This document shows, one piece after another, positions 1 to 64,000 of a stretch of DNA of 64,000 nucleotides (position 1 is its first letter; every line of letters begins with the position of its first letter). Source of the DNA: an uncultured SAR86 cluster bacterium (GTDB lineage Bacteria > Pseudomonadota > Gammaproteobacteria > Magnimaribacterales > AG-339-G14); NCBI GenBank assembly GCA_902594855.1, contig CACJNS010000001.1, positions 230,696 to 294,695 of the forward strand. The letters run 5' to 3'. The notes under the pieces were generated by a model. That model was not told the origin of the DNA. It searched no databases and saw nothing but the letters and a program-made list of their open reading frames with translations. The position numbers were made by a program, and so were the translations under genes.

Positions 1-1
1 T

Positions 2-574
2 GAAGACGGCTCAATGTCCAGAAGACCTGATTTAGAGAAATTCTGCGAAAAACATGATCTTAAAATTGGGACAATCGCGGACTTGATTAACTACAGATTG
101 ACGAATGAAAAGTCTATTGAATTAATCAGTGAATCATCTATAAGAAATAAATATGGAGAATTCAATTTTTTTGTTTACAAAGATTCTCTTTTAAATGAAG
201 TTCACTATGCTTTAAAAATGGGAGAAATAAAGTCATCTCAACCAACCCTTGTTAGAGTCCAACAAATTAATATTAAGCATGATATTTTTAAATCTAATGA
301 TTTTGGTGATAGATGGTCCCTTGAGGATGCGATGGAAAAAATATCTGCTTCTGAAAATGGTTTAATCGTATTAATTAGTTCAGATTTAACTCAGCCTGAC
401 GATGATATCGAAGAAAAAAATGATTCTTCAGATTCAGATAAAAGAAGGATAGGTGTTGGTTCACAAATACTTAAAGAGTTTGGCGTATCAAAAATTAGAC
501 TCCTTGGCGCAGAAGCTAAATACCCATCGCTATCTGGATTTGATTTAGAAGTTATTGAATTTATTTCAAATTAA
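2..574 (+). CDS. ribB: RibB-type DHBP synthase with degenerate GTP cyclohydrolase II domain (5' partial)
   Basis: The frame is open to the left edge; residues EDGSM precede the ATG at 14, so this is the 3' part of a longer gene. The visible start (SRRPDLEKFCEKH, then KIGTIADLINYR) matches the C-terminal end of 3,4-dihydroxy-2-butanone-4-phosphate synthase, which makes the four-carbon precursor of riboflavin from ribulose-5-phosphate. The remaining ~140 residues align with the RibA domain of RibBA (PTLVRVQQ..., end VGSQIL..LG), but the three zinc-binding cysteines of GTP cyclohydrolase II are absent; the only cysteine lies in the RibB part. The second domain is therefore probably not a cyclohydrolase. 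ribH follows after 2 nt, consistent with a riboflavin operon. Confidence 0.88.
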   Translation, partial: EDGSMSRRPDLEKFCEKHDLKIGTIADLINYRLTNEKSIELISESSIRNKYGEFNFFVYKDSLLNEVHYALKMGEIKSSQPTLVRVQQINIKHDIFKSNDFGDRWSLEDAMEKISASENGLIVLISSDLTQPDDDIEEKNDSSDSDKRRIGVGSQILKEFGVSKIRLLGAEAKYPSLSGFDLEVIEFISN

Positions 575-576
575 TC

Positions 577-1041
577 ATGACTGATTTTAGTAAAACGGAA
601 ATTAACATCGATGAAAAAGATTATTCTAACTATCGCATTTTAATAGTCTCAACCTCTTGGAATCGAGAGATCATAGATGTCATGCAAAAGGATGCAATTT
701 CTGAACTAAAAGGGTTCAACGTCAATCATATTGATAGTGTTGAGGTGCCAGGGGCGTTTGAGTTATCGCAAGCAGCGGAAAAGTTTATTAGTTCATACGA
801 TGCAATTTTAGCTTTAGGCACCATCATCAAAGGAGAAACTTATCACTTTGAGGTGCTTGCTCATGAAACTGCAAGGTCCTTATCTCAGGTAAGTATTTCA
901 AACAAGAAACCAGTGATATTTGGAGTATTAACTACCGATAACGAATTGCAGGCAAAGCAAAGAGCAGAAGTCAAAGGATCTGAGTATGCGAAAAGTCTTC
1001 TTATGATGATTGACTTATTTTCTAAAGATGCCGCTGGTTAA
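577..1041 (+). CDS. ribH: 6,7-dimethyl-8-ribityllumazine synthase
   Basis: This is lumazine synthase, the penultimate riboflavin enzyme, condensing 5-amino-6-ribitylaminouracil with DHBP. At 154 residues it has the usual family length. Visible motifs are the N-terminal strand RILIVSTSWNREI, the substrate loop VEVPGAFELSQA, and ALGTIIKGETYHFE with the catalytic histidine. It starts 2 nt after the RibB-type gene and its end overlaps nusB by 14 nt, so the three are probably cotranscribed. The family normally assembles into icosahedral or pentameric shells; nothing here argues otherwise. Confidence 0.96.
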   Translation: MTDFSKTEINIDEKDYSNYRILIVSTSWNREIIDVMQKDAISELKGFNVNHIDSVEVPGAFELSQAAEKFISSYDAILALGTIIKGETYHFEVLAHETARSLSQVSISNKKPVIFGVLTTDNELQAKQRAEVKGSEYAKSLLMMIDLFSKDAAG

Positions 1042-1435
1042 AAAAAAGCTCTCCCCCACAAAGACAAGAGAGATTCTTTTACAGGCTCTTTACCAAAAAG
1101 AAATATCAGATATTTCTAATACTAATTTAATCAATCAATTCAAGAAAGCGTATAGAGAATTTGATATTTCCAACGTTGCCGAAAAATTAAAGGGAATAAA
1201 TAAAAATAATGATTCATTAAATAAAAATATTGCTGATAATTCGAGCATTGAAATTAAGTCAATCGGTGAAATAGAAATTTCAATTCTTCGGCAATCTATC
1301 TTTGAAATTGAAAATTCAGATATTGACTATCCAATAGTCATTAATGAGGCTGTAAAGTTAGCCAAAAAATTTGGTCAAGAGGATAGTTATAGATTTATAA
1401 ATGGAGTTCTAGACTCTTATATTGCTGCTAGATAA
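1028..1435 (+). CDS. nusB: Transcription antitermination factor NusB
   Basis: NusB with NusE binds boxA RNA and supports antitermination, especially of rRNA operons. The protein shows the all-helical NusB pattern: TKTREILLQALYQKE near the N-terminus and the C-terminal block YPIVINEAVKLAKKFG...FINGVLDSY. I take the ATG at 1028 (MPLVKKK, 135 residues) rather than an ATG 18 nt upstream, because it gives the family's usual N-terminus. It follows ribH, the standard ribH-nusB order. The end overlaps the convergent purA by 8 nt. The middle (roughly residues 35-75) is Asn/Lys/Ile-rich and poorly conserved. Confidence 0.92.
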   Translation: MPLVKKKLSPTKTREILLQALYQKEISDISNTNLINQFKKAYREFDISNVAEKLKGINKNNDSLNKNIADNSSIEIKSIGEIEISILRQSIFEIENSDIDYPIVINEAVKLAKKFGQEDSYRFINGVLDSYIAAR

Positions 1436-2711
1436 TGTCGTTTTTAAATATGGTACTTTCTCTTTCTGGTCCAGTTGAAATGATATCAACAGATACGCCG
1501 CAAACCTCTTCGATTTTAGAAATAAATTCTATAGCTTCTTTTGGAAAATCATCCAAAGTCTTTAAACCATAAATGGGTTTTTTCCAACCTGATAACTCAA
1601 TGTATTGAGGCTTTACGTGATCTAGATTAAGAGATTCCTCAAAGAATTCATCTGAATGATCATAGCTTTCGCAAATTTTAATACTTTCCATTCCATCAAA
1701 AACATCAAGTTTTGTAATACAAAGGCTTTTAACGCTATTAGATTGAATAACCTTTTTCATAGCAACAGCATCAAACCATCCACATCTTCTTGGCCTTCCT
1801 GTGGTCGCCCCTACCTCGCCACCTTTATTTGCAATATGAATACCAATGTCATCAAACAATTCTGTAGGCATTGGCCCCTCTCCGACCCTGGTAGTATAGG
1901 CTTTCGCAATACCTAAAATATTACTTACCGATAGCGGTCCTAAACCGGAACCAGAAGCAATACCAGCTGCAGATGAGTTACTTGAAGTAACATAAGGATA
2001 AGTTCCATTATCGACATCTAGTAATGCTCCTTGAGCACCTTCAAAAAGAACCTTCTTTCCATCATTGTTCATTTCTATAATAAGTTTTGAAATATCTTTC
2101 GTCATAGGTCTCAATCTTTCACCATAACTTAAGGCCTTTTCAAAGGTTTCCTGAAAACTTACCTCTTCAACTGAGAAAAGTTTATTGAACATAAAATTAT
2201 AAAAATCTAAATTTTCTCTTAATTTTTCTTCCAAAATCTTTTCGTAAAAACAATCAACCAATCTAATTGCTCTCCTTCCTACTTTATCTTCATATGCAGG
2301 ACCTATACCTCTCCCAGTGGTTCCAATAGTTTTAAATGAATTAGATTTTTCTCTGCATTGATCAAATATTTTATGATGATCGAGGATAAGAACGCAGGCA
2401 GAACTTATTTTTAATCTATCTTCGACACCTTCTAAAAAAGTATTGGCTTCTGATATTTCCTCAAATAAGTCATTGGGTGAAAGAACCACACCTTTGCCAA
2501 TCAGCGAAAGAGCATCTTTTTCACAAATAGATGATGGTAGTAAATGAAGAATTAATTTTTTGCCATTCACAATAAGAGTATGGCCTGCGTTATGACCCCC
2601 TTGAAACCTACAAGTTGCATGAAAATTAGGTGACAAGAAGTTTACTATTTTTCCTTTTCCCTCATCTCCCCATTGAAGACCAAGAACTGCAAAATTTTGC
2701 GTTTTTGTCAT
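1428..2711 (-). CDS. purA: Adenylosuccinate synthetase
   Basis: PurA joins IMP and aspartate with GTP to form adenylosuccinate, the first committed step to AMP. The 427-residue length is normal. The glycine-rich loop GDEGKGK lies at residues 15-21 with catalytic Asp16, and GGHNAGHTL contains the catalytic His44. TTGRGIGPAYEDK (IMP site), TKLDVFDG (guanine recognition) and STGPERE near the end are all intact. The start ATG overlaps the stop of hisZ by 4 nt, so the two are translationally coupled at the end of the hflK-hflC-hisZ-purA run. Confidence 0.98.
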   Translation of the reverse strand: MTKTQNFAVLGLQWGDEGKGKIVNFLSPNFHATCRFQGGHNAGHTLIVNGKKLILHLLPSSICEKDALSLIGKGVVLSPNDLFEEISEANTFLEGVEDRLKISSACVLILDHHKIFDQCREKSNSFKTIGTTGRGIGPAYEDKVGRRAIRLVDCFYEKILEEKLRENLDFYNFMFNKLFSVEEVSFQETFEKALSYGERLRPMTKDISKLIIEMNNDGKKVLFEGAQGALLDVDNGTYPYVTSSNSSAAGIASGSGLGPLSVSNILGIAKAYTTRVGEGPMPTELFDDIGIHIANKGGEVGATTGRPRRCGWFDAVAMKKVIQSNSVKSLCITKLDVFDGMESIKICESYDHSDEFFEESLNLDHVKPQYIELSGWKKPIYGLKTLDDFPKEAIEFISKIEEVCGVSVDIISTGPERESTIFKNDII

Positions 2712-3688
2712 TTACTTTGTAATTTTAAAATAGATATTAAATCTATATCAAAACCCATACCCTTTCTTTCTTTTTTATTTGCTTTTGAAAAAGGAGTTTT
2801 ATACTGCCCGCCATTAATCAAAGGCACTCCTGTCTTTGGTTGAAAGATAGAAAAAACTATACCAGAGTGATACGAGTAACCAGGAAAATCTACCATATCA
2901 ACTAAAACATTCTTAATTTTATTTTTTTCAAGAATATCAAAAGATTGTTTAATGCTTTTTAATTTTTTAGGATCAATTTTTAATTCCTTGCAAATTAAAT
3001 TAAGGTTCTTAAATTCCTGTTCATAATCACCAATAATGTCGAGTAAATTCGATAAAATTGCTAAAGTTCTTTTTCCTATACCTTCTTGTTTTAGAAATTC
3101 AGATAAATCACTCTTTGATCTTGAGGATAAAATATCCTTTAGTTTATTTCTTTTATCTAAGGGGAATCTCAGTTTATCTAGTATTTCATCAAGAATAGAA
3201 ATATCACCAATGGTGAGGACATAATCTTTGAGGCCTAATTTTTTAAGAGCTCCAGATAAGGCATTAAAAATATCCTCTTTGACGCCTGTCTCGCTATCAT
3301 AAAAAATTTCCAACCCAACTTTCATGGTGCTAATTGCTTTAGTAAAAGAGCCAAGTGGTTTTTTTGTAACTTCGCCGTAGTAACAGTATTTTTTATTTTT
3401 TTCAGTTAAAAACCTTCTATCTATTCTAGCTACCTGTTGTGAAATATCGGGTCTTAAAGCAAGAGATCTTTCCGAGCTTGTATCTGAAAACTGAAAACTC
3501 GACCTTGATAATTCTTCATTTGCTAGACCTCCAATAGAATCAGAATATTCGACCAGAGGAGTAAAAATGAGATCAAAACCTTTGCTATGAAAATAATCTA
3601 GCAACTCAGTTTTTGTTTTTTCTAAGTTAGTGGAAAGAGGAGGAACGATTTCTTCGACTCCATCCGGGAGATTCCAGAAATCTGACAT
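2708..3688 (-). CDS. hisZ: ATP phosphoribosyltransferase regulatory subunit HisZ
   Basis: HisZ is a catalytically inactive histidyl-tRNA synthetase paralogue that forms a complex with short-form HisG and makes it active and histidine-sensitive. The protein begins LPDGVEEIVPP and has class II synthetase motifs (FTPLVEYSDS; ALRPDISQQVAR; GQYKTPF), but at 326 residues lacks the C-terminal anticodon-binding domain of HisRS. Placement between hflC and purA is common in gammaproteobacteria and supports HisZ over HisS. It implies a short HisG elsewhere in the genome. Confidence 0.93.
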   Translation of the reverse strand: MSDFWNLPDGVEEIVPPLSTNLEKTKTELLDYFHSKGFDLIFTPLVEYSDSIGGLANEELSRSSFQFSDTSSERSLALRPDISQQVARIDRRFLTEKNKKYCYYGEVTKKPLGSFTKAISTMKVGLEIFYDSETGVKEDIFNALSGALKKLGLKDYVLTIGDISILDEILDKLRFPLDKRNKLKDILSSRSKSDLSEFLKQEGIGKRTLAILSNLLDIIGDYEQEFKNLNLICKELKIDPKKLKSIKQSFDILEKNKIKNVLVDMVDFPGYSYHSGIVFSIFQPKTGVPLINGGQYKTPFSKANKKERKGMGFDIDLISILKLQSK

Positions 3689-3693
3689 ACCTA

Positions 3694-4569
3694 TTAATTA
3701 CCTTTTGAGCTATCCAAGTATTTGAAAAAATCGCTGTCGGGATCAATTAAAAGAACATCTGATTTGTTTTTAAAAGACATCTGATAAGCTTTTAAACTTC
3801 TGGTGAATTCATAAAATTCTGGATCTTCATTAAATGCATCTGCATAAATATTAGCTGCAGTTGCATCACCCTCACCTCTCAGTTCTTCTGAAATTTTATA
3901 AGCATTAGCTAGAATTATTGTCCTTTCTTTATCGGCAGTAGCTCTTAATTCTTCAGCAATTTCATTTCCTTGAGCCCTCAATTCTTGGGCTAACCTTTCA
4001 CGCTCAGTTCTCATTCTGTTATAGACTGAGTCGTTAACCTCATTAGGTAATTCAATCTTTTTTATCCTTACATCAATTACTTCGATACCTAATTCATCAC
4101 CAACTGTTTGGTTAAGATTTGTAGTTAGATTAGCCATTAGCTCATCTCTTTCTCCAGAAACAACCTCTTGGACGCTTCTTGTACCAAATTGGTTTCTTAA
4201 ACCCTCATCAGCTCTTTGAGTCAAAAGCGCTCTCAGAGCTGAAAGTTGACCACCCGATGTAGTGATATAAAACTGTTCATCATTAGTAATTCTCCACTTA
4301 ACAAAGTAATCAACAATCAATCTTTTCTTTTCAGCAGTGAAATAAGGCTGAGGTAAATTATCTAAAGTTAAAACTCTCTCATCGAATTTTCTAATGGTGT
4401 GAAGAATTGGAACTTTGAAATGTAACCCTGGTTCAATTGAAGAATCGATAATCTCACCAAATCTTAGCTTGATAGCCGTCTCTCTATCGGTGACAATATA
4501 GAGTGTATTAGCAAGAATCACTACAGTGATAACAACTGCCGATACGATAAATAAACCCAGCCTACTCAT
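3694..4569 (-). CDS. hflC: Protease modulator HflC (SPFH/band-7 family)
   Basis: HflC with HflK forms an inner-membrane, periplasm-facing complex that binds and restrains the FtsH protease. The 291-residue protein has one N-terminal membrane segment (about residues 5-25), then an SPFH domain (TDRETAIKLRFGEI, PGLHFKVPILHTIRKFDERV) and a long charged helix rich in Glu/Arg/Ala (about 185-240), typical of the family. The ATG overlaps the hflK stop by 1 nt. A 5-nt gap separates it from hisZ. Confidence 0.96.
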   Translation of the reverse strand: MSRLGLFIVSAVVITVVILANTLYIVTDRETAIKLRFGEIIDSSIEPGLHFKVPILHTIRKFDERVLTLDNLPQPYFTAEKKRLIVDYFVKWRITNDEQFYITTSGGQLSALRALLTQRADEGLRNQFGTRSVQEVVSGERDELMANLTTNLNQTVGDELGIEVIDVRIKKIELPNEVNDSVYNRMRTERERLAQELRAQGNEIAEELRATADKERTIILANAYKISEELRGEGDATAANIYADAFNEDPEFYEFTRSLKAYQMSFKNKSDVLLIDPDSDFFKYLDSSKGN

Positions 4570-5693
4570 TATCTTCTCTCCTGTCTTTTTCTTATTTCTT
4601 CTATTACTTGATCTGTGATATCTCCTATGGAAATATCTTGTTCATTATCAGATGATGAATTATTTCTATCTGCAGCTACTGCTGCAGATGCAATCTTATC
4701 TAAGGGCAAATAGAGAATATTATTACCATCTTGTACATCGATCATAACCTTGGTGCTGCTGTCCATTACAGACTGAACAGCGTCTAAATAAAGCCTTTGT
4801 CTGGTAACTTCCGGGGCTTTTTTATATTCAACAAGTAACTGACTAAAACGAGAAGCATCACCTTCTGCCTCTGCTATCACTTTATTCTTGTAACCCTCTG
4901 CATCCTGAATAGTTCTTTGCGCATCACCTCTAGCTATTGGAACTACCTCATTTGCATATGTCTCAGCTTGGTTTCTCAATCTAACCTCATCCTCTCGTGC
5001 CTTTACTACATCATCAAATGCCTCTCTCACTGCATCGGGTGGCTTTGATTCTTTGACGTTAACTGTTACAACCTCAATACCAGTTAAATAGTCATCTAAT
5101 CTTTGTTGTAATCTATCTTTAACATCGAAAGCAATTTGCTCCCTTCCAGTGGTTAGAACATCGTCCATAATATTACTTCCTACGACATGCCTTAAAGCAG
5201 CCTCAGAAGCTTGTGCGAGACTATCGTCTGGAGTTGAAGCTTCTAATAGGTAGTTGACTGGATTGGATTTTTTATACTGAACTCCAATTTCAACAATCAC
5301 AATATTTTCATCCTTGGTTAACATTGAAGAAGTTGCCGTATGGGTGAACAATTTTTCAGTGTTCACAATAGTTCTTGTATCGATAATGGGGGGATTCCAA
5401 TGTATGCCTGGTCCTTTGGTGTTAACGTACTCACCAAATCTCATGACAACTGCTTGTTCTTGAGCATCTACAGTATAAATTCCCAATGCTGCATATAAGA
5501 TAGAAATAACCGCTAAGGTTGAAGTGAGAAATTTCCTTGGTTTAAAATCACCACCACCAGAACTGGATTTTTTCCCGAAAAGAAAACTGAATTGTTCTCT
5601 AAATTTTTTTAAAGCTTCATCAATATCCGGAGGGCCGTCCTTCCCTCCCCAAGGATCTCTTGATCCATTATTTCCGTTGTTATTCCAAGACAT
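4569..5693 (-). CDS. hflK: FtsH protease activity modulator HflK
   Basis: HflK is the larger partner of HflC in the FtsH-regulating complex. The N-terminus is Gly/Asn-rich (MSWNNNGNNGSRDPWGG), typical of HflK. A membrane segment lies at about 54-75, followed by an SPFH domain (AQEQAVVMRFGEYVNTKGPGIHW) and a coiled-coil-like Ala/Glu/Arg region to about residue 295. Length is close to the family norm. The gene begins 37 nt after miaA ends; the hfq and hflX genes usually found between miaA and hflK are not here. Confidence 0.97.
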   Translation of the reverse strand: MSWNNNGNNGSRDPWGGKDGPPDIDEALKKFREQFSFLFGKKSSSGGGDFKPRKFLTSTLAVISILYAALGIYTVDAQEQAVVMRFGEYVNTKGPGIHWNPPIIDTRTIVNTEKLFTHTATSSMLTKDENIVIVEIGVQYKKSNPVNYLLEASTPDDSLAQASEAALRHVVGSNIMDDVLTTGREQIAFDVKDRLQQRLDDYLTGIEVVTVNVKESKPPDAVREAFDDVVKAREDEVRLRNQAETYANEVVPIARGDAQRTIQDAEGYKNKVIAEAEGDASRFSQLLVEYKKAPEVTRQRLYLDAVQSVMDSSTKVMIDVQDGNNILYLPLDKIASAAVAADRNNSSSDNEQDISIGDITDQVIEEIRKRQERR

Positions 5694-5706
5694 AAATCAC
5701 ATTCTA

Positions 5707-5734
5707 AAGATAAGATTAATATAAAGATACTCAA
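5707..5734 (-). promoter_or_regulatory. Possible promoter for hflK-hflC-hisZ-purA
   Basis: On the minus strand TTGAGT (5729-5734) and TATCTT (5707-5712) are separated by 16 nt, placing a start about 7 nt upstream of the hflK ATG. The site overlaps the end of miaA. Sequence match only; in DNA this A+T-rich such matches arise by chance. Confidence 0.3.
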
Positions 5735-6645
5735 TAAGATAAATATTCCATTATTTCATTTTTCGCAGTATCTGCACTTTGAAAAGCTCTCAAGTTAGGG
5801 ATTTTTTTAATCCAAGTTCTTTGGTGCTTTGCTAATTTCTTATGGGCAAAAAATATTTTTTCAATAAGAGCATCCTTTTTAATTTTATTATTTAAATACA
5901 TTGAAACTTCCTTGTAGCCTGCAGAATTAAGAAGGGGTAATTTGTTAGATTTGTAAATTTTTATTATTTCTTCTACTTCATCAATGAAACCTTTTCTTAA
6001 CATATTTTCGACTCTATTTTTTAGCTCCTCATCAAAAATTGAACCTCTACCTTTATCAATCACTATAGGGAAAACATTTGAATTAGAATTTTCTTTCCTT
6101 TTAAAAAAAGAACTCATGGGTTTATTTGAAATTTCTAGAACTTCCAAAGCTCTAACCAGTCTTTGAGTATCATTAGGATGAATGTTTTTTGCCGCTTCGG
6201 GGTCTTTTGTTTTTAGCCTTTTATAAGCTGCTTCTTTTCCCTTTATATCAATGTCTTGAAGAATCTTTCTTCTGGTAACAGGATCAGACTTAGGAAGATC
6301 ATCAAATCCAACAAGATATGAAAAAAAATACATCATCGAGCCACCAACTAAAAGCGGTACTTTATTTGACTGGACTGATTTATCGATAGTGCGCTTTAGG
6401 TCTTTTAAAAATTCACCTACTGAATAAACCTCATTAGGCTCTATGATATCGATAAGCTCATGAGGATATTTATTTTGAAGTTCCTTAGATATTTTATTAC
6501 TCCCAATGTCTGCATGTTTATAAATTTGAACGGAATCAACACTTATCAAATCTGCGGATATTTCATCAAAAAGTCTCAGCGATAGATCTGTCTTTCCAGA
6601 ATTCGTTGGTCCTAGAATGCAAATGATTGGGGATAAGGTTTTCAA
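5731..6645 (-). CDS. miaA: tRNA dimethylallyltransferase MiaA
   Basis: MiaA transfers a dimethylallyl group to N6 of A37 in tRNAs reading UNN codons. The P-loop GPTNSGKT is at residues 12-19, followed by DSVQIYK (about 37-43) and the tRNA-binding NDTQRLVRALEV. AGYKEV and KHQRTWIKK near the C-terminus are characteristic. Length (304) is normal. It is the first gene of the minus-strand run ending in purA, and its 5' end faces the acyl-CoA ligase across an 80-nt divergent gap. Confidence 0.97.
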   Translation of the reverse strand: MKTLSPIICILGPTNSGKTDLSLRLFDEISADLISVDSVQIYKHADIGSNKISKELQNKYPHELIDIIEPNEVYSVGEFLKDLKRTIDKSVQSNKVPLLVGGSMMYFFSYLVGFDDLPKSDPVTRRKILQDIDIKGKEAAYKRLKTKDPEAAKNIHPNDTQRLVRALEVLEISNKPMSSFFKRKENSNSNVFPIVIDKGRGSIFDEELKNRVENMLRKGFIDEVEEIIKIYKSNKLPLLNSAGYKEVSMYLNNKIKKDALIEKIFFAHKKLAKHQRTWIKKIPNLRAFQSADTAKNEIMEYLSY

Positions 6646-6725
6646 AATATTTTCAAAGTGTTGTATTTTGGTTAATTATTATCTAATTTAACACTTCAAA
6701 ACATAAGAAAATTTTTGGGGGAAAT

Positions 6726-8345
6726 ATGAACATGCATTTTGCATCTGTTTTTGAAAAAATTTCAAAAATCATTCCAGAAGAACCAGCTCTCGTTTGTGAA
6801 GATAAAGTAGTAACTTGGCGAGAATACGAAGATCAAGCCGCTAAGTTAGCGAATTACTTAGAGAAAAAAGGTCTTTCTTTTGATTCCAAAGTTGGACTTT
6901 ACCTTCATAACTCAAATGAATACCTCATAGCTCAATTTGCCACTTTTAAAAATGAGTGTGTTCCCATCAATGTGAATTATCGTTATCAAGAAGATGAATT
7001 AATTTACTTATTAGATAATGCAGATGCAGAAGCCATTTTTTATCAGGCTTGTTACGCTGACAGAATAAAAGCCATCAAAAATAAACTTCCTAAAATTAAA
7101 GCTTTCATTCAAGTAATGGACGGCAGCGAGGATCTTTTAGAGGGGTCAGATGAGTATTCAGAGATAATTCAAAAAGAAGATAAACAAAAAGAGAAAGAAA
7201 GATCTGAAGAGAATTTTTATATGCTTTACACAGGAGGCACAACTGGAATGCCTAAAGGAGTTATGTATAAACAAGGTTTATTTCTCGGTTCAATGATGAA
7301 AACGGCTTTTGCCATGGGTTTTCCTGTTCCTGAAGATCTTGAAGATATTGAGTCATTGATTAAGGAAAAAGCCGCATCTAATGAATTACCGGTCAGTCTT
7401 GTTGGATGTCCTCTAATGCATGGGACAGGAATGTGGTTAGGAGCATTTTTGCCGCATCTATCAGGTGGCAGTGTTGTGACCATGCCTTCTCTAGGATTTG
7501 ATCCAGATCGTTTATGGAGGGAAGTAGAATCTAAAAAAGCTACAAGCGTTGTTATTGTTGGTGATGCATTTGCAAAACCTATGTTGGATTCATTGAACAA
7601 AGCCTCAGCGGATGGTGATGCTTACTCTATAGATAGTTTACAAACAATTATTTCGAGTGGAGTTATGTGGAGCTCTGAAGTAAAAGATGGACTTCTTAAA
7701 CATAAGGATATGGTTTTAATTGATACCATGGGATCAACAGAAGGTGGTATGGGTTCATCAATATCTTCCAGAGACAACCCAGCTAAAACAGCCAAATTTA
7801 ACATCAATCCTGGAGTAATTATTGTTGATGATGAAGGTAAAGAAGTTTCGCCTGGCTCTGGTGTTAGAGGAAAAATAGGAACAAGCGGCTTGGTTCCAGA
7901 AGGTTACTATAAAGATCCTGAGAAATCAGCTGAGACCTTCAAAGAATTCAACGGAATAAGGTATAGCTTTCCTGGAGATTATGCTCTTCTTGAGGAAGAT
8001 GGATCGATCACTCTATTAGGAAGAGGTAGTAATTGCATTAATACAGCAGGAGAGAAAGTTTACCCTGAGGAAGTCGAAGAAGCCTTAAAGCTTAATGCTA
8101 GCGTTTACGATTGTCTTGTGGTTGGCTTGCCTGATGAGAAATTTGGTCAAAAAGTTGTCGCAGTTGTATCTTCTGAGAAGGATAATGATCCCAGCGAAGC
8201 GGAACTAATTGCTTTTTTGAAAACAAATTTAGCTGGTTATAAAGTTCCAAAAAGTATTCTTCTTACGGAAGAAGTTAAGCGAGCACCAAATGGAAAAGCC
8301 AATTATAAATGGGCAAAGGAATTTGCTGAGTCCTCTTTAAACTAA
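6726..8345 (+). CDS. AMP-dependent acyl-CoA synthetase (fatty- or steroid-acid ligase type)
   Basis: This adenylate-forming enzyme activates a carboxylic acid as acyl-AMP and transfers it to CoA. The phosphate-binding motif TGGTTGMPKG lies at about residues 169-178, the DTMGSTEGG adenine motif at about 337, the hinge region GRGSNCINTAGEKVYPEE at about 432, and the catalytic lysine in PNGKANY near the C-terminus. The overall layout resembles FadD-type ligases of the FadD3/FadD17/FadD19 group more than classical FadD, so a medium-chain or polycyclic acid is possible; the substrate cannot be read from sequence. A GGGGGA Shine-Dalgarno a few bases upstream supports the ATG at 6726. It stands alone between divergent miaA and convergent glnB. 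Confidence 0.88.
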   Translation: MNMHFASVFEKISKIIPEEPALVCEDKVVTWREYEDQAAKLANYLEKKGLSFDSKVGLYLHNSNEYLIAQFATFKNECVPINVNYRYQEDELIYLLDNADAEAIFYQACYADRIKAIKNKLPKIKAFIQVMDGSEDLLEGSDEYSEIIQKEDKQKEKERSEENFYMLYTGGTTGMPKGVMYKQGLFLGSMMKTAFAMGFPVPEDLEDIESLIKEKAASNELPVSLVGCPLMHGTGMWLGAFLPHLSGGSVVTMPSLGFDPDRLWREVESKKATSVVIVGDAFAKPMLDSLNKASADGDAYSIDSLQTIISSGVMWSSEVKDGLLKHKDMVLIDTMGSTEGGMGSSISSRDNPAKTAKFNINPGVIIVDDEGKEVSPGSGVRGKIGTSGLVPEGYYKDPEKSAETFKEFNGIRYSFPGDYALLEEDGSITLLGRGSNCINTAGEKVYPEEVEEALKLNASVYDCLVVGLPDEKFGQKVVAVVSSEKDNDPSEAELIAFLKTNLAGYKVPKSILLTEEVKRAPNGKANYKWAKEFAESSLN

Positions 8346-8410
8346 TTCACTAAAGATTCTTGTAGCTCTGAGTAGATAGATAATCAGAGGCTTGATAGTA
8401 AAAAATATTT

Positions 8411-8811
<401 letters not shown>

Positions 8812-8825
8812 TGTTCTGAAAAAAA

Positions 8826-10070
8826 TTAAATTAATTTAAATTTTTCACAAATTTTTTGACTTATTAACTTTGAAGCGCCCCTGCTTTCATCTAACCAAAG
8901 ATCAATCTCCTGCTTCAAAGGATCAGAGATAGCTTCCATATTTTCAATTGCATAGGTAATTTCATCTTTATTTGAGACAAATCTTAATAAATCTAAATCT
9001 TCTAACTTTTTTGAAATTTCTTCAAAGTTATATGTACTTCTTCCTGAAATAATTGGTTTATGAAAATAAGCTGGTTCGAGAAAATTTTGTCCTCCATGAT
9101 CGACTAAAGTACCTCCAATAAAGACATAATCAGCAATCTCATAAAAATCTAATAGCCGCCCTATTACGTCAACTATAGTCACGTCACTCTTGTGATTAGG
9201 ATTAGAAGAAATTTCAGTATAAAAAATGCTAGTTAATTTTTTTTCTTTTAATAATTCTTTGATCTCATTGAACCTTTCTGGATGCCGAGGTGCTAAAACT
9301 AAATGCTTATTTTCTTTTTTTAAATCTATGAAACTTTCAATGAGTATTTCTTCCTCTCCGGGGTGTGTACTTCCGCAAACGAATACATATTTTTCCTTGT
9401 AATAATTAATCTCATTTTCGTTAAAATTTTTTGGAGATGCTGAGTTCGCATCAAACTTAATTGAGCCGGTCACACTCATTGCATCTTCTTTAACTCCAGC
9501 CTCATAAAATCTTTCAAAGTCACTTTTTGATTGGACAAAAGCATGATTAATTTTATTGAAACTACTTTTGAAAAAGAAATTCAGTCTTTGATATTTCTTT
9601 AAGGACTTATTAGATAGTCTTCCATTAACTAAAACTACCGGTAGCTTAACTTCATTGAAGACATTAATGAGATTTGGCCAAATTTCGGTCTCTACGAGTA
9701 AGAGTATTGAAGGTTTATAAAAGTTAATGAATTTCTTGCAAATAAATTTTAAATCAAATGGAAAATAAACATGTATTAAATTTTTATTAAGATTTTCTTT
9801 AGCTTTTCTTGCTCCAGTTAAAGTTGTCGTTGATAAAATAAAATTTGGATTTTCTAAGATCTCTTCTAAATCTTGAATTAACTTTAGGGCGACATTCACC
9901 TCGCCGACTGATACGGCATGAATCCAGATTGATTTATTTGGGTTTTTATCTCCTTTAAAAAATCCGATCTTTTCAAGAGCTTGATATCTTTTTTCTCCGA
10001 AAGAACTTGCTTTTAGTATGTGCCTCACTAAAGCAAAAGGAATTATTAAAGAAATTAAAAAACTGTACAA
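8826..10070 (-). CDS. waaA: 3-deoxy-D-manno-octulosonic acid (Kdo) transferase
   Basis: WaaA adds Kdo from CMP-Kdo to the lipid A precursor at the cytoplasmic face of the inner membrane. The protein has an N-terminal hydrophobic helix (MYSFLISLIIPFALV), IWIHAVSVGEV (about 48-58), LLVETEIWPNLI, CGSTHPGEEE and the C-terminal donor-site block FIGGTLVDHGGQNFLEPA. Length 414 is typical. It is divergent from an LpxL-type acyltransferase, so two lipid A steps share the 74-nt intergenic region. Confidence 0.96.
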   Translation of the reverse strand: MYSFLISLIIPFALVRHILKASSFGEKRYQALEKIGFFKGDKNPNKSIWIHAVSVGEVNVALKLIQDLEEILENPNFILSTTTLTGARKAKENLNKNLIHVYFPFDLKFICKKFINFYKPSILLLVETEIWPNLINVFNEVKLPVVLVNGRLSNKSLKKYQRLNFFFKSSFNKINHAFVQSKSDFERFYEAGVKEDAMSVTGSIKFDANSASPKNFNENEINYYKEKYVFVCGSTHPGEEEILIESFIDLKKENKHLVLAPRHPERFNEIKELLKEKKLTSIFYTEISSNPNHKSDVTIVDVIGRLLDFYEIADYVFIGGTLVDHGGQNFLEPAYFHKPIISGRSTYNFEEISKKLEDLDLLRFVSNKDEITYAIENMEAISDPLKQEIDLWLDESRGASKLISQKICEKFKLI

Positions 10071-10144
10071 GAAGAAAATAAAATGCTCCGAATCTTCGAT
10101 TTATTCAAATGCTACTATAATGGGAAAAAATTTAAATGTCTTAA

Positions 10145-10996
10145 ATGCTATATTTATTGAACTTTGTAGAATTTCTCTTTGCAAAATCTGTTGCATATCT
10201 CTTAAGGACTTTTGGAAATATAAGAAGGAAAATTGCTGATAAGAATTTAGAAGTTTGTTTTCCTGAATTAGATGAATTAGATAGGTCTAAAATTCTAAAT
10301 AAGCATTATCTTCACCTAGGAGCCTCAATTTTTCAAAGTCTTAAAGCTTGGGTTCTGAATAGTGAAAATTTTAAGAGACTTCTGATAAATCTTGATCAAT
10401 TTGATTTAGATGAGCTAAAAAAATCATCACAGGGTAATCTAATTTTAATTCCTCATACAACTGACCTAGAAATCACAGGTCGAGTAGCAGCAATGATGTT
10501 TAATGTGAATGCCATGGCAAAAAAACAAAAAGGAAGATTAGTAAATAATTTTATTTTTAGTTCGAGAGAAAAATATTTCAAACAAATTTTGTTTCCAAAT
10601 GAAGTATTAAAATCTATGAGACTATTACAAAAAGGTGAAAACTTACTCTATTTACCAGATCAAGACTATGGATATGATCACTCAATTTTTGTGCCATATT
10701 TCAATATACCTACGTTAACCGTTAAATTTCCGTCAATTGCCAAAAAAAGAACTGGATGCAAAATTTATTTTCTTTATTTGGAGGATATAAAAAATAGATA
10801 CAAAATAATTTTAAAGAAAATAGATATGAGCGGTGAAAATCTTTATGAAGACTTAGCTTTGCTAAATAAAGAAATTGAAATATCTATAAGGGAACAACCA
10901 GAAAGATATCTTTGGATACATAGGAGATTCAAACATCGACCTAAAAATACTCAAGATATTTATGATGAAAGCCTCTTACGAAAAAGGCTATATTGA
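10145..10996 (+). CDS. Lipid A biosynthesis acyltransferase, LpxL/HtrB family
   Basis: This family transfers a secondary acyl chain to Kdo2-lipid IVA. The H-x4-E catalytic motif is visible as His104/Glu109 in HTTDLE; YLPDQDYG and the C-terminal ERYLWIHRRFKHRP are hallmarks. At 283 residues it is slightly shorter than E. coli LpxL, mainly at the N-terminus, where a TAA lies directly before the ATG so no upstream extension is possible. It is divergent from waaA, and its end overlaps convergent panC by 9 nt. LpxL and LpxM types cannot be separated here. Confidence 0.9.
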   Translation: MLYLLNFVEFLFAKSVAYLLRTFGNIRRKIADKNLEVCFPELDELDRSKILNKHYLHLGASIFQSLKAWVLNSENFKRLLINLDQFDLDELKKSSQGNLILIPHTTDLEITGRVAAMMFNVNAMAKKQKGRLVNNFIFSSREKYFKQILFPNEVLKSMRLLQKGENLLYLPDQDYGYDHSIFVPYFNIPTLTVKFPSIAKKRTGCKIYFLYLEDIKNRYKIILKKIDMSGENLYEDLALLNKEIEISIREQPERYLWIHRRFKHRPKNTQDIYDESLLRKRLY

Positions 10997-11809
10997 AAAA
11001 ACAATATTATCTATTAGTCTTGTATTTCCAATTTTTGCAGCAGTTGCTAAAACAAAATTACCTTTAAGGTGAGGACTTTCATTTATTGATTCCAAAGACT
11101 CTGCATCAAATAGATCAAAATAAATTACATTGATATTATTTTTTTTAAGATAAATTATTTTATTTTTTAAATCTTTTCTCTTAAAACCTTTCTTAAAAAT
11201 AAGATTTTTCGTATCTACAAGCGTTGAATATATTTTAGCTGCCTGCATCCTTTCGGTTTCTGTCAGATAATTATTCCTCGAAGACATTGCTAACCCAGAA
11301 TTTTCTCTTGCAGTAGGTATGGTTATTAATTTGCATTTGAAATTATGCTTGATGATTAGTTCCTTAATTACTAGGGTTTGCTGAAAATCTTTTTCCCCCA
11401 TGATGATCGAATTAGGTTTTATAATTTCTAAAAACTTTCTAATAATTGATGCTACTCCGTTGAAGTGTTCTGGACGATCTATCCCGCAAAGAAAATTGTT
11501 ATATCTTGAAGTTTCTTGATGAATTCCATTTAAGAGTTCTTTAGATCTAGGCAGAAAGAGATAGTCACATTCCTTACTTATGAGTTTTAATTTGTCTTCC
11601 TTTAAAGTTTTTGGATATGAATCAAAATCTTCATCTTTTCCAAATTGTAGAGGATTAACAAAAATAGAGACTATAACTTCATACTCTAATTTTTTTGCTT
11701 CAGAAACTAACTTCAAATGTCCAGCATGAAGGTTCCCCATAGTCGGAACAAATGCAAGTTTTTTTGAATTTAATGCTTCTAGTTCTTTATTTGATTTTAT
11801 TATCTTCAA
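10988..11809 (-). CDS. panC: Pantothenate synthetase (pantoate-beta-alanine ligase)
   Basis: PanC condenses pantoate and beta-alanine with ATP to pantothenate. The nucleotide-binding motif MGNLHAGH (His28 and His31) is intact, as are SIFVNPLQFG, GEKDFQQTLV and the AMSSRN (KMSKS-equivalent) segment. The 273-residue length is close to normal. It overlaps panB by 4 nt (ATGA), a translationally coupled panB-panC pair. The panBC genes sit here, not beside dksA-folK as in many gammaproteobacteria. They feed the same CoA pathway as the type II pantothenate kinase at 41.5 kb. Confidence 0.97.
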   Translation of the reverse strand: MKIIKSNKELEALNSKKLAFVPTMGNLHAGHLKLVSEAKKLEYEVIVSIFVNPLQFGKDEDFDSYPKTLKEDKLKLISKECDYLFLPRSKELLNGIHQETSRYNNFLCGIDRPEHFNGVASIIRKFLEIIKPNSIIMGEKDFQQTLVIKELIIKHNFKCKLITIPTARENSGLAMSSRNNYLTETERMQAAKIYSTLVDTKNLIFKKGFKRKDLKNKIIYLKKNNINVIYFDLFDAESLESINESPHLKGNFVLATAAKIGNTRLIDNIVFSI

Positions 11810-12621
11810 TCTAAAAAAGTATGTTCTTTTGATGGAAAAATGCCTTCTCTTACCTCATACACATAAGAACTAATTGCTTCTTGAATAGAATTATTTTCAG
11901 CAAGGTAATCTTTAACAAATTTAGGTTTTTTTGCTAAGGGAGAAATTCCCAATATATCGTGCAAGACCATAATTTGCCCATCTGTTTTGGGCCCCGCTCC
12001 TATACCAATTGTTGGTATTGATAAATTATCCACTAAAGAATTTGTTAATGAATCAGGAATGCATTCAAATAAAATCATTTCGGCTCCCGCATCTTGAAGT
12101 TCAATAGCTTCTTTAAGTATTTTTTTCTTATCCTTTGGATCTCTTCCTTGAACAGAATAACCTCCAATTCTATTTATTGATTGAGGAGTAAGACCAATAT
12201 GAGCGCATATCGGAATGCCTTGAGAGGATAAAGTTTTTGTAATATTCAGCATCCATTGACCACCCTCAATTTTTATAGAATTTGCTCCTGCCTGCATGAT
12301 CCTAGAAGCATTTTCAAAAGCGAGATCTTCGGTTGCACAACTCATGAAAGGCATATCCGCCATAATGTGTGCGCTCAAATTTCCTTTTTTTACACATCTC
12401 AAATGATAAATAATATCATCAACAGAAACCGGAAGAGTTGAATCGTGCCCTTGTATAACCATACCCAAGCTATCTCCAACTAAGATCATCTCGACGCCAT
12501 TGTCACTTAAAGTTTTTGAAAGAGTAGCGTCGTAGCAAGTAAGTGCAGAGAATTTAGTTTTATTCTTTTTGTGCTTTCTAAAATTTTCAATTGTAATTTC
12601 AGGAGATTTTACTGCACTCAT
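11806..12621 (-). CDS. panB: 3-methyl-2-oxobutanoate hydroxymethyltransferase
   Basis: PanB uses methylene-tetrahydrofolate to hydroxymethylate ketoisovalerate to ketopantoate. Motifs include LTCYDATLSKTL, the metal-binding VGDSLGMVIQGH, MADMPFMSC, IKIEGG and AHIGLTPQS. Length 271 matches the family's usual 260-280. The gene starts 3 nt after hldE ends, so panB-panC may lie at the end of the hldE transcript. Confidence 0.97.
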   Translation of the reverse strand: MSAVKSPEITIENFRKHKKNKTKFSALTCYDATLSKTLSDNGVEMILVGDSLGMVIQGHDSTLPVSVDDIIYHLRCVKKGNLSAHIMADMPFMSCATEDLAFENASRIMQAGANSIKIEGGQWMLNITKTLSSQGIPICAHIGLTPQSINRIGGYSVQGRDPKDKKKILKEAIELQDAGAEMILFECIPDSLTNSLVDNLSIPTIGIGAGPKTDGQIMVLHDILGISPLAKKPKFVKDYLAENNSIQEAISSYVYEVREGIFPSKEHTFLD

Positions 12622-12624
12622 AAC

Positions 12625-13971
12625 TCAAGAAGATATTTTATTAATTATATTAGAAGTTGATTTTCCTTTGACAAGTTTAACTAACTTTATTTGACCTCCA
12701 TAAGATTCGACAAATTCCCCGCCGACAACTTGTTCTTTTGTATAGTCTGCTCCTTTAACTAAAATACTGGGCTTCAGTTTTTTGATTAATTTAAGAGGAT
12801 TTTCTTCATTGAAAATAATTACTTCATCAACGAATTTTAATGCTGAAAGGATTTTTTTCCTTTCGGACTGACCAATTATTGGCCTATCAGGCCCTTTTAA
12901 TTTGCTGATTGATTTATCAGAGTTAAGACCAACAATTAGCTTGTCTCCGTAACTTCTTGCTTCTTTAAGTAAATCTAAATGACCAGAGTGGATAATATCG
13001 AAGCAACCGTTTGTAAAAACAATAACTTGTTCTTTATTACCTTTTGAGGCCTCCAAACTGGCAACCTCATCTTTGCTTACTGTAGAAGTTCCTAACTTAG
13101 AAACTGAAATAGATGCTGCTAAATTAGCGAACTCAGCGGCAGAAAAAATATCATTACCCTCAGATAAGGCTGCACCCAAAGCAGATATCGTTGTATCCCC
13201 TGCACCTGATACATCAAATACCTCTTGCGGATAAGCATTTATGAAGTCTCCTACAATTTTTTTATTAGATTTTGTTAGAACATACATTCCTTCTGAGCCT
13301 AAAGTTACTATTAGAGATTCCAAATTCAAATGCTCCAACATTTTCTTTGCTTTATTTACCAAATCTTTTTTAGAGTCCACCTTGCCCATAATATTTTCAA
13401 ATTCAGATTTATTAGGAGTAATTAAATTTGCACCTTTGTACTTTGTAAAATCTTTTCCTTTAGGATCAATAAGGATCTTTTTCTTAAGTTTTTTGGCAGA
13501 TTGGATGAGCTTTCTTGCGTTAAAAATAGTGCCCTTCCCATAGTCTGAAACTATTATTAAGTCTGTTTTAGCAATATTTTTAATAAATGTGTTAAATATA
13601 TTGGTTAGCTTGCTTCCATGAAAATACTTCTCATAATCTATCCTTGCTAATTGCTGATTAGAAGACATCAATCTTTGTTTGCAGATGGTTTGAAAGCTTT
13701 TTTCTATTGATAAATTAAACTTTATTTTTTCTGCCTTTAGATGTTCTTTCAGTAAGGAACCAAAATGATCATTGCCAATAGCGCCTATAAGAAAAGGTTC
13801 GATTTCAAGATGCTTTAAATTATTTGCAACGTTTGCTGCGCCGCCCAATTGAAACTTAGACTCTTTGAAATTAACAACTGGTACAGGTGCTTCCGGAGAA
13901 ATTCTTGAAGATTCTCCGTGGAGATACCAATCGATCATGACATCACCGATTACAGTTATTTTCTTTTTCAT
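12625..13971 (-). CDS. hldE: Bifunctional heptose-7-phosphate kinase / heptose-1-phosphate adenylyltransferase
   Basis: HldE makes ADP-heptose for the LPS inner core. The N-terminal ribokinase-like half (about 1-300) has GDVMIDWY, the sugar site QLGGAANVANNL and the anion-hole motif GAGDT at about 255. The C-terminal nucleotidyltransferase half begins at about 315 with FTNGCFDIIHSGH. At 448 residues it is somewhat shorter than E. coli HldE (477) but both catalytic halves are present. Its product is used by heptosyltransferase WaaC at 18.4-19.4 kb, tying this block to LPS core assembly. Confidence 0.96.
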   Translation of the reverse strand: MKKKITVIGDVMIDWYLHGESSRISPEAPVPVVNFKESKFQLGGAANVANNLKHLEIEPFLIGAIGNDHFGSLLKEHLKAEKIKFNLSIEKSFQTICKQRLMSSNQQLARIDYEKYFHGSKLTNIFNTFIKNIAKTDLIIVSDYGKGTIFNARKLIQSAKKLKKKILIDPKGKDFTKYKGANLITPNKSEFENIMGKVDSKKDLVNKAKKMLEHLNLESLIVTLGSEGMYVLTKSNKKIVGDFINAYPQEVFDVSGAGDTTISALGAALSEGNDIFSAAEFANLAASISVSKLGTSTVSKDEVASLEASKGNKEQVIVFTNGCFDIIHSGHLDLLKEARSYGDKLIVGLNSDKSISKLKGPDRPIIGQSERKKILSALKFVDEVIIFNEENPLKLIKKLKPSILVKGADYTKEQVVGGEFVESYGGQIKLVKLVKGKSTSNIINKISS

Positions 13972-13975
13972 TTTT

Positions 13976-14851
13976 TTAATTCAAGATAAAAGATTCTATA
14001 TCAGAACTAAGTTGATCGCCCTTTTCCATTGGCAGGAAATGTGAAGCATCGTATGGTTTAAGCCTAAAATTATGGTTTTTTTGGAGACTTTTTCTTGCAC
14101 CATCTCCCATAGTTGATGCAATTAATGCATAGGGTACGAATACTTTGCACTTTACTTTTTTTATGTATTTCCATGTATCTAGAGATGCGGTATTGAATAC
14201 TTCTGCCTCCCAATGAGGATGGCAGCTTAAATAAGCCTTATCCTGTTCAAGAATCATTCCTCCATTTAAGTAATCTTGCAAAATATCATCAGCCCAAGAT
14301 TTATAGGCTCCTCTACCTTTAAAGTGATTGAATGCTTCTTGCTTCGATGAAAATTCGAACCTTCTATTTTTTGCAGCCAAAACCATATGAGAAGTTTTAT
14401 TCAATCTAAAAAATTTTTTTATTCTTCCATAAGCAGAAAATTTGGGGCCTGGTAAAACAGGATCTATCAAAAATAATCTAGAAATTTCTGAGAACTCTGT
14501 TGAAAGCTTCAAAGCAATAATTGCTCCCATTGAATGACCAGAAAAATATAATTTCTTAGAGGAAAATTTTTGAACAAATTCCTTTGCGTCATCTACAAGT
14601 GAATTCCATGTAGAGAGTTTTCTGGGGTCTGCATTTGCTGAAGATAATCCATGCCCCCTTTGATCTAAAGAAATTATTTTGTAATTGTCGCCTAATTTTT
14701 TTGATAGATTGCTCAGAAAGCTATTGTAAGTCTCTGCATTGAAACCGGTGGCATGAAAGAAAAAGATCAAGTTTTCTGCTGCTTGGTTTCCATGGGTCAG
14801 ATAGGAAAAATTTTCTCCTTTTGAATTCGTGTAGACTTCTCTGGTAAACAT
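13976..14851 (-). CDS. Alpha/beta-hydrolase, function unknown
   Basis: Serine hydrolase of the alpha/beta fold. It shows the oxyanion region FFFHATGFNAETY (about 30-42), DQRGHG and the nucleophile elbow GHSMG at 105-109 (Ser107); a likely catalytic His is in DASHFLP near the C-terminus. No signal peptide is visible, so it is probably cytoplasmic. It ends 4 nt upstream of hldE on the same strand and is divergent from a methyltransferase with only an 8-nt gap. Substrate unknown; the position suggests, without proving, a role in envelope or lipid metabolism. Confidence 0.82.
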   Translation of the reverse strand: MFTREVYTNSKGENFSYLTHGNQAAENLIFFFHATGFNAETYNSFLSNLSKKLGDNYKIISLDQRGHGLSSANADPRKLSTWNSLVDDAKEFVQKFSSKKLYFSGHSMGAIIALKLSTEFSEISRLFLIDPVLPGPKFSAYGRIKKFFRLNKTSHMVLAAKNRRFEFSSKQEAFNHFKGRGAYKSWADDILQDYLNGGMILEQDKAYLSCHPHWEAEVFNTASLDTWKYIKKVKCKVFVPYALIASTMGDGARKSLQKNHNFRLKPYDASHFLPMEKGDQLSSDIESFILN

Positions 14852-14859
14852 TTTTTAAA

Positions 14860-15477
14860 GTGAATTGGATTAAAAATTTTGATAATCATATAGGTTTCCT
14901 TGATTTTTCTGAAGCAGAAAGACTTTTTGAAATAGCATCAGAAGCCTCAAAAAAAGGTCCTTGCCTTGAAATCGGAACTTATTGTGGGAAGTCTTCGTTG
15001 GTCATTGCTGAAGCCTGCGCAGCTAATGATACTTATTTAATAACAGTCGATCATCATATAGGTTCAGAAGAGCACCAGCCTGGCGAAGAATATTTCGATA
15101 AAAATTTTTATGATGAAAGAATTGATAAATTTAATACTTATCCTGTTTTTAGGTCTTATATTGAGAATTTTTCTCACAAAGAATCCATATTGCCTGCAGT
15201 AGGTGATTCAAAAGAAGTAAGTTCACTTTGGCCAAAGAATTACGAGATTGGCCTTCTCTTCATCGATGGCAGTCACAGCAAAAAATCGGCGTTTTCAGAT
15301 TTTAAAGCTTGGAGTGATTTCATTTGCAAAGATGGTTATTTGCTCATACATGATGTTTTTCCAGATCCTAATGATGGGGGTAGGCCGCCCTATGAGTTAT
15401 TTGAATATGTTAAAGAAACAAATCAATTTAAATTCATAGAGCTATACAAAACTTTGGGGATATTAAAAAAAATTTAA
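14860..15477 (+). CDS. Class I SAM-dependent methyltransferase (Methyltransf_24-like)
   Basis: The SAM-binding glycine motif is LEIGTYCGKSS (about 36-46), with an acidic residue ending strand 2 (TVDHH) and LLFIDGSHSKKSA later, as in methyltransferases that act on sugar moieties of polysaccharides or antibiotics. The start is a GTG at 14860, chosen because it lies directly before the conserved region and only 8 nt from the divergent hydrolase start. At 205 residues it is a single domain. It is convergent with the toroid protein, ending 1 nt from it. Target unknown; the neighbours suggest a glycan. Confidence 0.72.
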   Translation: MNWIKNFDNHIGFLDFSEAERLFEIASEASKKGPCLEIGTYCGKSSLVIAEACAANDTYLITVDHHIGSEEHQPGEEYFDKNFYDERIDKFNTYPVFRSYIENFSHKESILPAVGDSKEVSSLWPKNYEIGLLFIDGSHSKKSAFSDFKAWSDFICKDGYLLIHDVFPDPNDGGRPPYELFEYVKETNQFKFIELYKTLGILKKI

Positions 15478-15478
15478 A

Positions 15479-16474
15479 CTATAACTTCTTAAAAAAGTCA
15501 CCTGCCGAAGTAAATCCATTCAATGCATTCGCTGCAAGAATATAAGCTGCTGCAGTCCAAGTAGGTTTTTCAATTGGCCAAAATTTCCCATCATCAAAAA
15601 CATAACCCATCCAGAAAATGTTGTCTTTGGGATCTTTTAATTCGCTTACTTTTTCAAAGAGATCCTTGGCTTTTTTGGTTTCATCTATTTTATTTAGCGT
15701 TATTATTAATTCCGCTGTTTCAGCTACAGTTATCCAAGGTCTGTCGCTCACGCATCTACAGCCAAACTCTTCATTGATAAAGATATTCCATTTGGAATTG
15801 ATTTTTTTAATAGCCTCAGATTCATTATAAATTCCTGCCAAAACTGGATAATACCAATCCATGCTGTATCTTTCTTTTGAATCCCAATTCCTATCGAATC
15901 TAGATGTATTGTTTAAAAAAACTTTTCTTAGTGCCGTAAGTGAACTTTCTATTTGATCAGAGTTTTGACCTAACAAATCAAAAATTTTTTTATAGGCTTT
16001 CAAGCTCATAAAGATTGATGAGTTTCCAGTTTTTAAGGCATCGTCCAGCCATTTTCCATTTTCCATAGCCCAAGAGAATTCACCAAAATCAGTTTGCGCT
16101 GAGAGAGTAAACTTCAAAGACTTTTTAAGAGTTGGAAGCAGGTTTTCTAAGAAATTTAAATCTCCATAACTCTCGTAATTATGAAGTGCTCCAATTGCAA
16201 TATATGAGGAGAAGTTCGATTCTTTTCTAGAAGAAATATTTTTGTTGGCTTGATACTCTGAATACCATGACCCATCATTCTCTTGATGATCAATAAGCCA
16301 CTGGAAGCCTAGCAAAGATCTTTCCTTTTCTCCGAAAACGTCCAAAGCCATGCAGCATTCAATATGGTCCCAAGGATCAAGGATTTTATCTTTCTCCGAA
16401 GGAATTCCTCCCCATTCATCTTGACTCTCAACAATATATTGCGAAAGATGATTTAACTCAGATAAAGATTTCAA
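15479..16474 (-). CDS. Prenyltransferase/squalene-cyclase-like alpha/alpha-toroid protein
   Basis: The 331-residue protein has a QW-type motif, LIDHQENDGSW (Q-x3-G-x-W), characteristic of squalene-hopene cyclase and prenyltransferase alpha/alpha barrels, with related helical repeats (SQDEWGGIP; PTWTAAAYILAANAL). I see no DxDD cyclase acid motif, so terpene cyclization is not supported. It may instead bind or process a lipid or glycan. It lies between two methyltransferases and beside a GT4 enzyme in the LPS region, separated by 9 nt from the upstream methyltransferase on the same strand. The specific function is not known to me. Confidence 0.65.
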   Translation of the reverse strand: MKSLSELNHLSQYIVESQDEWGGIPSEKDKILDPWDHIECCMALDVFGEKERSLLGFQWLIDHQENDGSWYSEYQANKNISSRKESNFSSYIAIGALHNYESYGDLNFLENLLPTLKKSLKFTLSAQTDFGEFSWAMENGKWLDDALKTGNSSIFMSLKAYKKIFDLLGQNSDQIESSLTALRKVFLNNTSRFDRNWDSKERYSMDWYYPVLAGIYNESEAIKKINSKWNIFINEEFGCRCVSDRPWITVAETAELIITLNKIDETKKAKDLFEKVSELKDPKDNIFWMGYVFDDGKFWPIEKPTWTAAAYILAANALNGFTSAGDFFKKL

Positions 16475-16483
16475 AACTAGATT

Positions 16484-17188
16484 CTAATTTTTCTCAAAAT
16501 AAATAACTGTGCTTTTACCAATCAAAGGTTGCAATATTTTTTCTAGAAGTCTAGTGATGAAAGGTTTTTTCATCATATCCCACACCAGAAAATCATGATA
16601 TTTATTCACTAGATATGAATTGTCTTGGTTCTTCCAGAATAAGCATTTTAACCACCAATACGGACTATGAAGCGCATGTTCACGATGTTTCTCTATGAAT
16701 TTACAATTCCTTTCTTCAATCATTTTTCTTAGCTGCTTGTATTTAAAAATCCTTACATGTCCTCCTGGTGTTAATTGATAATCTTTACTCAGAGACCAGC
16801 AGACCCATTCAGGAAAGAAAGAAGGAACACTCACAGCAATTTTACCTTTTCGCTTGGTGACTCTTATTATTTCATCAACTGCACAATCAACCTCTGGAAT
16901 ATGCTCTAGCACCTCTGAGCAAATCAAGTAATCAAAAGTCTCATCGGCAAAAGGAAGTTTTGTGGCATCAGTACATCCAAAACTGCAACTTTTACTATCA
17001 GATTTTTCATCGAATTGTGGAAAATTATCTATTGCTTTCTGAACATCGTTTGAATTTAAATCAAAACCATAAACATCTAAATTCGCATGCATGTATGCAC
17101 CAAAACAATGCCGACCTTCTCCGCAACCTAGGTCAAGAACTTTTGCATTATCTATAAGATTAAGTTTTTGAATATTTATTGTTTGCAT
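16484..17188 (-). CDS. Class I SAM-dependent methyltransferase (UbiE-type fold)
   Basis: The SAM motif KVLDLGCGEGRH lies at about 16-27, followed by VYGFDLNSND, ATKLPFADETFDYLICSEVLEH and EIIRVTKRKGKIAVSVPS, a standard Methyltransf_11 pattern. The C-terminal ~90 residues are aromatic- and basic-rich (YWWLKCLFWKN) and might contact membrane or glycan. The start overlaps the 3' end of the upstream GT4 gene by 29 nt, indicating tight coupling. It is probably part of one transcript waaC-GT4-methyltransferase-toroid protein. Substrate unknown. Confidence 0.78.
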   Translation of the reverse strand: MQTINIQKLNLIDNAKVLDLGCGEGRHCFGAYMHANLDVYGFDLNSNDVQKAIDNFPQFDEKSDSKSCSFGCTDATKLPFADETFDYLICSEVLEHIPEVDCAVDEIIRVTKRKGKIAVSVPSFFPEWVCWSLSKDYQLTPGGHVRIFKYKQLRKMIEERNCKFIEKHREHALHSPYWWLKCLFWKNQDNSYLVNKYHDFLVWDMMKKPFITRLLEKILQPLIGKSTVIYFEKN

Positions 17189-18419
17189 GATTCTCTATCA
17201 TTTGATGATAAATATTTTCTAGTTTTAAAGCAGCATTGTGCCACGTAAATTTATCTTTAACTCTAGAGATCCCTTTAGCTACAATATTTTTTCTTAAATC
17301 TTCACAAGAAAATAATTCATTTACAGCATCAACGATAGCATTTTCATCTCCAGGAATAACAACCTTTCCTGCTTCTCCAATGATTTCCTTTAAAGAACCA
17401 CCATCGGATACCACTGCGGGAACTCCACAAGCCATTGCTTCTGCAGCAGCAAAACCAAAACCTTCATATAAGGAAGGAATAACAACTACATGAGATGAAC
17501 AATATTGTTCTCTTAATTCTGAATGAGATAGACCTGATACAAAATTTATATCATCTTTGAGATCTAAACTATTTATAAGTCTTTCTGTATGTCCTTCCTC
17601 TCTTATTTTTCCTAAAACACTCAATTTAGCTTTCGGATAATTTTTTTTGATTTTTGGAAAAGCTTTAATCATGAAATCTAAACCTTTCATCGGTACGTCA
17701 GAGCTTGCTATAGATAATATTTTGTAATCCTCATAAGGCTGTTCAGAAGGATAGAAAAAACTTAAATCTATGCCGTTGTGAACAACTTCAATGCTTGCGT
17801 CTTTCAATGAAAAATCCTTAACAACATCTTTCCCAGAAGATTCAGATGGAACAACAATTTTTTTTAATTTTTTTGCAACCTTAATTTGAGTTGGAATAAA
17901 TGAGTGCCATCTTTTTATAAGGAGTTTTAAAAAAAAATCATTAGTACTTTTTAGCTGAAATTCTAAATCTTTCGTAATTGGGTGATGGATAGTTGTCACT
18001 AAAGGAATTTTCTGTTGCAGAGAAATGAGTTCTTTACATAAAGTTTGATTGTCATGGATTACGTCAAATTGGCCAGCATGTTCTTCAATAAATTTCTCAA
18101 GTCTTGGACCAAAAGTATGTGGCTCAGGAAAACCACCAGTGTTTGCACTGATCCATTCTTTCAAGTTATTCAAATATAATAATTTAGAAAATTTAACGTC
18201 AAAAAACTTATTTTTTTTTGAAAATAAGTCAAGGCTGGGTATTTTAACTAGTTTGATATCTTTTCTTATTTCCGGATAAGGAGGACCAGAAATGACAGTG
18301 ACCTTATGACCAAGATCCGATAAAGCTCTACTAAGATAGTTTATGTAAATACCTTGACCTCCTGAAGAAGGATTACCTCTATAAGTTATTAAACCGATTT
18401 TTAATTTTTTCTTATTCAA
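17160..18419 (-). CDS. Glycosyltransferase family 4
   Basis: GT-B fold retaining glycosyltransferase. The N-terminal domain shows KIGLITYRGNPSSGGQGIYI (glycine-rich acceptor loop); the C-terminal domain has DVPMKGLDFMIKAF, VIPSLYEGFGFAAAEAMACGVP (E-x7-E donor motif) and ALKLEN. I prefer the TTG at 18419 (MNKKKLKIG) because AAGGAAGAG stands just upstream and the overlap with waaC is then only 8 nt; an ATG at 18443 would add eight residues. It sits between waaC and a methyltransferase, so it probably extends the LPS core or another surface glycan. Donor and acceptor sugars cannot be assigned. Confidence 0.83.
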   Translation of the reverse strand: MNKKKLKIGLITYRGNPSSGGQGIYINYLSRALSDLGHKVTVISGPPYPEIRKDIKLVKIPSLDLFSKKNKFFDVKFSKLLYLNNLKEWISANTGGFPEPHTFGPRLEKFIEEHAGQFDVIHDNQTLCKELISLQQKIPLVTTIHHPITKDLEFQLKSTNDFFLKLLIKRWHSFIPTQIKVAKKLKKIVVPSESSGKDVVKDFSLKDASIEVVHNGIDLSFFYPSEQPYEDYKILSIASSDVPMKGLDFMIKAFPKIKKNYPKAKLSVLGKIREEGHTERLINSLDLKDDINFVSGLSHSELREQYCSSHVVVIPSLYEGFGFAAAEAMACGVPAVVSDGGSLKEIIGEAGKVVIPGDENAIVDAVNELFSCEDLRKNIVAKGISRVKDKFTWHNAALKLENIYHQMIENHANNKYSKT

Positions 18420-19368
18420 AACTCTCTTCCTTAAGCATCTCAATAATAAGAGAAGGATTTATTTCAGTCATTTCTGATTTCTTGATCACTTTTTGATGAT
18501 CAAAAACTGGCCCTACTTTTGAAGGATCCGTAGGTCCAAATAAAAAAATTCCAGATAATCCTAATCCTGCGCATATATGAGTTAAACCTGTGTCGACTCC
18601 GATAAAAAATGAACATTTATCGAACTCTTCTTTGATCTCGTGAAAATTATCAGTTTCCAACTTGTAGGCCCTGGAATTAATTTTATTTATTTCTTTAAAA
18701 AAATTTAATTGATTCTCTCCATGGACAGGTATACAAATATCTAAATTAAAATTTTTTAAGTGATCCGCCAGTTTTTTCCAATAATGCAAGGGATATTCTT
18801 TATTTCTCCTGCTGGATCCATGAACGAAAATAATCTTATTTTTTTTATCTAAGCCTTCTTGCTTGAAACCATATTCATGTTCTTTATTTAGCTTGTAATT
18901 CAAACTTTCAGCTGCTAATTTTTTCATTCTCATTACAGCATGTTCGTCTTTCGTTACATTAATTCTTTTGTCGTATAAAAATGTTAAAAGCCCTTCTTTT
19001 GCTGATCCAAAGTTATATCCAATAAAATTTTTGGAACTAGATATTTTTTTGATTTTTGATCCTATAATTTGTGTCCTCAATAATCCTTGAAAATCAATTA
19101 CAAAGTCATAAGAGATATTTTTAAATGATGAATTTATATCTTCATTCAAATTTTTTAATCTTTTCATAAAAGATTGATTTTTTGTTTCTCTTAAAGATAT
19201 TGAAAAGAAATTGTCGATAGACTTATTTAGTTTTGCGGTACTGAGAAATGTGCTATCTACTAGAAAATCTACTCTAGATTCGGGGTAATTCTTTTTTATG
19301 TCTTCTATGGCTGGAAAAGAATGAATTATATCTCCCAGAGAAGAAGTTTTTATTATCAAGATTCTCAA
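18412..19368 (-). CDS. waaC: Lipopolysaccharide heptosyltransferase I
   Basis: GT9 enzyme adding the first L,D-heptose to Kdo in the LPS inner core. The N-terminus MRILIIKTSSLGDIIHSFPA is the WaaC pattern (SLGDIIH), and the C-terminal ADP-heptose site appears as VDTGLTHICAGLG and FGPTDPSKVGP. Length 318 is normal. It overlaps ilvE by 4 nt (ATGA) and the GT4 gene by about 8 nt. The donor ADP-heptose comes from the pathway containing HldE at 12.6-14 kb. Confidence 0.93.
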   Translation of the reverse strand: MRILIIKTSSLGDIIHSFPAIEDIKKNYPESRVDFLVDSTFLSTAKLNKSIDNFFSISLRETKNQSFMKRLKNLNEDINSSFKNISYDFVIDFQGLLRTQIIGSKIKKISSSKNFIGYNFGSAKEGLLTFLYDKRINVTKDEHAVMRMKKLAAESLNYKLNKEHEYGFKQEGLDKKNKIIFVHGSSRRNKEYPLHYWKKLADHLKNFNLDICIPVHGENQLNFFKEINKINSRAYKLETDNFHEIKEEFDKCSFFIGVDTGLTHICAGLGLSGIFLFGPTDPSKVGPVFDHQKVIKKSEMTEINPSLIIEMLKEESFE

Positions 19369-20303
19369 TTATCAGAAATATTAGTTAACCATTCTGGAAA
19401 TAAAATATTCTCCCCTCTCACATGCTTGGAGTATTTTGATTGAAGAATCTTGGTAACAGGACCTCTTTGACCATCTGATATTTTATTTTTATCAACAAAT
19501 GTTATTGGTAATACCTCTGCTGCGGTTCCTGTAAAAAACAGTTCATCTGCCTGAATAACCTCCTCCGGAGAGATTTTCCTTTCAATGACATCAATTTTTT
19601 CACTCTTAGCTAAATCAATGATGCTCTTTCTTGTTATGCCGTTGAGGGAAGCCTCAACATCAGGAGTGAATATTTTCTCATCTTTCACCATGAAAAAGTT
19701 TTCTCCAGAACCTTCAGCAACATTTCCTTCTGTATCCAACATCAATGCTTCATCAAAGCCTGCCTCGAGAGCTTCATTAAGAGCAACAATAGAATTAACG
19801 TAGTTACCGTTAACCTTGGATCTCGAAACTTTATTTCCTCTTTGTCTTGTATAGGAAGACAGTTTTACTTTGATTCCTTTCTCATAAAGCTCTGGAGAAA
19901 GGTAGCTTGGCCAGTACCAAGCAGCGACAATACAATGAACTTTAAGATTATCAGCCCTGAGTCCCAAGCCTTCAGAACCATAAAAGCACATAGGCCTTAT
20001 ATAAGCTTCCTCTAACTTATTTCTTTTTACGACTTCTATTTGAGCTTTATTTATTTCATCTTTTGAATAAGGAATTTTTAATTTAACTGTATCTGCGGAT
20101 TCAAAAAGGCGATCTGTGTGGTCCTTAAGACGGAAAATCGTTGGTCCTTGCGTGGTAGAATAAGCTCTAACACCTTCAAATACACCTAATCCGTAATGAA
20201 GAGTATGAGTTAAAACATGAACTTTGGCATCTTTCCAGTCAACATACTGACCGTCAAACCATACAACGCCATCTATGTTTTCGAGGCCTTTTGAAGTATC
20301 CAT
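19365..20303 (-). CDS. ilvE: Branched-chain amino acid aminotransferase
   Basis: PLP-dependent fold-type IV aminotransferase for the last step of Val/Leu/Ile synthesis. Motifs: GLGVFEGVRAY, FRLKDHTDRLF, the PLP lysine in SRSKVNGNYVNSIV, EGSGENFFMV and LNGITRKSII. Length 312 is typical. It is upstream of and coupled by ATGA overlap to waaC, an odd metabolic pairing but common in compact genomes. It is divergent from algC with a 17-nt gap, so any promoter for ilvE must lie inside the algC coding start. Confidence 0.96.
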   Translation of the reverse strand: MDTSKGLENIDGVVWFDGQYVDWKDAKVHVLTHTLHYGLGVFEGVRAYSTTQGPTIFRLKDHTDRLFESADTVKLKIPYSKDEINKAQIEVVKRNKLEEAYIRPMCFYGSEGLGLRADNLKVHCIVAAWYWPSYLSPELYEKGIKVKLSSYTRQRGNKVSRSKVNGNYVNSIVALNEALEAGFDEALMLDTEGNVAEGSGENFFMVKDEKIFTPDVEASLNGITRKSIIDLAKSEKIDVIERKISPEEVIQADELFFTGTAAEVLPITFVDKNKISDGQRGPVTKILQSKYSKHVRGENILFPEWLTNISDN

Positions 20304-20320
20304 ATTTAAATTAGAACCAA

Positions 20321-21700
20321 ATGCAAATTAATCAAAATATTTTTAGAGCATATGATATCAGAGGTATTGCTTCTAAGGACCTGAGCGATGAATTTGTTGC
20401 GTCATTGGGATCAGCTTTAAGTACTAAAATTAAAAAATTGGGTTTAAAGCAAGTTGTTGTAGCACGTGACGGAAGATTATCTGGAGCAAGAATTTGCTCT
20501 ACCCTGATTAAATCATTCTTAGATAATGGCATAAACGTCAAAAATGTGGGCATGGTACCCTCACCTTTACTTTATTTTGCGGTCGAGAAATTCAATACTA
20601 ACAATGGAGTCATGATCACAGGGAGCCACAACCCCAAAGAATATAATGGTTTTAAAATAATTTTGGGCGGTAAAACTATTTTTGGGCAGGAAATTCAAGA
20701 TATTAAAAATGACATTCTGCAAGGCATACCCTCAAAAGAAATCAAGAAAGGTAATTTAGAAGAGATAGACATTTTGGATGATTATATAAATGAACTTAGA
20801 AATAATATCTCATTAGAAAGGCCCATGAAGATTTGTCTTGATAGTGGAAATGGTGTTGGAGGAGTAATTGCTCCACAAGCATTTAAAGCAATTGGTTGTG
20901 AAGTTATAGAACTTTTCAGCGAAGTTGATGGAAATTTTCCAAATCATCACCCTGATCCTGGAAATCCTAAGAATCTTGAAGACTTGCAGAGCAAGATAAA
21001 AGAATCAAATGCTGATGTTGGTATAGCCCTGGATGGTGATGCAGATAGAGTTGGAATTGTTGATAGTTCAGGGAAAATTATCTATCCAGATATCCAAATG
21101 ATTCTCTATGCAGGTCAAGTTTTAGAGAAGAATAGAAATGCAACAATTATTTTTGACGTTAAATGTTCTAACGTCCTAAAAAATTTCATTGAAGAAAATT
21201 CTGGCATAGCCTACATGTCAAAAACCGGTCACTCCTACATAAAGAAAAATCTTTTTGAAACGAAAGCTCTTTTAGCAGGAGAAATGAGTGGGCATATTTT
21301 TTTTAAAGACAGATGGTTCGGATTCGACGATGCAATTTATGCTGGAAGTAGGATGTTAGAAATTTTATCTGAAAAGAAAAAAAGTTCATCAGATGTTTTT
21401 TCTGAACTGCCTCAAAATTTATCAACTCCAGAGATAAATATATCCGTTTCAGATGAAAATAAGTTTTCAATAATAAGTAAACTAATAAAAATACTGGAGA
21501 AAGAAAGTGGAGAGATTAACTCCCTAGATGGAATTAGAATAGATAAAGATTCTTGCTGGGGCCTTGCTAGAGCGTCAAATACTTCGCCAAACTTGGTTTT
21601 AAGGTTTGAAGGAAATTCTCCTCAAGATTTAGATGATATAAAAAATGTATTTAAAAAAGCTATTTCAAAAGTGGATAATACGATCAAAACAAACTTTTAA
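20321..21700 (+). CDS. algC: Phosphomannomutase/phosphoglucomutase
   Basis: Alpha-D-phosphohexomutase interconverting hexose-6-P and hexose-1-P for surface sugars. The phosphoserine loop MITGSHNPKEYNGFK lies at about 97-111, the metal loop DGDADRVG at about 240, and the sugar loop GEMSGHIFFKDRW and phosphate loop RASNTSPNLVLRFEG follow. The 459-residue length matches AlgC/ManB. The order algC-argB-slmA resembles the coaC-dut-algC-argB clusters of Pseudomonas. Its stop overlaps the argB start by 1 nt. Confidence 0.94.
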   Translation: MQINQNIFRAYDIRGIASKDLSDEFVASLGSALSTKIKKLGLKQVVVARDGRLSGARICSTLIKSFLDNGINVKNVGMVPSPLLYFAVEKFNTNNGVMITGSHNPKEYNGFKIILGGKTIFGQEIQDIKNDILQGIPSKEIKKGNLEEIDILDDYINELRNNISLERPMKICLDSGNGVGGVIAPQAFKAIGCEVIELFSEVDGNFPNHHPDPGNPKNLEDLQSKIKESNADVGIALDGDADRVGIVDSSGKIIYPDIQMILYAGQVLEKNRNATIIFDVKCSNVLKNFIEENSGIAYMSKTGHSYIKKNLFETKALLAGEMSGHIFFKDRWFGFDDAIYAGSRMLEILSEKKKSSSDVFSELPQNLSTPEINISVSDENKFSIISKLIKILEKESGEINSLDGIRIDKDSCWGLARASNTSPNLVLRFEGNSPQDLDDIKNVFKKAISKVDNTIKTNF

Positions 21701-22551
21701 TGATCAAAGATAGTAAATCAGCTGAATCACTGGCAAAGATGCTAAGTGAGGCCTTGCCTTACATACAAAAGTTTTCTGGAAAGATAGTCGTTATTAAGTA
21801 TGGCGGCAGCGCTATGAAAGAAAACAAATTAAGGCAAAATTTTGCAAGAGACATCGCCTTGATGAGGCAAATAGGAATATTCCCTGTTCTTGTCCACGGA
21901 GGCGGGCCTCAAATTGAAAGAAATTTGAAGAGGAGCAATATAAAAAGTGTTTTTTTTGATGGACTTAGAAAAACAGACGAAAATTCAATAAAAATTATTG
22001 TTAAAACTCTAAAGGAAGTAAATGGAGATATTTCCGAACTGATCAAAACTTGGGGAGGTAGAACAAAAACATTTAATGATGTTAGAGAGAGTATTCTTAT
22101 CTGTAAAAAAATTAAAACAAAGATAGATCTTGGTTTTGTAGGTGATATCACAAAAGTTGATGGTAGTTTGATCAAGAAAAATATTTTTAATGGAAAAATT
22201 CCTGTTATTGCTCCAATTGGTAGGGATAGATTTGGAATGCATTACAATATTAATGCTGATCATGTGGCTTGCAAGGTTGCTGAAAAATTAAAGGCTGAAA
22301 AGATAATTATGATGACGGATGTAAAAGGAGTGTTGACAAATACAGGGAAGAAAATTTCTGAAATGGATATCAAAAAAGCCAAAAAAATTGCTAAAACTAT
22401 AAAAGGAGGAATGCTTCCAAAACTCTCATCTGTGATAAAGAGTTTAGAAAGCGGCGTGAAAAGTGCTCATATCGTTGATGGTAGAGTGCCGCATGCAGTT
22501 TTAGTTGAGATACTTACGAACAAAGGCGTTGGAACTTGGATAACTAAATAA
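21700..22551 (+). CDS. argB: Acetylglutamate kinase
   Basis: ArgB phosphorylates N-acetylglutamate, usually the controlled step of arginine synthesis. Motifs are VVIKYGGSAMKE, VLVHGGGPQIE, NINADHVACKVAEKL and IKGGMLPKL. The N-terminal helix (ESLAKMLSEALPYIQKF) is the extension found in arginine-inhibited, hexameric ArgB and in PII-controlled forms. Since PII is encoded in this window, PII contact is possible but unproven. Coupled to algC (1-nt overlap) and followed by slmA after 1 nt; argC is at 53.2 kb. Confidence 0.95.
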   Translation: MIKDSKSAESLAKMLSEALPYIQKFSGKIVVIKYGGSAMKENKLRQNFARDIALMRQIGIFPVLVHGGGPQIERNLKRSNIKSVFFDGLRKTDENSIKIIVKTLKEVNGDISELIKTWGGRTKTFNDVRESILICKKIKTKIDLGFVGDITKVDGSLIKKNIFNGKIPVIAPIGRDRFGMHYNINADHVACKVAEKLKAEKIIMMTDVKGVLTNTGKKISEMDIKKAKKIAKTIKGGMLPKLSSVIKSLESGVKSAHIVDGRVPHAVLVEILTNKGVGTWITK

Positions 22552-22552
22552 A

Positions 22553-23137
22553 ATGACCGAAACTCTGACAATTAGACAAATTAAAATTATGCAGACTTTG
22601 GTTTCCATGCTTGAAAGTAAGGAACCAATAAAAATTACTACTGCTGAATTGGCAAAAAGATGTGAGATAACTGAAGCTGCCATCTATAAACATTTTCCAA
22701 GCAAAAGAAAGATATATGAAGGTTTAGTTGATTTTTGTGAGGAAAATATATTTCCAAGAATATCATCCATCAAAAAAGAAGTTTCTAGTCCAGAAACTCC
22801 CTTTAATATTTGTACTTTAATATTAGCGTTTTGTGAGAAGAACAAAGGTATTTGTAAAATTTTGACTAGAGAAGTACTTACTCCAGATGAAATAAAAATT
22901 GAAGAAAAAGTAAATCATTTATTTGAGAGATTTGAGCTTGAAATAAAACTTGCCTTCCAAAATTACGAACAATCGAGCAAGGCAAAATTCAACTTAACTC
23001 CAACTGATTCAGCTGGATTGATCATTTCTGTTCTAGAGGGAAAGATTCAAAGCTTTGTAAGGTCAAATTTTAAAAGAAAAGTATTGGAAGAATGGAATGA
23101 ATATTCTTCAAAATTAATGCTGACAATTTATAAGTAA
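22553..23137 (+). CDS. slmA: TetR-family nucleoid occlusion factor SlmA
   Basis: The N-terminal TetR helix-turn-helix is clear (TTAELAKRCEITEAAIYKHFPSK, about 24-46). The rest follows SlmA: LILAFCEKNKGICKILTRE, NHLFERFELEI and EGKIQSFVRSNFK match the E. coli pattern region for region at similar length (194 vs 198). SlmA binds specific chromosomal sites and blocks FtsZ assembly over the nucleoid. Location directly after argB supports SlmA over a metabolic TetR regulator. Confidence 0.85.
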   Translation: MTETLTIRQIKIMQTLVSMLESKEPIKITTAELAKRCEITEAAIYKHFPSKRKIYEGLVDFCEENIFPRISSIKKEVSSPETPFNICTLILAFCEKNKGICKILTREVLTPDEIKIEEKVNHLFERFELEIKLAFQNYEQSSKAKFNLTPTDSAGLIISVLEGKIQSFVRSNFKRKVLEEWNEYSSKLMLTIYK

Positions 23138-23142
23138 CTTAA

Positions 23143-25539
23143 TTAATTTATAAGAAAATCAAAGAAGATATTCTTTTCATCCGGCCTGGCAATCTCACCA
23201 GTGCTTTTATTCAATCTGGCTGCAGATAAATTCTTAGGCCTTGGTTGCGTTCCTTTATCGATATTTTTCTCAACCTCGGAGACATAATTCATCCAAATAG
23301 GTAAAGCAGTTGTGCTTCCGAACTCTCTCTCTCCTAATGGTTTAGGTTGATCGTATCCAAACCAAACTGTTGCTAAGAAGCTATTATTAAAGCCTGTAAA
23401 CCAAGTGCTCTCTGCATCATTAGTTGTTCCAGTTTTTCCTGCAAAATCATCTCTGGATAATTTATTTATATTTCTTGCTGTTCCTCTTTTTGCCGCTTCT
23501 ATCAAAATGTCATTAATTACATATGTAATTCTAGGATCAATGATTTCTTCTTCATTATTTTCTTCATTGTATCCATTCCATAATCTTGACGCTCTTAAAT
23601 CTAAAGTTTTAGTTTTTGAGAAATCTAATACTTCTGAATTAGGAAGAACGATTTTTTCAATATAATAAGGCTCTATAGATTTTCCTCCATTGGCAATTAT
23701 AGAAAAGGCTTTTGCATTTTGTAGAGGAGTAGAACTATAAGATCCCAGAGCCAGAGACAAATCATTCGGAATTTCATCTTCTTGGAATCCATATTTCTGA
23801 ACATGACTTCTTACTTTGTCGATACCTAATTCCTGAAGAAGTCTAACTGAAACAATGTTTCTTGATTGAACCAAAGCCTCTCTCAATCTTGTTGGTCCAT
23901 AGAATCTACCGGATGAATTTTTTGGGCGCCAGACATCTTCTAAATTGTCATCTTCAAAAACTATGGGTGCATCGAGGATTATTGAGGATGGGTTATAACC
24001 ATTTTCAAAGGCTGCACTATATAAAAAGGGTTTAAAGTTTGAACCAAGCTGAGGTTTTGCTTGAAAAACTCGATTGTAGTTGCTTGAATAAAAGTCATAT
24101 CCACCGACCAAAGCCAAGATCTTTCCATCCTTTGGATCAAGACTCAGGATGCATGATTGAATCTCTGGATATTGAGAGAGTTCCACTTTTTCACTGCTTT
24201 TATTAATCCAAACGATATCTCCAGGAGAGAAGAAATCCGAAAATTCCTGAACCTCTCTATCTACTCTATTTTCATCTATTTTTGGTCTAATCTTTGTAAT
24301 CAGGTCTTCTTTAAAAATTCTTATGAGCTCTAAATTAGAATTGATAAGAAATACAACTTGATCTTCAACTGAAAGAAATATGGCAGGGACAAAATCTTTG
24401 TATTTTGGGAGAGACTCATAAAGAGTTTCAATCTCCTTGAAAGGATGCTCATCCGTTTTTTCTATTCCATACTCATCAGAAAAATCTATGTCTTGATAAA
24501 AAAATTGATAGAACACTTCGGACTTATTAAGAAATTTATTTGGTATCAAATTTTCATAATTCTTTGGCTTTCTAAATCCATGTCTGTTCTCATAGCTCTC
24601 TATTCCAGTTTTAAGAGCTTTGTTGGCAGAGAGTTGATGTTGTGAATTTATTGTTGAATAAACTTCATAACCATCTTTGTATACTCCTTTTCCATAATTA
24701 TTAACCATGTATTTTCTAATTTCTTCTGCCAAATGACCGGCTTCCACCTCAGGTTTGATTCCATAATTATCTGCTGTAAGAGGTTCAGATACATTTACCT
24801 CATAATCGCTTTCTGAGATGTATCCAAGATCTTTCATTCGTTTAAGTATCCAATTTCTTCTATTCAATGCTCTTCTTTTATTTGCCAGTGGATTCACCTC
24901 TGATGGTCTTTGCGTTGAGGCAGCAATCATTGCAAATTGGGCAATAGATAAATCTTGAAGAGGCTTTCCATAATAAATTGAGGAGGCTGCAACAATGCCA
25001 TAAGCCCTGTTTCCTAAAAAAACTTTATTTACATAAAGTTCAAATATTTCCTCTTTTGTTAAGAAGACTTCAAGCATAAAGGCCGTATAAATTTCCTTCA
25101 ACTTTCTTTTGTAGGTTTTTTCTTGGGTAAGCAAATAATTTCTTGCAACTTGCATTGTCAAAGTTCCACCACCGCTGCCTTTTTCTCCCGTAATTATCAA
25201 CTCACTTAGCGCTCTAGCAAGAGCAGTAAAATCGATACCCGTATGAGAGAAAAATTCATCGTCTTCAGCTGCAAGATATGCATTAACTAGTCCCTCAGGT
25301 ATGTCTTCAAAAATAATTTTAGTTCTATGGATTTCCCCAAACTCAGAAATAAGTTTTCCATCGCTAGTGTAAATTTTTAATGGAATTTGTAATTCTGCTT
25401 TATCAAGGTCACTAATTTTAGGTAATTCAGGATAAAGATATATGTAAACTCCAAGCGCCATTTGAAATGGCAAAAGAACAGTAATTAAAGATATTAGAAA
25501 TATCTTTGACCTGATTAAAGCCCTAAAAAAATTTTTCAT
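23143..25539 (-). CDS. mrcA: Penicillin-binding protein 1A (bifunctional transglycosylase/transpeptidase)
   Basis: Class A PBP building septal and side-wall peptidoglycan. It has an N-terminal membrane anchor (about 13-35), a GT51 domain (AAEDDEFFSHTGID and EKGSGGGTLTMQVARN), an OB-like insert with an acidic stretch, and a transpeptidase domain with the SxxK serine in GSNFKPF (about residue 503), SRN, and KTGTTNDAES (about 700). Length 798 is typical of PBP1A. It is convergent with slmA and divergent from aroK. In many gammaproteobacteria pilMNOPQ lie between mrcA and aroK; here they are absent. Confidence 0.97.
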   Translation of the reverse strand: MKNFFRALIRSKIFLISLITVLLPFQMALGVYIYLYPELPKISDLDKAELQIPLKIYTSDGKLISEFGEIHRTKIIFEDIPEGLVNAYLAAEDDEFFSHTGIDFTALARALSELIITGEKGSGGGTLTMQVARNYLLTQEKTYKRKLKEIYTAFMLEVFLTKEEIFELYVNKVFLGNRAYGIVAASSIYYGKPLQDLSIAQFAMIAASTQRPSEVNPLANKRRALNRRNWILKRMKDLGYISESDYEVNVSEPLTADNYGIKPEVEAGHLAEEIRKYMVNNYGKGVYKDGYEVYSTINSQHQLSANKALKTGIESYENRHGFRKPKNYENLIPNKFLNKSEVFYQFFYQDIDFSDEYGIEKTDEHPFKEIETLYESLPKYKDFVPAIFLSVEDQVVFLINSNLELIRIFKEDLITKIRPKIDENRVDREVQEFSDFFSPGDIVWINKSSEKVELSQYPEIQSCILSLDPKDGKILALVGGYDFYSSNYNRVFQAKPQLGSNFKPFLYSAAFENGYNPSSIILDAPIVFEDDNLEDVWRPKNSSGRFYGPTRLREALVQSRNIVSVRLLQELGIDKVRSHVQKYGFQEDEIPNDLSLALGSYSSTPLQNAKAFSIIANGGKSIEPYYIEKIVLPNSEVLDFSKTKTLDLRASRLWNGYNEENNEEEIIDPRITYVINDILIEAAKRGTARNINKLSRDDFAGKTGTTNDAESTWFTGFNNSFLATVWFGYDQPKPLGEREFGSTTALPIWMNYVSEVEKNIDKGTQPRPKNLSAARLNKSTGEIARPDEKNIFFDFLIN

Positions 25540-25563
25540 TTTCTAAAAGATAATTCTAATAGA

Positions 25564-25569
25564 TATAAT
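25564..25569 (+). promoter_or_regulatory. aroK: Consensus -10 element (TATAAT) 6 nt before aroK start codon
   Basis: A perfect TATAAT ends 6 nt before the aroK ATG. With normal spacing, transcription would begin at or next to the A of the start codon, predicting a leaderless or near-leaderless mRNA. The -35 region (about 25541-25546, TTCTAA) is weak, and no Shine-Dalgarno is seen. Confidence 0.45.
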
Positions 25570-25575
25570 GAGTAG

Positions 25576-26082
25576 ATGAACATTTTTCTTGTTGGGCCAA
25601 TGGGATCTGGAAAATCAAGCTTGGGAAAGAAACTGGCTAAAAGTTTAGATAAAAAATTTATTGATACAGACAAAGAAATTGAAAAAAAAGAAAACAAAAC
25701 TATTAATGAGATTTTTGAAAATGAAGGCGAGAAATATTTTAGAGAAAAAGAGAAAGAGTTTTTGATAAATATCCCAAATAACTTAAATATGATTATTGCA
25801 ACTGGCGGAGGTATCGTTACTGATCAGGAAAATCGTGAGAAATTAAAAGAAAATAGAGTTATTTTCTTAAATGCCTCAGTTGAAAGACAGAGCAAAAGAA
25901 CGTCTAGATCAGATAAAAGGCCTCTCTTAAAAAACGTAGATAGGTTAAAAAAACTTAGAGAACTCTACGATCAAAGGTTAGAGTTTTATAAAGAAGTTTC
26001 AAATTTTGAAATTAATGTAGATAAATATAAAAGCAAAGATATTCTCATGATAATTATTGAAGAACTAAATGAAAACAATTAA
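25576..26082 (+). CDS. aroK: Shikimate kinase
   Basis: AroK phosphorylates shikimate at O3 using ATP. P-loop GPMGSGKSS at 7-15, the shikimate-binding DTDKEIE, the TGGGIV motif and the lid region SDKRPLL are all present. Length 168 is normal. The aroK-aroB order is conserved in gammaproteobacteria; the coding regions overlap by 14 nt. No ribosome binding site is evident upstream. Confidence 0.96.
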   Translation: MNIFLVGPMGSGKSSLGKKLAKSLDKKFIDTDKEIEKKENKTINEIFENEGEKYFREKEKEFLINIPNNLNMIIATGGGIVTDQENREKLKENRVIFLNASVERQSKRTSRSDKRPLLKNVDRLKKLRELYDQRLEFYKEVSNFEINVDKYKSKDILMIIIEELNENN

Positions 26083-27157
26083 TAAATTAAAAGTAAGCAC
26101 GCCTAGTTCAAATTATTCCATTTATTTTGGTAATGATTTTATTAATAGCTTTCCCTTAAAAAAAATATCCAATTCAAAAGAAATTTTTTTTATTTTTGAC
26201 TCAAAACTTCCTGATTTATCAATCAGAAAAGTTAAGAGCTTTTTAAGGAAATCAAAGCCTAGTAAATTTGAATCCTTTAGATTCATAGCAAATGAAAAAA
26301 ATAAATCTTTAGAGACCTCTCAAAAAATTATAGAAAAATTAATTGATTTGAAATTCTCAAGAGATTCATTGATTGTTTCTTTTGGTGGCGGCATAACTAC
26401 AGATCTCGCAGGTTTTGTAGCTTCTGTATATCTTCGTGGAATTGAAGTTATGCATATTCCTACTACTCTTCTGGCCCAGGTCGATGCTTCTGTGGGGGGT
26501 AAAACAGGTGTTAACAGTAAAAAATTTAAAAATATGATTGGAGCATTCAAGCAACCTGAAGCAGTATTGATTGATACATACTTTCTTAAATCGCTGAGCA
26601 AAAGGCATTTAGCAGCAGGTTACTCAGAAATAATTAAACATGCGTTGATTGAAGATAAAAATCTTTTATCAAAATTAGATAACTTTGATCAGAATATTGA
26701 AAAGAAAGGAAACATTACCGAGTTATCAAACCTTATTAGGACATCAACAAAAATTAAGGCAAATATTGTTGAGCAAGACGAAAGAGAGAAATCAGTTAGA
26801 GCTTATCTAAACTTTGGTCATACTTTCGCACATGCCATAGAAAGCGTTCAATCTTTTAAGGGATTAAATCATGGCGAAGCAGTTGGCGTTGGAATGGTAT
26901 GTGCAACCAAATTATCTCTATTGTTAGGCAAAATAAATTCACAAGAGTTTGATAAAATTAAGTCCTTAATTAAAAAATTCAACCTTCCCACAAAACTTCC
27001 TGCTAATTGTGAACCTGCAAGAATTCTTAAAGCCATGCAATCGGATAAAAAAAGTAAAGACACAACTTTAAGATTCATTATTTTAGATGGAATAGGAAAG
27101 GCTAAAATAGTTGAAAACGTTGACAGAGAGAAAATCTTAAATAGCTTAAAAATATAA
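26069..27157 (+). CDS. aroB: 3-dehydroquinate synthase
   Basis: AroB is an NAD- and metal-dependent enzyme converting DAHP to 3-dehydroquinate. Motifs are FGGGITTDLAGFVASVYLRGI, PTTLLAQVDASVGGKTGVN, the metal-ligand glutamate in GYSEIIKHALI and histidines in LNFGHTFAHAIE and HGEAVGVGM. Length 362 is typical. A 202-nt gap follows, holding the promoter and riboswitch of gltB. Confidence 0.97.
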   Translation: MKTINKLKVSTPSSNYSIYFGNDFINSFPLKKISNSKEIFFIFDSKLPDLSIRKVKSFLRKSKPSKFESFRFIANEKNKSLETSQKIIEKLIDLKFSRDSLIVSFGGGITTDLAGFVASVYLRGIEVMHIPTTLLAQVDASVGGKTGVNSKKFKNMIGAFKQPEAVLIDTYFLKSLSKRHLAAGYSEIIKHALIEDKNLLSKLDNFDQNIEKKGNITELSNLIRTSTKIKANIVEQDEREKSVRAYLNFGHTFAHAIESVQSFKGLNHGEAVGVGMVCATKLSLLLGKINSQEFDKIKSLIKKFNLPTKLPANCEPARILKAMQSDKKSKDTTLRFIILDGIGKAKIVENVDREKILNSLKI

Positions 27158-27188
27158 AAAACATTTCTCTTATAACATAGAATAAAAA

Positions 27189-27218
27189 TTGGTCTTTTTT
27201 ATTATTTTTTGGTATAAA
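27189..27218 (+). promoter_or_regulatory. gltB: Putative sigma70-type promoter of gltB-gltD
   Basis: TTGGTC (27189-27194), 18-nt spacer, TATAAA (27213-27218). Predicted start near 27225 would give a leader of about 135 nt carrying the whole riboswitch. Position agrees with the aptamer boundaries, which raises confidence beyond the sequence match alone. Confidence 0.5.
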
Positions 27219-27250
27219 TAATTAAGTAAGAAATTAACATTCTTCCCTGA

Positions 27251-27348
27251 GATCTTGGGCTTAAGATCAATCGTTCATCCTTATTTGGGGACGGAAGTAG
27301 GTAAAAAATCAAACCGAAGGAACGCATCTTTCTATCAGGAAGGATGAA
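27251..27348 (+). ncRNA. Glutamine riboswitch (glnA RNA type) with translational expression platform
   Basis: The aptamer core carries the conserved blocks of the glnA RNA: cgttcatcc (27272-27280), gacggaagtagg and accgaaggaacg. P1 is CGTTC (27272-27276) with GAACG (27320-27324), extended by AAGAT (27263-27267) with ATCTT (27326-27330). A short TCC/GGA helix (27278-27280 with 27289-27291) and GGT/ACC helix (27300-27302 with 27313-27315) fit the three-way architecture. Downstream, a purine-rich ribosome site AGGAAGGA (27337-27344) precedes the gltB ATG at 27360. TTCATCCTT (27274-27282), part of the aptamer, is perfectly complementary over 9 nt to AAGGATGAA (27340-27348). A second hairpin, 27325-27332 with 27339-27346, also covers the site. 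Both compete with the folded aptamer, so glutamine should expose the ribosome site. Confidence 0.9.
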
Positions 27349-27359
27349 GCATTGACTCG

Positions 27360-30300
27360 ATGGTAAAAGGTATAAATAAAAAATTAATAGAGCGTCCAAA
27401 AAAGAAAGGACTTTATGATCCAGCTAGCGAGAAGGATTCTTGTGGCGTTGGCCTAGTTGCCAACATTAAGGGAATACCTTCAAGAGAAATCATGGATGAT
27501 GCCTACCTTATCAACTCTAGAATGGATCACAGAGGAGGATGTGGTTTTGAAGAAAACACAGGAGATGGAGCTGGCATTCTTCTTGCTTTGCCGGATTCTT
27601 TTTTTCAAGATCAGGCAAAAAAAATAAATATTAATCTTCCTGATTTTGGTTCTTATGCTGTAGGTAATATTTTTCTGCCACAGGATCAAAAAGAAAGATC
27701 TTTTTGTAAAAAAATCGTTGAACAGACTATTAAATCAGAAGGACAGAAATTTTTAGGTTGGAGAAAAGTTCCTATTAATCCTAAAAAGGCAGACGTTGGA
27801 CCTGCTGCTAGAGATTGTCAGCCTGAGATAGAACAAGTTTTCGTTCAAAAATCTACCAAACTTGATCAGGAGGCCTTTGAAAGAAAACTTTACTTAATTA
27901 GAAAAATTTTCACTAAACGACTTAGATATCAAGAAAATTTGAGTCAAGCCTCTTTGTTTTATGCTTGCACCCTTTCATCGAGACTGATTGCTTATAAAGG
28001 CATGCTTACCCCAGCTCAGCTTTTCCCTTTTTTCCCAGATCTTGAAAATAAAAAATTCGAGACTCATTTGGCAATGGTTCACTCGAGATTCAGTACGAAC
28101 ACCTTCCCTTCTTGGGATAGAGCTCAACCCAACAGATATATGTGTCATAACGGCGAGATAAACACTTTAAAAGGAAACATGAATCAAATGTATTCTCGAC
28201 AAGGTCTTGCGAGAAGTGATTATTTCGGTTCAAAAATTAATAAATTATTCCCTATAACGGAACCAGACTGCTCTGATTCAGGTTCATTCGATAATGTTCT
28301 TGAGCTACTAATTATGTCAGGAAGAGAACTACCTGAGGCTGCCATGATGATGATTCCTGAAGCCTGGCAAAATGACAATGAAATGAGCCCAGCAAAAAAA
28401 GCCTTTTATGAATACTCATCATCATTTATGGAACCTTGGGATGGTCCTGCATCTATAGTTTTCACAGATGGAAATTATGTTGGAGCCGTTTTAGATAGAA
28501 ATGGACTCAGACCAAGTAGATTTTATGTAACTGATGACGACAAAGTTATCATGGCTTCAGAGGTAGGAGTACTTCCGGTTGATCAAGCAAAGGTTTTATC
28601 AAAAGGAAGACTTCAGCCAGGAAAAATGTTTCTTATTGATTTTGAGGAAGGCAGGATGATTCCAGATGAAGAAATCAAAAAAAGGGTCTCAAAAAAACTT
28701 CCCTATAAAGATTGGGTAAAAAATCAAATTATAGATATCCAAGATCTAAAAACATCCAAAACAAAATATAAAACAGACGATCTAATCTCAAGGATGCAGT
28801 CTTTCGGTTACACCACTGAAACACTTGAGTTCATGTTGCTACCCCTTGTAACTGAGTTGAGAGATCCTCTTGGATCAATGGGAAATGATGCTGCTTTAGC
28901 ATGTTTATCTGATAAACCCAGAATGATTTATGACTACTTCAAGCAACTTTTTGCTCAGATTACTAATCCAGCAATCGACTCAATAAGAGAGGAAGTAATC
29001 ATGTCTCTTGAATGCCTAATAGGTCCAGAGAGTAATTTGCTCGAATCTTTAGAAGAAAATGCACATCGATTAAGATTGAAGCATCCTATTCTTTCAAATG
29101 AAGAATTGATTAGTATAAAGAATAACAAAGATTATGGTTGGACTACTAAGACTATCGATATTACATACGAAAGAGGTAGTGGAGCCTCAGGTCTAAAGAA
29201 AGCTCTAAAAAGAATCTGCACTGAATCAGAGGACGCAATAAAGCAAGGATATTCTTTTGTGCTTCTATCTGACAGAAATCTGTCGAAAAGTAGAGTTGCT
29301 ATAAGTTCATTGCTTGCGTGTTCCTCCGTCCATCATCATTTAGTTAGAAAAGAAAAAAGAACACAATTAGGATTGATTATTGAGTCTGGCGAAGCCAGAG
29401 AGGTTCATCATCACTGCCTTCTTATCGGATATGGGGCTGATGCAATAAATCCTTACCTAGCTTTTGAAGTTTTGGAGAAGTCTTTAAAAGATCAAATACT
29501 GCAAGATAAAAAATTGAGAAATACCTCAGATTTAGTTAATGCCTATAAAAAAGGAGTTGCTAAGGGTATGTTGAAGGTCATGGCAAAAATGGGAATATCG
29601 ACACTTCAATCTTACAAAGGTGCTCAAATTTTTGAAGCGGTTGGTTTAGCTGATGAAATAATTGATTTTTGTTTCCCGGGGACTACTAGTAGAGTACAAG
29701 GGGTAAATTTTGAAGTTTTAGCTGAAGAAATAGAGAGAAGGCATGCAATAGGTTTTCCTGAATATGATCAAAATAAAGTATCTGTTCTTCCTAATCCTGG
29801 AGATTTTCATTGGCGTAACGGTGGTGATTCACACATGTGGGATCCAAAATCAATTTCCTCTTTACAACTAGCCTCTCAAGCCAATGACGAGAGTAAATAT
29901 TGGGAATTCTCAAATCATGCAAATGAACAGACTACCAAAAACAGTACTTTGAGAGGCCTAATGAAATTCAAATATCCTAAAAAGGGAATTCCTTTGGATC
30001 AAGTTGAATCTGAAAAAGAAATTGTAAAAAGGTTTGCAACCGGAGCAATGTCACTAGGCTCTATCTCTACAGAAGCTCATGAATCGCTTGCATTGGCAAT
30101 GAATGAACTAGGAGGTAAATCTAATACAGGTGAAGGAGGAGAAGATCCTATTAGATTTAAACCATTAAAAGATGGGAGATCTAAAAGATCAGCAATAAAA
30201 CAAGTTGCCTCTGGAAGGTTTGGTGTGACTATGTGGTACCTGACTAACTCTGACGAACTTCAGATAAAGATTGCGCAAGGTGCAAAGCCCGGAGAAGGCG

Positions 30301-31919
30301 GTGAGCTCCCTGGAAAAAAAGTCGATCAATATATAGCAAAGATAAGACATTCCACGCCAGGCGTTGGACTAATAAGTCCTCCTCCTCATCATGATATCTA
30401 CTCTATTGAGGACATAGCACAATTAATTCACGATCTTAAAAATGCTAACAGGAAAGCTAGGATAAGTGTGAAGCTGGTCTCTGAAATTGGAGTTGGAACT
30501 ATTGCAGCTGGAGTAGTAAAAGCGAAAACAGATCATCTGGTCATTGCTGGTCACGATGGAGGAACAGGAGCCTCTCCATTAACATCGATCAAGCACGCAG
30601 GACTTCCCTGGGAGCTTGGAATTGCTGAAACACACCAAACTTTGGTGATGAATAATTTAAGATCCAGGGTGGTTCTCCAAACAGATGGCCAGTTAAAGAC
30701 TGGGAGAGATGTTGCTATAGCAGCCATCCTAGGAGCTGAGGAGTTTGGTTTCTCAACAGCGCCGCTGGTTACTTTGGGGTGCATTATGATGAGAAAGTGT
30801 CACTTAAATACTTGCCCAGTTGGAATTGCTACTCAAGATAAAGATCTAAGAGAAAAATTTAAAGGTAAGCCAGAAAACGTTGTTAATTATCTTTTTATGG
30901 TTGCAAAAGAGCTAAGAATGATAATGGCGAAGTTAGGAATCAAAAATCTCAATGACATGATAGGAAGAGTTGATCTTCTCGAATTAGATAACGCAATCAA
31001 TCATTGGAAAAAAGATGGCATTGATTTATCAAATCTTCTTACTCCTGCTGAAAAAGTATTTAAAAATACTGATGTATTTAAAACTCAAGATCAAAATCAC
31101 AATCTAGAAAAATCACTTGATCTCAAGCTACTTAAAAAGATCAAACCATCAATATTAAGTAGAGAGAAAATTACAATAAATCAGAAAATTGGGAACACAA
31201 ACAGAGTTTTTGGCACCATTATCTCTAATGAGATCTCTAAAATCTGGGAAAACAAAGGATTGCCTGAGGATACAATTCACATGAAATTAGATGGATCCGC
31301 TGGACAAAGTCTTGGAGCTTGGACTTGCAAAGGCATGACCATTGAGCTTGAAGGGGATGCGAATGACTATGTTGGTAAAGGACTTTCAGGTGGAAAAATA
31401 ATCATCTATCCGGACAAGAGAAGTAAATTTGTAGCAGAAGATAATATTATTCTTGGAAATGTTGCACTTTATGGAGCTACAGGAGGGGAGGCATATTTCA
31501 GAGGGATAGCCGCAGAGAGATTTTGCGTGAGAAACAGTGGAGCTAAGGTTGTAGTAGAAGGTATCGGAGATCACGGATGCGAATACATGACCGGTGGAGT
31601 GGCAGTAATTCTTGGAGATACAGGCAGAAACTTCGGTGCCGGAATGAGTGGAGGAGTTGCATACGTTTATGATTCTAAAAACTCATTCAAGAGAAAATGC
31701 AACATCAGCACTTTTGAGTTAGAAAAATTAGAAAATGAGAATGATCTCAAAGAGCTTAAGCAACTAATAAAAAATCATAAGAAATTTACTGGTTCAGCTG
31801 TAGCGACTAGAATCTTAAAGGATTGGAACAATTCAATATCAAAATTCGTAAAAGTAATGCCTACTGATTACAAAAGAGTCATGATGGAATTAAAAGAAAC
31901 AAAACTTAAAGTGAGTTGA
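27360..31919 (+). CDS. gltB: Glutamate synthase (NADPH) large subunit
   Basis: GltB transfers the amide of glutamine to 2-oxoglutarate. The 1519-residue protein has the N-terminal Ntn amidotransferase with nucleophile Cys28 (SEKDSCGVG), normally exposed by removing a short propeptide; the central domain; the FMN-binding synthase domain (IRHSTPGVGLISPPPHHD, VIAGHDGGTGASP); the 3Fe-4S cysteines in GCIMMRKCHLNTCPVG; and the C-terminal GXGXG beta-helix (GLSGGKIIIYP, GAGMSGGVAYVY). gltD follows after 1 nt. Expression is predicted to be controlled by the leader riboswitch, apt because glutamine is the substrate. Confidence 0.98.
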   Translation: MVKGINKKLIERPKKKGLYDPASEKDSCGVGLVANIKGIPSREIMDDAYLINSRMDHRGGCGFEENTGDGAGILLALPDSFFQDQAKKININLPDFGSYAVGNIFLPQDQKERSFCKKIVEQTIKSEGQKFLGWRKVPINPKKADVGPAARDCQPEIEQVFVQKSTKLDQEAFERKLYLIRKIFTKRLRYQENLSQASLFYACTLSSRLIAYKGMLTPAQLFPFFPDLENKKFETHLAMVHSRFSTNTFPSWDRAQPNRYMCHNGEINTLKGNMNQMYSRQGLARSDYFGSKINKLFPITEPDCSDSGSFDNVLELLIMSGRELPEAAMMMIPEAWQNDNEMSPAKKAFYEYSSSFMEPWDGPASIVFTDGNYVGAVLDRNGLRPSRFYVTDDDKVIMASEVGVLPVDQAKVLSKGRLQPGKMFLIDFEEGRMIPDEEIKKRVSKKLPYKDWVKNQIIDIQDLKTSKTKYKTDDLISRMQSFGYTTETLEFMLLPLVTELRDPLGSMGNDAALACLSDKPRMIYDYFKQLFAQITNPAIDSIREEVIMSLECLIGPESNLLESLEENAHRLRLKHPILSNEELISIKNNKDYGWTTKTIDITYERGSGASGLKKALKRICTESEDAIKQGYSFVLLSDRNLSKSRVAISSLLACSSVHHHLVRKEKRTQLGLIIESGEAREVHHHCLLIGYGADAINPYLAFEVLEKSLKDQILQDKKLRNTSDLVNAYKKGVAKGMLKVMAKMGISTLQSYKGAQIFEAVGLADEIIDFCFPGTTSRVQGVNFEVLAEEIERRHAIGFPEYDQNKVSVLPNPGDFHWRNGGDSHMWDPKSISSLQLASQANDESKYWEFSNHANEQTTKNSTLRGLMKFKYPKKGIPLDQVESEKEIVKRFATGAMSLGSISTEAHESLALAMNELGGKSNTGEGGEDPIRFKPLKDGRSKRSAIKQVASGRFGVTMWYLTNSDELQIKIAQGAKPGEGGELPGKKVDQYIAKIRHSTPGVGLISPPPHHDIYSIEDIAQLIHDLKNANRKARISVKLVSEIGVGTIAAGVVKAKTDHLVIAGHDGGTGASPLTSIKHAGLPWELGIAETHQTLVMNNLRSRVVLQTDGQLKTGRDVAIAAILGAEEFGFSTAPLVTLGCIMMRKCHLNTCPVGIATQDKDLREKFKGKPENVVNYLFMVAKELRMIMAKLGIKNLNDMIGRVDLLELDNAINHWKKDGIDLSNLLTPAEKVFKNTDVFKTQDQNHNLEKSLDLKLLKKIKPSILSREKITINQKIGNTNRVFGTIISNEISKIWENKGLPEDTIHMKLDGSAGQSLGAWTCKGMTIELEGDANDYVGKGLSGGKIIIYPDKRSKFVAEDNIILGNVALYGATGGEAYFRGIAAERFCVRNSGAKVVVEGIGDHGCEYMTGGVAVILGDTGRNFGAGMSGGVAYVYDSKNSFKRKCNISTFELEKLENENDLKELKQLIKNHKKFTGSAVATRILKDWNNSISKFVKVMPTDYKRVMMELKETKLKVS

Positions 31920-31920
31920 G

Positions 31921-33366
31921 ATGGGAAAAGTAACTGGCTTTAAAGAATTCTCTCGAGAAGTTGAGCCTTACAGGCCAGCTAAGTCTAGGGTTTTGGACTT
32001 TAAAGAAATATACACTGATCATGACGATAAGCTCCTGAATACTCAAGCAGCCAGATGTATGAATTGTGGTGTGCCCTTCTGTCAATCAGGTGAAGGCTGT
32101 CCTGTATACAATTTAATTCCTGAGTGGAATGATTTGGTCTACAACGAGCAGTGGGAAGACGCATTTGATAGGCTTTTCAAAACAAATAATTTTCCAGAAG
32201 TTACAGGAAGGGTCTGTCCAGCAGTCTGCGAAGGGGCTTGTGTTTTAGGCATAACTGAAACTCCTGTCGCCATTAAAAATCTAGAATTTGCAATCGCTGA
32301 CAAAGGAATAAAATCTGGATGGCTTAAGCCTAAAGTTCCAGAAGTCAGAACCAATAGAAAAATAGCTATAGTCGGATCAGGTCCTGCTGGTCTTTCAGCA
32401 GCTCAACAACTAAATAGCGTTGGCCATTCTGTTGAAGTCTACGAAAGATCTGACCGCATCGGTGGACTAATGATGTATGGAATTCCTAACATGAAACTCG
32501 ATAAATCAATATTAGATATGAGAATTGAGATCATGGAGAAGGAAGGGATAGTTTTTCATACAAATACTGATATTGGTGCTCCGAATTCACCCTCTCTTGA
32601 AAACCTTATCAACGAGAATGATTCTGTCCTCTTAACCACTGGAGCTACTAAACCCAGAGATCTGGCCATCCCTGGCAGAGAAGGAGATGGTGTTCACTTT
32701 GCCATGGAATTTCTTGGTAAAAACACTAAAAGTCTATTAGACAGCAAACTCAAAAATAACAATTTTATCTCTGCCAAAGATAAGAACGTAATTGTCATTG
32801 GTGGAGGAGACACAGGAAACGATTGTCTCGGGACATCATTAAGACACAAGTGCAAAAGTCTTCTTAATTTTGAAATAATGCCTGAGCTGCCAAAAGATAG
32901 AGCAGATAACAATCCTTGGCCTCTTTTTCCTAGAATACATAAAGTTGATTATGGCCATGAAGAATCAATCGAGGTATTAGGAAAAGATCCTAGGGAATAT
33001 TCAATCTCTGGAAAAGAATTTTTAAGAGATGAGTCTGGAAAGTTAATAGGAATCAAAACGGTAATGGTTGATTCAGCTTTTAAAGAAATAAAAGGAACTG
33101 AAAAAACTTGGAAAGCAGATCTTATTCTTCTAGCGATGGGTTTTCTTGGACCAGAAAACTATATCAATCAAGAAGTAGATATAGATCTTGATGAAAGATC
33201 TAATTTTAAGGCAGATCACAATATACATAAAACCTCACATCCAAAAGTTTTTGCTGCCGGGGATTGCAGAAGAGGCCAATCACTTGTTGTTTGGGCGATA
33301 AATGAGGGAAGAGCCGCTGCTCGAGAAATTGATAAAGAATTAATGGGCTCTACTGCTCTTATTTAG
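31921..33366 (+). CDS. gltD: Glutamate synthase (NADPH) small subunit
   Basis: GltD supplies electrons from NADPH through FAD and iron-sulfur clusters to GltB. Two N-terminal cysteine clusters are seen ([16 protein letters not shown] and [12 protein letters not shown]), then the FAD Rossmann motif [14 protein letters not shown], the NADPH site [11 protein letters not shown] and the C-terminal FAD block [18 protein letters not shown]. Length 481 is typical. It starts 1 nt after gltB, so it shares the riboswitch-controlled transcript. Its end overlaps convergent tesB by 8 nt, leaving no room for a dedicated terminator. Confidence 0.98.
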
Positions 33367-34246
33367 AGTAATCTGAGTCTATTTTTCTCATCAATCCTTC
33401 TTGGATAGCTGAAGCTACCAATACTCCATCCTGTGTATAAACACTTCCTCTGTTGAAACCTTTTGCATTACTTGCGCTAGGGCTATCTGTTACATATAAC
33501 AACCATTCGTCCGCTCTGAAAGGTCTATGAAACCACATAGCATGATCAATACTCGCAGCCATTACTTTTCTGTTCATGCCTCCCCAACCAATACCATGCG
33601 GAAGTTGTGCTGTACTGAGCAAACCAAAATCTGATGCGTATGCCAATATGTTTTGGTGGACAAGAATATCATCTGGAAGGTTTCCATTTGCCTTCATCCA
33701 CGTATGTTTATAAGGAGGTTTTTTTTCACTATTTAATGGATTGAATTGCTCAACTGTTCTTAATTCAATTGCTTTCTCTCTAAGAAATCCATCTCTATAC
33801 TCTTCAGGGATTTGATCCATCATTGACTCTCTTAATTCCCTTTCACTTTTAAGCTCTTCAGGCCCAGGAACATCAGGCATGTCGAATTGATGTTCGAAGC
33901 CGCCCTCATCCTTTTGAAAAGAAACAGACATATTAAAGATTGCCTCACCGTTTTGAATTGCATCAACTGTTCTTGTTGTAAAACTTCCTCCATCTCTTAT
34001 TCTTACTACTTGATAAACAATGGGGATGTCTATTCTTCCTGGCCTCAAAAAATAAGCATGAAAAGAATGCGCATATCTTTCCTCTTCAATGGTGTTATAA
34101 GCTGCACTTAAGGCTTGGCCTAAAACTTGACCACCGAAGACTCTGCCCCATGCAGTTTTTTCGCATTCACCTCTGTAAAGGTTCTCTTCTAATTTTTCTA
34201 GATTAAGCGTTTGAACTAAATCATCTAAACTTTTTTGTGACGACAT
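33359..34246 (-). CDS. tesB: Acyl-CoA thioesterase II
   Basis: TesB hydrolyses medium- and long-chain acyl-CoA. The double-hotdog protein (295 residues, normal) has [27 protein letters not shown], the catalytic Asp region [15 protein letters not shown], and [18 protein letters not shown] near the C-terminus. It is overlapped by 1 nt with the upstream cysE. With the acyl-CoA ligase at 6.7 kb it points to active acyl-CoA turnover, though the two are not neighbours. Confidence 0.94.
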
Positions 34247-35031
34247 TAATTTTCCTCAATTGTGTGATCAACTTCAGTCCCAGGAGTTTTTATAGAAGTC
34301 TTACCAACTACTTTTGCTGGAACACCAGCAACTGTCATGTGCTCAGGAACATCTTCTAGAACCACGCTTCCAGCAGCTATTTTTGCACCTTCGCCTATTT
34401 CAACATTTCCTAAGATTTTAGCTCCTGAACTTATTAAGACTCCCTTTCTTACTTTGGGGTGTCTATCCCCTATCTCTTTTCCTGTTCCACCAAGAGTAAC
34501 TCCCTGGAATATAGAAACATCATCCTCAATCACTGAAGTTTCTCCAATCACTATTCCAGAAGCATGATCAAGCATTATTCCTTTTCCAATAGTAGCTGCA
34601 GGATGAATATCTACGCCATAAACTTGCGAAGTTCTGCTTTGTAGAAAATAAGATAAAAGAGTTTCTTTTTTCCAATGATAATTAGAGGCCCTGTAGGCTT
34701 GCAAAGCTGAGAATCCTTTAGAAAATAAGAATGTCTCCAAAATGGTGTTTGTTGCGGGATCTCTGGAAATAACTGCATTAAGATCTTTTTCAATTGCTTT
34801 CGAAACATCTTTGGTATTAAGGGCCTGGAAAATACTAGGAAATAATTTTTTTTCAGAAAAAGACCATGCCTGAGATAAATCTCTGGATAATTTTAGGCTA
34901 ATGGAAGAAATAAAATCATCATTAGATAAAACCAAAGACTCCAAAAAGTCTTTATAATCCTCATTGGATTTAATATAGTCCTCAGCCTCAGATTGAAGCT
35001 TTGTCCATATACTGTTATCTACGGCATTCAT
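34246..35031 (-). CDS. cysE: Serine O-acetyltransferase
   Basis: CysE makes O-acetylserine from serine and acetyl-CoA for cysteine synthesis. The N-terminal helical domain (about 1-140) is followed by a left-handed beta helix of hexapeptide repeats: GVDIHPAATIGKGIMLDHASGIVIGE with the catalytic His/Asp, then GVTLGGTGKE and HPKVRKGVLIS. Length 261 is near that of E. coli CysE. The tail TEVDHTIEEN ends in an acidic stretch and Asn, not the terminal Ile that typically docks into CysK, so formation of the cysteine synthase complex is uncertain. Confidence 0.94.
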   Translation of the reverse strand: MNAVDNSIWTKLQSEAEDYIKSNEDYKDFLESLVLSNDDFISSISLKLSRDLSQAWSFSEKKLFPSIFQALNTKDVSKAIEKDLNAVISRDPATNTILETFLFSKGFSALQAYRASNYHWKKETLLSYFLQSRTSQVYGVDIHPAATIGKGIMLDHASGIVIGETSVIEDDVSIFQGVTLGGTGKEIGDRHPKVRKGVLISSGAKILGNVEIGEGAKIAAGSVVLEDVPEHMTVAGVPAKVVGKTSIKTPGTEVDHTIEEN

Positions 35032-35080
35032 AAAAAAAAAGAAGTCTAGACGAAGTTAACAAAAAGTCATAGCTATATAT

Positions 35081-35109
35081 TTGAAGTTTTAGGGTATAAA
35101 GGATAATAA
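35081..35109 (+). promoter_or_regulatory. Putative promoter of cobS-cobT
   Basis: TTGAAG (35081-35086), 17-nt spacer, TAATAA (35104-35109). The predicted start near 35116 leaves only about 10 nt before the cobS ATG, and no strong Shine-Dalgarno is visible. It occupies the 94-nt gap divergent from cysE. Confidence 0.45.
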
Positions 35110-35125
35110 TTTATAAAAGAATAAT

Positions 35126-36112
35126 ATGACAATTTCAACTTCCCAAAATCTAAGCGCGACTCCAGATATTAAGGTCAGCGTTGGAAATACCTTTGGCTTT
35201 GACTCTAATCTAGAAGTACCGGCCTTTTCTGAACCAAGTGAATACGTTCCTGCCCTTGATCCCGACTATTGTTTTGACAAAGAGACAACCCTCTCCATTC
35301 TTGCAGGATTTTCGCATAATCGTCGAGTAATGATTCAAGGTTTGCATGGTTCTGGTAAATCAACTCACATTGAACAAGTCGCTTCAAGATTAAATTGGCC
35401 TTGTGTGAGGATTAACCTAGATAGTCATATCAGCAGACTAGACTTGCTGGGCAAAGATGCAATTGTTATTGAAGATGGAAAGCAATTAACAAAATTTGTA
35501 GAAGGCATACTTCCTTGGGCAATACAGAATTCGGTTGCGTTAGTTTTTGATGAGTATGATGCAGGAAGACCGGATGTAATGTTTGTCATTCAAAGGGTTC
35601 TTGAAGCTGAAGGAAAATTAACCTTGTTGGATCAAAATAGAGTTTTAACGCCTAATCCGTATTTTAGATTATTTGCAACAGCAAACACCGTAGGTTTGGG
35701 AGATAGTACTGGCCTTTATCATGGGACACAGCAGATAAATCAAGGACAAATGGATAGATGGCAAATCGTGTCAGTTTTAAACTATTTAGATGAGGAGCTT
35801 GAGCAAAAGGTTATCCTTTCAAAAGTAAAAGATCTAGATAACAAAGAAGGAAAAGAAACTGTCCTAAATATGATTAGACTAGCCAACCTAACAAGAAAAG
35901 GATTTGAGAGTGGGGATATATCAACATTAATGTCGCCTAGAACGGTCATTAGTTGGGCAGAAAATTATTCTATTTTTGAAGATTTGGTTAAATCATTCGA
36001 GCTGAGTTTTCTCAATAAGTCAGATGAAACTGAAAGACCAATCATTTCAGAATATTTTCAGAGATGTTTTGGTGCTGAAACCAATAGTTCCATAAGCTCT
36101 GAATCCAATTAA
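35126..36112 (+). CDS. cobS: CobS-type AAA+ ATPase (cobaltochelatase/MoxR-like)
   Basis: AAA+ ATPase homologous to CobS, the motor of aerobic cobaltochelatase CobNST. Walker A GLHGSGKST is at about 71-79, Walker B VALVFDEYDAG at about 137-147, followed by sensor 1 (RLFATANT) and an arginine-finger region (GQMDRW). Length 328 matches CobS. It pairs with CobT 3 nt downstream. No cobN or other B12 gene lies in the window, so cobalt insertion is not established; MoxR/VWA-type pairs also mature other metalloenzymes. Confidence 0.88.
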   Translation: MTISTSQNLSATPDIKVSVGNTFGFDSNLEVPAFSEPSEYVPALDPDYCFDKETTLSILAGFSHNRRVMIQGLHGSGKSTHIEQVASRLNWPCVRINLDSHISRLDLLGKDAIVIEDGKQLTKFVEGILPWAIQNSVALVFDEYDAGRPDVMFVIQRVLEAEGKLTLLDQNRVLTPNPYFRLFATANTVGLGDSTGLYHGTQQINQGQMDRWQIVSVLNYLDEELEQKVILSKVKDLDNKEGKETVLNMIRLANLTRKGFESGDISTLMSPRTVISWAENYSIFEDLVKSFELSFLNKSDETERPIISEYFQRCFGAETNSSISSESN

Positions 36113-36115
36113 ATT

Positions 36116-37864
36116 TTGTTAGAGAAATCTGATAAACAAACCATAAAGGATGCGCTTGCAGCTTCGGCTAAAGCTATTTCTGAAGATACAGAATTAAATG
36201 TAAATTTTGGAATAGAGAACCTTAGACAAAGTTCTTTGCCAGAACCGCTTCAACCAGTTAAAAACTTTAATGATCTCAGGGCAAAATCTGATCAATTGGC
36301 TCTCATAAATAAATATTCAAGTGATAATTTATTCACGCATAGAGATGCAAAAGTAAATGAAATCATAAAGAACCTAGACCTTACTAGAGTCGAACTGCTG
36401 GGGTCAAAAAAATTTCTAGGAGTTTCAAAAAACCTTGAATTTCTTTTTCAGAAAAATATTAATTCTTTGGATGCAAATGAAGACTCTTCTTCTGTAGCTA
36501 TCTCGCATTGGTTGAGATCTGAACTTCTCGGACAAGAATTAGGACGTCCTGATTCAAAAAAATTTGAAGATCTTTATGAGAAACTCATTTCTTTTCAGGA
36601 GAAATACTTAGGGCAATTAGAAGAGTCTTTAGAAAGTTCGTTGGACTTTTCAAAAGTCATCTTTTCTTTACTAAAAGATCTAGAAATTAGCGTGGATGAG
36701 CAACAGCCTGAAGAAGAGAATGATGAGAAAAATGAAGAAGAAAATGAAGATGAGTCCAGCGAAGAAGAAAATCAGGAAGAGGAAGAAGAAACTGACTCAG
36801 AGGATGGACAAAGTGACGAACAAGATACTTCTATAGAAGAAGAAGAAGAAATGGATATCGAAGAAGGTGAAGTAGATGCTGATGAAGATTCATGGATTGA
36901 AAATAGATCAAAATTAGAAGAACTTCTAAAAAAAGTTGGGGAACAAGAGTATAAAGTTTACACAAAAGATTTTGATGAAGAAGTTAAGGCAGAGGAATTA
37001 TGTGACTCAGAAGAATTAGCTAGATTAAGAGGAAGATTGGATCAATTAATGGAATCCAGTAAAAATGCTATAGCGAAATTAGCTAATAGACTGCAAAGAT
37101 TATTGTTAGCTCAACAGAATAGATCTTGGGAATTTGATAAGGAGGAAGGTCAGCTAGATCCCAGCAAACTTCACAAAATTATAGTAGATCCTCTCACTCC
37201 ATTGAGTTTCAAAATTGAAAAAGACTCAGAGTTTAAAGATACCCTAGTTTCTATTTTGGTAGATAGCTCTGGATCTATGAGAGGAAGATCAATGACTACT
37301 GCTGCGATATGCGCAGATATCATTGGCAGCACTCTTGATCGATGCAACATAAAAACAGAGATTCTTGGATTTACAACTAAGCACTGGAAAGGTGGAGACT
37401 CCAGAAAGTTATGGTTAGAGCAAGGTAAAATCCCTAATCCAGGGCGCTTAAATGACTTGAGACACATAATCTTCAAACCTGCAGATCAAGCTTGGAGACG
37501 GGGACGAAAAAATTTAGGACTGATGCTCAGGGAGGGGCTTTTAAAAGAGAATGTAGATGGAGAAGCATTGATGTGGGCTCAAAACAGACTAAACAAAAGA
37601 CCTGAGCAAAGAAAAATATTGATGGTTATTTCAGATGGAGCCCCTGTTGATGACAGTACGCTTTCGACAAACTCTACTAATTATCTTGATACTCATCTAA
37701 GAGACGTTATAAAAAAAGTAGAAACCGCATCTGAGACGGAACTAATTGCAATAGGTATCGGACATGATGTTACAAGATACTATAAAAAAGCAGTCACCAT
37801 TCACAGGGCAGAAGAGTTAGGAGGGGCTATGCTTGATCAGTTAACTTCGCTGTTTGAAACCTGA
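36116..37864 (+). CDS. cobT: CobT-type VWA-domain protein
   Basis: Partner of CobS in CobNST. The N-terminal helical region (about 1-195) is followed by a very acidic Glu/Asp segment (about 196-261) and a C-terminal von Willebrand A domain (about 375-582) with the metal-ion-dependent adhesion motif [20 protein letters not shown] and the terminal DQLTSLFE are CobT signatures. Start is a TTG at 36116, 3 nt after cobS; no nearby ATG precedes the conserved part. The acidic linker could bind divalent cations. The neighbouring di-iron protein gene follows after 57 nt with its own promoter. Confidence 0.87.
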
Positions 37865-37869
37865 TTTAA

Positions 37870-37898
37870 TTGACCCTCGGCATTCAAAATGCTTTAAT
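37870..37898 (+). promoter_or_regulatory. Putative strong promoter of the ferritin-like gene
   Basis: TTGACC (37870-37875), 17-nt spacer, TTTAAT (37893-37898): one of the best sigma70-like matches in the window. The predicted start near 37905 gives a leader of about 17 nt with an AAGG ribosome site before the ATG at 37922. It suggests expression independent of, and perhaps higher than, cobST. Confidence 0.55.
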
Positions 37899-37921
37899 AA
37901 ATTTTTAAAAAAGGTACACAT

Positions 37922-39073
37922 ATGGAAATTGTTAAAAGAAACGGACCACCTGAAGATTTAATATATTTTGATGACGAATTGCCTCTAGAAGAGAAGCATG
38001 TTCAAGATGTTATTGAAATCTTTAATACCCCTCTAACCGGGGCATATAACTGGGATTACACAGTAGCAGAAAATAGAATTAAAAGACTTTATGAATTAGG
38101 TAAAGAACTAAATTGGAACGGTTCTATTGATTTAGATTGGAGTTACAATCATCCTAAAGATAAGCCTTTAGTTGGTGGAGAATTGTTCGAGCCACCTCAT
38201 GAACAATTAGATGCTTGGAAAAATCTATCTGATGAAGAAAAAATAGAATTCGACAGACACGAAACAGCTGAACTCCTATGTCAGTTTTTACATGGCGAAC
38301 AGGGTGCGTTATTAGTTGCCTCACAAATTGCAAGCTGTGCACCAACATACAATGCAAAACTTTATGCTGCTTCACAAACTTTTGATGAAGCAAGACACGT
38401 TGAGGTTTTCAACAGATATCTTCAGGAAAAAATAGGTTTTCATTATCCTGTTAATGCAAACTTAAAAGCTTTGCTTGATAAAATTTTAACTGACGAAAGA
38501 TGGGACCTTAAGTTTATTGGTATGCAAGTAATTATAGAAGGTCTTGCTTTAGCTGCTTTTACAAACTTAAAACTAGATACTAATTGCGTACTTCTCAAAC
38601 AACTACTTCATTATGTAATCAGAGATGAAGCCAGACATGTCACCTTCGGGATTAATTATCTTGAAGAATATATAAAAACTTTAAGTCCAGAGGAAGTAGA
38701 AGACAGAGCACAGTTCGCCTATGAAGCATGTGTCATTTCAAGAGATAGAATTATTAACACCACTGCTATGCAGAAATTTTTGAAAATGTCTCCTGAGGAA
38801 GCTAGGCAATTTACTTTAGAATCAGGAGCCATGGAAACTTTTAGAAATTTCTTATTCTCAAGAGTCATGCCTAATCTATCAAAAATTGGTCTTTTGACAG
38901 ATTCCATCAGACCGAAATATGAAGAATTAGGTTTACTTGAATATGAAAATGCTCCTAGTGATTTTGAAATTGATTGGGCTGAGATAACAAAACCTCTCGA
39001 AAGCTCAGAGCAAATCGTCAAAGAATCAAACGAGCAAGCCAAGGCTGTAGCAGAAATGCTAAACCAAGCTTAA
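37922..39073 (+). CDS. Ferritin-like di-iron carboxylate protein (R2-like/oxygenase), function unknown
   Basis: A four-helix di-iron site is complete: Glu126 (HGEQG), Glu156 and His159 (DEARHVEVF), Glu206 (IIEGLAL), Glu236 and His239 (RDEARHVTFG). This E, ExxH, E, ExxH arrangement occurs in ribonucleotide reductase R2, R2-like ligand-binding oxidases and AurF-type N-oxygenases. The protein is 383 residues with no signal peptide and no obvious R2 C-terminal peptide or nearby R1 gene, so an oxygenase or oxidase is more likely than a reductase subunit. It follows cobS-cobT but has its own promoter. The substrate is unknown to me. Confidence 0.75.
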   Translation: MEIVKRNGPPEDLIYFDDELPLEEKHVQDVIEIFNTPLTGAYNWDYTVAENRIKRLYELGKELNWNGSIDLDWSYNHPKDKPLVGGELFEPPHEQLDAWKNLSDEEKIEFDRHETAELLCQFLHGEQGALLVASQIASCAPTYNAKLYAASQTFDEARHVEVFNRYLQEKIGFHYPVNANLKALLDKILTDERWDLKFIGMQVIIEGLALAAFTNLKLDTNCVLLKQLLHYVIRDEARHVTFGINYLEEYIKTLSPEEVEDRAQFAYEACVISRDRIINTTAMQKFLKMSPEEARQFTLESGAMETFRNFLFSRVMPNLSKIGLLTDSIRPKYEELGLLEYENAPSDFEIDWAEITKPLESSEQIVKESNEQAKAVAEMLNQA

Positions 39074-39076
39074 GTT

Positions 39077-41482
39077 TTATTTAATTTTTAATCTTAAATA
39101 GAAAGTCAGGTTAGCCTGACTTTCTGCTTTTATGTTATTGAGATTCTCAACGAGAAATAATTTAAGTCCGAATTCGGAAAAATCATTGATTGGTGATGAA
39201 TAATTCGCAGAAAGAACTCTTTCTCTATGGGCAGGCGCCAGGTTAACTTTCACTGTATCCACAGTGGAATTACCAAGATAGTTTCTTCCAGATATATATT
39301 GAAGGTCAGCTGTACCTTTTTCTACAGTTAAAGGAATTAAATAGTCCAATCTAAAACGATCTTTCTTATTGAAAATATCTTTACCAAGAATGCTTAGGTT
39401 TGTTGATGTAAGAAATGATGAATCCGATCTAATATTGATAAAAGAGAAATTTTCATAAGGTTCAGCTCTCATGCCTGTCAATGATATAAAGGCTGAGAAA
39501 TTCTCATTAATAAAAAAATCTGAATCGACGGTTATTATTGAAGAATAAGAATTTTTTGAAGAACTTTGTCCATTTAAAAACATCATCCCAAGATAAGAAG
39601 AATCTTCCTCAAGGCGTCCCAATTTGATGGAAGTTTTATTATTTTTTGAGAAGATATTTAACTGAGTTGAAAAATACTTCGAATAAGCCTTATCTTGATC
39701 AGTCCAAGGATTCCAACCCTGGAAACCTTTAGAAAAACTAAAACCATAACCAAATCTTTTATTTTTGAATGAATATTTGATACTTGGCCCATTGGATACA
39801 AAATTTTTAATCGGATCGTAAGAAGTACTTAGCGATGAATAATAATTCTTCTGATTTAAAGATAAATTAAAGGAATTATAGGGATCTAAAGAAAAAGCAT
39901 ATGAAAAACCACTTTTCTGAGTAGTTTGATTAGATAAAAAATCATAATTCTCTATTGTGGAAAATAACTGTAAATATTCATTTTCTGATTTAGGTAATTG
40001 CGAGTTTTGGAATCTAGGTAAATAACTATTTTCTGGATTATTATTTCTTATGAGTTGACTAGCATTAATTGAAAAAGGGGCTCCAAGCTCATCAAAATAA
40101 GTTAAGAATAGTTTGTCGTCTAAGTTATCGAGACTTCCAAATAATGGCGAACTCAAAAAAATATTGGCCTGAGAAAAAGTGGTTACTTGGTTTGTTATGG
40201 GAGAAATAAAATAAGTTTGTCCAATCGGTTCTATAGCTTTTTTTAAATCAAGAAGACCTTGGCCGTAAATATCAGAATTTGAGTAAACTCCTTCCTTATT
40301 TGCTGTTACATAAATACGTTGAAGTATTTCTTGCCCAGTCAACTGACCCCTAAATTTTTCTGTTAGCAAAGCTATTGCGCCGCTGACGAAAGGGGCTGCG
40401 AAAGAAGTTCCTGAACCTGTTCCATAGTTATCATTTTCAGGATATTCATTCGTAACATAAGCCCCGGTAATATTCTCGCCTGGAGCAGCAATACAAAAAT
40501 CTTTTGCTAGGCCACAACGATTAGAATGATCTGCAATCAGGCCTTCTTCGTTTACTGAAACAACTGCGACAGAGGTATCTTGGAGCTCTTCGATAAAATA
40601 GACCATTCCTGGAAAAATTTCAGGACTGGAGTTATCAACTTGTTGTTCTGAGTATCCTCCTGCATTACCTGCACTCCATACAAATATCGTTTTATTGATC
40701 TTATTCTGCTGCGCAATGGTTTCTATTACAGTAGGAAAAGATGCTCGAACTGCAGACTCTTCATAATCTGCAATGTTTCCTTGCATTCCATAACTATTAT
40801 TCACTGCCGTAACATATCTGGATGTAAAGTCTTTATAAAAAGAGGCATATGCCTGGTCAAGACTGCTGTAATCCTCTGCATTATCTTCAGTGACTTCTAC
40901 AGGTTCATAATTATCGTCAGGTTCTGCAAGAGGGATAGCAATAAAATGAATTTGGGCGTTATAAGCAACTCCTTGAATATCGTTAGGATTATTGCTTTCA
41001 TCTCTATCTCCTGCAGCTATTGATGCAACAAAAGTTCCATGAGTTTTATCATCTGATGTAGGCGCCCTATATCCTGAAAAATTTGAATAGTCTAAAATAC
41101 TATCAGTTGTAATTTTGTTCTGCGAATCAAGCTCTACGTGATTTGTTTCAATTCCACTATCCATTATTCCAATGGTTGTTCCGGCACCAGAAAGATTATT
41201 TGCATATGGTTCTGCAGCATTAATCATGGAAAGCCCGTATTGATTTATATACTCAACTGAACTGGTAAATTTAGTCATCAGTTCCACATAAGAAGCTGTA
41301 GAGTCTGAATTGCTCGAGTCTTGAGAAGATTGTGTTTGACTTGAATTTGATTGTGAGTTCTGAGGAGGAACGTCATTGCTTGGGGAGGAAGGCTGTGTTG
41401 AACTTCCCTTCCCTCCGCCGCCACAGTTAGCCAATGCAATTGCAAAAAAACAAATTGTAATAATTTGCTTAAAATTCTTCAT
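39077..41482 (-). CDS. Subtilisin-family (S8) lipoprotein autotransporter protease
   Basis: Starting at the ATG at 41482 gives a lipoprotein signal MKNFKQIITICFFAIALANC with lipobox LANC (Cys20) and a Gly/Ser/Gln-rich linker; a longer ORF start 60 nt upstream would bury the signal. The S8 triad appears as GIMDSGIETNH (Asp, about 107), THGTFVASIAAG (His, about 147) and GTSFAAPFVSGA (Ser, about 355). From about residue 530 the sequence turns into alternating polar/aromatic strands typical of an outer-membrane beta-barrel, ending FYLRLKIK. This layout resembles lipidated autotransporter proteases such as Neisseria NalP. It is divergent from coaW with a 25-nt gap and convergent with the ferritin-like gene. 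Confidence 0.85.
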   Translation of the reverse strand: MKNFKQIITICFFAIALANCGGGGKGSSTQPSSPSNDVPPQNSQSNSSQTQSSQDSSNSDSTASYVELMTKFTSSVEYINQYGLSMINAAEPYANNLSGAGTTIGIMDSGIETNHVELDSQNKITTDSILDYSNFSGYRAPTSDDKTHGTFVASIAAGDRDESNNPNDIQGVAYNAQIHFIAIPLAEPDDNYEPVEVTEDNAEDYSSLDQAYASFYKDFTSRYVTAVNNSYGMQGNIADYEESAVRASFPTVIETIAQQNKINKTIFVWSAGNAGGYSEQQVDNSSPEIFPGMVYFIEELQDTSVAVVSVNEEGLIADHSNRCGLAKDFCIAAPGENITGAYVTNEYPENDNYGTGSGTSFAAPFVSGAIALLTEKFRGQLTGQEILQRIYVTANKEGVYSNSDIYGQGLLDLKKAIEPIGQTYFISPITNQVTTFSQANIFLSSPLFGSLDNLDDKLFLTYFDELGAPFSINASQLIRNNNPENSYLPRFQNSQLPKSENEYLQLFSTIENYDFLSNQTTQKSGFSYAFSLDPYNSFNLSLNQKNYYSSLSTSYDPIKNFVSNGPSIKYSFKNKRFGYGFSFSKGFQGWNPWTDQDKAYSKYFSTQLNIFSKNNKTSIKLGRLEEDSSYLGMMFLNGQSSSKNSYSSIITVDSDFFINENFSAFISLTGMRAEPYENFSFINIRSDSSFLTSTNLSILGKDIFNKKDRFRLDYLIPLTVEKGTADLQYISGRNYLGNSTVDTVKVNLAPAHRERVLSANYSSPINDFSEFGLKLFLVENLNNIKAESQANLTFYLRLKIK
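39100..39125 (+). terminator. Hairpin terminator for the ferritin-like gene, inside subtilase 3' coding end
   Basis: Perfect 11-bp stem AGAAAGTCAGG / CCTGACTTTCT with a TTAG loop, followed by GCTTTTAT on the plus strand. It lies 27-52 nt after the ferritin-like stop codon and codes on the other strand for the last residues of the autotransporter barrel. The U-tract is short, so efficiency is uncertain. Confidence 0.6.
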
Positions 41483-41507
41483 GTATGATGTAAACAAAAA
41501 AAGTTCA

Positions 41508-42305
41508 ATGAAAGTAGGAATTGATTTTGGTATAAGTTTCACAGATTTATCTATTCTAGATGAATCTAAAGCAAAGTTTATATCTTTCGATTCTAAAAGG
41601 TTATCAGTTTCTAATATTTCAAAACAAATTCATAAATTAGTTAATTTTGATGATGTCGAATTCATAGGTGTGACAGGGGGAAAGCACTATGATTTACCTT
41701 CAAAAATTGGTGGAATCGAGCTATCGCATGCAAATGAAATAGATGCCATCAGTAAAGGTACAAATTATTTGGCTAAAAATGATAAGAAAAAGTTAATTAT
41801 CAGCTCTGGATCTGGTACGGCATTCGTCTTAAGCGACGGAAATATGATATCTCATGCAGGGGGAACAGGCGTTGGAGGAGGAACTATAGTTGGTTTGTGT
41901 AATCTAATTAATGATGAAAATAATCCAGACGTAATCAATAAACTTGCAAATCGAGGTAAGGTAGAAAAGGTAGATTTATTACTTAATGAAGTTGTATCAG
42001 GTCCAATAGGCGAATTACCCAAAGATGCAACCGCAGTAAATTTTGGAAAAGTAAGATATAAAAACAAATCAACTAAAGCAGATAAAACAGCTGCAATAAT
42101 GAATTTAGTCGGACAAACTGTTGCCAGGATGGCTTCTGCGACAGCAGTAGCATTCAACTGCGAGAATGTTTACGTAGTTGGGAGAACGCCTCAATATGAT
42201 CTATACAAGAGCGTTCTAAAAAGGTGGATTTCTTTTGCTGGATTAACGGCTGATTTCCCAAATAATGGAGAGTTTGCAAGCTCTTTAGGGACTCTTATTG
42301 ATTAA
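41508..42305 (+). CDS. coaW: Type II pantothenate kinase
   Basis: CoaW phosphorylates pantothenate, the first step to CoA. The protein starts KVGIDFGISFTDLSI (phosphate-1 motif of the ASKHA fold), with VTGGKHYDLP, the catalytic-region ANEIDAI, ISSGSGTAFVL and GGTGVGGGTIVGL, all as in type II kinases of staphylococci and eukaryotes. The ATG at 41508 is chosen over an upstream in-frame start that would run through the divergent subtilase gene. Its end overlaps the convergent M28 gene by 21 nt. Type II enzymes are typically insensitive to CoA feedback, at least in Staphylococcus. Confidence 0.88.
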   Translation: MKVGIDFGISFTDLSILDESKAKFISFDSKRLSVSNISKQIHKLVNFDDVEFIGVTGGKHYDLPSKIGGIELSHANEIDAISKGTNYLAKNDKKKLIISSGSGTAFVLSDGNMISHAGGTGVGGGTIVGLCNLINDENNPDVINKLANRGKVEKVDLLLNEVVSGPIGELPKDATAVNFGKVRYKNKSTKADKTAAIMNLVGQTVARMASATAVAFNCENVYVVGRTPQYDLYKSVLKRWISFAGLTADFPNNGEFASSLGTLID

Positions 42306-43913
42306 AGAATTATCTCTTATGGATCTAAATTCGTTGTTTTCGTACCAATTAGGGAATTCTCTAGAATTTGCTAAATCCTTTGTCATTGAATAGAAGATAT
42401 CTATATCTTCAGCTATTCCATCATAATTCCAATTTTCGTATACTTCATCTGCTACCTGATGATAGAGATTGCTAGTATATTCTGCTGCATACTTCATGCC
42501 TTTTTCCAAACCACCATCAACAAGGTCGTATCCCGGATCTGCATACAAAACAGGGATTCCTTTTTTTGCAAAACTTATGTGATCCGATCGATAGAAAAAT
42601 CCTTTTTCAGGGAATAAGTCTGGCGTAATGACTTTTGAATATTTATTTAGATGTTTTTTGAGAACATCTTCTAATTCAGAGGCTCCATAACCAATAACTA
42701 ACATATCTTTTGTTTTACCAATTGCGGGTATTCCATCAAAATTCATTCCTGCAACAATTTGAGAATAATCAAATGGAAAATTCTCTGCTAAATATGCTGA
42801 ACCTAATAATCCCGATTCTTCAGCAGTTAAACCAAGAAACATTACAGACCTTTCTGTATCTTCATTTTTTAATCTTTCAGCTACGCTCATAATCAAGGCA
42901 GTTCCGGTAGCATTATCAACGGCTCCATTATAGATTTGGTCTCCATCTAAGGAAGAATCCTTACCAAGATGATCCCAATGAGCCATCAACATTATGAATT
43001 CATCAGGATAAGTCTTCCCTTTTTTTATACCCACCACATTATGAGAATTTGCATATTTAATTTGATTGTTAATTTTTGCGCTGACCTGAAAGCCTTCCAA
43101 CTCGATAGCTTTAAAGTCTTTCTTCAAAGCAGCGCTTTTCATTTCTTCATAGGAAGATCCAATAAGAGAGAAAATTTTCTCTGAAGTCTCTTTGGTGATC
43201 CATCCTTCAATCTTTGCTCTATGGACATTCTTTGATTCTGAATATAAATCCAATTGAGGCCCTGTGTTGCTTGTCTCTACAACGTTCCATCCGTATGCAG
43301 CTGGAGCAGTTTCATGAATGATGAGCATCCCTGTGGCTCCTTTTTTTGCAACTTCTTCAAATTTATAGGTCCATCTACCGTAGTAGGTCATGGCTTTTCC
43401 TTTAAATATATTTTCATTTTCCAGCTCAAAACCTGGATCATTGATTAAAGCTACAACTACTTTTCCCTTTAAATCGACTCCTTCGTAGTCATTCCAATCG
43501 TATTCAGGAGCATCAACGCCGTAGCCTATAAAAACCATTTTTTGATTTTTTAGTTCAACTTCATTGACTTGCCTTTTTGTCCAAAAAACATAATCAGCTC
43601 CAAAGTCTATATCTAACTTCTTATCGTTATGAGAAATAGAAAAAGTAGATGAAATTTTAAGTGTAATTTCAGTTAATTTGACATCGCTAAGATAACTGCC
43701 GTTCAAACCTTCAAGACCAAATTCTGAAAACTTTTCCGATATAAAGTTCTTAGTTTTAATTCCTCCGGGTGTGCCAGGAGCTCTGCCCTCAAAATCATCT
43801 GAAGATAATGTTTCTACATACTCGATAAAGTTATCCATATATTCTGAAGAAACAGATGGAGTTTGAGTACAAGAAAATAAGAAAAGGAAAATAAGTAATG
43901 TAAAGATTCTCAT
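42285..43913 (-). CDS. M28-family zinc aminopeptidase, lipoprotein
   Basis: A short signal peptide ends in a lipobox (IFLFLFSC), predicting an envelope lipoprotein. A protease-associated (PA) domain insert lies at about 110-270 (VVALINDPGF, GATGMLIIHE). The M28 zinc site shows AHWDHLGKD (His), GAVDNATGTA (bridging Asp), TAEESGLLGS (Glu) and RSDHISFAKKGIPVLY (His). It probably releases amino acids from peptides for uptake. The start is 20 nt after the 5S rRNA end on the same strand, with no visible Shine-Dalgarno and no room for a separate promoter outside 5S, so rrn read-through may contribute to its expression. Confidence 0.87.
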   Translation of the reverse strand: MRIFTLLIFLFLFSCTQTPSVSSEYMDNFIEYVETLSSDDFEGRAPGTPGGIKTKNFISEKFSEFGLEGLNGSYLSDVKLTEITLKISSTFSISHNDKKLDIDFGADYVFWTKRQVNEVELKNQKMVFIGYGVDAPEYDWNDYEGVDLKGKVVVALINDPGFELENENIFKGKAMTYYGRWTYKFEEVAKKGATGMLIIHETAPAAYGWNVVETSNTGPQLDLYSESKNVHRAKIEGWITKETSEKIFSLIGSSYEEMKSAALKKDFKAIELEGFQVSAKINNQIKYANSHNVVGIKKGKTYPDEFIMLMAHWDHLGKDSSLDGDQIYNGAVDNATGTALIMSVAERLKNEDTERSVMFLGLTAEESGLLGSAYLAENFPFDYSQIVAGMNFDGIPAIGKTKDMLVIGYGASELEDVLKKHLNKYSKVITPDLFPEKGFFYRSDHISFAKKGIPVLYADPGYDLVDGGLEKGMKYAAEYTSNLYHQVADEVYENWNYDGIAEDIDIFYSMTKDLANSREFPNWYENNEFRSIRDNSLINKSP

Positions 43914-43933
43914 ATTGAGAATATAAACGAAAA

Positions 43934-44049
43934 GCTCGACGATGTCCTACTCTCGCGTAACAAAAGCTACACTACCATCGGCGCTAAGTGGTTTCACTTC
44001 TGAGTTCGGAATGGAATCAGGTGGGACACACTTGCTATTGTCATCGAGC
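43934..44049 (-). rRNA. rrf: 5S ribosomal RNA
   Basis: The conserved 5S core is read on the minus strand (plus-strand segments actaccatcggcgct and tctgagttcgg). The terminal stem GCTCGA (43934-43939) pairs with TCGAGC (44044-44049), giving about 116 nt. It lies about 73 nt after 23S. Confidence 0.95.
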
Positions 44050-44122
44050 AAAATTCGTTATTCGCATTGAATTCCAAATATTCTGGCTTAGTTTAGAAAA
44101 ATTTCTAAATAACTAAAAATAT

Positions 44123-47029
<2,907 letters not shown>

Positions 47030-47329
47030 ATATATTTTTAATTACTTAAAAATTATGAAAGTTTTCTGATTACTAAGCGCCAGAATTTGCCATTAGCATT
47101 CTGAGATAAATCTCAGAATATTACTTGGTGAATTATCAAAAAATTTTGATAAAACAATCAACAATTGATAACAAAAATTGTTGATCATGAATGAATAAAA
47201 TTCATTCATATTTTGGAATTACAATACTTTTAAAGAACTCTTAAGATCTAAATAGTGTCAATTTAGCGATCTGTAGAAAATTCAAGTAATTCGAACGGAC
47301 ACTCACAATATTAAGTCGTGTATATATTT
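47030..47329 (-). other. 16S-23S internal transcribed spacer without tRNA
   Basis: This ~300-nt spacer contains no tRNA cloverleaf that I can find on either strand. It holds a boxA-like GTTCTTTA on the minus strand (47231-47238), and ACACTC (47299-47304), which could pair with GAGTGT in the 16S leader (48896-48901) as part of a 16S processing stem. Four hairpins in the middle are listed separately. Confidence 0.85.
47098..47209 (-). repeat. Four consecutive perfect hairpins in the rRNA spacer
   Basis: Stem 1: 47098-47106 with 47111-47119 (9 bp, 4-nt loop). Stem 2: 47133-47141 with 47144-47152 (9 bp; probably 8 bp with a 4-nt loop). Stem 3: 47157-47166 with 47176-47185 (10 bp). Stem 4: 47187-47196 with 47200-47209 (10 bp, 3-nt loop). 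All are perfect, mostly A+T, and packed within 112 nt. Possible RNase III sites or spacers. Confidence 0.8.
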
Positions 47330-48860
<1,531 letters not shown>

Positions 48861-49069
48861 AAAAATGGACGCTCAATAAAATGAACATCAATTACGAGTG
48901 TGAGTTGTCGTGTAACAACTCATCAAATGAAGTTTTAAAAAACTTCTAAAAAAATTGCACGAACCTTAATATTAAAGGCAAGTGCCCGCACGAATTACTT
49001 GAATAAACTGTAAAAAAACACCCCTGCAAATGCGCAAAAAAAAAAGGATTTTTGGCGTTCGGGACGGTC
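48861..49069 (-). other. rRNA operon leader
   Basis: About 210 nt between promoter and 16S. It contains hairpins GAGTTGT/ACAACTC (48902-48921) and GAAGTTTT/AAAACTTC (48929-48946), plus two copies of gcacgaa. No open reading frame or tRNA seen. Antitermination sites are likely but not clear. Confidence 0.7.
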
Positions 49070-49096
49070 AGTATACATTTGTTTAAAAAAAAACAA
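49070..49096 (-). promoter_or_regulatory. Putative rRNA operon promoter
   Basis: Minus strand: TTGTTT (49091-49096), about 15-nt spacer, TATACT (49070-49075), followed by the G+C-rich discriminator GACCGTCCCG. A GC-rich discriminator is typical of promoters under ppGpp/DksA control. It begins just past the tyrS stop codon. Confidence 0.6.
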
Positions 49097-49109
49097 AGTA
49101 CTATTTTTT

Positions 49110-50324
49110 TTAAGTTACCAGCTTGATTTTTAGATGCTTTCTTTTACCTATTTGGAAGTAATTTTCATCTCCCAAATTTATCAAAAGATCAGGATTTTCA
49201 ACTTTTTTATTGTTCATTTTGATCCCTGATTGTTTTATCAATCTTCGACACTCTGACTTACTTTGAATAAATTCATTACCTAAATCCTCATGAGTTAGAA
49301 GTTCAACGATTGATATGCCTGAGGTTTCATTTATTTCAAAAACAGGTACTTCATTAGGTTCTAACTTGTTACTAAAAACATTTGTAAATGCTATCTCGGC
49401 ATTCTCTGATGATTTCTTGTCATAAAACCTTTCAACAATTTCTGTGGCAAGTATCTTTTTAAAGGTCATAGGATTCTCTCCGTTTTTAACCTTATCTCTA
49501 AATGAAGCTATTTCATCATTGGATCTGAAGCTGAGTAAATCAAAATATCTCCACATTAAATCGTCAGATACGGACATAATTTTTCCAAACATTTCATTGG
49601 GCTCATCATTTAAAGCTATGTAGTTATTGAGAGATTTAGACATCTTTTTGACGCCATCTAATCCTTCTAATAAAGGTACGGTAATAATCACTTGCTCATT
49701 CTGCCCGAAATGTTTCTGAACTTCTCTTCCAACAAGGAGATTAAACTTTTGATCAGTCCCTCCTAATTCAATGTCAGCTTTCAGCGCATAAGAGTCAAAT
49801 CCTTGAACGAGAGGATATAAAAATTCATGCAAAGAAATCGGCTTATTATTTTCATATCTTTTTTTAAAATCATCTCTTTCAAGCATTCTCGCTACAGTCA
49901 TTATCGATGAGAGTCTTATAAATTCATCAGGTTTCATTTTTTTAAACCAGGATGAATTGAATTTAATTTTAGTTTTCTTTTTATCCAGAATTTTAAAAAC
50001 TTGATCAGCGTAAGTTTTCGAATTCTCTGCTAATTTCTTTTCATCGATATTTGGTCTAGTCTCGTTGACTCCTGAGGGATCACCAATTAAGCCAGTAAAA
50101 TCTCCTATTAAAAATATTACCGTATGTCCTAAATCCTGAAATGCTTTGAGTTTGTTTATAAGTACCGTATGCCCTAAATGTAGGTCTGCTGAGGTGGGAT
50201 CAAATCCAGCCTTAACTGTGAGTTTTTTTTTAGATGTTAACAGTTTCTTAAAAGCATCTTCAGGTATGATTTCATCAGAACCTCTTTTGATAATTTCAAG
50301 AGCTTGTTTAGTATCTTTATCCAT
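49110..50324 (-). CDS. tyrS: Tyrosyl-tRNA synthetase
   Basis: Class I synthetase charging tRNA-Tyr. It has the HIGH motif as HLGH ([11 protein letters not shown]), KMSKS in [10 protein letters not shown], and a C-terminal S4-like RNA-binding domain ([18 protein letters not shown]). The ~404-residue length and [11 protein letters not shown] segment fit the TyrZ-type (TyrRS-2) branch common in gammaproteobacteria. Neighbouring M23 peptidase, anmK, erpA and argC, and the adjacent rrn operon, mirror the Pseudomonas order as I recall it. Confidence 0.96.
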
Positions 50325-50389
50325 GATCTGTGTTTATGATAATTTAGATCAACACTATTTACCTATTTTTTTAATTTAAAATTCAATTA

Positions 50390-51709
50390 ATGCTTAGTTT
50401 TTTCAAAGAAATTCGAATTTATTTAGGAATCATATTCTTATTAATAGGTTCTTTAATAGCTCTGATGTACTTCTCATTACCAAAAGGATTAGAGGAATTT
50501 TCTTTATCTTTACCTGCTGATGAAGAAATAAAATATGAGCGAGAAACAATAAAACTAGGGCAACAAGATGATAATGGAGTCATCAAGACAGATAACAAAA
50601 AGGTATACAAGCAGATAAAAGTTAAAAGTCAGGATAATTTAATAAAGATTCTAAGAAACGAAAATATTCCAGATAGGTTTATTCAAGCCTTAGTAAGGGC
50701 AAAAGGTTCAGAAAAAATGGCCAGAATCAAAGAAGGAGACTTTGTAGAAATTGTTCATGATTTTTTAATGAATCCAGCATCAATTTCAGTGACATCAAAT
50801 TTTATGGATGGATACGAGGCAATCTTCAAAAATGGTTTATTTAGAATATCTAAGTTTTCAAGAATTCTTGATAAAGAAGAAATCTATCATTCAGCAACGA
50901 TTGAGGATTCTCTTTTTATGTCCGGGAAGAAAAGCAATATTCCTGAAAGTATAATCATGGATTTAGCTTACATATTTGGCTGGGACATTGATTTTATTTA
51001 TGACATAAGATCTGGAGATAGTTTTGAGCTTATATATGAGCAACTTTATTGGAAAGGCAACAAGGTAAGAAATGGGGACATAATTTCTGCTAATTTTTAT
51101 AGGGGTGAAAATAAATTCAGTGCTGTTCGATATTTTCAAGATGGCAAAAAGGACTATTTTTCACAAGAAGGAAATAACTTAAAAAAGGCATTCTTGAGAT
51201 CTCCCGTAGAATTTAGTTATGTGAGTTCAAAATATAACTTGAATAGAAAACATCCTATTTTGAATACCATAAGAGCTCATACTGGTGTTGACTATGCTGC
51301 GAAAACTGGCACACCAGTCAGAGCTACTGGTGAAGGAACAGTAATCTTTAGAGCAAATAAGGGCGGATATGGAAGATTAATTGAGATAAGGCATTTTAAT
51401 GAATACACAACTAGATATGCTCATTTGTCAGGATATGCCAAAGGTCTTCAAGTTGGCTCTAAAGTTGATCAGGGAGACATTATTGGTTATGTGGGTAAGT
51501 CTGGTCTAGCAACTGGACCGCATCTTCATTATGAATTCCGAGTGAACGGGATGCATACAGACCCCTTGAGAGTTAAATTCCCCAATGCCAAGCCTATCGA
51601 ATCAGAAAATAAAGAAGATTTTACGAATTTTGCTTTAGCTCTTGATTTGAAAATGAACACACTTAAAAAAAAGCTTTTCAGTTCAAATGAAGAAAAAATT
51701 GAAGAGTAA
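50390..51709 (+). CDS. M23 zinc endopeptidase (MepM-like)
   Basis: Murein endopeptidase with one N-terminal membrane segment (about 10-28). The C-terminal LytM domain has HTGVDYAAKTGTPV (first zinc His/Asp, about 293) and GPHLHYEFR (about 375). The preceding region has OapA/LysM-like folds, as in E. coli MepM, which cuts cross-links to allow wall growth. Length 439 matches. It is divergent from tyrS, and its end overlaps anmK by 23 nt. No clear ribosome site precedes the ATG. Confidence 0.9.
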   Translation: MLSFFKEIRIYLGIIFLLIGSLIALMYFSLPKGLEEFSLSLPADEEIKYERETIKLGQQDDNGVIKTDNKKVYKQIKVKSQDNLIKILRNENIPDRFIQALVRAKGSEKMARIKEGDFVEIVHDFLMNPASISVTSNFMDGYEAIFKNGLFRISKFSRILDKEEIYHSATIEDSLFMSGKKSNIPESIIMDLAYIFGWDIDFIYDIRSGDSFELIYEQLYWKGNKVRNGDIISANFYRGENKFSAVRYFQDGKKDYFSQEGNNLKKAFLRSPVEFSYVSSKYNLNRKHPILNTIRAHTGVDYAAKTGTPVRATGEGTVIFRANKGGYGRLIEIRHFNEYTTRYAHLSGYAKGLQVGSKVDQGDIIGYVGKSGLATGPHLHYEFRVNGMHTDPLRVKFPNAKPIESENKEDFTNFALALDLKMNTLKKKLFSSNEEKIEE

Positions 51710-52811
51710 CTTGTTCATCGGAGTCCTGTCTGGGACGAGTGCAGATTCAATAGATGCAGGGTTATTCAAAATTGATAAAAAGATATCTTTTTTAAACTTT
51801 GCTTCCACCAAATACGATGAAAAACTTAAAGATGCGATCTTAGATATATCAAGAAATAAGAAACTTCCTTCTAAAGGGGTTCTGAAAGATATTGATAATA
51901 AGGTAGGAGAAATTTCAGCCAAGACAATAAATAAGCTCATTAAAAAAACCCCTTTCGAGGCTAGTGAAATTTGTGCAATTGGATCTCACGGACAAACTCT
52001 TATGCATAAAAGACAAGGAAGGAAAACATTTTCTCTTCAAGTAGGAGACCCATTTTTAATAGGAAGAGAAACAAATATAACCACTGTGTCTGACTTCAGG
52101 CAGGCCAATATAAAAAATGGAGGTCAAGGAGCGCCTTTAACTCCATCCTTTCATAAGGAGTTTTTTAAATCTTCTACCGAAGACAGGCTCATCATAAACA
52201 TAGGTGGAATCTCAAACATGACATTCCTTCCAAAAAAAGGGAACTCCTTTGGATGGGATTGTGGTCCAGGCAACTGTATGATTGACAATTTTATTCAAAA
52301 AAATTCTAAAAAAAAATATCAATTTGATAAGAATGGTCAATTGGCTGCTAAGGGAGATATTTATCCATACGAAATTGAAATTGAAAAATATCTTAAATCA
52401 AAATTATTTCAGTTTGAGCTGCCAAATAGTTATTCAATTGAAAATTTTGATTTAGAAAAATTCCAAGTAAAACTTGGAAAAGCTTCTTCTGCTGATCAAG
52501 CAGCTTGCCTAACAGAGATAACCGCTCGATCAATCTATAAAAGCATCGAAAATTTTTGTCCTATCAAAAAAGCTTCTGTTTACCTCTGTGGTGGCGGAGC
52601 AGAAAATAAGTTTCTAGTATCAAGATTAAAGATACTTCTTGGATCGTCGTTTCCAATAAAAAATATAAATACTTTGGGACTTAAGCCTAAATATATTGAA
52701 GCAGCAACTTTTGCTTGGTTGGCAAAAAAAAGGCTTAATGGGGAAAAAATTTACTTAAAGCTTTCTACGGGCGCTAAACCTAGCTTACTAGGCGAAATTA
52801 ACAAAAATTAA
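51687..52811 (+). CDS. anmK: Anhydro-N-acetylmuramic acid kinase
   Basis: AnmK converts recycled anhydro-MurNAc to MurNAc-6-phosphate. Motifs: GVLSGTSADSIDAG (12-25), SHGQTLMHKR, TVSDFRQANI, GQGAPLTPSFH, NIGGISNMTFL, DCGPGNCMID and LCGGGAENKFL. Length 374 is normal. Overlapping translation with the murein endopeptidase gene suggests linked wall growth and recycling. The end overlaps convergent erpA by 4 nt. Confidence 0.96.
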   Translation: MKKKLKSNLFIGVLSGTSADSIDAGLFKIDKKISFLNFASTKYDEKLKDAILDISRNKKLPSKGVLKDIDNKVGEISAKTINKLIKKTPFEASEICAIGSHGQTLMHKRQGRKTFSLQVGDPFLIGRETNITTVSDFRQANIKNGGQGAPLTPSFHKEFFKSSTEDRLIINIGGISNMTFLPKKGNSFGWDCGPGNCMIDNFIQKNSKKKYQFDKNGQLAAKGDIYPYEIEIEKYLKSKLFQFELPNSYSIENFDLEKFQVKLGKASSADQAACLTEITARSIYKSIENFCPIKKASVYLCGGGAENKFLVSRLKILLGSSFPIKNINTLGLKPKYIEAATFAWLAKKRLNGEKIYLKLSTGAKPSLLGEINKN

Positions 52812-53161
52812 ATTGAAAATGATGCTCCGCAACCGCATTGAGTTGCTGCATTTGGATTATCAACAACAAATTTCGCTCCCTCAAGGTTCTGTACATAATC
52901 TATTGTGGAGCCGAATACATATTGCATACTCAAAGGATCTACGACAACGTCTGCACCATCAAAATCTACAAGGGTGTCCTCTTCATCTTTTTGATCATCA
53001 AATTTGAATCCATATTGGAATCCTGAACAGCCACCACCAGTAACAAAAACTCTTAACATAAGAGATTTATTTGATTCTTCTTCTCTCAGCGAGAGAATTT
53101 TTGAAATTGCATTTTCTGTTAAGAAAATTTCTTTAGGCTCAAATTTTTCTATCATTATCAA
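52808..53161 (-). CDS. erpA: Iron-sulfur cluster insertion protein ErpA
   Basis: A-type carrier delivering Fe-S clusters to apoproteins. The three cluster cysteines are Cys45 (GGGCSGF), Cys109 and Cys111 (QCGCGASF). Length 117 matches ErpA. Its ATG overlaps the argC stop by 4 nt. The erpA-anmK-argC neighbourhood argues for ErpA over IscA or SufA. Possible clients in this window are GltB and GltD. Confidence 0.95.
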   Translation of the reverse strand: MIMIEKFEPKEIFLTENAISKILSLREEESNKSLMLRVFVTGGGCSGFQYGFKFDDQKDEEDTLVDFDGADVVVDPLSMQYVFGSTIDYVQNLEGAKFVVDNPNAATQCGCGASFSI

Positions 53162-54174
53162 TATTTTAGCGAATGAAACTCATCTATGTCATGCATAAGA
53201 TTAAAGCACTGAACTGCTTGACTTGCTGCACCTTTAAGTAGATTGTCCAAGGCAGCATTTATAATTAATTTGTTACTGCTTTTTTTGGCACTAACGGCAA
53301 TTTCGCAAGTTGGCATCCCACTTATATTTGTTATTTCAGGTACTGTACCTTTTTTTAAAACTTTTACTAGCTTTTCATGAGCATAGTAATCTTCGTAAAT
53401 TTTTTGGAAATCTTTGTTTATGTCTTCAGGTTCAACATATGCTGTTATGTACTCCCCTCTGAAGTGAGGGAGTAAGTGGGGAACAAACGAAACATTAAAC
53501 TTCTTATCCAAGAGTTTGTCTGCATAGTATTTGATCTCATCCTCATGCCTGTGAAAATCGGGGGAGTAAACTTTAAAGTTATCTTTCATCGACTCTGCGA
53601 GACCCCCTTCAGATTTTGCTTTTCCAGCTCCACTGTAGCCAGATTTAGCATCTATGATGATATCGTTACTTTTAAGCTGGCTCATGATCGGCATTAGTGA
53701 TAAGAGACTTGCAGTTGGATAACAACCTGGCACCGCTACTAAGTTAGATATTTTTATGTCGTCCCTGAAAAGTTCTGGTAAACCATAGATGCTCTCCTTT
53801 AAATTTATGGGATCTTTATGATCAGTGTCATAATTTTTTTTCCATCTATCTGCATCATTGAATCTATAATCAGCTGATAGATCTATAATTTTGACTCCTG
53901 CAGATAATATCTTTGAAACATACTGCATAGAAAGCCCGTGAGGAGTACAAAAGAAGATGACATCAATATTAGAAAAAGACGCTTTATCGATATCTGAAAT
54001 AATCAAGGTTTCATCTTCCTTTTTGACAGAAGATGATTCTTCCAACCTCTCTCCGATACTTGATGATGCATATACAGATACAATTTCTACATGCTCATGT
54101 GCATCCAGGATTTTTTTTAATTCCCTTCCAGAGTATCCCGTGACTCCTGCTATGGCGATTTTAATTTTTTTCAT
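53158..54174 (-). CDS. argC: N-acetyl-gamma-glutamyl-phosphate reductase
   Basis: ArgC reduces N-acetylglutamyl-phosphate, the step after ArgB. The NADP-binding N-terminus AIAGVTGYSGRELKK, catalytic cysteine in AVPGCYPTASLL, GYSGAGKA and VSFVPHLLPHFRGE are intact. Length 338 is typical. It is coupled to erpA by 4-nt overlap and divergent from thiD over a 51-nt gap. Confidence 0.97.
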   Translation of the reverse strand: MKKIKIAIAGVTGYSGRELKKILDAHEHVEIVSVYASSSIGERLEESSSVKKEDETLIISDIDKASFSNIDVIFFCTPHGLSMQYVSKILSAGVKIIDLSADYRFNDADRWKKNYDTDHKDPINLKESIYGLPELFRDDIKISNLVAVPGCYPTASLLSLMPIMSQLKSNDIIIDAKSGYSGAGKAKSEGGLAESMKDNFKVYSPDFHRHEDEIKYYADKLLDKKFNVSFVPHLLPHFRGEYITAYVEPEDINKDFQKIYEDYYAHEKLVKVLKKGTVPEITNISGMPTCEIAVSAKKSSNKLIINAALDNLLKGAASQAVQCFNLMHDIDEFHSLKY

Positions 54175-54225
54175 TATGTATATTTAAAAACGGCTGGGAA
54201 TTATACTTAATTAAAATCAAAAAAC

Positions 54226-54972
54226 ATGAAAAAGAAAATTTTAATTATAGGGGGGCATGATCCAAGCGGAGGGGCTGGAGTGATGATGGATGCTAATATT
54301 TGTCGCCTTAATAAATGTCATCCACTGACTTTAATAACTAGTGAAACTGTCCAAAATTCACAGAAATCTAAAGATAATTTTCCTGCATCTGGGAAAGTAT
54401 TTCATAAACAATTAGATTTCATTCTTGATGATATAAAACCAGATGCAATCAAAATTGGCCTGATTGGCAGCTATGATATTGCCAGAGTGATAAAGAATTT
54501 TCTAGTCAAAACAAAAGTGCCTATTGTAATAGATCCTGTAATTGGGCCAACATCAGGGAAGTCTTTTTTAAATAAAAAAGCTATCGAATTTATGAGAGAT
54601 GAATTATTACCTCTAGCAAGTATCGTAACACCTAATGAAGATGAACTAATTAAATTAAGTAATAAAAACAATATAGAAAATTCAATTAAGTTCTTTTATG
54701 AATTAGGTATTAAAAATACTTTAGTCACTGGCAAAATTAAAAATAACAAGATTGTGAATTATTTATTTAGCGATGGATCTGATCCGTTTCAATTTAAGAA
54801 TCATCTTTTAAAAGGATATTTTCATGGAACGGGATGTATGCTCTCATCTTTGTTAACTATTTTTTTAGCAAAAAAATTCTCTGTTGTAGACTCTTGTGAA
54901 AAGGCAAGCAATCAAACTAACTCATACTTGAAACTTTTCAAGAAAATTGGAAAGGGTCAAAAATTCTTATGA
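54226..54972 (+). CDS. thiD: Hydroxymethylpyrimidine/phosphomethylpyrimidine kinase
   Basis: ThiD phosphorylates HMP and HMP-P for thiamine synthesis or salvage. It begins IIGGHDPSGGAGVMMD (HMP site), with KIGLIGSYDIA, VIDPVIGPTSG and the anion hole GTGCMLSSL. Length 248 is normal. It is coupled by 4-nt overlap to thiE. The 51-nt upstream gap is too short for a TPP riboswitch. No thiC lies here, so a salvage-oriented pathway is possible. Confidence 0.93.
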   Translation: MKKKILIIGGHDPSGGAGVMMDANICRLNKCHPLTLITSETVQNSQKSKDNFPASGKVFHKQLDFILDDIKPDAIKIGLIGSYDIARVIKNFLVKTKVPIVIDPVIGPTSGKSFLNKKAIEFMRDELLPLASIVTPNEDELIKLSNKNNIENSIKFFYELGIKNTLVTGKIKNNKIVNYLFSDGSDPFQFKNHLLKGYFHGTGCMLSSLLTIFLAKKFSVVDSCEKASNQTNSYLKLFKKIGKGQKFL

Positions 54973-55613
54973 AAGGCATTTACGCAATTACTCCAAATGA
55001 TATTGAAGAAAATGAATTAATAGAGAAGTCACAAGAATTGATTGAGGCAAAAATTAATTTTCTCCAAATCAGAAGAAAAGCTGACACATTAGACCAGATA
55101 TATTCTGTGGCTAGCAAAATAGTTAAATTCACAAAAAATCATAGCTGTAAATTGATCATTAATGATCACATGGAGATTGCAAAAGATTTAAATGCTGATG
55201 GCGTCCACTTAGGGATGGAAGATTATGAGAACTTTCTTAAAAAACCTGATGACCAAAAAAAAGTATTTAGCTCATACTTTAAAGAAAAAGTCATAGGGCT
55301 TTCTTGCAAAAATAATCTAGGTCTCGTGAAAAATCCCCCAGCAGATTTATTTGACTGGGATTATTTAGCTGTTGGCTCAATGTTTAGAACAACAACTAAG
55401 ACTGATACCGTTTTAGTGAATGCTAATCAAAGATCTCTTTTGATGAAGAATTCTTCTAAGCCTTTGATTGCGATTGGAGGAATTGATGAAAAAAATATAG
55501 GAGTACTTTTAAAGGATAATTATAATTTTTTTGCAATTTCGAAATTTCTTTTTAATAATGATTCGCCTTCAAGAGCTTTAAAGCAAATAAAAAAAGTTAT
55601 TAAAGGAAGTTAA
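54969..55613 (+). CDS. thiE: Thiamine-phosphate synthase
   Basis: ThiE joins HMP-PP and thiazole phosphate. A TIM-barrel pattern is seen with YAITPNDI at the start, FLQIRRKAD, LIINDHMEIAKDLNADGVHLG, and AIGGIDEKNI near the phosphate-binding end. The usual QLRxK motif reads QIRRK. Length 214 is normal. Translationally coupled to thiD; the PfkB-family gene begins directly at the next base after its stop. Confidence 0.88.
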   Translation: MKGIYAITPNDIEENELIEKSQELIEAKINFLQIRRKADTLDQIYSVASKIVKFTKNHSCKLIINDHMEIAKDLNADGVHLGMEDYENFLKKPDDQKKVFSSYFKEKVIGLSCKNNLGLVKNPPADLFDWDYLAVGSMFRTTTKTDTVLVNANQRSLLMKNSSKPLIAIGGIDEKNIGVLLKDNYNFFAISKFLFNNDSPSRALKQIKKVIKGS

Positions 55614-56618
55614 ATGGCTAAATTCGATCTCATTGGACTTGGAAATGCCCTAGTTGATAGTGAATTTCACGTAACTGATTCTTTTCTAAAGAAAAAAGGT
55701 TTTGAAAAAGGGACTATGCATTTAGTTGATTCCGACGAACAAACTAATTTATTAAATAGTTTAGAAAAAGAGTATGGAAAACCCAGTTTAGCTTGTGGAG
55801 GATCTGCAACTAATACTATTTTTGCTGCCTCGATTTTAGGATCATCCTGTAGCTATATATGTAAGGTAGGAAATGACAAGAATGGTAATTTTTATTTAGA
55901 CGATCTCTCTGATGCAGGAGTGAATATAGATCACTCAGTTATGCTAGATTCAAATATAAAATCTGGAACTTGCATAGTCATGGTAAGTCCAGATGCTGAA
56001 AGAACAATGAGTACCTGCTTAGGAATAAGCTCTGATTTATCTGCCACAGATGTAGCTGGTGAGATATTTAATGATAGTAAATTAATATATTTGGAAGGGT
56101 ATATGATGAGCGGAGATGATTCTTATGATGCTTGCATGGAAGCCATAAGATTGGCAAAAAGTAAAAATGTTCAAATTGCTTTCACTTTATCAGATCCAAA
56201 CATTGTGTCTACATTTAAGGAAAGGATGCTAAATGTTTTGAATTCCAAAGTTGATGTTTTGTTTTGTAACGATGAAGAAGCAAAAGTAATAACTGATTTA
56301 GAAAACCTTGAGCATGCAATAAAGAAACTTGGAGAGTATTCAAAAAAAGTTTTCGTAACTCTTGGCTCTAAAGGAGCTATGATCCTTGAAAATAGTGATA
56401 TTGAGTATGTTGAAGGATACAAAGTGGATCCTATAGATACAAATGGAGCAGGAGATATGTTTGCTGGAGCCGTTTTAAATCGTTTGCTTGGAGGATGTTC
56501 AAATGAAAAAGCTGCGAAATTTGGATGTTTTTTAGCTTCAAGAGGCGTAACCGTTTTTGGTCCTAGGCTGCAAAGAGAAGACTATTTAAAGTACCAAAAA
56601 GAATTCAATTCACTTTAA
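55614..56618 (+). CDS. PfkB-family carbohydrate/nucleoside kinase (adenosine kinase-like)
   Basis: Ribokinase-fold kinase. N-terminal GLGNALVDSEF, the substrate motif ACGGSATNTIFAASILG, and the C-terminal anion hole DTNGAGDMFAGAVL are present. Proteins of this length (334) and pattern are commonly annotated as adenosine kinase in proteobacteria, but substrate cannot be proved from sequence. It starts immediately after the thiE stop, so it shares the thiDE transcript; a link to thiamine or nucleoside salvage is possible. Confidence 0.8.
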   Translation: MAKFDLIGLGNALVDSEFHVTDSFLKKKGFEKGTMHLVDSDEQTNLLNSLEKEYGKPSLACGGSATNTIFAASILGSSCSYICKVGNDKNGNFYLDDLSDAGVNIDHSVMLDSNIKSGTCIVMVSPDAERTMSTCLGISSDLSATDVAGEIFNDSKLIYLEGYMMSGDDSYDACMEAIRLAKSKNVQIAFTLSDPNIVSTFKERMLNVLNSKVDVLFCNDEEAKVITDLENLEHAIKKLGEYSKKVFVTLGSKGAMILENSDIEYVEGYKVDPIDTNGAGDMFAGAVLNRLLGGCSNEKAAKFGCFLASRGVTVFGPRLQREDYLKYQKEFNSL

Positions 56619-56676
56619 AAAAAACTAGTAAATTAAAGTTTCTTTTGCTATCTTGCACAACCTAAATTTCTAATTG

Positions 56677-57303
56677 ATGGCTACAGCAAAAAAAACAAAA
56701 CCGAAACCAAAAGCTTCCTCAAAGAAAGCTCCTGCAAAAACAAAGTCATCAACTAAAGCAGCAAAGGCAGTAAAAAAATCAGTTAAAAAAACCGCTGCAA
56801 GAAAAGCTCCTGCAAAAAAATCTACTGCAAAGAAGGCTGCCAAAAAAACAGCTCCTAAAAAATCTAATGTAGATATTTCTGATTTTTCAAATTTTTCTAG
56901 CACCTTTCAGCCTTACAAATCTAAAAAAAATGAAAAATATATGAATGCTAATCAAAAGAAGCATTTTGAAAATATTTTACAAGCATGGAAAGATGCCCTT
57001 CACGAAGAGCAAGAAAAAACCGAAAATTTAATTCAGACTGATCAAGGTAATTTCCCTGATTCTGTAGATAGAGCATCTAAAGAAGAGGAATTCATGCTTG
57101 AACTAAGAAAAAGAGACAGAGAAAGGAAACTCATTTCAAAAATCGAACAGTCTATGAAGGATCTATCAGATAATTTTTACGGCTTCTGTGAAACTTGCGG
57201 TATTGAGATAGGAATTAAAAGACTTGAAGCTAGGCCCACTGCAACACAATGCATTGATTGTAAAACAATCGAAGAGATTAAAGAAAAACAACAGTACGGA
57301 TAA
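56677..57303 (+). CDS. dksA: RNA polymerase-binding factor DksA with Lys/Ala-rich N-terminal extension
   Basis: DksA enters the RNA polymerase secondary channel and, with ppGpp, represses rRNA promoters. The C-terminal ~145 residues are near-canonical: coiled-coil tip PDSVDRAS with the two acidic residues, LELRKRDRERKL, and the zinc finger Cys171/Cys174/Cys192/Cys195. The first ~65 residues are a histone H1-like run of Lys, Ala, Pro and Ser/Thr (for example KKAPAK repeats), not present in E. coli DksA. I prefer the ATG at 56677; a TTG lies one codon upstream. No Shine-Dalgarno is obvious. folK follows after 2 nt. Confidence 0.93.
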   Translation: MATAKKTKPKPKASSKKAPAKTKSSTKAAKAVKKSVKKTAARKAPAKKSTAKKAAKKTAPKKSNVDISDFSNFSSTFQPYKSKKNEKYMNANQKKHFENILQAWKDALHEEQEKTENLIQTDQGNFPDSVDRASKEEEFMLELRKRDRERKLISKIEQSMKDLSDNFYGFCETCGIEIGIKRLEARPTATQCIDCKTIEEIKEKQQYG

Positions 57304-57305
57304 CA

Positions 57306-57770
57306 ATGCCTAATGGATCTGATCAGGTCTACCTAGTTACAGGCAGTAATTCTGGAAATTCACAAAATTACCTAAAAAAAGCTATTCTTCTTATCGAGAG
57401 GATTAAAAACACAAAAATAATTACTGTTTCGTCAATTTATCAATCAAAAAGTTATGGTCCAATTAAACAAAGGGACTATTTAAATCAGGCCATCCATGTT
57501 GAAACAAAGTTAAATCCTTTTGAGTTACTCGATAAGGTCCTATCTATAGAAGATAATTTAGGTCGAGTTAGAGAAGAAAAATGGGGGCCAAGAATAATCG
57601 ATATAGATATTGTTTTTTATGGCGATGAAGAAATCTCAACTCCCAATCTTACTATTCCTCATTATGATTGGGAAAATAGAGATTTTTTTATTGCATGCTT
57701 GGAAGAAATAAGTTGCCCTTACGTTAAGGGGAATGGTTTATCATTGAAAAACGTAAAAAAGCTAGTTTGA
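57306..57770 (+). CDS. folK: 2-amino-4-hydroxy-6-hydroxymethyldihydropteridine pyrophosphokinase
   Basis: HPPK transfers pyrophosphate from ATP to the pterin in folate synthesis. It has [10 protein letters not shown] at the start, [11 protein letters not shown], and the signature [14 protein letters not shown] with metal-binding aspartates. Length 154 is normal. The dksA-folK neighbourhood is a reduced form of the dksA-gluQ-pcnB-folK-panBC cluster; pcnB is missing here. Confidence 0.94.
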
Positions 57771-57772
57771 AA

Positions 57773-59707
57773 ATGTCAGATAAGATCTTTCCAGTCCCAA
57801 AAAAATCAAATCTTGTTCCGCTTATTTCTGAGGAGAAATACAGTGAACTTTATAGACTCTCCATAGATAACCCAAAAGAATTTTGGGGTGAGCAAGCACT
57901 ATCTAGGTTAGATTGGATAAAGCCTTTTAATAATGTGTTGTCTACAAATATGGAAAAAGCTGAGTTTGAGTGGTTTTCTAATGGAAAGTTAAATGCTTGC
58001 TTTAATTGCGTTGACAAACATCTTGAAAATAACGGCAATGACATCGCTTTCATTTGGGAAAGTGACGATGGCAGCACATCTAAAAAAATTTCTTACAAAA
58101 AATTATATGAAGAGGTATGTCGATTATCTAATTTACTTAAATCAAGAGGAATAAAAAAAGGAGATAGGGTGTGTATTTACATGCCCATGATTTTGGAGGC
58201 TATTTATTCAATGCTGGCCTGCGCAAGAATTGGTGCGGTACATTCAGTAGTTTTTGGGGGATTTTCTGTCGAATCATTGAAAGACAGAATTCTTGATTCT
58301 GATTGCCAAACGATAATTACAGCAAATGAAGGATTAAGAGGAGGTAAAAAAGTTCCTCTAAAAAACAATGTGGACTCCGCAGTAGAGCAATGTCCTAATG
58401 TTCACACTGTTATAGTTGTTAAAAATACAGATACAGAAATTAATATAAATCCTCAAATTGATGTTGCCTACTCTGACGTAATTTCAAATTTTGAACCTCA
58501 CTGTGCATGTGAGCCGATGGATTCTGAAGATCCACTTTTTATTCTCTACACGTCTGGTTCAACCGGAAAACCAAAAGGGGTCTTGCATACAACTGCTGGA
58601 TACCTTCTCTCTTCTGGAATAACTCACGAACTTGTGTTCAACTATAAAAAAGACAAGGTTTATTGGTGCACAGCGGACGTAGGTTGGATAACCGGTCATA
58701 CTTATATTGTTTATGGCCCTCTGATGAACTGTGCTACCTCAGTTATTTTCGAGGGAGTCCCAACTTATCCAGATTATTCAAGATTTTGGAATATTGTGGA
58801 TAAATATAAGGTAAATATTTTTTATACAGCTCCGACAGCGATAAGAGCATTAATGGCTCAAGGTGATGAGCCTGTAAAAAAAACTGATAGGGGATCTTTA
58901 GAAGTATTAGGAACCGTAGGAGAACCAATAAATCCAGAAGCTTGGGAATGGTATTTTAATGTGGTGGGTAATAGTCAATGTCCAATTGTCGATACCTGGT
59001 GGCAAACAGAAACTGGAGCAATGATGATAACTGGCCTAGCAGCTTTAACATCTCAGAAACCTGGCAGTGCTTCTAAGCCATTTCTTGGAGTAAATCCTGT
59101 GCTTCTGGATGAAAATGGCAAAGAAATATCTGGAGCAGGTTCAGGTAACTTAGCCATCAAAGATCCATGGCCCTCTCAAATCAGATCAGTGTATGGAGAT
59201 CATCAAAGATGCATTGATACATATTTTAAAACTTACCCTGGATATTATTTTACTGGGGATGGGGCTAAAAGAGATGAAGATGGATATTTTTGGATAACAG
59301 GAAGGGTTGATGATGTTTTAAATGTCTCAGGACATAGGCTTGGCACCGCTGAAATAGAAAGTGCATTAGTCTTGCATGAGCAGGTCGCAGAAGCTGCTGT
59401 TGTTGGTTATGAACATGAAATAAAAGGGCAAGGAATTTACTGTTACGTCACCCTAATGGTAGGTTCGTTGGGTGAAGACTCTCTAAAGAAAGAATTAGTG
59501 GATTTGGTAGCTAAAGAAATAGGTGCCATCGCTAAACCAGACATTATTCAATTTTCTCCTGACTTGCCTAAAACGAGGTCAGGAAAAATTATGCGAAGAA
59601 TTTTGAGAAAAATTGCTGCAAATGAGATCTATGATCTTGGAGATACAACAACCCTTGCTGATCCTAGTATAGTTGACCATTTGATCAACAATCGATTAAA
59701 TAAATAA
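57773..59707 (+). CDS. acs: Acetyl-coenzyme A synthetase
   Basis: Acs activates acetate through acetyl-AMP. Motifs: [15 protein letters not shown] (P-loop-like), [42 protein letters not shown], and the regulatory lysine in [10 protein letters not shown]. Length 644 from the ATG at 57773, which I prefer over a TTG two codons upstream inside the folK end. Lys acetylation commonly controls this family. It allows growth on or recycling of acetate. Confidence 0.97.
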
Positions 59708-59713
59708 ATAAAT

Positions 59714-60355
59714 ATGTTTTTTATAGATAGATCCAAAAAAATCCTAATGGTGAATGAGCAAAATTCTCTCCCTGGGAGAATTGATGAAATGCAGTTTAAT
59801 GAAAGTCACTTTGTAAATAACTCATCAATGAAAGGACCCTTTCCTGAAGGTATGTCTGAAATATTTCTTGGGATGGGCTGCTTCTGGGGAGCTGAGAGAC
59901 TTTTTTGGAATAAAGAAGGAGTTTATGTTACTTCGGTTGGTTATGCAGGAGGCTTTACGCCTAACCCTCTTTATGAGGAAGTTTGTAGTGGCCTAACCGG
60001 ACATACCGAGGTTGTGCATGTGGTGTTTGATCCCAAAATTATCTCCTTGCAAGAAATACTTAAGATTTTTTGGGAGGGTCATGACCCTACTCAAGGGATG
60101 AGACAAGGCAATGATATGGGTACACAATATCGATCTGCAATTTATTACTCTGATGAAACTTTATTGGATCAAATCAAAAAGAGTGAAGTGAATTACAGCG
60201 AAGCACTTAAAAAAGAAGGATACCCTGAAATCACGACTGAAATTCTTCCATTAGAAGATTACTTTTATGCTGAGGATTATCATCAACAATACCTTGCAAA
60301 AAACCCAAACGGTTATTGTGGTATTGGGGGCTGCGGGGTAAGACTTCCAGATTAA
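59714..60355 (+). CDS. msrA: Peptide methionine sulfoxide reductase MsrA
   Basis: MsrA repairs S-methionine sulfoxide in proteins. Catalytic Cys56 lies in GMGCFWGAE; the substrate region has GYAGGFTPNP and GHTEVVHVVFDP; resolving cysteines are in GYCGIGGCGV at the C-terminus. The 50-residue N-terminal extension with LPGR resembles the long enterobacterial form. Length 213 matches. Starts 6 nt after acs and ends 2 nt before the convergent MBL-fold gene. Confidence 0.96.
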   Translation: MFFIDRSKKILMVNEQNSLPGRIDEMQFNESHFVNNSSMKGPFPEGMSEIFLGMGCFWGAERLFWNKEGVYVTSVGYAGGFTPNPLYEEVCSGLTGHTEVVHVVFDPKIISLQEILKIFWEGHDPTQGMRQGNDMGTQYRSAIYYSDETLLDQIKKSEVNYSEALKKEGYPEITTEILPLEDYFYAEDYHQQYLAKNPNGYCGIGGCGVRLPD

Positions 60356-60357
60356 AG

Positions 60358-61179
60358 TTAGCCCCAGATATAGATATCTTTATCTTTAGTTACTTTTTCT
60401 TCTTCTATCAACTTTATTAAGTGAGCCTCCAGAGAAGATTTTGCGATGCCGTGCAAGTGACTTCCAACATCATCATAAACTTTTGGCAAAAGTTCATCTA
60501 TCGTGCATCGATTTAACTCAGATATTGCATCAACTACTTTTTTCTCTCTAAACATCCTATGGCTTACTATCCAGTCAACAACAGCATTAGCATCTCGCAT
60601 GGTTTCACCATGTCCAGGTGCAATGGTTTCGATACCAAGTGCTTTCAGTTTTTCTAAAGAATCAATGTATTCCCTCATGTTTCCGTCGGGAGGAGAAATT
60701 ACAACCGTAGATCCCTCCATGATGTGATCTCCAGTAAATAACATTTTCTCTTCTTCTAAGAAAAAACAAATATGATTAGATGCATGTCCAGGAGTATGAA
60801 TAGCAATCAAAGTATGATCGACTTCTTTGATCTCATCTCCTTCTGAAAGTTCTTTGTTTGGTTTAAAAGTTCTATCTTGATGCTTTGGATACTTGGCATA
60901 CATACCCATCACTGGAGCCGCAGTCCTTTGGTGAAGTAATTTTGCCCCAGGTGAGTGATCTGGATGCGTGTGTGTCACAAGAATCTGTGAAATATCCTCT
61001 CCACAAACTTTTACAATATCTTTGATATGTTCTTCAATGGCTGGTCCAGGATCGATGACTGTGAAATTTTCTTTACCGACTATATAAGTATTTGTTCCAG
61101 GTCCTGTAAAGACACTTGCGTTGCCTGCAGTTAATCTTTTTACTAAAGGTGATAGCTCAGTGATCTTCATAACCTTCAT
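60358..61179 (-). CDS. MBL-fold metallo-hydrolase (LACTB2-like)
   Basis: Metallo-beta-lactamase fold with THTHPDHSPGA (His70, His72, Asp74, His75), GHASNHICFF, FTGDHIMEGST and PGHGE, followed by a C-terminal winged-helix-like domain (about 205-273) as in LACTB2-type proteins. Human LACTB2 is an RNase, and bacterial homologues are poorly defined. The start overlaps the NUDIX gene by 23 nt, so the pair are cotranslated. Substrate unknown. Confidence 0.83.
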   Translation of the reverse strand: MKVMKITELSPLVKRLTAGNASVFTGPGTNTYIVGKENFTVIDPGPAIEEHIKDIVKVCGEDISQILVTHTHPDHSPGAKLLHQRTAAPVMGMYAKYPKHQDRTFKPNKELSEGDEIKEVDHTLIAIHTPGHASNHICFFLEEEKMLFTGDHIMEGSTVVISPPDGNMREYIDSLEKLKALGIETIAPGHGETMRDANAVVDWIVSHRMFREKKVVDAISELNRCTIDELLPKVYDDVGSHLHGIAKSSLEAHLIKLIEEEKVTKDKDIYIWG

Positions 61180-62017
61180 CCCCTGGCAAAAGTCCTACTA
61201 GCTTTCCATCTTCCATGAAAAATTTTGGAAGTATGGAGGGAGACTTTTGGTGATTATTTTTAGATTTATCGTCTAGTAGATCCTCAGTTGTTGAAAATCC
61301 TGAAATAGCTTCAAGATTTTTTATGGTTGGCATGATAATCGGAAAAGTTCCTTCAGCACCTTTTGTTAGTGCTTCCTCTGGAGTAATCCAAGTGCTCTTA
61401 ACTCCCTCGCCACCATCGTGCTCTGCTTTTTGATGTTCCGGTGAAAGCGCGACAAAAAATCTAGTGTCGTACCTACGTTTTTCCATTTTTGGGGTAATCC
61501 AATGAGACAAAAATCCTAGATGATCCGTGGCAAGAGTCAGATTAAATTCTTCGCAAAGTTCATTTAAAACATGCTCTCCGTTATTTAACTTATCACGATA
61601 AGAATCAAGAATTTTTTGTTGCTCGACATCTGGATTGAATAGTTTCTTGTCTTCGGTATAGGCTAAAAGAACTCCGCATTCTTCAAAGCATTCTCTGATG
61701 CAAGCTACCCAATAACCCAAACCTGAGGATTCGATGCCCAAGATTTCAGAAGCTTTTTGATCATTTAGTCCTCCACATTTATCGTACAGGGACTCTTGGT
61801 AGTCTTCTTGATCTAACTTACCGCCTGGAAAAACCCAAGCGCCGCCAAAATTTGTTTTGGCTGCTCTTTGGATCATAAAAACCTCTGGGGTGGTTTTCCC
61901 ATCTCTAACCAATAAAACTGTGGCGGCAGGCACTGGGGTTGCAGCCTCTTGATTTGGATCAGCAATGCTGTGATTTATTTTATATTGATGCTCTTTATTC
62001 GAATCTTTATCGGACAT
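61157..62017 (-). CDS. NUDIX hydrolase with insertion in the Nudix box (NUDT19-like)
   Basis: The Nudix helix RECFEECGVLL is clear, but the upstream half of the box (FPGGKLDQED) is separated from it by about 35 residues, the arrangement of the eukaryotic NUDT19 CoA/acyl-CoA diphosphatase family. VLLVRDG and FMIQRAAKTNFGGAWVFPGG match that family too. CoA or acyl-CoA cleavage is therefore a reasonable guess. It overlaps the MBL-fold gene by 23 nt; N-terminal ~25 residues are charged and poorly conserved. Confidence 0.82.
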   Translation of the reverse strand: MSDKDSNKEHQYKINHSIADPNQEAATPVPAATVLLVRDGKTTPEVFMIQRAAKTNFGGAWVFPGGKLDQEDYQESLYDKCGGLNDQKASEILGIESSGLGYWVACIRECFEECGVLLAYTEDKKLFNPDVEQQKILDSYRDKLNNGEHVLNELCEEFNLTLATDHLGFLSHWITPKMEKRRYDTRFFVALSPEHQKAEHDGGEGVKSTWITPEEALTKGAEGTFPIIMPTIKNLEAISGFSTTEDLLDDKSKNNHQKSPSILPKFFMEDGKLVGLLPGDEGYEDH

Positions 62018-62081
62018 TGACTAAAATTATTTTTGAAAAGAAATAGAATAACACTATATTTACAAACATCTAATTGAAAAA

Positions 62082-62909
62082 ATGGAAAATAAAATAAGGT
62101 CAATACTAAAAAAGCTGAAAAGAATTCCGAATGCTAATAAACATTCTTTCGGACATGTCTTAGTTGTCGCCGGAAACAAAGGATTTGGTGGAGCAGGAAT
62201 TCTTGCATCCACAGCAGCTATATCTTGTGGCGCTGGATTAGTTAGTCTGGCCACTAGATCAGAGAACGTAACTGCAGCCTTAAGCTATTGTCCAGAGGTG
62301 ATGGCAAAACCAGTAAACTCAGGTCAAGATTTGGATGATCATTTATTAAATCCTAACGTGCTTTGCATAGGACCAGGACTTGGAACCAATGCTTGGTCCG
62401 AGCAAGTTCTTTATAAATCTTTGCATGCTGCCAAAAAAAGGAATTTGCCCATTTTGATTGATGCAGATGGATTGAACCTATTACCTAAGATCTTAGACTT
62501 CAAGATTCCCAGAAAAAACTTAATCATCACTCCTCATGAAGGAGAGGCAACAAGGCTATTAAAAGCTAATAAAATTAGCAGTCATAAAAATAGACAGACT
62601 ATGGCAAAAAAATTATTTGATCTATATCCAGGCACTGTTGTATTAAAAGGCAAAGAAACAATTGTTTATGATGGAGGCTCTTTTTCAATTTGCCCGGCTG
62701 GCAATCCTGGAATGGCTGTTGGTGGTATGGGAGATGTCTTAAGCGGCATGATTTCAGGTTATTTAGCACAAGGACTGTCTTCTAAGGAAGCATCTATATT
62801 GGGCGTTTTTCACCACGCGGTTGCTTGCGATAGCCTGCAAGAGAATTATGGTCAAAGATCTCTTAGACCAAGTATTCTTCTAGATCATCTCGTCGATTTA
62901 GAGTTGTAA
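62082..62909 (+). CDS. nnrD: ADP-dependent NAD(P)H-hydrate dehydratase
   Basis: NnrD repairs hydrated NAD(P)H using ADP. The ribokinase-like core shows GHVLVVAGNKGFGGAGILAS, DADGLNLL, ITPHEGEATRLL, VVLKGKETIV and the NPGMAVGGMGDVLSGMI signature. At 275 residues only the dehydratase (YjeF_C) domain is present; the NnrE epimerase domain of E. coli Nnr is not fused and not adjacent. It is followed by tsaE, as in the E. coli nnr-tsaE order. Confidence 0.94.
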   Translation: MENKIRSILKKLKRIPNANKHSFGHVLVVAGNKGFGGAGILASTAAISCGAGLVSLATRSENVTAALSYCPEVMAKPVNSGQDLDDHLLNPNVLCIGPGLGTNAWSEQVLYKSLHAAKKRNLPILIDADGLNLLPKILDFKIPRKNLIITPHEGEATRLLKANKISSHKNRQTMAKKLFDLYPGTVVLKGKETIVYDGGSFSICPAGNPGMAVGGMGDVLSGMISGYLAQGLSSKEASILGVFHHAVACDSLQENYGQRSLRPSILLDHLVDLEL

Positions 62910-62933
62910 GTGAGACAAATATTAATATAGACA

Positions 62934-63371
62934 TTGGAAGAATTAATCGGCGAAAAGGAAACTGAGGACAAAGCAAAAAATTTTGCCTCTTTAATTAAAG
63001 GATTTAAAAATTCCCTTCTTATAAACTTGATAGGAAATTTGGGAGCAGGGAAAACAACTTTTGTAAGAGGATTAATTCAAGAGCTTGGCTTTGATGAATT
63101 TGTAAAAAGTCCAACCTTTACAATAGTAGAGTCATACGAATCTGATAATTTAAAAGTTTTTCATTTTGATTTGTACCGAATTGAAGACGATAAAGAACTT
63201 CAAGCTATTGGGGTGGAAGATTATTTAACTGAGGAAAATGCCATCACCTTGGTTGAATGGCCAGAAAAATCAAAGAGATATTTTAATAATCCTGATTATA
63301 TTATTGAGTTAAATCATTGCGACAATGATGAAAAGAGGCTGATCAATATCATAAAGGATCTACGTCAATAG
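62934..63371 (+). CDS. tsaE: tRNA threonylcarbamoyladenosine biosynthesis ATPase TsaE
   Basis: TsaE, with TsaB and TsaD, makes t6A37 in tRNA. P-loop GNLGAGKTTF at 34-43, SPTFTIVESYE, FHFDLYRIED and LVEWPEKS are diagnostic. The start is a TTG at 62934; an in-frame TAG stands 2 codons upstream, so no earlier start is possible. Length 145 is normal. Overlaps convergent priA by 23 nt. Confidence 0.93.
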   Translation: MEELIGEKETEDKAKNFASLIKGFKNSLLINLIGNLGAGKTTFVRGLIQELGFDEFVKSPTFTIVESYESDNLKVFHFDLYRIEDDKELQAIGVEDYLTEENAITLVEWPEKSKRYFNNPDYIIELNHCDNDEKRLINIIKDLRQ

Positions 63372-64000
63372 ATAACCTAACTTTGTTGCCAATAATCTTA
63401 TGATTTTCTAATACTCTATTGAGAGAGTTGTGTAGCAGAGTTCTATTTTTACTTTTTGCTGAAATTTGCCACCTAAAGATGTTTTTTCTTTTTTCAATGA
63501 TGCATGGTTGAGGTCCAATCACATCAATGTGAGGATTTACAAACATGCTTCTAATTTTATTTAATTCTTCTTTGCAAGAGATATAAGAAGTTGATTCTGT
63601 TATTAAATTTATCGAATGATAAAAAGGAGGAAGCTTATTTTGATTTCTGTCTTGAAGAAGATTTTCCGCAAGAGTCTCGTAACTAGAATCGACAACCTTT
63701 TCAAGACTTGGATGCTCAGGCACAAAAGTTTGAATCAATACCTTTCCGGACTTGTTGCCTCTTCCTGATCTGCCTGATACTTGTGTGATTAGTTGATTCA
63801 TTCTTTCCGTTGCTCTGAAGTCAAGACTGTAGAGGCTGAAATCTCCGTCTAAAATAACTACCAAAGTGATATCTGGGAGGTGATGACCTTTGGCAAGAAT
63901 CTGCGTGCCAACTAGAATCATAGGATCTCCTTTTAACGGTTGAGCTAGCAAAGTATTCAGATCTTTTTTATATGAAATATCGCTATCTATTCTTAAGATG
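63349..64000 (-). CDS. priA: Primosomal protein N' PriA (C-terminal part, 5' end beyond window)
   Basis: PriA is the replication restart helicase. The frame is open to the right edge, reading LRIDSDIS...LAQPLKGDPMILVGTQILAKGHHLPDI, helicase motif V, then motif VI QVSGRSGRGNKSG and the C-terminal domain to VRLSIDVDPL. Only about the last 217 residues are present, so the DNA-binding domain, Walker A and zinc cysteines are outside. Its 3' end overlaps tsaE. Confidence 0.94.
   Translation of the reverse strand, partial: ILRIDSDISYKKDLNTLLAQPLKGDPMILVGTQILAKGHHLPDITLVVILDGDFSLYSLDFRATERMNQLITQVSGRSGRGNKSGKVLIQTFVPEHPSLEKVVDSSYETLAENLLQDRNQNKLPPFYHSINLITESTSYISCKEELNKIRSMFVNPHIDVIGPQPCIIEKRKNIFRWQISAKSKNRTLLHNSLNRVLENHKIIGNKVRLSIDVDPL

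Follow-up and report, generated by a model that had tools for sequence, protein, structure and literature searches.

A type-1 glutamine riboswitch aptamer in the gltBD leader of a SAR86 bacterium and its candidate translational platform

The window analysed here is a 64,000-nucleotide stretch from the genome of an uncultured SAR86 bacterium and features the local gene order aroK, aroB, leader, gltB, gltD. The gene gltB (27360–31919, forward strand) encodes the large subunit of glutamate synthase with 1519 residues and matches NF008730 with 1733 bits, the cut-off being 1047 bits. It is followed after 1 nt by gltD (31921–33366, forward strand), which encodes the small subunit with 481 residues (TIGR01317, 684 bits). 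The original prediction had named gltB of glutamate synthase as the target and a gammaproteobacterium as the host; both hold, as judged by the family match of gltB with gltD next to it and by the nearest named gltB relatives, which belong to uncultured SAR86 single-cell genomes (79% and 73%). The host genome comprises 1.23 Mb on 15 contigs, and published SAR86 genomes are likewise small (PMC11582366). Further downstream in the window, genes for the cobaltochelatase subunits CobS and CobT adjoin each other at 35126–37864 in this streamlined genome, both scoring below the curated cut-offs, and an 821-residue protein on the reverse strand (39077–41542) features a subtilisin-like serine protease region resembling autotransporter proteases.

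The leader of gltB carries a match to RF01739, the type-1 glutamine riboswitch or glnA RNA, at 27270–27328 on the forward strand (AUCGUUCAUCCUUAUUUGGGGACGGAAGUAGGUAAAAAAUCAAACCGAAGGAACGCAUC). The covariance-model scan aligns all model positions (1–53 of 53) with a score of 64.0 bits (gathering score 35), corresponding to an E-value of 7.7e-12 for the 64-kb window and of 3.5e-14 when the whole genome is searched. A glutamine aptamer had been predicted at 27263–27330 with the expectation of a significant RF01739 hit, and this is what was obtained. In the Rfam scan of the window, four matches exceed their cut-offs, namely RF01739 and three ribosomal RNAs, so that the glutamine aptamer is the sole riboswitch among them; a sensitive scan of 26800–27800 returns the same match with no non-standard or broken canonical pairs. 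As judged by the RF01739 alignment, the aptamer forms a three-way junction of P1 (27272–27276/27320–27324), P2 (27278–27282/27287–27291), and P3 (27300–27302/27313–27315), with CGGAAGUA in J2/3 (27292–27299) and GAAG in J3/1 (27316–27319). It lies on the same strand as gltB and 31 nt 5′ of this nitrogen-assimilation gene. The type-2 model (RF01704) reaches only 14.2 bits on this element, with a cut-off of 33 and only the 5′ part aligned, and the type-2 pseudoknot fold is absent; the element does not belong to type 2. By sequence and alignment, it is a type-1 glutamine riboswitch aptamer in the 5′ leader of gltBD.

The ligand pocket was mapped onto the sequence of the solved Synechococcus elongatus aptamer (PMC5393176), with contacts taken from PMC6698751 and PMC11477058. 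In this structure, glutamine contacts the pair C1:G59 as well as G22 and C58, and the linchpin pair G23:C60 forms in the glutamine-bound state (PMC6698751, PMC11477058). The equivalents in the window are C27272:G27324 for C1:G59, G27293 for G22, C27323 for C58, and G27294:C27325 for the linchpin; G22 and G23 are thus found at 27293–27294, and all six contact and linchpin nucleotides (C1, G22, G23, C58, G59, and C60) are kept. On the basis of this mapping, the aptamer would be expected to bind glutamine. The C60 equivalent at 27325 has a second role in the folds: It is the linchpin partner of G27294 in the glutamine-bound state and, at the same time, the first base of a stem that sequesters the Shine–Dalgarno sequence (SD).

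This stem is the probable expression platform. The tail directly after P1, CAUCUUUCU (27325–27333), pairs with the Shine–Dalgarno region GGAAGGAUG (27338–27346) to give a stem of 9 bp with the loop AUCA (27325–27346), which sits flush against P1 and has a local folding energy of −12.3 kcal/mol (z −2.31). The Shine–Dalgarno sequence itself, AGGAAGGA (27337–27344, read from the sequence), is separated from the gltB start by 15 nt, a longer distance than usual, and is invariant in the seven leaders of the genus apart from one A-to-G change. The arms of the stem are likewise invariant except for this one change, which is kept as a U–G pair, while the loop varies. The pairing extends to other loci: When all distinct single-aptamer leaders of SAR86 or viral origin whose P1 is followed by GCAUC are taken, chosen blind to the SD, a complementary G[AG]UG is fused to the SD in 67 of 68, compared with 17 of 358 control SD sites from the same loci. 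Viral leaders of YRG (DUF4278-like) genes share this tail–SD platform. No transcription terminator was found between the aptamer and gltB, so translational control is the simplest reading, and the translation start is most likely the point at which gltB is controlled.

In the mechanism that we propose, the stem between CAUCUUUCU and GGAAGGAUG would be complete when glutamine is scarce, and gltB would be little translated. Binding of glutamine would allow the linchpin G27294–C27325 to form at the base of P1, taking the first base of the SD stem; this would separate the stem from P1 and let the SD open more readily, so that glutamate synthase would be made when glutamine is plentiful. We consider it probable, with some reserve, that the leader works in this way as a translational type-1 glutamine riboswitch of the ON type. 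The ON direction is favored because C60 is both the linchpin base and the first base of the SD stem and because glutamine activates the characterized type-1 and type-2 glutamine riboswitches (PMC6316151, PMC6698751). An ON switch also makes metabolic sense, since glutamate synthase consumes glutamine.

The opposite direction deserves to be weighed; we regard it as about half as probable as ON. In an OFF switch, the ligand-stabilized P1 would stack flush on the SD stem and favor it, and glutamate synthase would be cut when nitrogen is ample. P1 and the SD stem indeed abut without any spacer; when the aptamer is enforced in the model, both fold, and the SD stem coexists with the folded aptamer. 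With the aptamer folded and C60 left free, opening of the SD in the short leader costs 8.8 kcal/mol compared with 7.7 kcal/mol in the free RNA, a shift in the OFF direction. In addition, one would expect glutamine to repress certain other targets of the order, glnA among them. Against this stand the bound structure, whose linchpin engages C60, where the SD stem begins, and the activation by both characterized glutamine riboswitch types. When the aptamer is formed and C60 is unavailable, the cost in the short leader drops from 7.7 kcal/mol for the free RNA to 5.9 kcal/mol; with C60 reserved for the linchpin, it drops in 64 of 72 non-gltB leaders by a mean of 1.8 kcal/mol. Part of this drop stems from the way the model withholds C60. 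In the long leader, starting near 27225, the linchpin has no clear effect (10.9 versus 10.1 kcal/mol), and strong pairing of the SD persists across all modeled states. Folding alone gives no more than a weak lean toward ON.

The long leader follows from a −10-like box, TATAAA, preceded by TGG (27213–27218, forward strand), which was read from the sequence and is conserved across the gltB leaders of this genus. A strict sigma-70 scan of the gltB leader returned no site; transcription probably starts near 27225 if this box serves as the promoter. A transcript of this length would contain an upstream strand, CAUUCUUCC (27238–27246), that can pair with the SD region (27338–27346) around the aptamer, and directly 5′ of the aptamer, a hairpin GAUCUU...AAGAUC (27251–27268) that is seen in the long-leader folds and whose arms are invariant in seven sequences. 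The upstream strand, or co-transcriptional folding, could be the controlling element, with the P1-adjacent stem being secondary. This reading is improbable in our view: The strand is conserved, and the long-range helix appears in both the minimum-energy and the consensus fold of the long leader, but it encloses the aptamer and fits both of its states, which offers no obvious switch. Furthermore, the outer pair of the helix wobbles or breaks in three of seven sequences, and not a single double change is found.

Three further pairings were considered and rejected. The original prediction had included an extended P1, and AAGAU (27263–27267) is complementary to AUCUU (27326–27330); this helix is absent from every minimum-energy fold, including those in which the aptamer was enforced. 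AAGAUC pairs better with GAUCUU in the hairpin at 27251–27268, and CAUCUUUCU pairs better with the Shine–Dalgarno region. The 5′ strand of the aptamer, UUCAUCCUU (27274–27282), can form 9 bp with the SD region AAGGAUGAA (27340–27348), which is the best fold of a truncated leader; this pairing is not kept in other leaders with the same platform, and the complementarity is in part a by-product of the repeated CAUC. Finally, a hairpin GAAGGA/UCUUUC that would break P1 and the SD stem is present in the long-leader fold and is lost where the tail reads CAUCUC or CAUCUAA.

Within the genus, the aptamer is found in seven of seven assembled gltB leaders, whose sequences hardly differ between the TATAAA box and the start codon; in the two other genomes of the genus, gltB is missing or cut by the end of a contig. 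A decayed or decoy aptamer without function is very improbable, given the invariant ligand-contact and linchpin nucleotides, the score of 64 bits, and the conservation of the whole leader in seven genomes; it would be compatible with the literature searched, in which no SAR86 experiment was found. Across the SAR86 order, RF01739 exceeds the cut-off in 81 of 203 genomes, often in tandem. The host, which had been considered notable as a gammaproteobacterium, is a SAR86 bacterium and no isolated oddity. In a class-wide sample of 369 genomes, RF01739 exceeds the cut-off only in the window genome, in G039 of the same order, and in G486, a 1.1-Mb genome of another family, and in a phylum-wide sample of 399 genomes only in the window genome. 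The genes directly 3′ of the SAR86 aptamers include glnA (26 loci), gltB (7 loci), TonB receptors (8 loci), a circularly permuted ATP-grasp protein (10 loci), and a Gcw_chp protein (14 loci), which in family f4 is divergent from gltB; glnA and the TonB receptors were named from sequence and not from a family search.

G486 features separate RF01739 aptamers before gltB and before gltD and is an independent tie of this RNA class to glutamate synthase. At both loci (L134, L136), the two hairpins after the aptamer, CACCAAACU/AGUUUGGUG and GUUUGGUGA/UCAUCAAAC, are mutually exclusive and form a platform unlike that of the window. With the leaders of the genus on one side and the unrelated G486 on the other, RF01739 has probably been recruited to glutamate synthase at least twice.

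The glutamine synthetase of the host (G000:C1:581435-581653) is encoded in an open frame of 349 residues and is weak against the usual GlnA model with 28 bits, and the riboswitch-linked glnA proteins of other SAR86 genomes (e.g., L006 and L117) mostly have approximately 325 to 335 residues. This suggests that SAR86 riboswitch-linked glnA encodes a eukaryote-type GSII. Eukaryote-type GSII lacks control by adenylylation. At other SAR86 loci (L167, L168, L019, L020, L023, L138, and L185), single or tandem aptamers immediately precede genes for peptides that are small (approximately 40 to 60 residues) and very basic; three examples gave no Pfam match over the cut-off, and these peptides are possibly analogues of the cyanobacterial glutamine synthetase inactivating factors. 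Viral contigs with RF01739 were also found (IMG/VR): At least 120 viral stretches (L230–L309) carry a type-1 aptamer with a GCAUC tail in front of small genes, in many cases as a tandem, and the SD-fused G[AG]UG occurs in 42 of 42 distinct proximal viral leaders tested. When phage records were searched for the gltB leader, only chance matches came up.

The only other RF01739-like site of the host genome lies outside the window at G000:C6:31975-32116 (L002:1446-1587, reverse strand) and is a composite variant, one of a group of RNAs that closely resemble each other. It scores 20 bits in the whole-genome search, 40.6 bits in the sensitive search, and 149.5 bits with a model of its own. P1 and P2 are intact, as are the two junction motifs, and P3 carries approximately 70 extra nucleotides that form an outer helix and two inner hairpins connected by long, almost invariant joints, GAAAACCUC, AGCAAGUACC, and GGGAACGAGACCGA. 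The variant model has matches in 42 of 203 SAR86 genomes (loci L002, L025–L031, L140–L150, and L360–L379) and none in 340 genomes across the class outside SAR86; the exact 20-nt core is absent from the viral contigs, and the insert matches no Rfam family at E-values up to 1. In 37 distinct sequences, whose alignment was fitted to the structure, 12 of 27 pairs are changed on both sides, and none of 500 shuffles reaches the observed covariation score. The structure itself was derived from a MAFFT alignment of 14 sequences, which shows seven double-changed pairs, again with none of 500 shuffles reaching this level. The gene after the variant encodes approximately 54 residues with three YRG motifs, and one such protein matches DUF4278 at an E-value of 5e-4, under the curated cut-off. 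DUF4278 is a domain linked to cyanobacterial glutamine riboswitches (PMC6316151).

Three sister genera keep the aroB–gltB order, and their gltB lacks the aptamer. In its place, the gltB leaders (L207–L224, L032, and L033) feature tandem H-type pseudoknots: Two or three units follow one another head to tail, each with the pattern GGCAU-AUCAC-AUGCC-UUAAAA-GUGA, for example GGCAUAUCACAUGCCUUAAAAGUGA. The hairpin loop of each unit pairs with its tail, and the pairing covaries as UCAC:GUGA, GUCC:GGAC, GUCC:GGGC, and UGCC:GGCA. Given the shortness and relatedness of the units, this covariation counts as moderate evidence. Across 61 related genomes, hits to this motif fall almost exclusively before gltB, and the Rfam scan of the sister-genus gltB leaders gave no match. 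The tandem pseudoknot is possibly an undescribed riboswitch. Together with the P3-insert aptamer, it is more novel than the riboswitch of the window. A joint reading of these observations, which we put forward tentatively, would be an order-wide SAR86 regulon of glutamine RNAs that replaces protein-based nitrogen control, with gltB being RNA-controlled in all four genera of the family by two unrelated devices; the sister-genus pseudoknot might sense glutamine or a related metabolite, and the composite P3 insert might be a second ligand-binding domain.

The RNA class and the target of the window riboswitch are both known, and the host group seems not to have been named before. Glutamate synthase was listed in 2010 among the targets of glnA RNAs from marine sequence and metagenomes (PMC2864571); gltB is the target as predicted, but the novelty attached to it is not upheld. 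A 2018 review describes glutamine riboswitches as restricted to cyanobacteria and assigns the associations with glutamine synthetase, PII, and ammonium transporters to uncultured environmental strains (PMC6316151), and marine phages carry glutamine riboswitches as well (PMC9004378). In the part of the literature that was searched, no paper tying RF01739 to SAR86 was found. SAR86 bacteria are among the commonest bacteria of the surface ocean, and the associations with glutamine synthetase and glutamate synthase can now be placed in their genomes, so part of the environmental set of glutamine riboswitches probably comes from them. The findings suggest RNA-based control of steps in the GS–GOGAT cycle among streamlined heterotrophs, an idea that is testable since the order now has an isolate (PMC11582366).

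Compared with the type-1 aptamer of S. elongatus (5DDP), the window aptamer shares the sequence and structure over the full model, the contact and linchpin nucleotides, and the position before a nitrogen-assimilation gene. It differs in its host, SAR86 instead of a cyanobacterium, in its small A-rich P3 loop, in the SD stem that directly abuts P1, and in its target gltBD. The type-2 riboswitch (Downstream-peptide, RF01704) has CGUUCA and the glutamine pocket in common with the window aptamer, whereas its pseudoknot fold is absent here. The gifB (IF17) riboswitch of Synechocystis belongs to the same aptamer class and is activated by glutamine, the direction favored for the window; the inhibitor of glutamine synthetase that it controls carries a DUF4278 domain, whereas the target in the window is glutamate synthase (PMC6316151). 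Closest in both RNA class and target gene are the metagenomic glnA RNAs before glutamate synthase, which were assigned only to cyanobacteria and marine sequence (PMC2864571), whereas the gene of the window is placed in SAR86 genomes.
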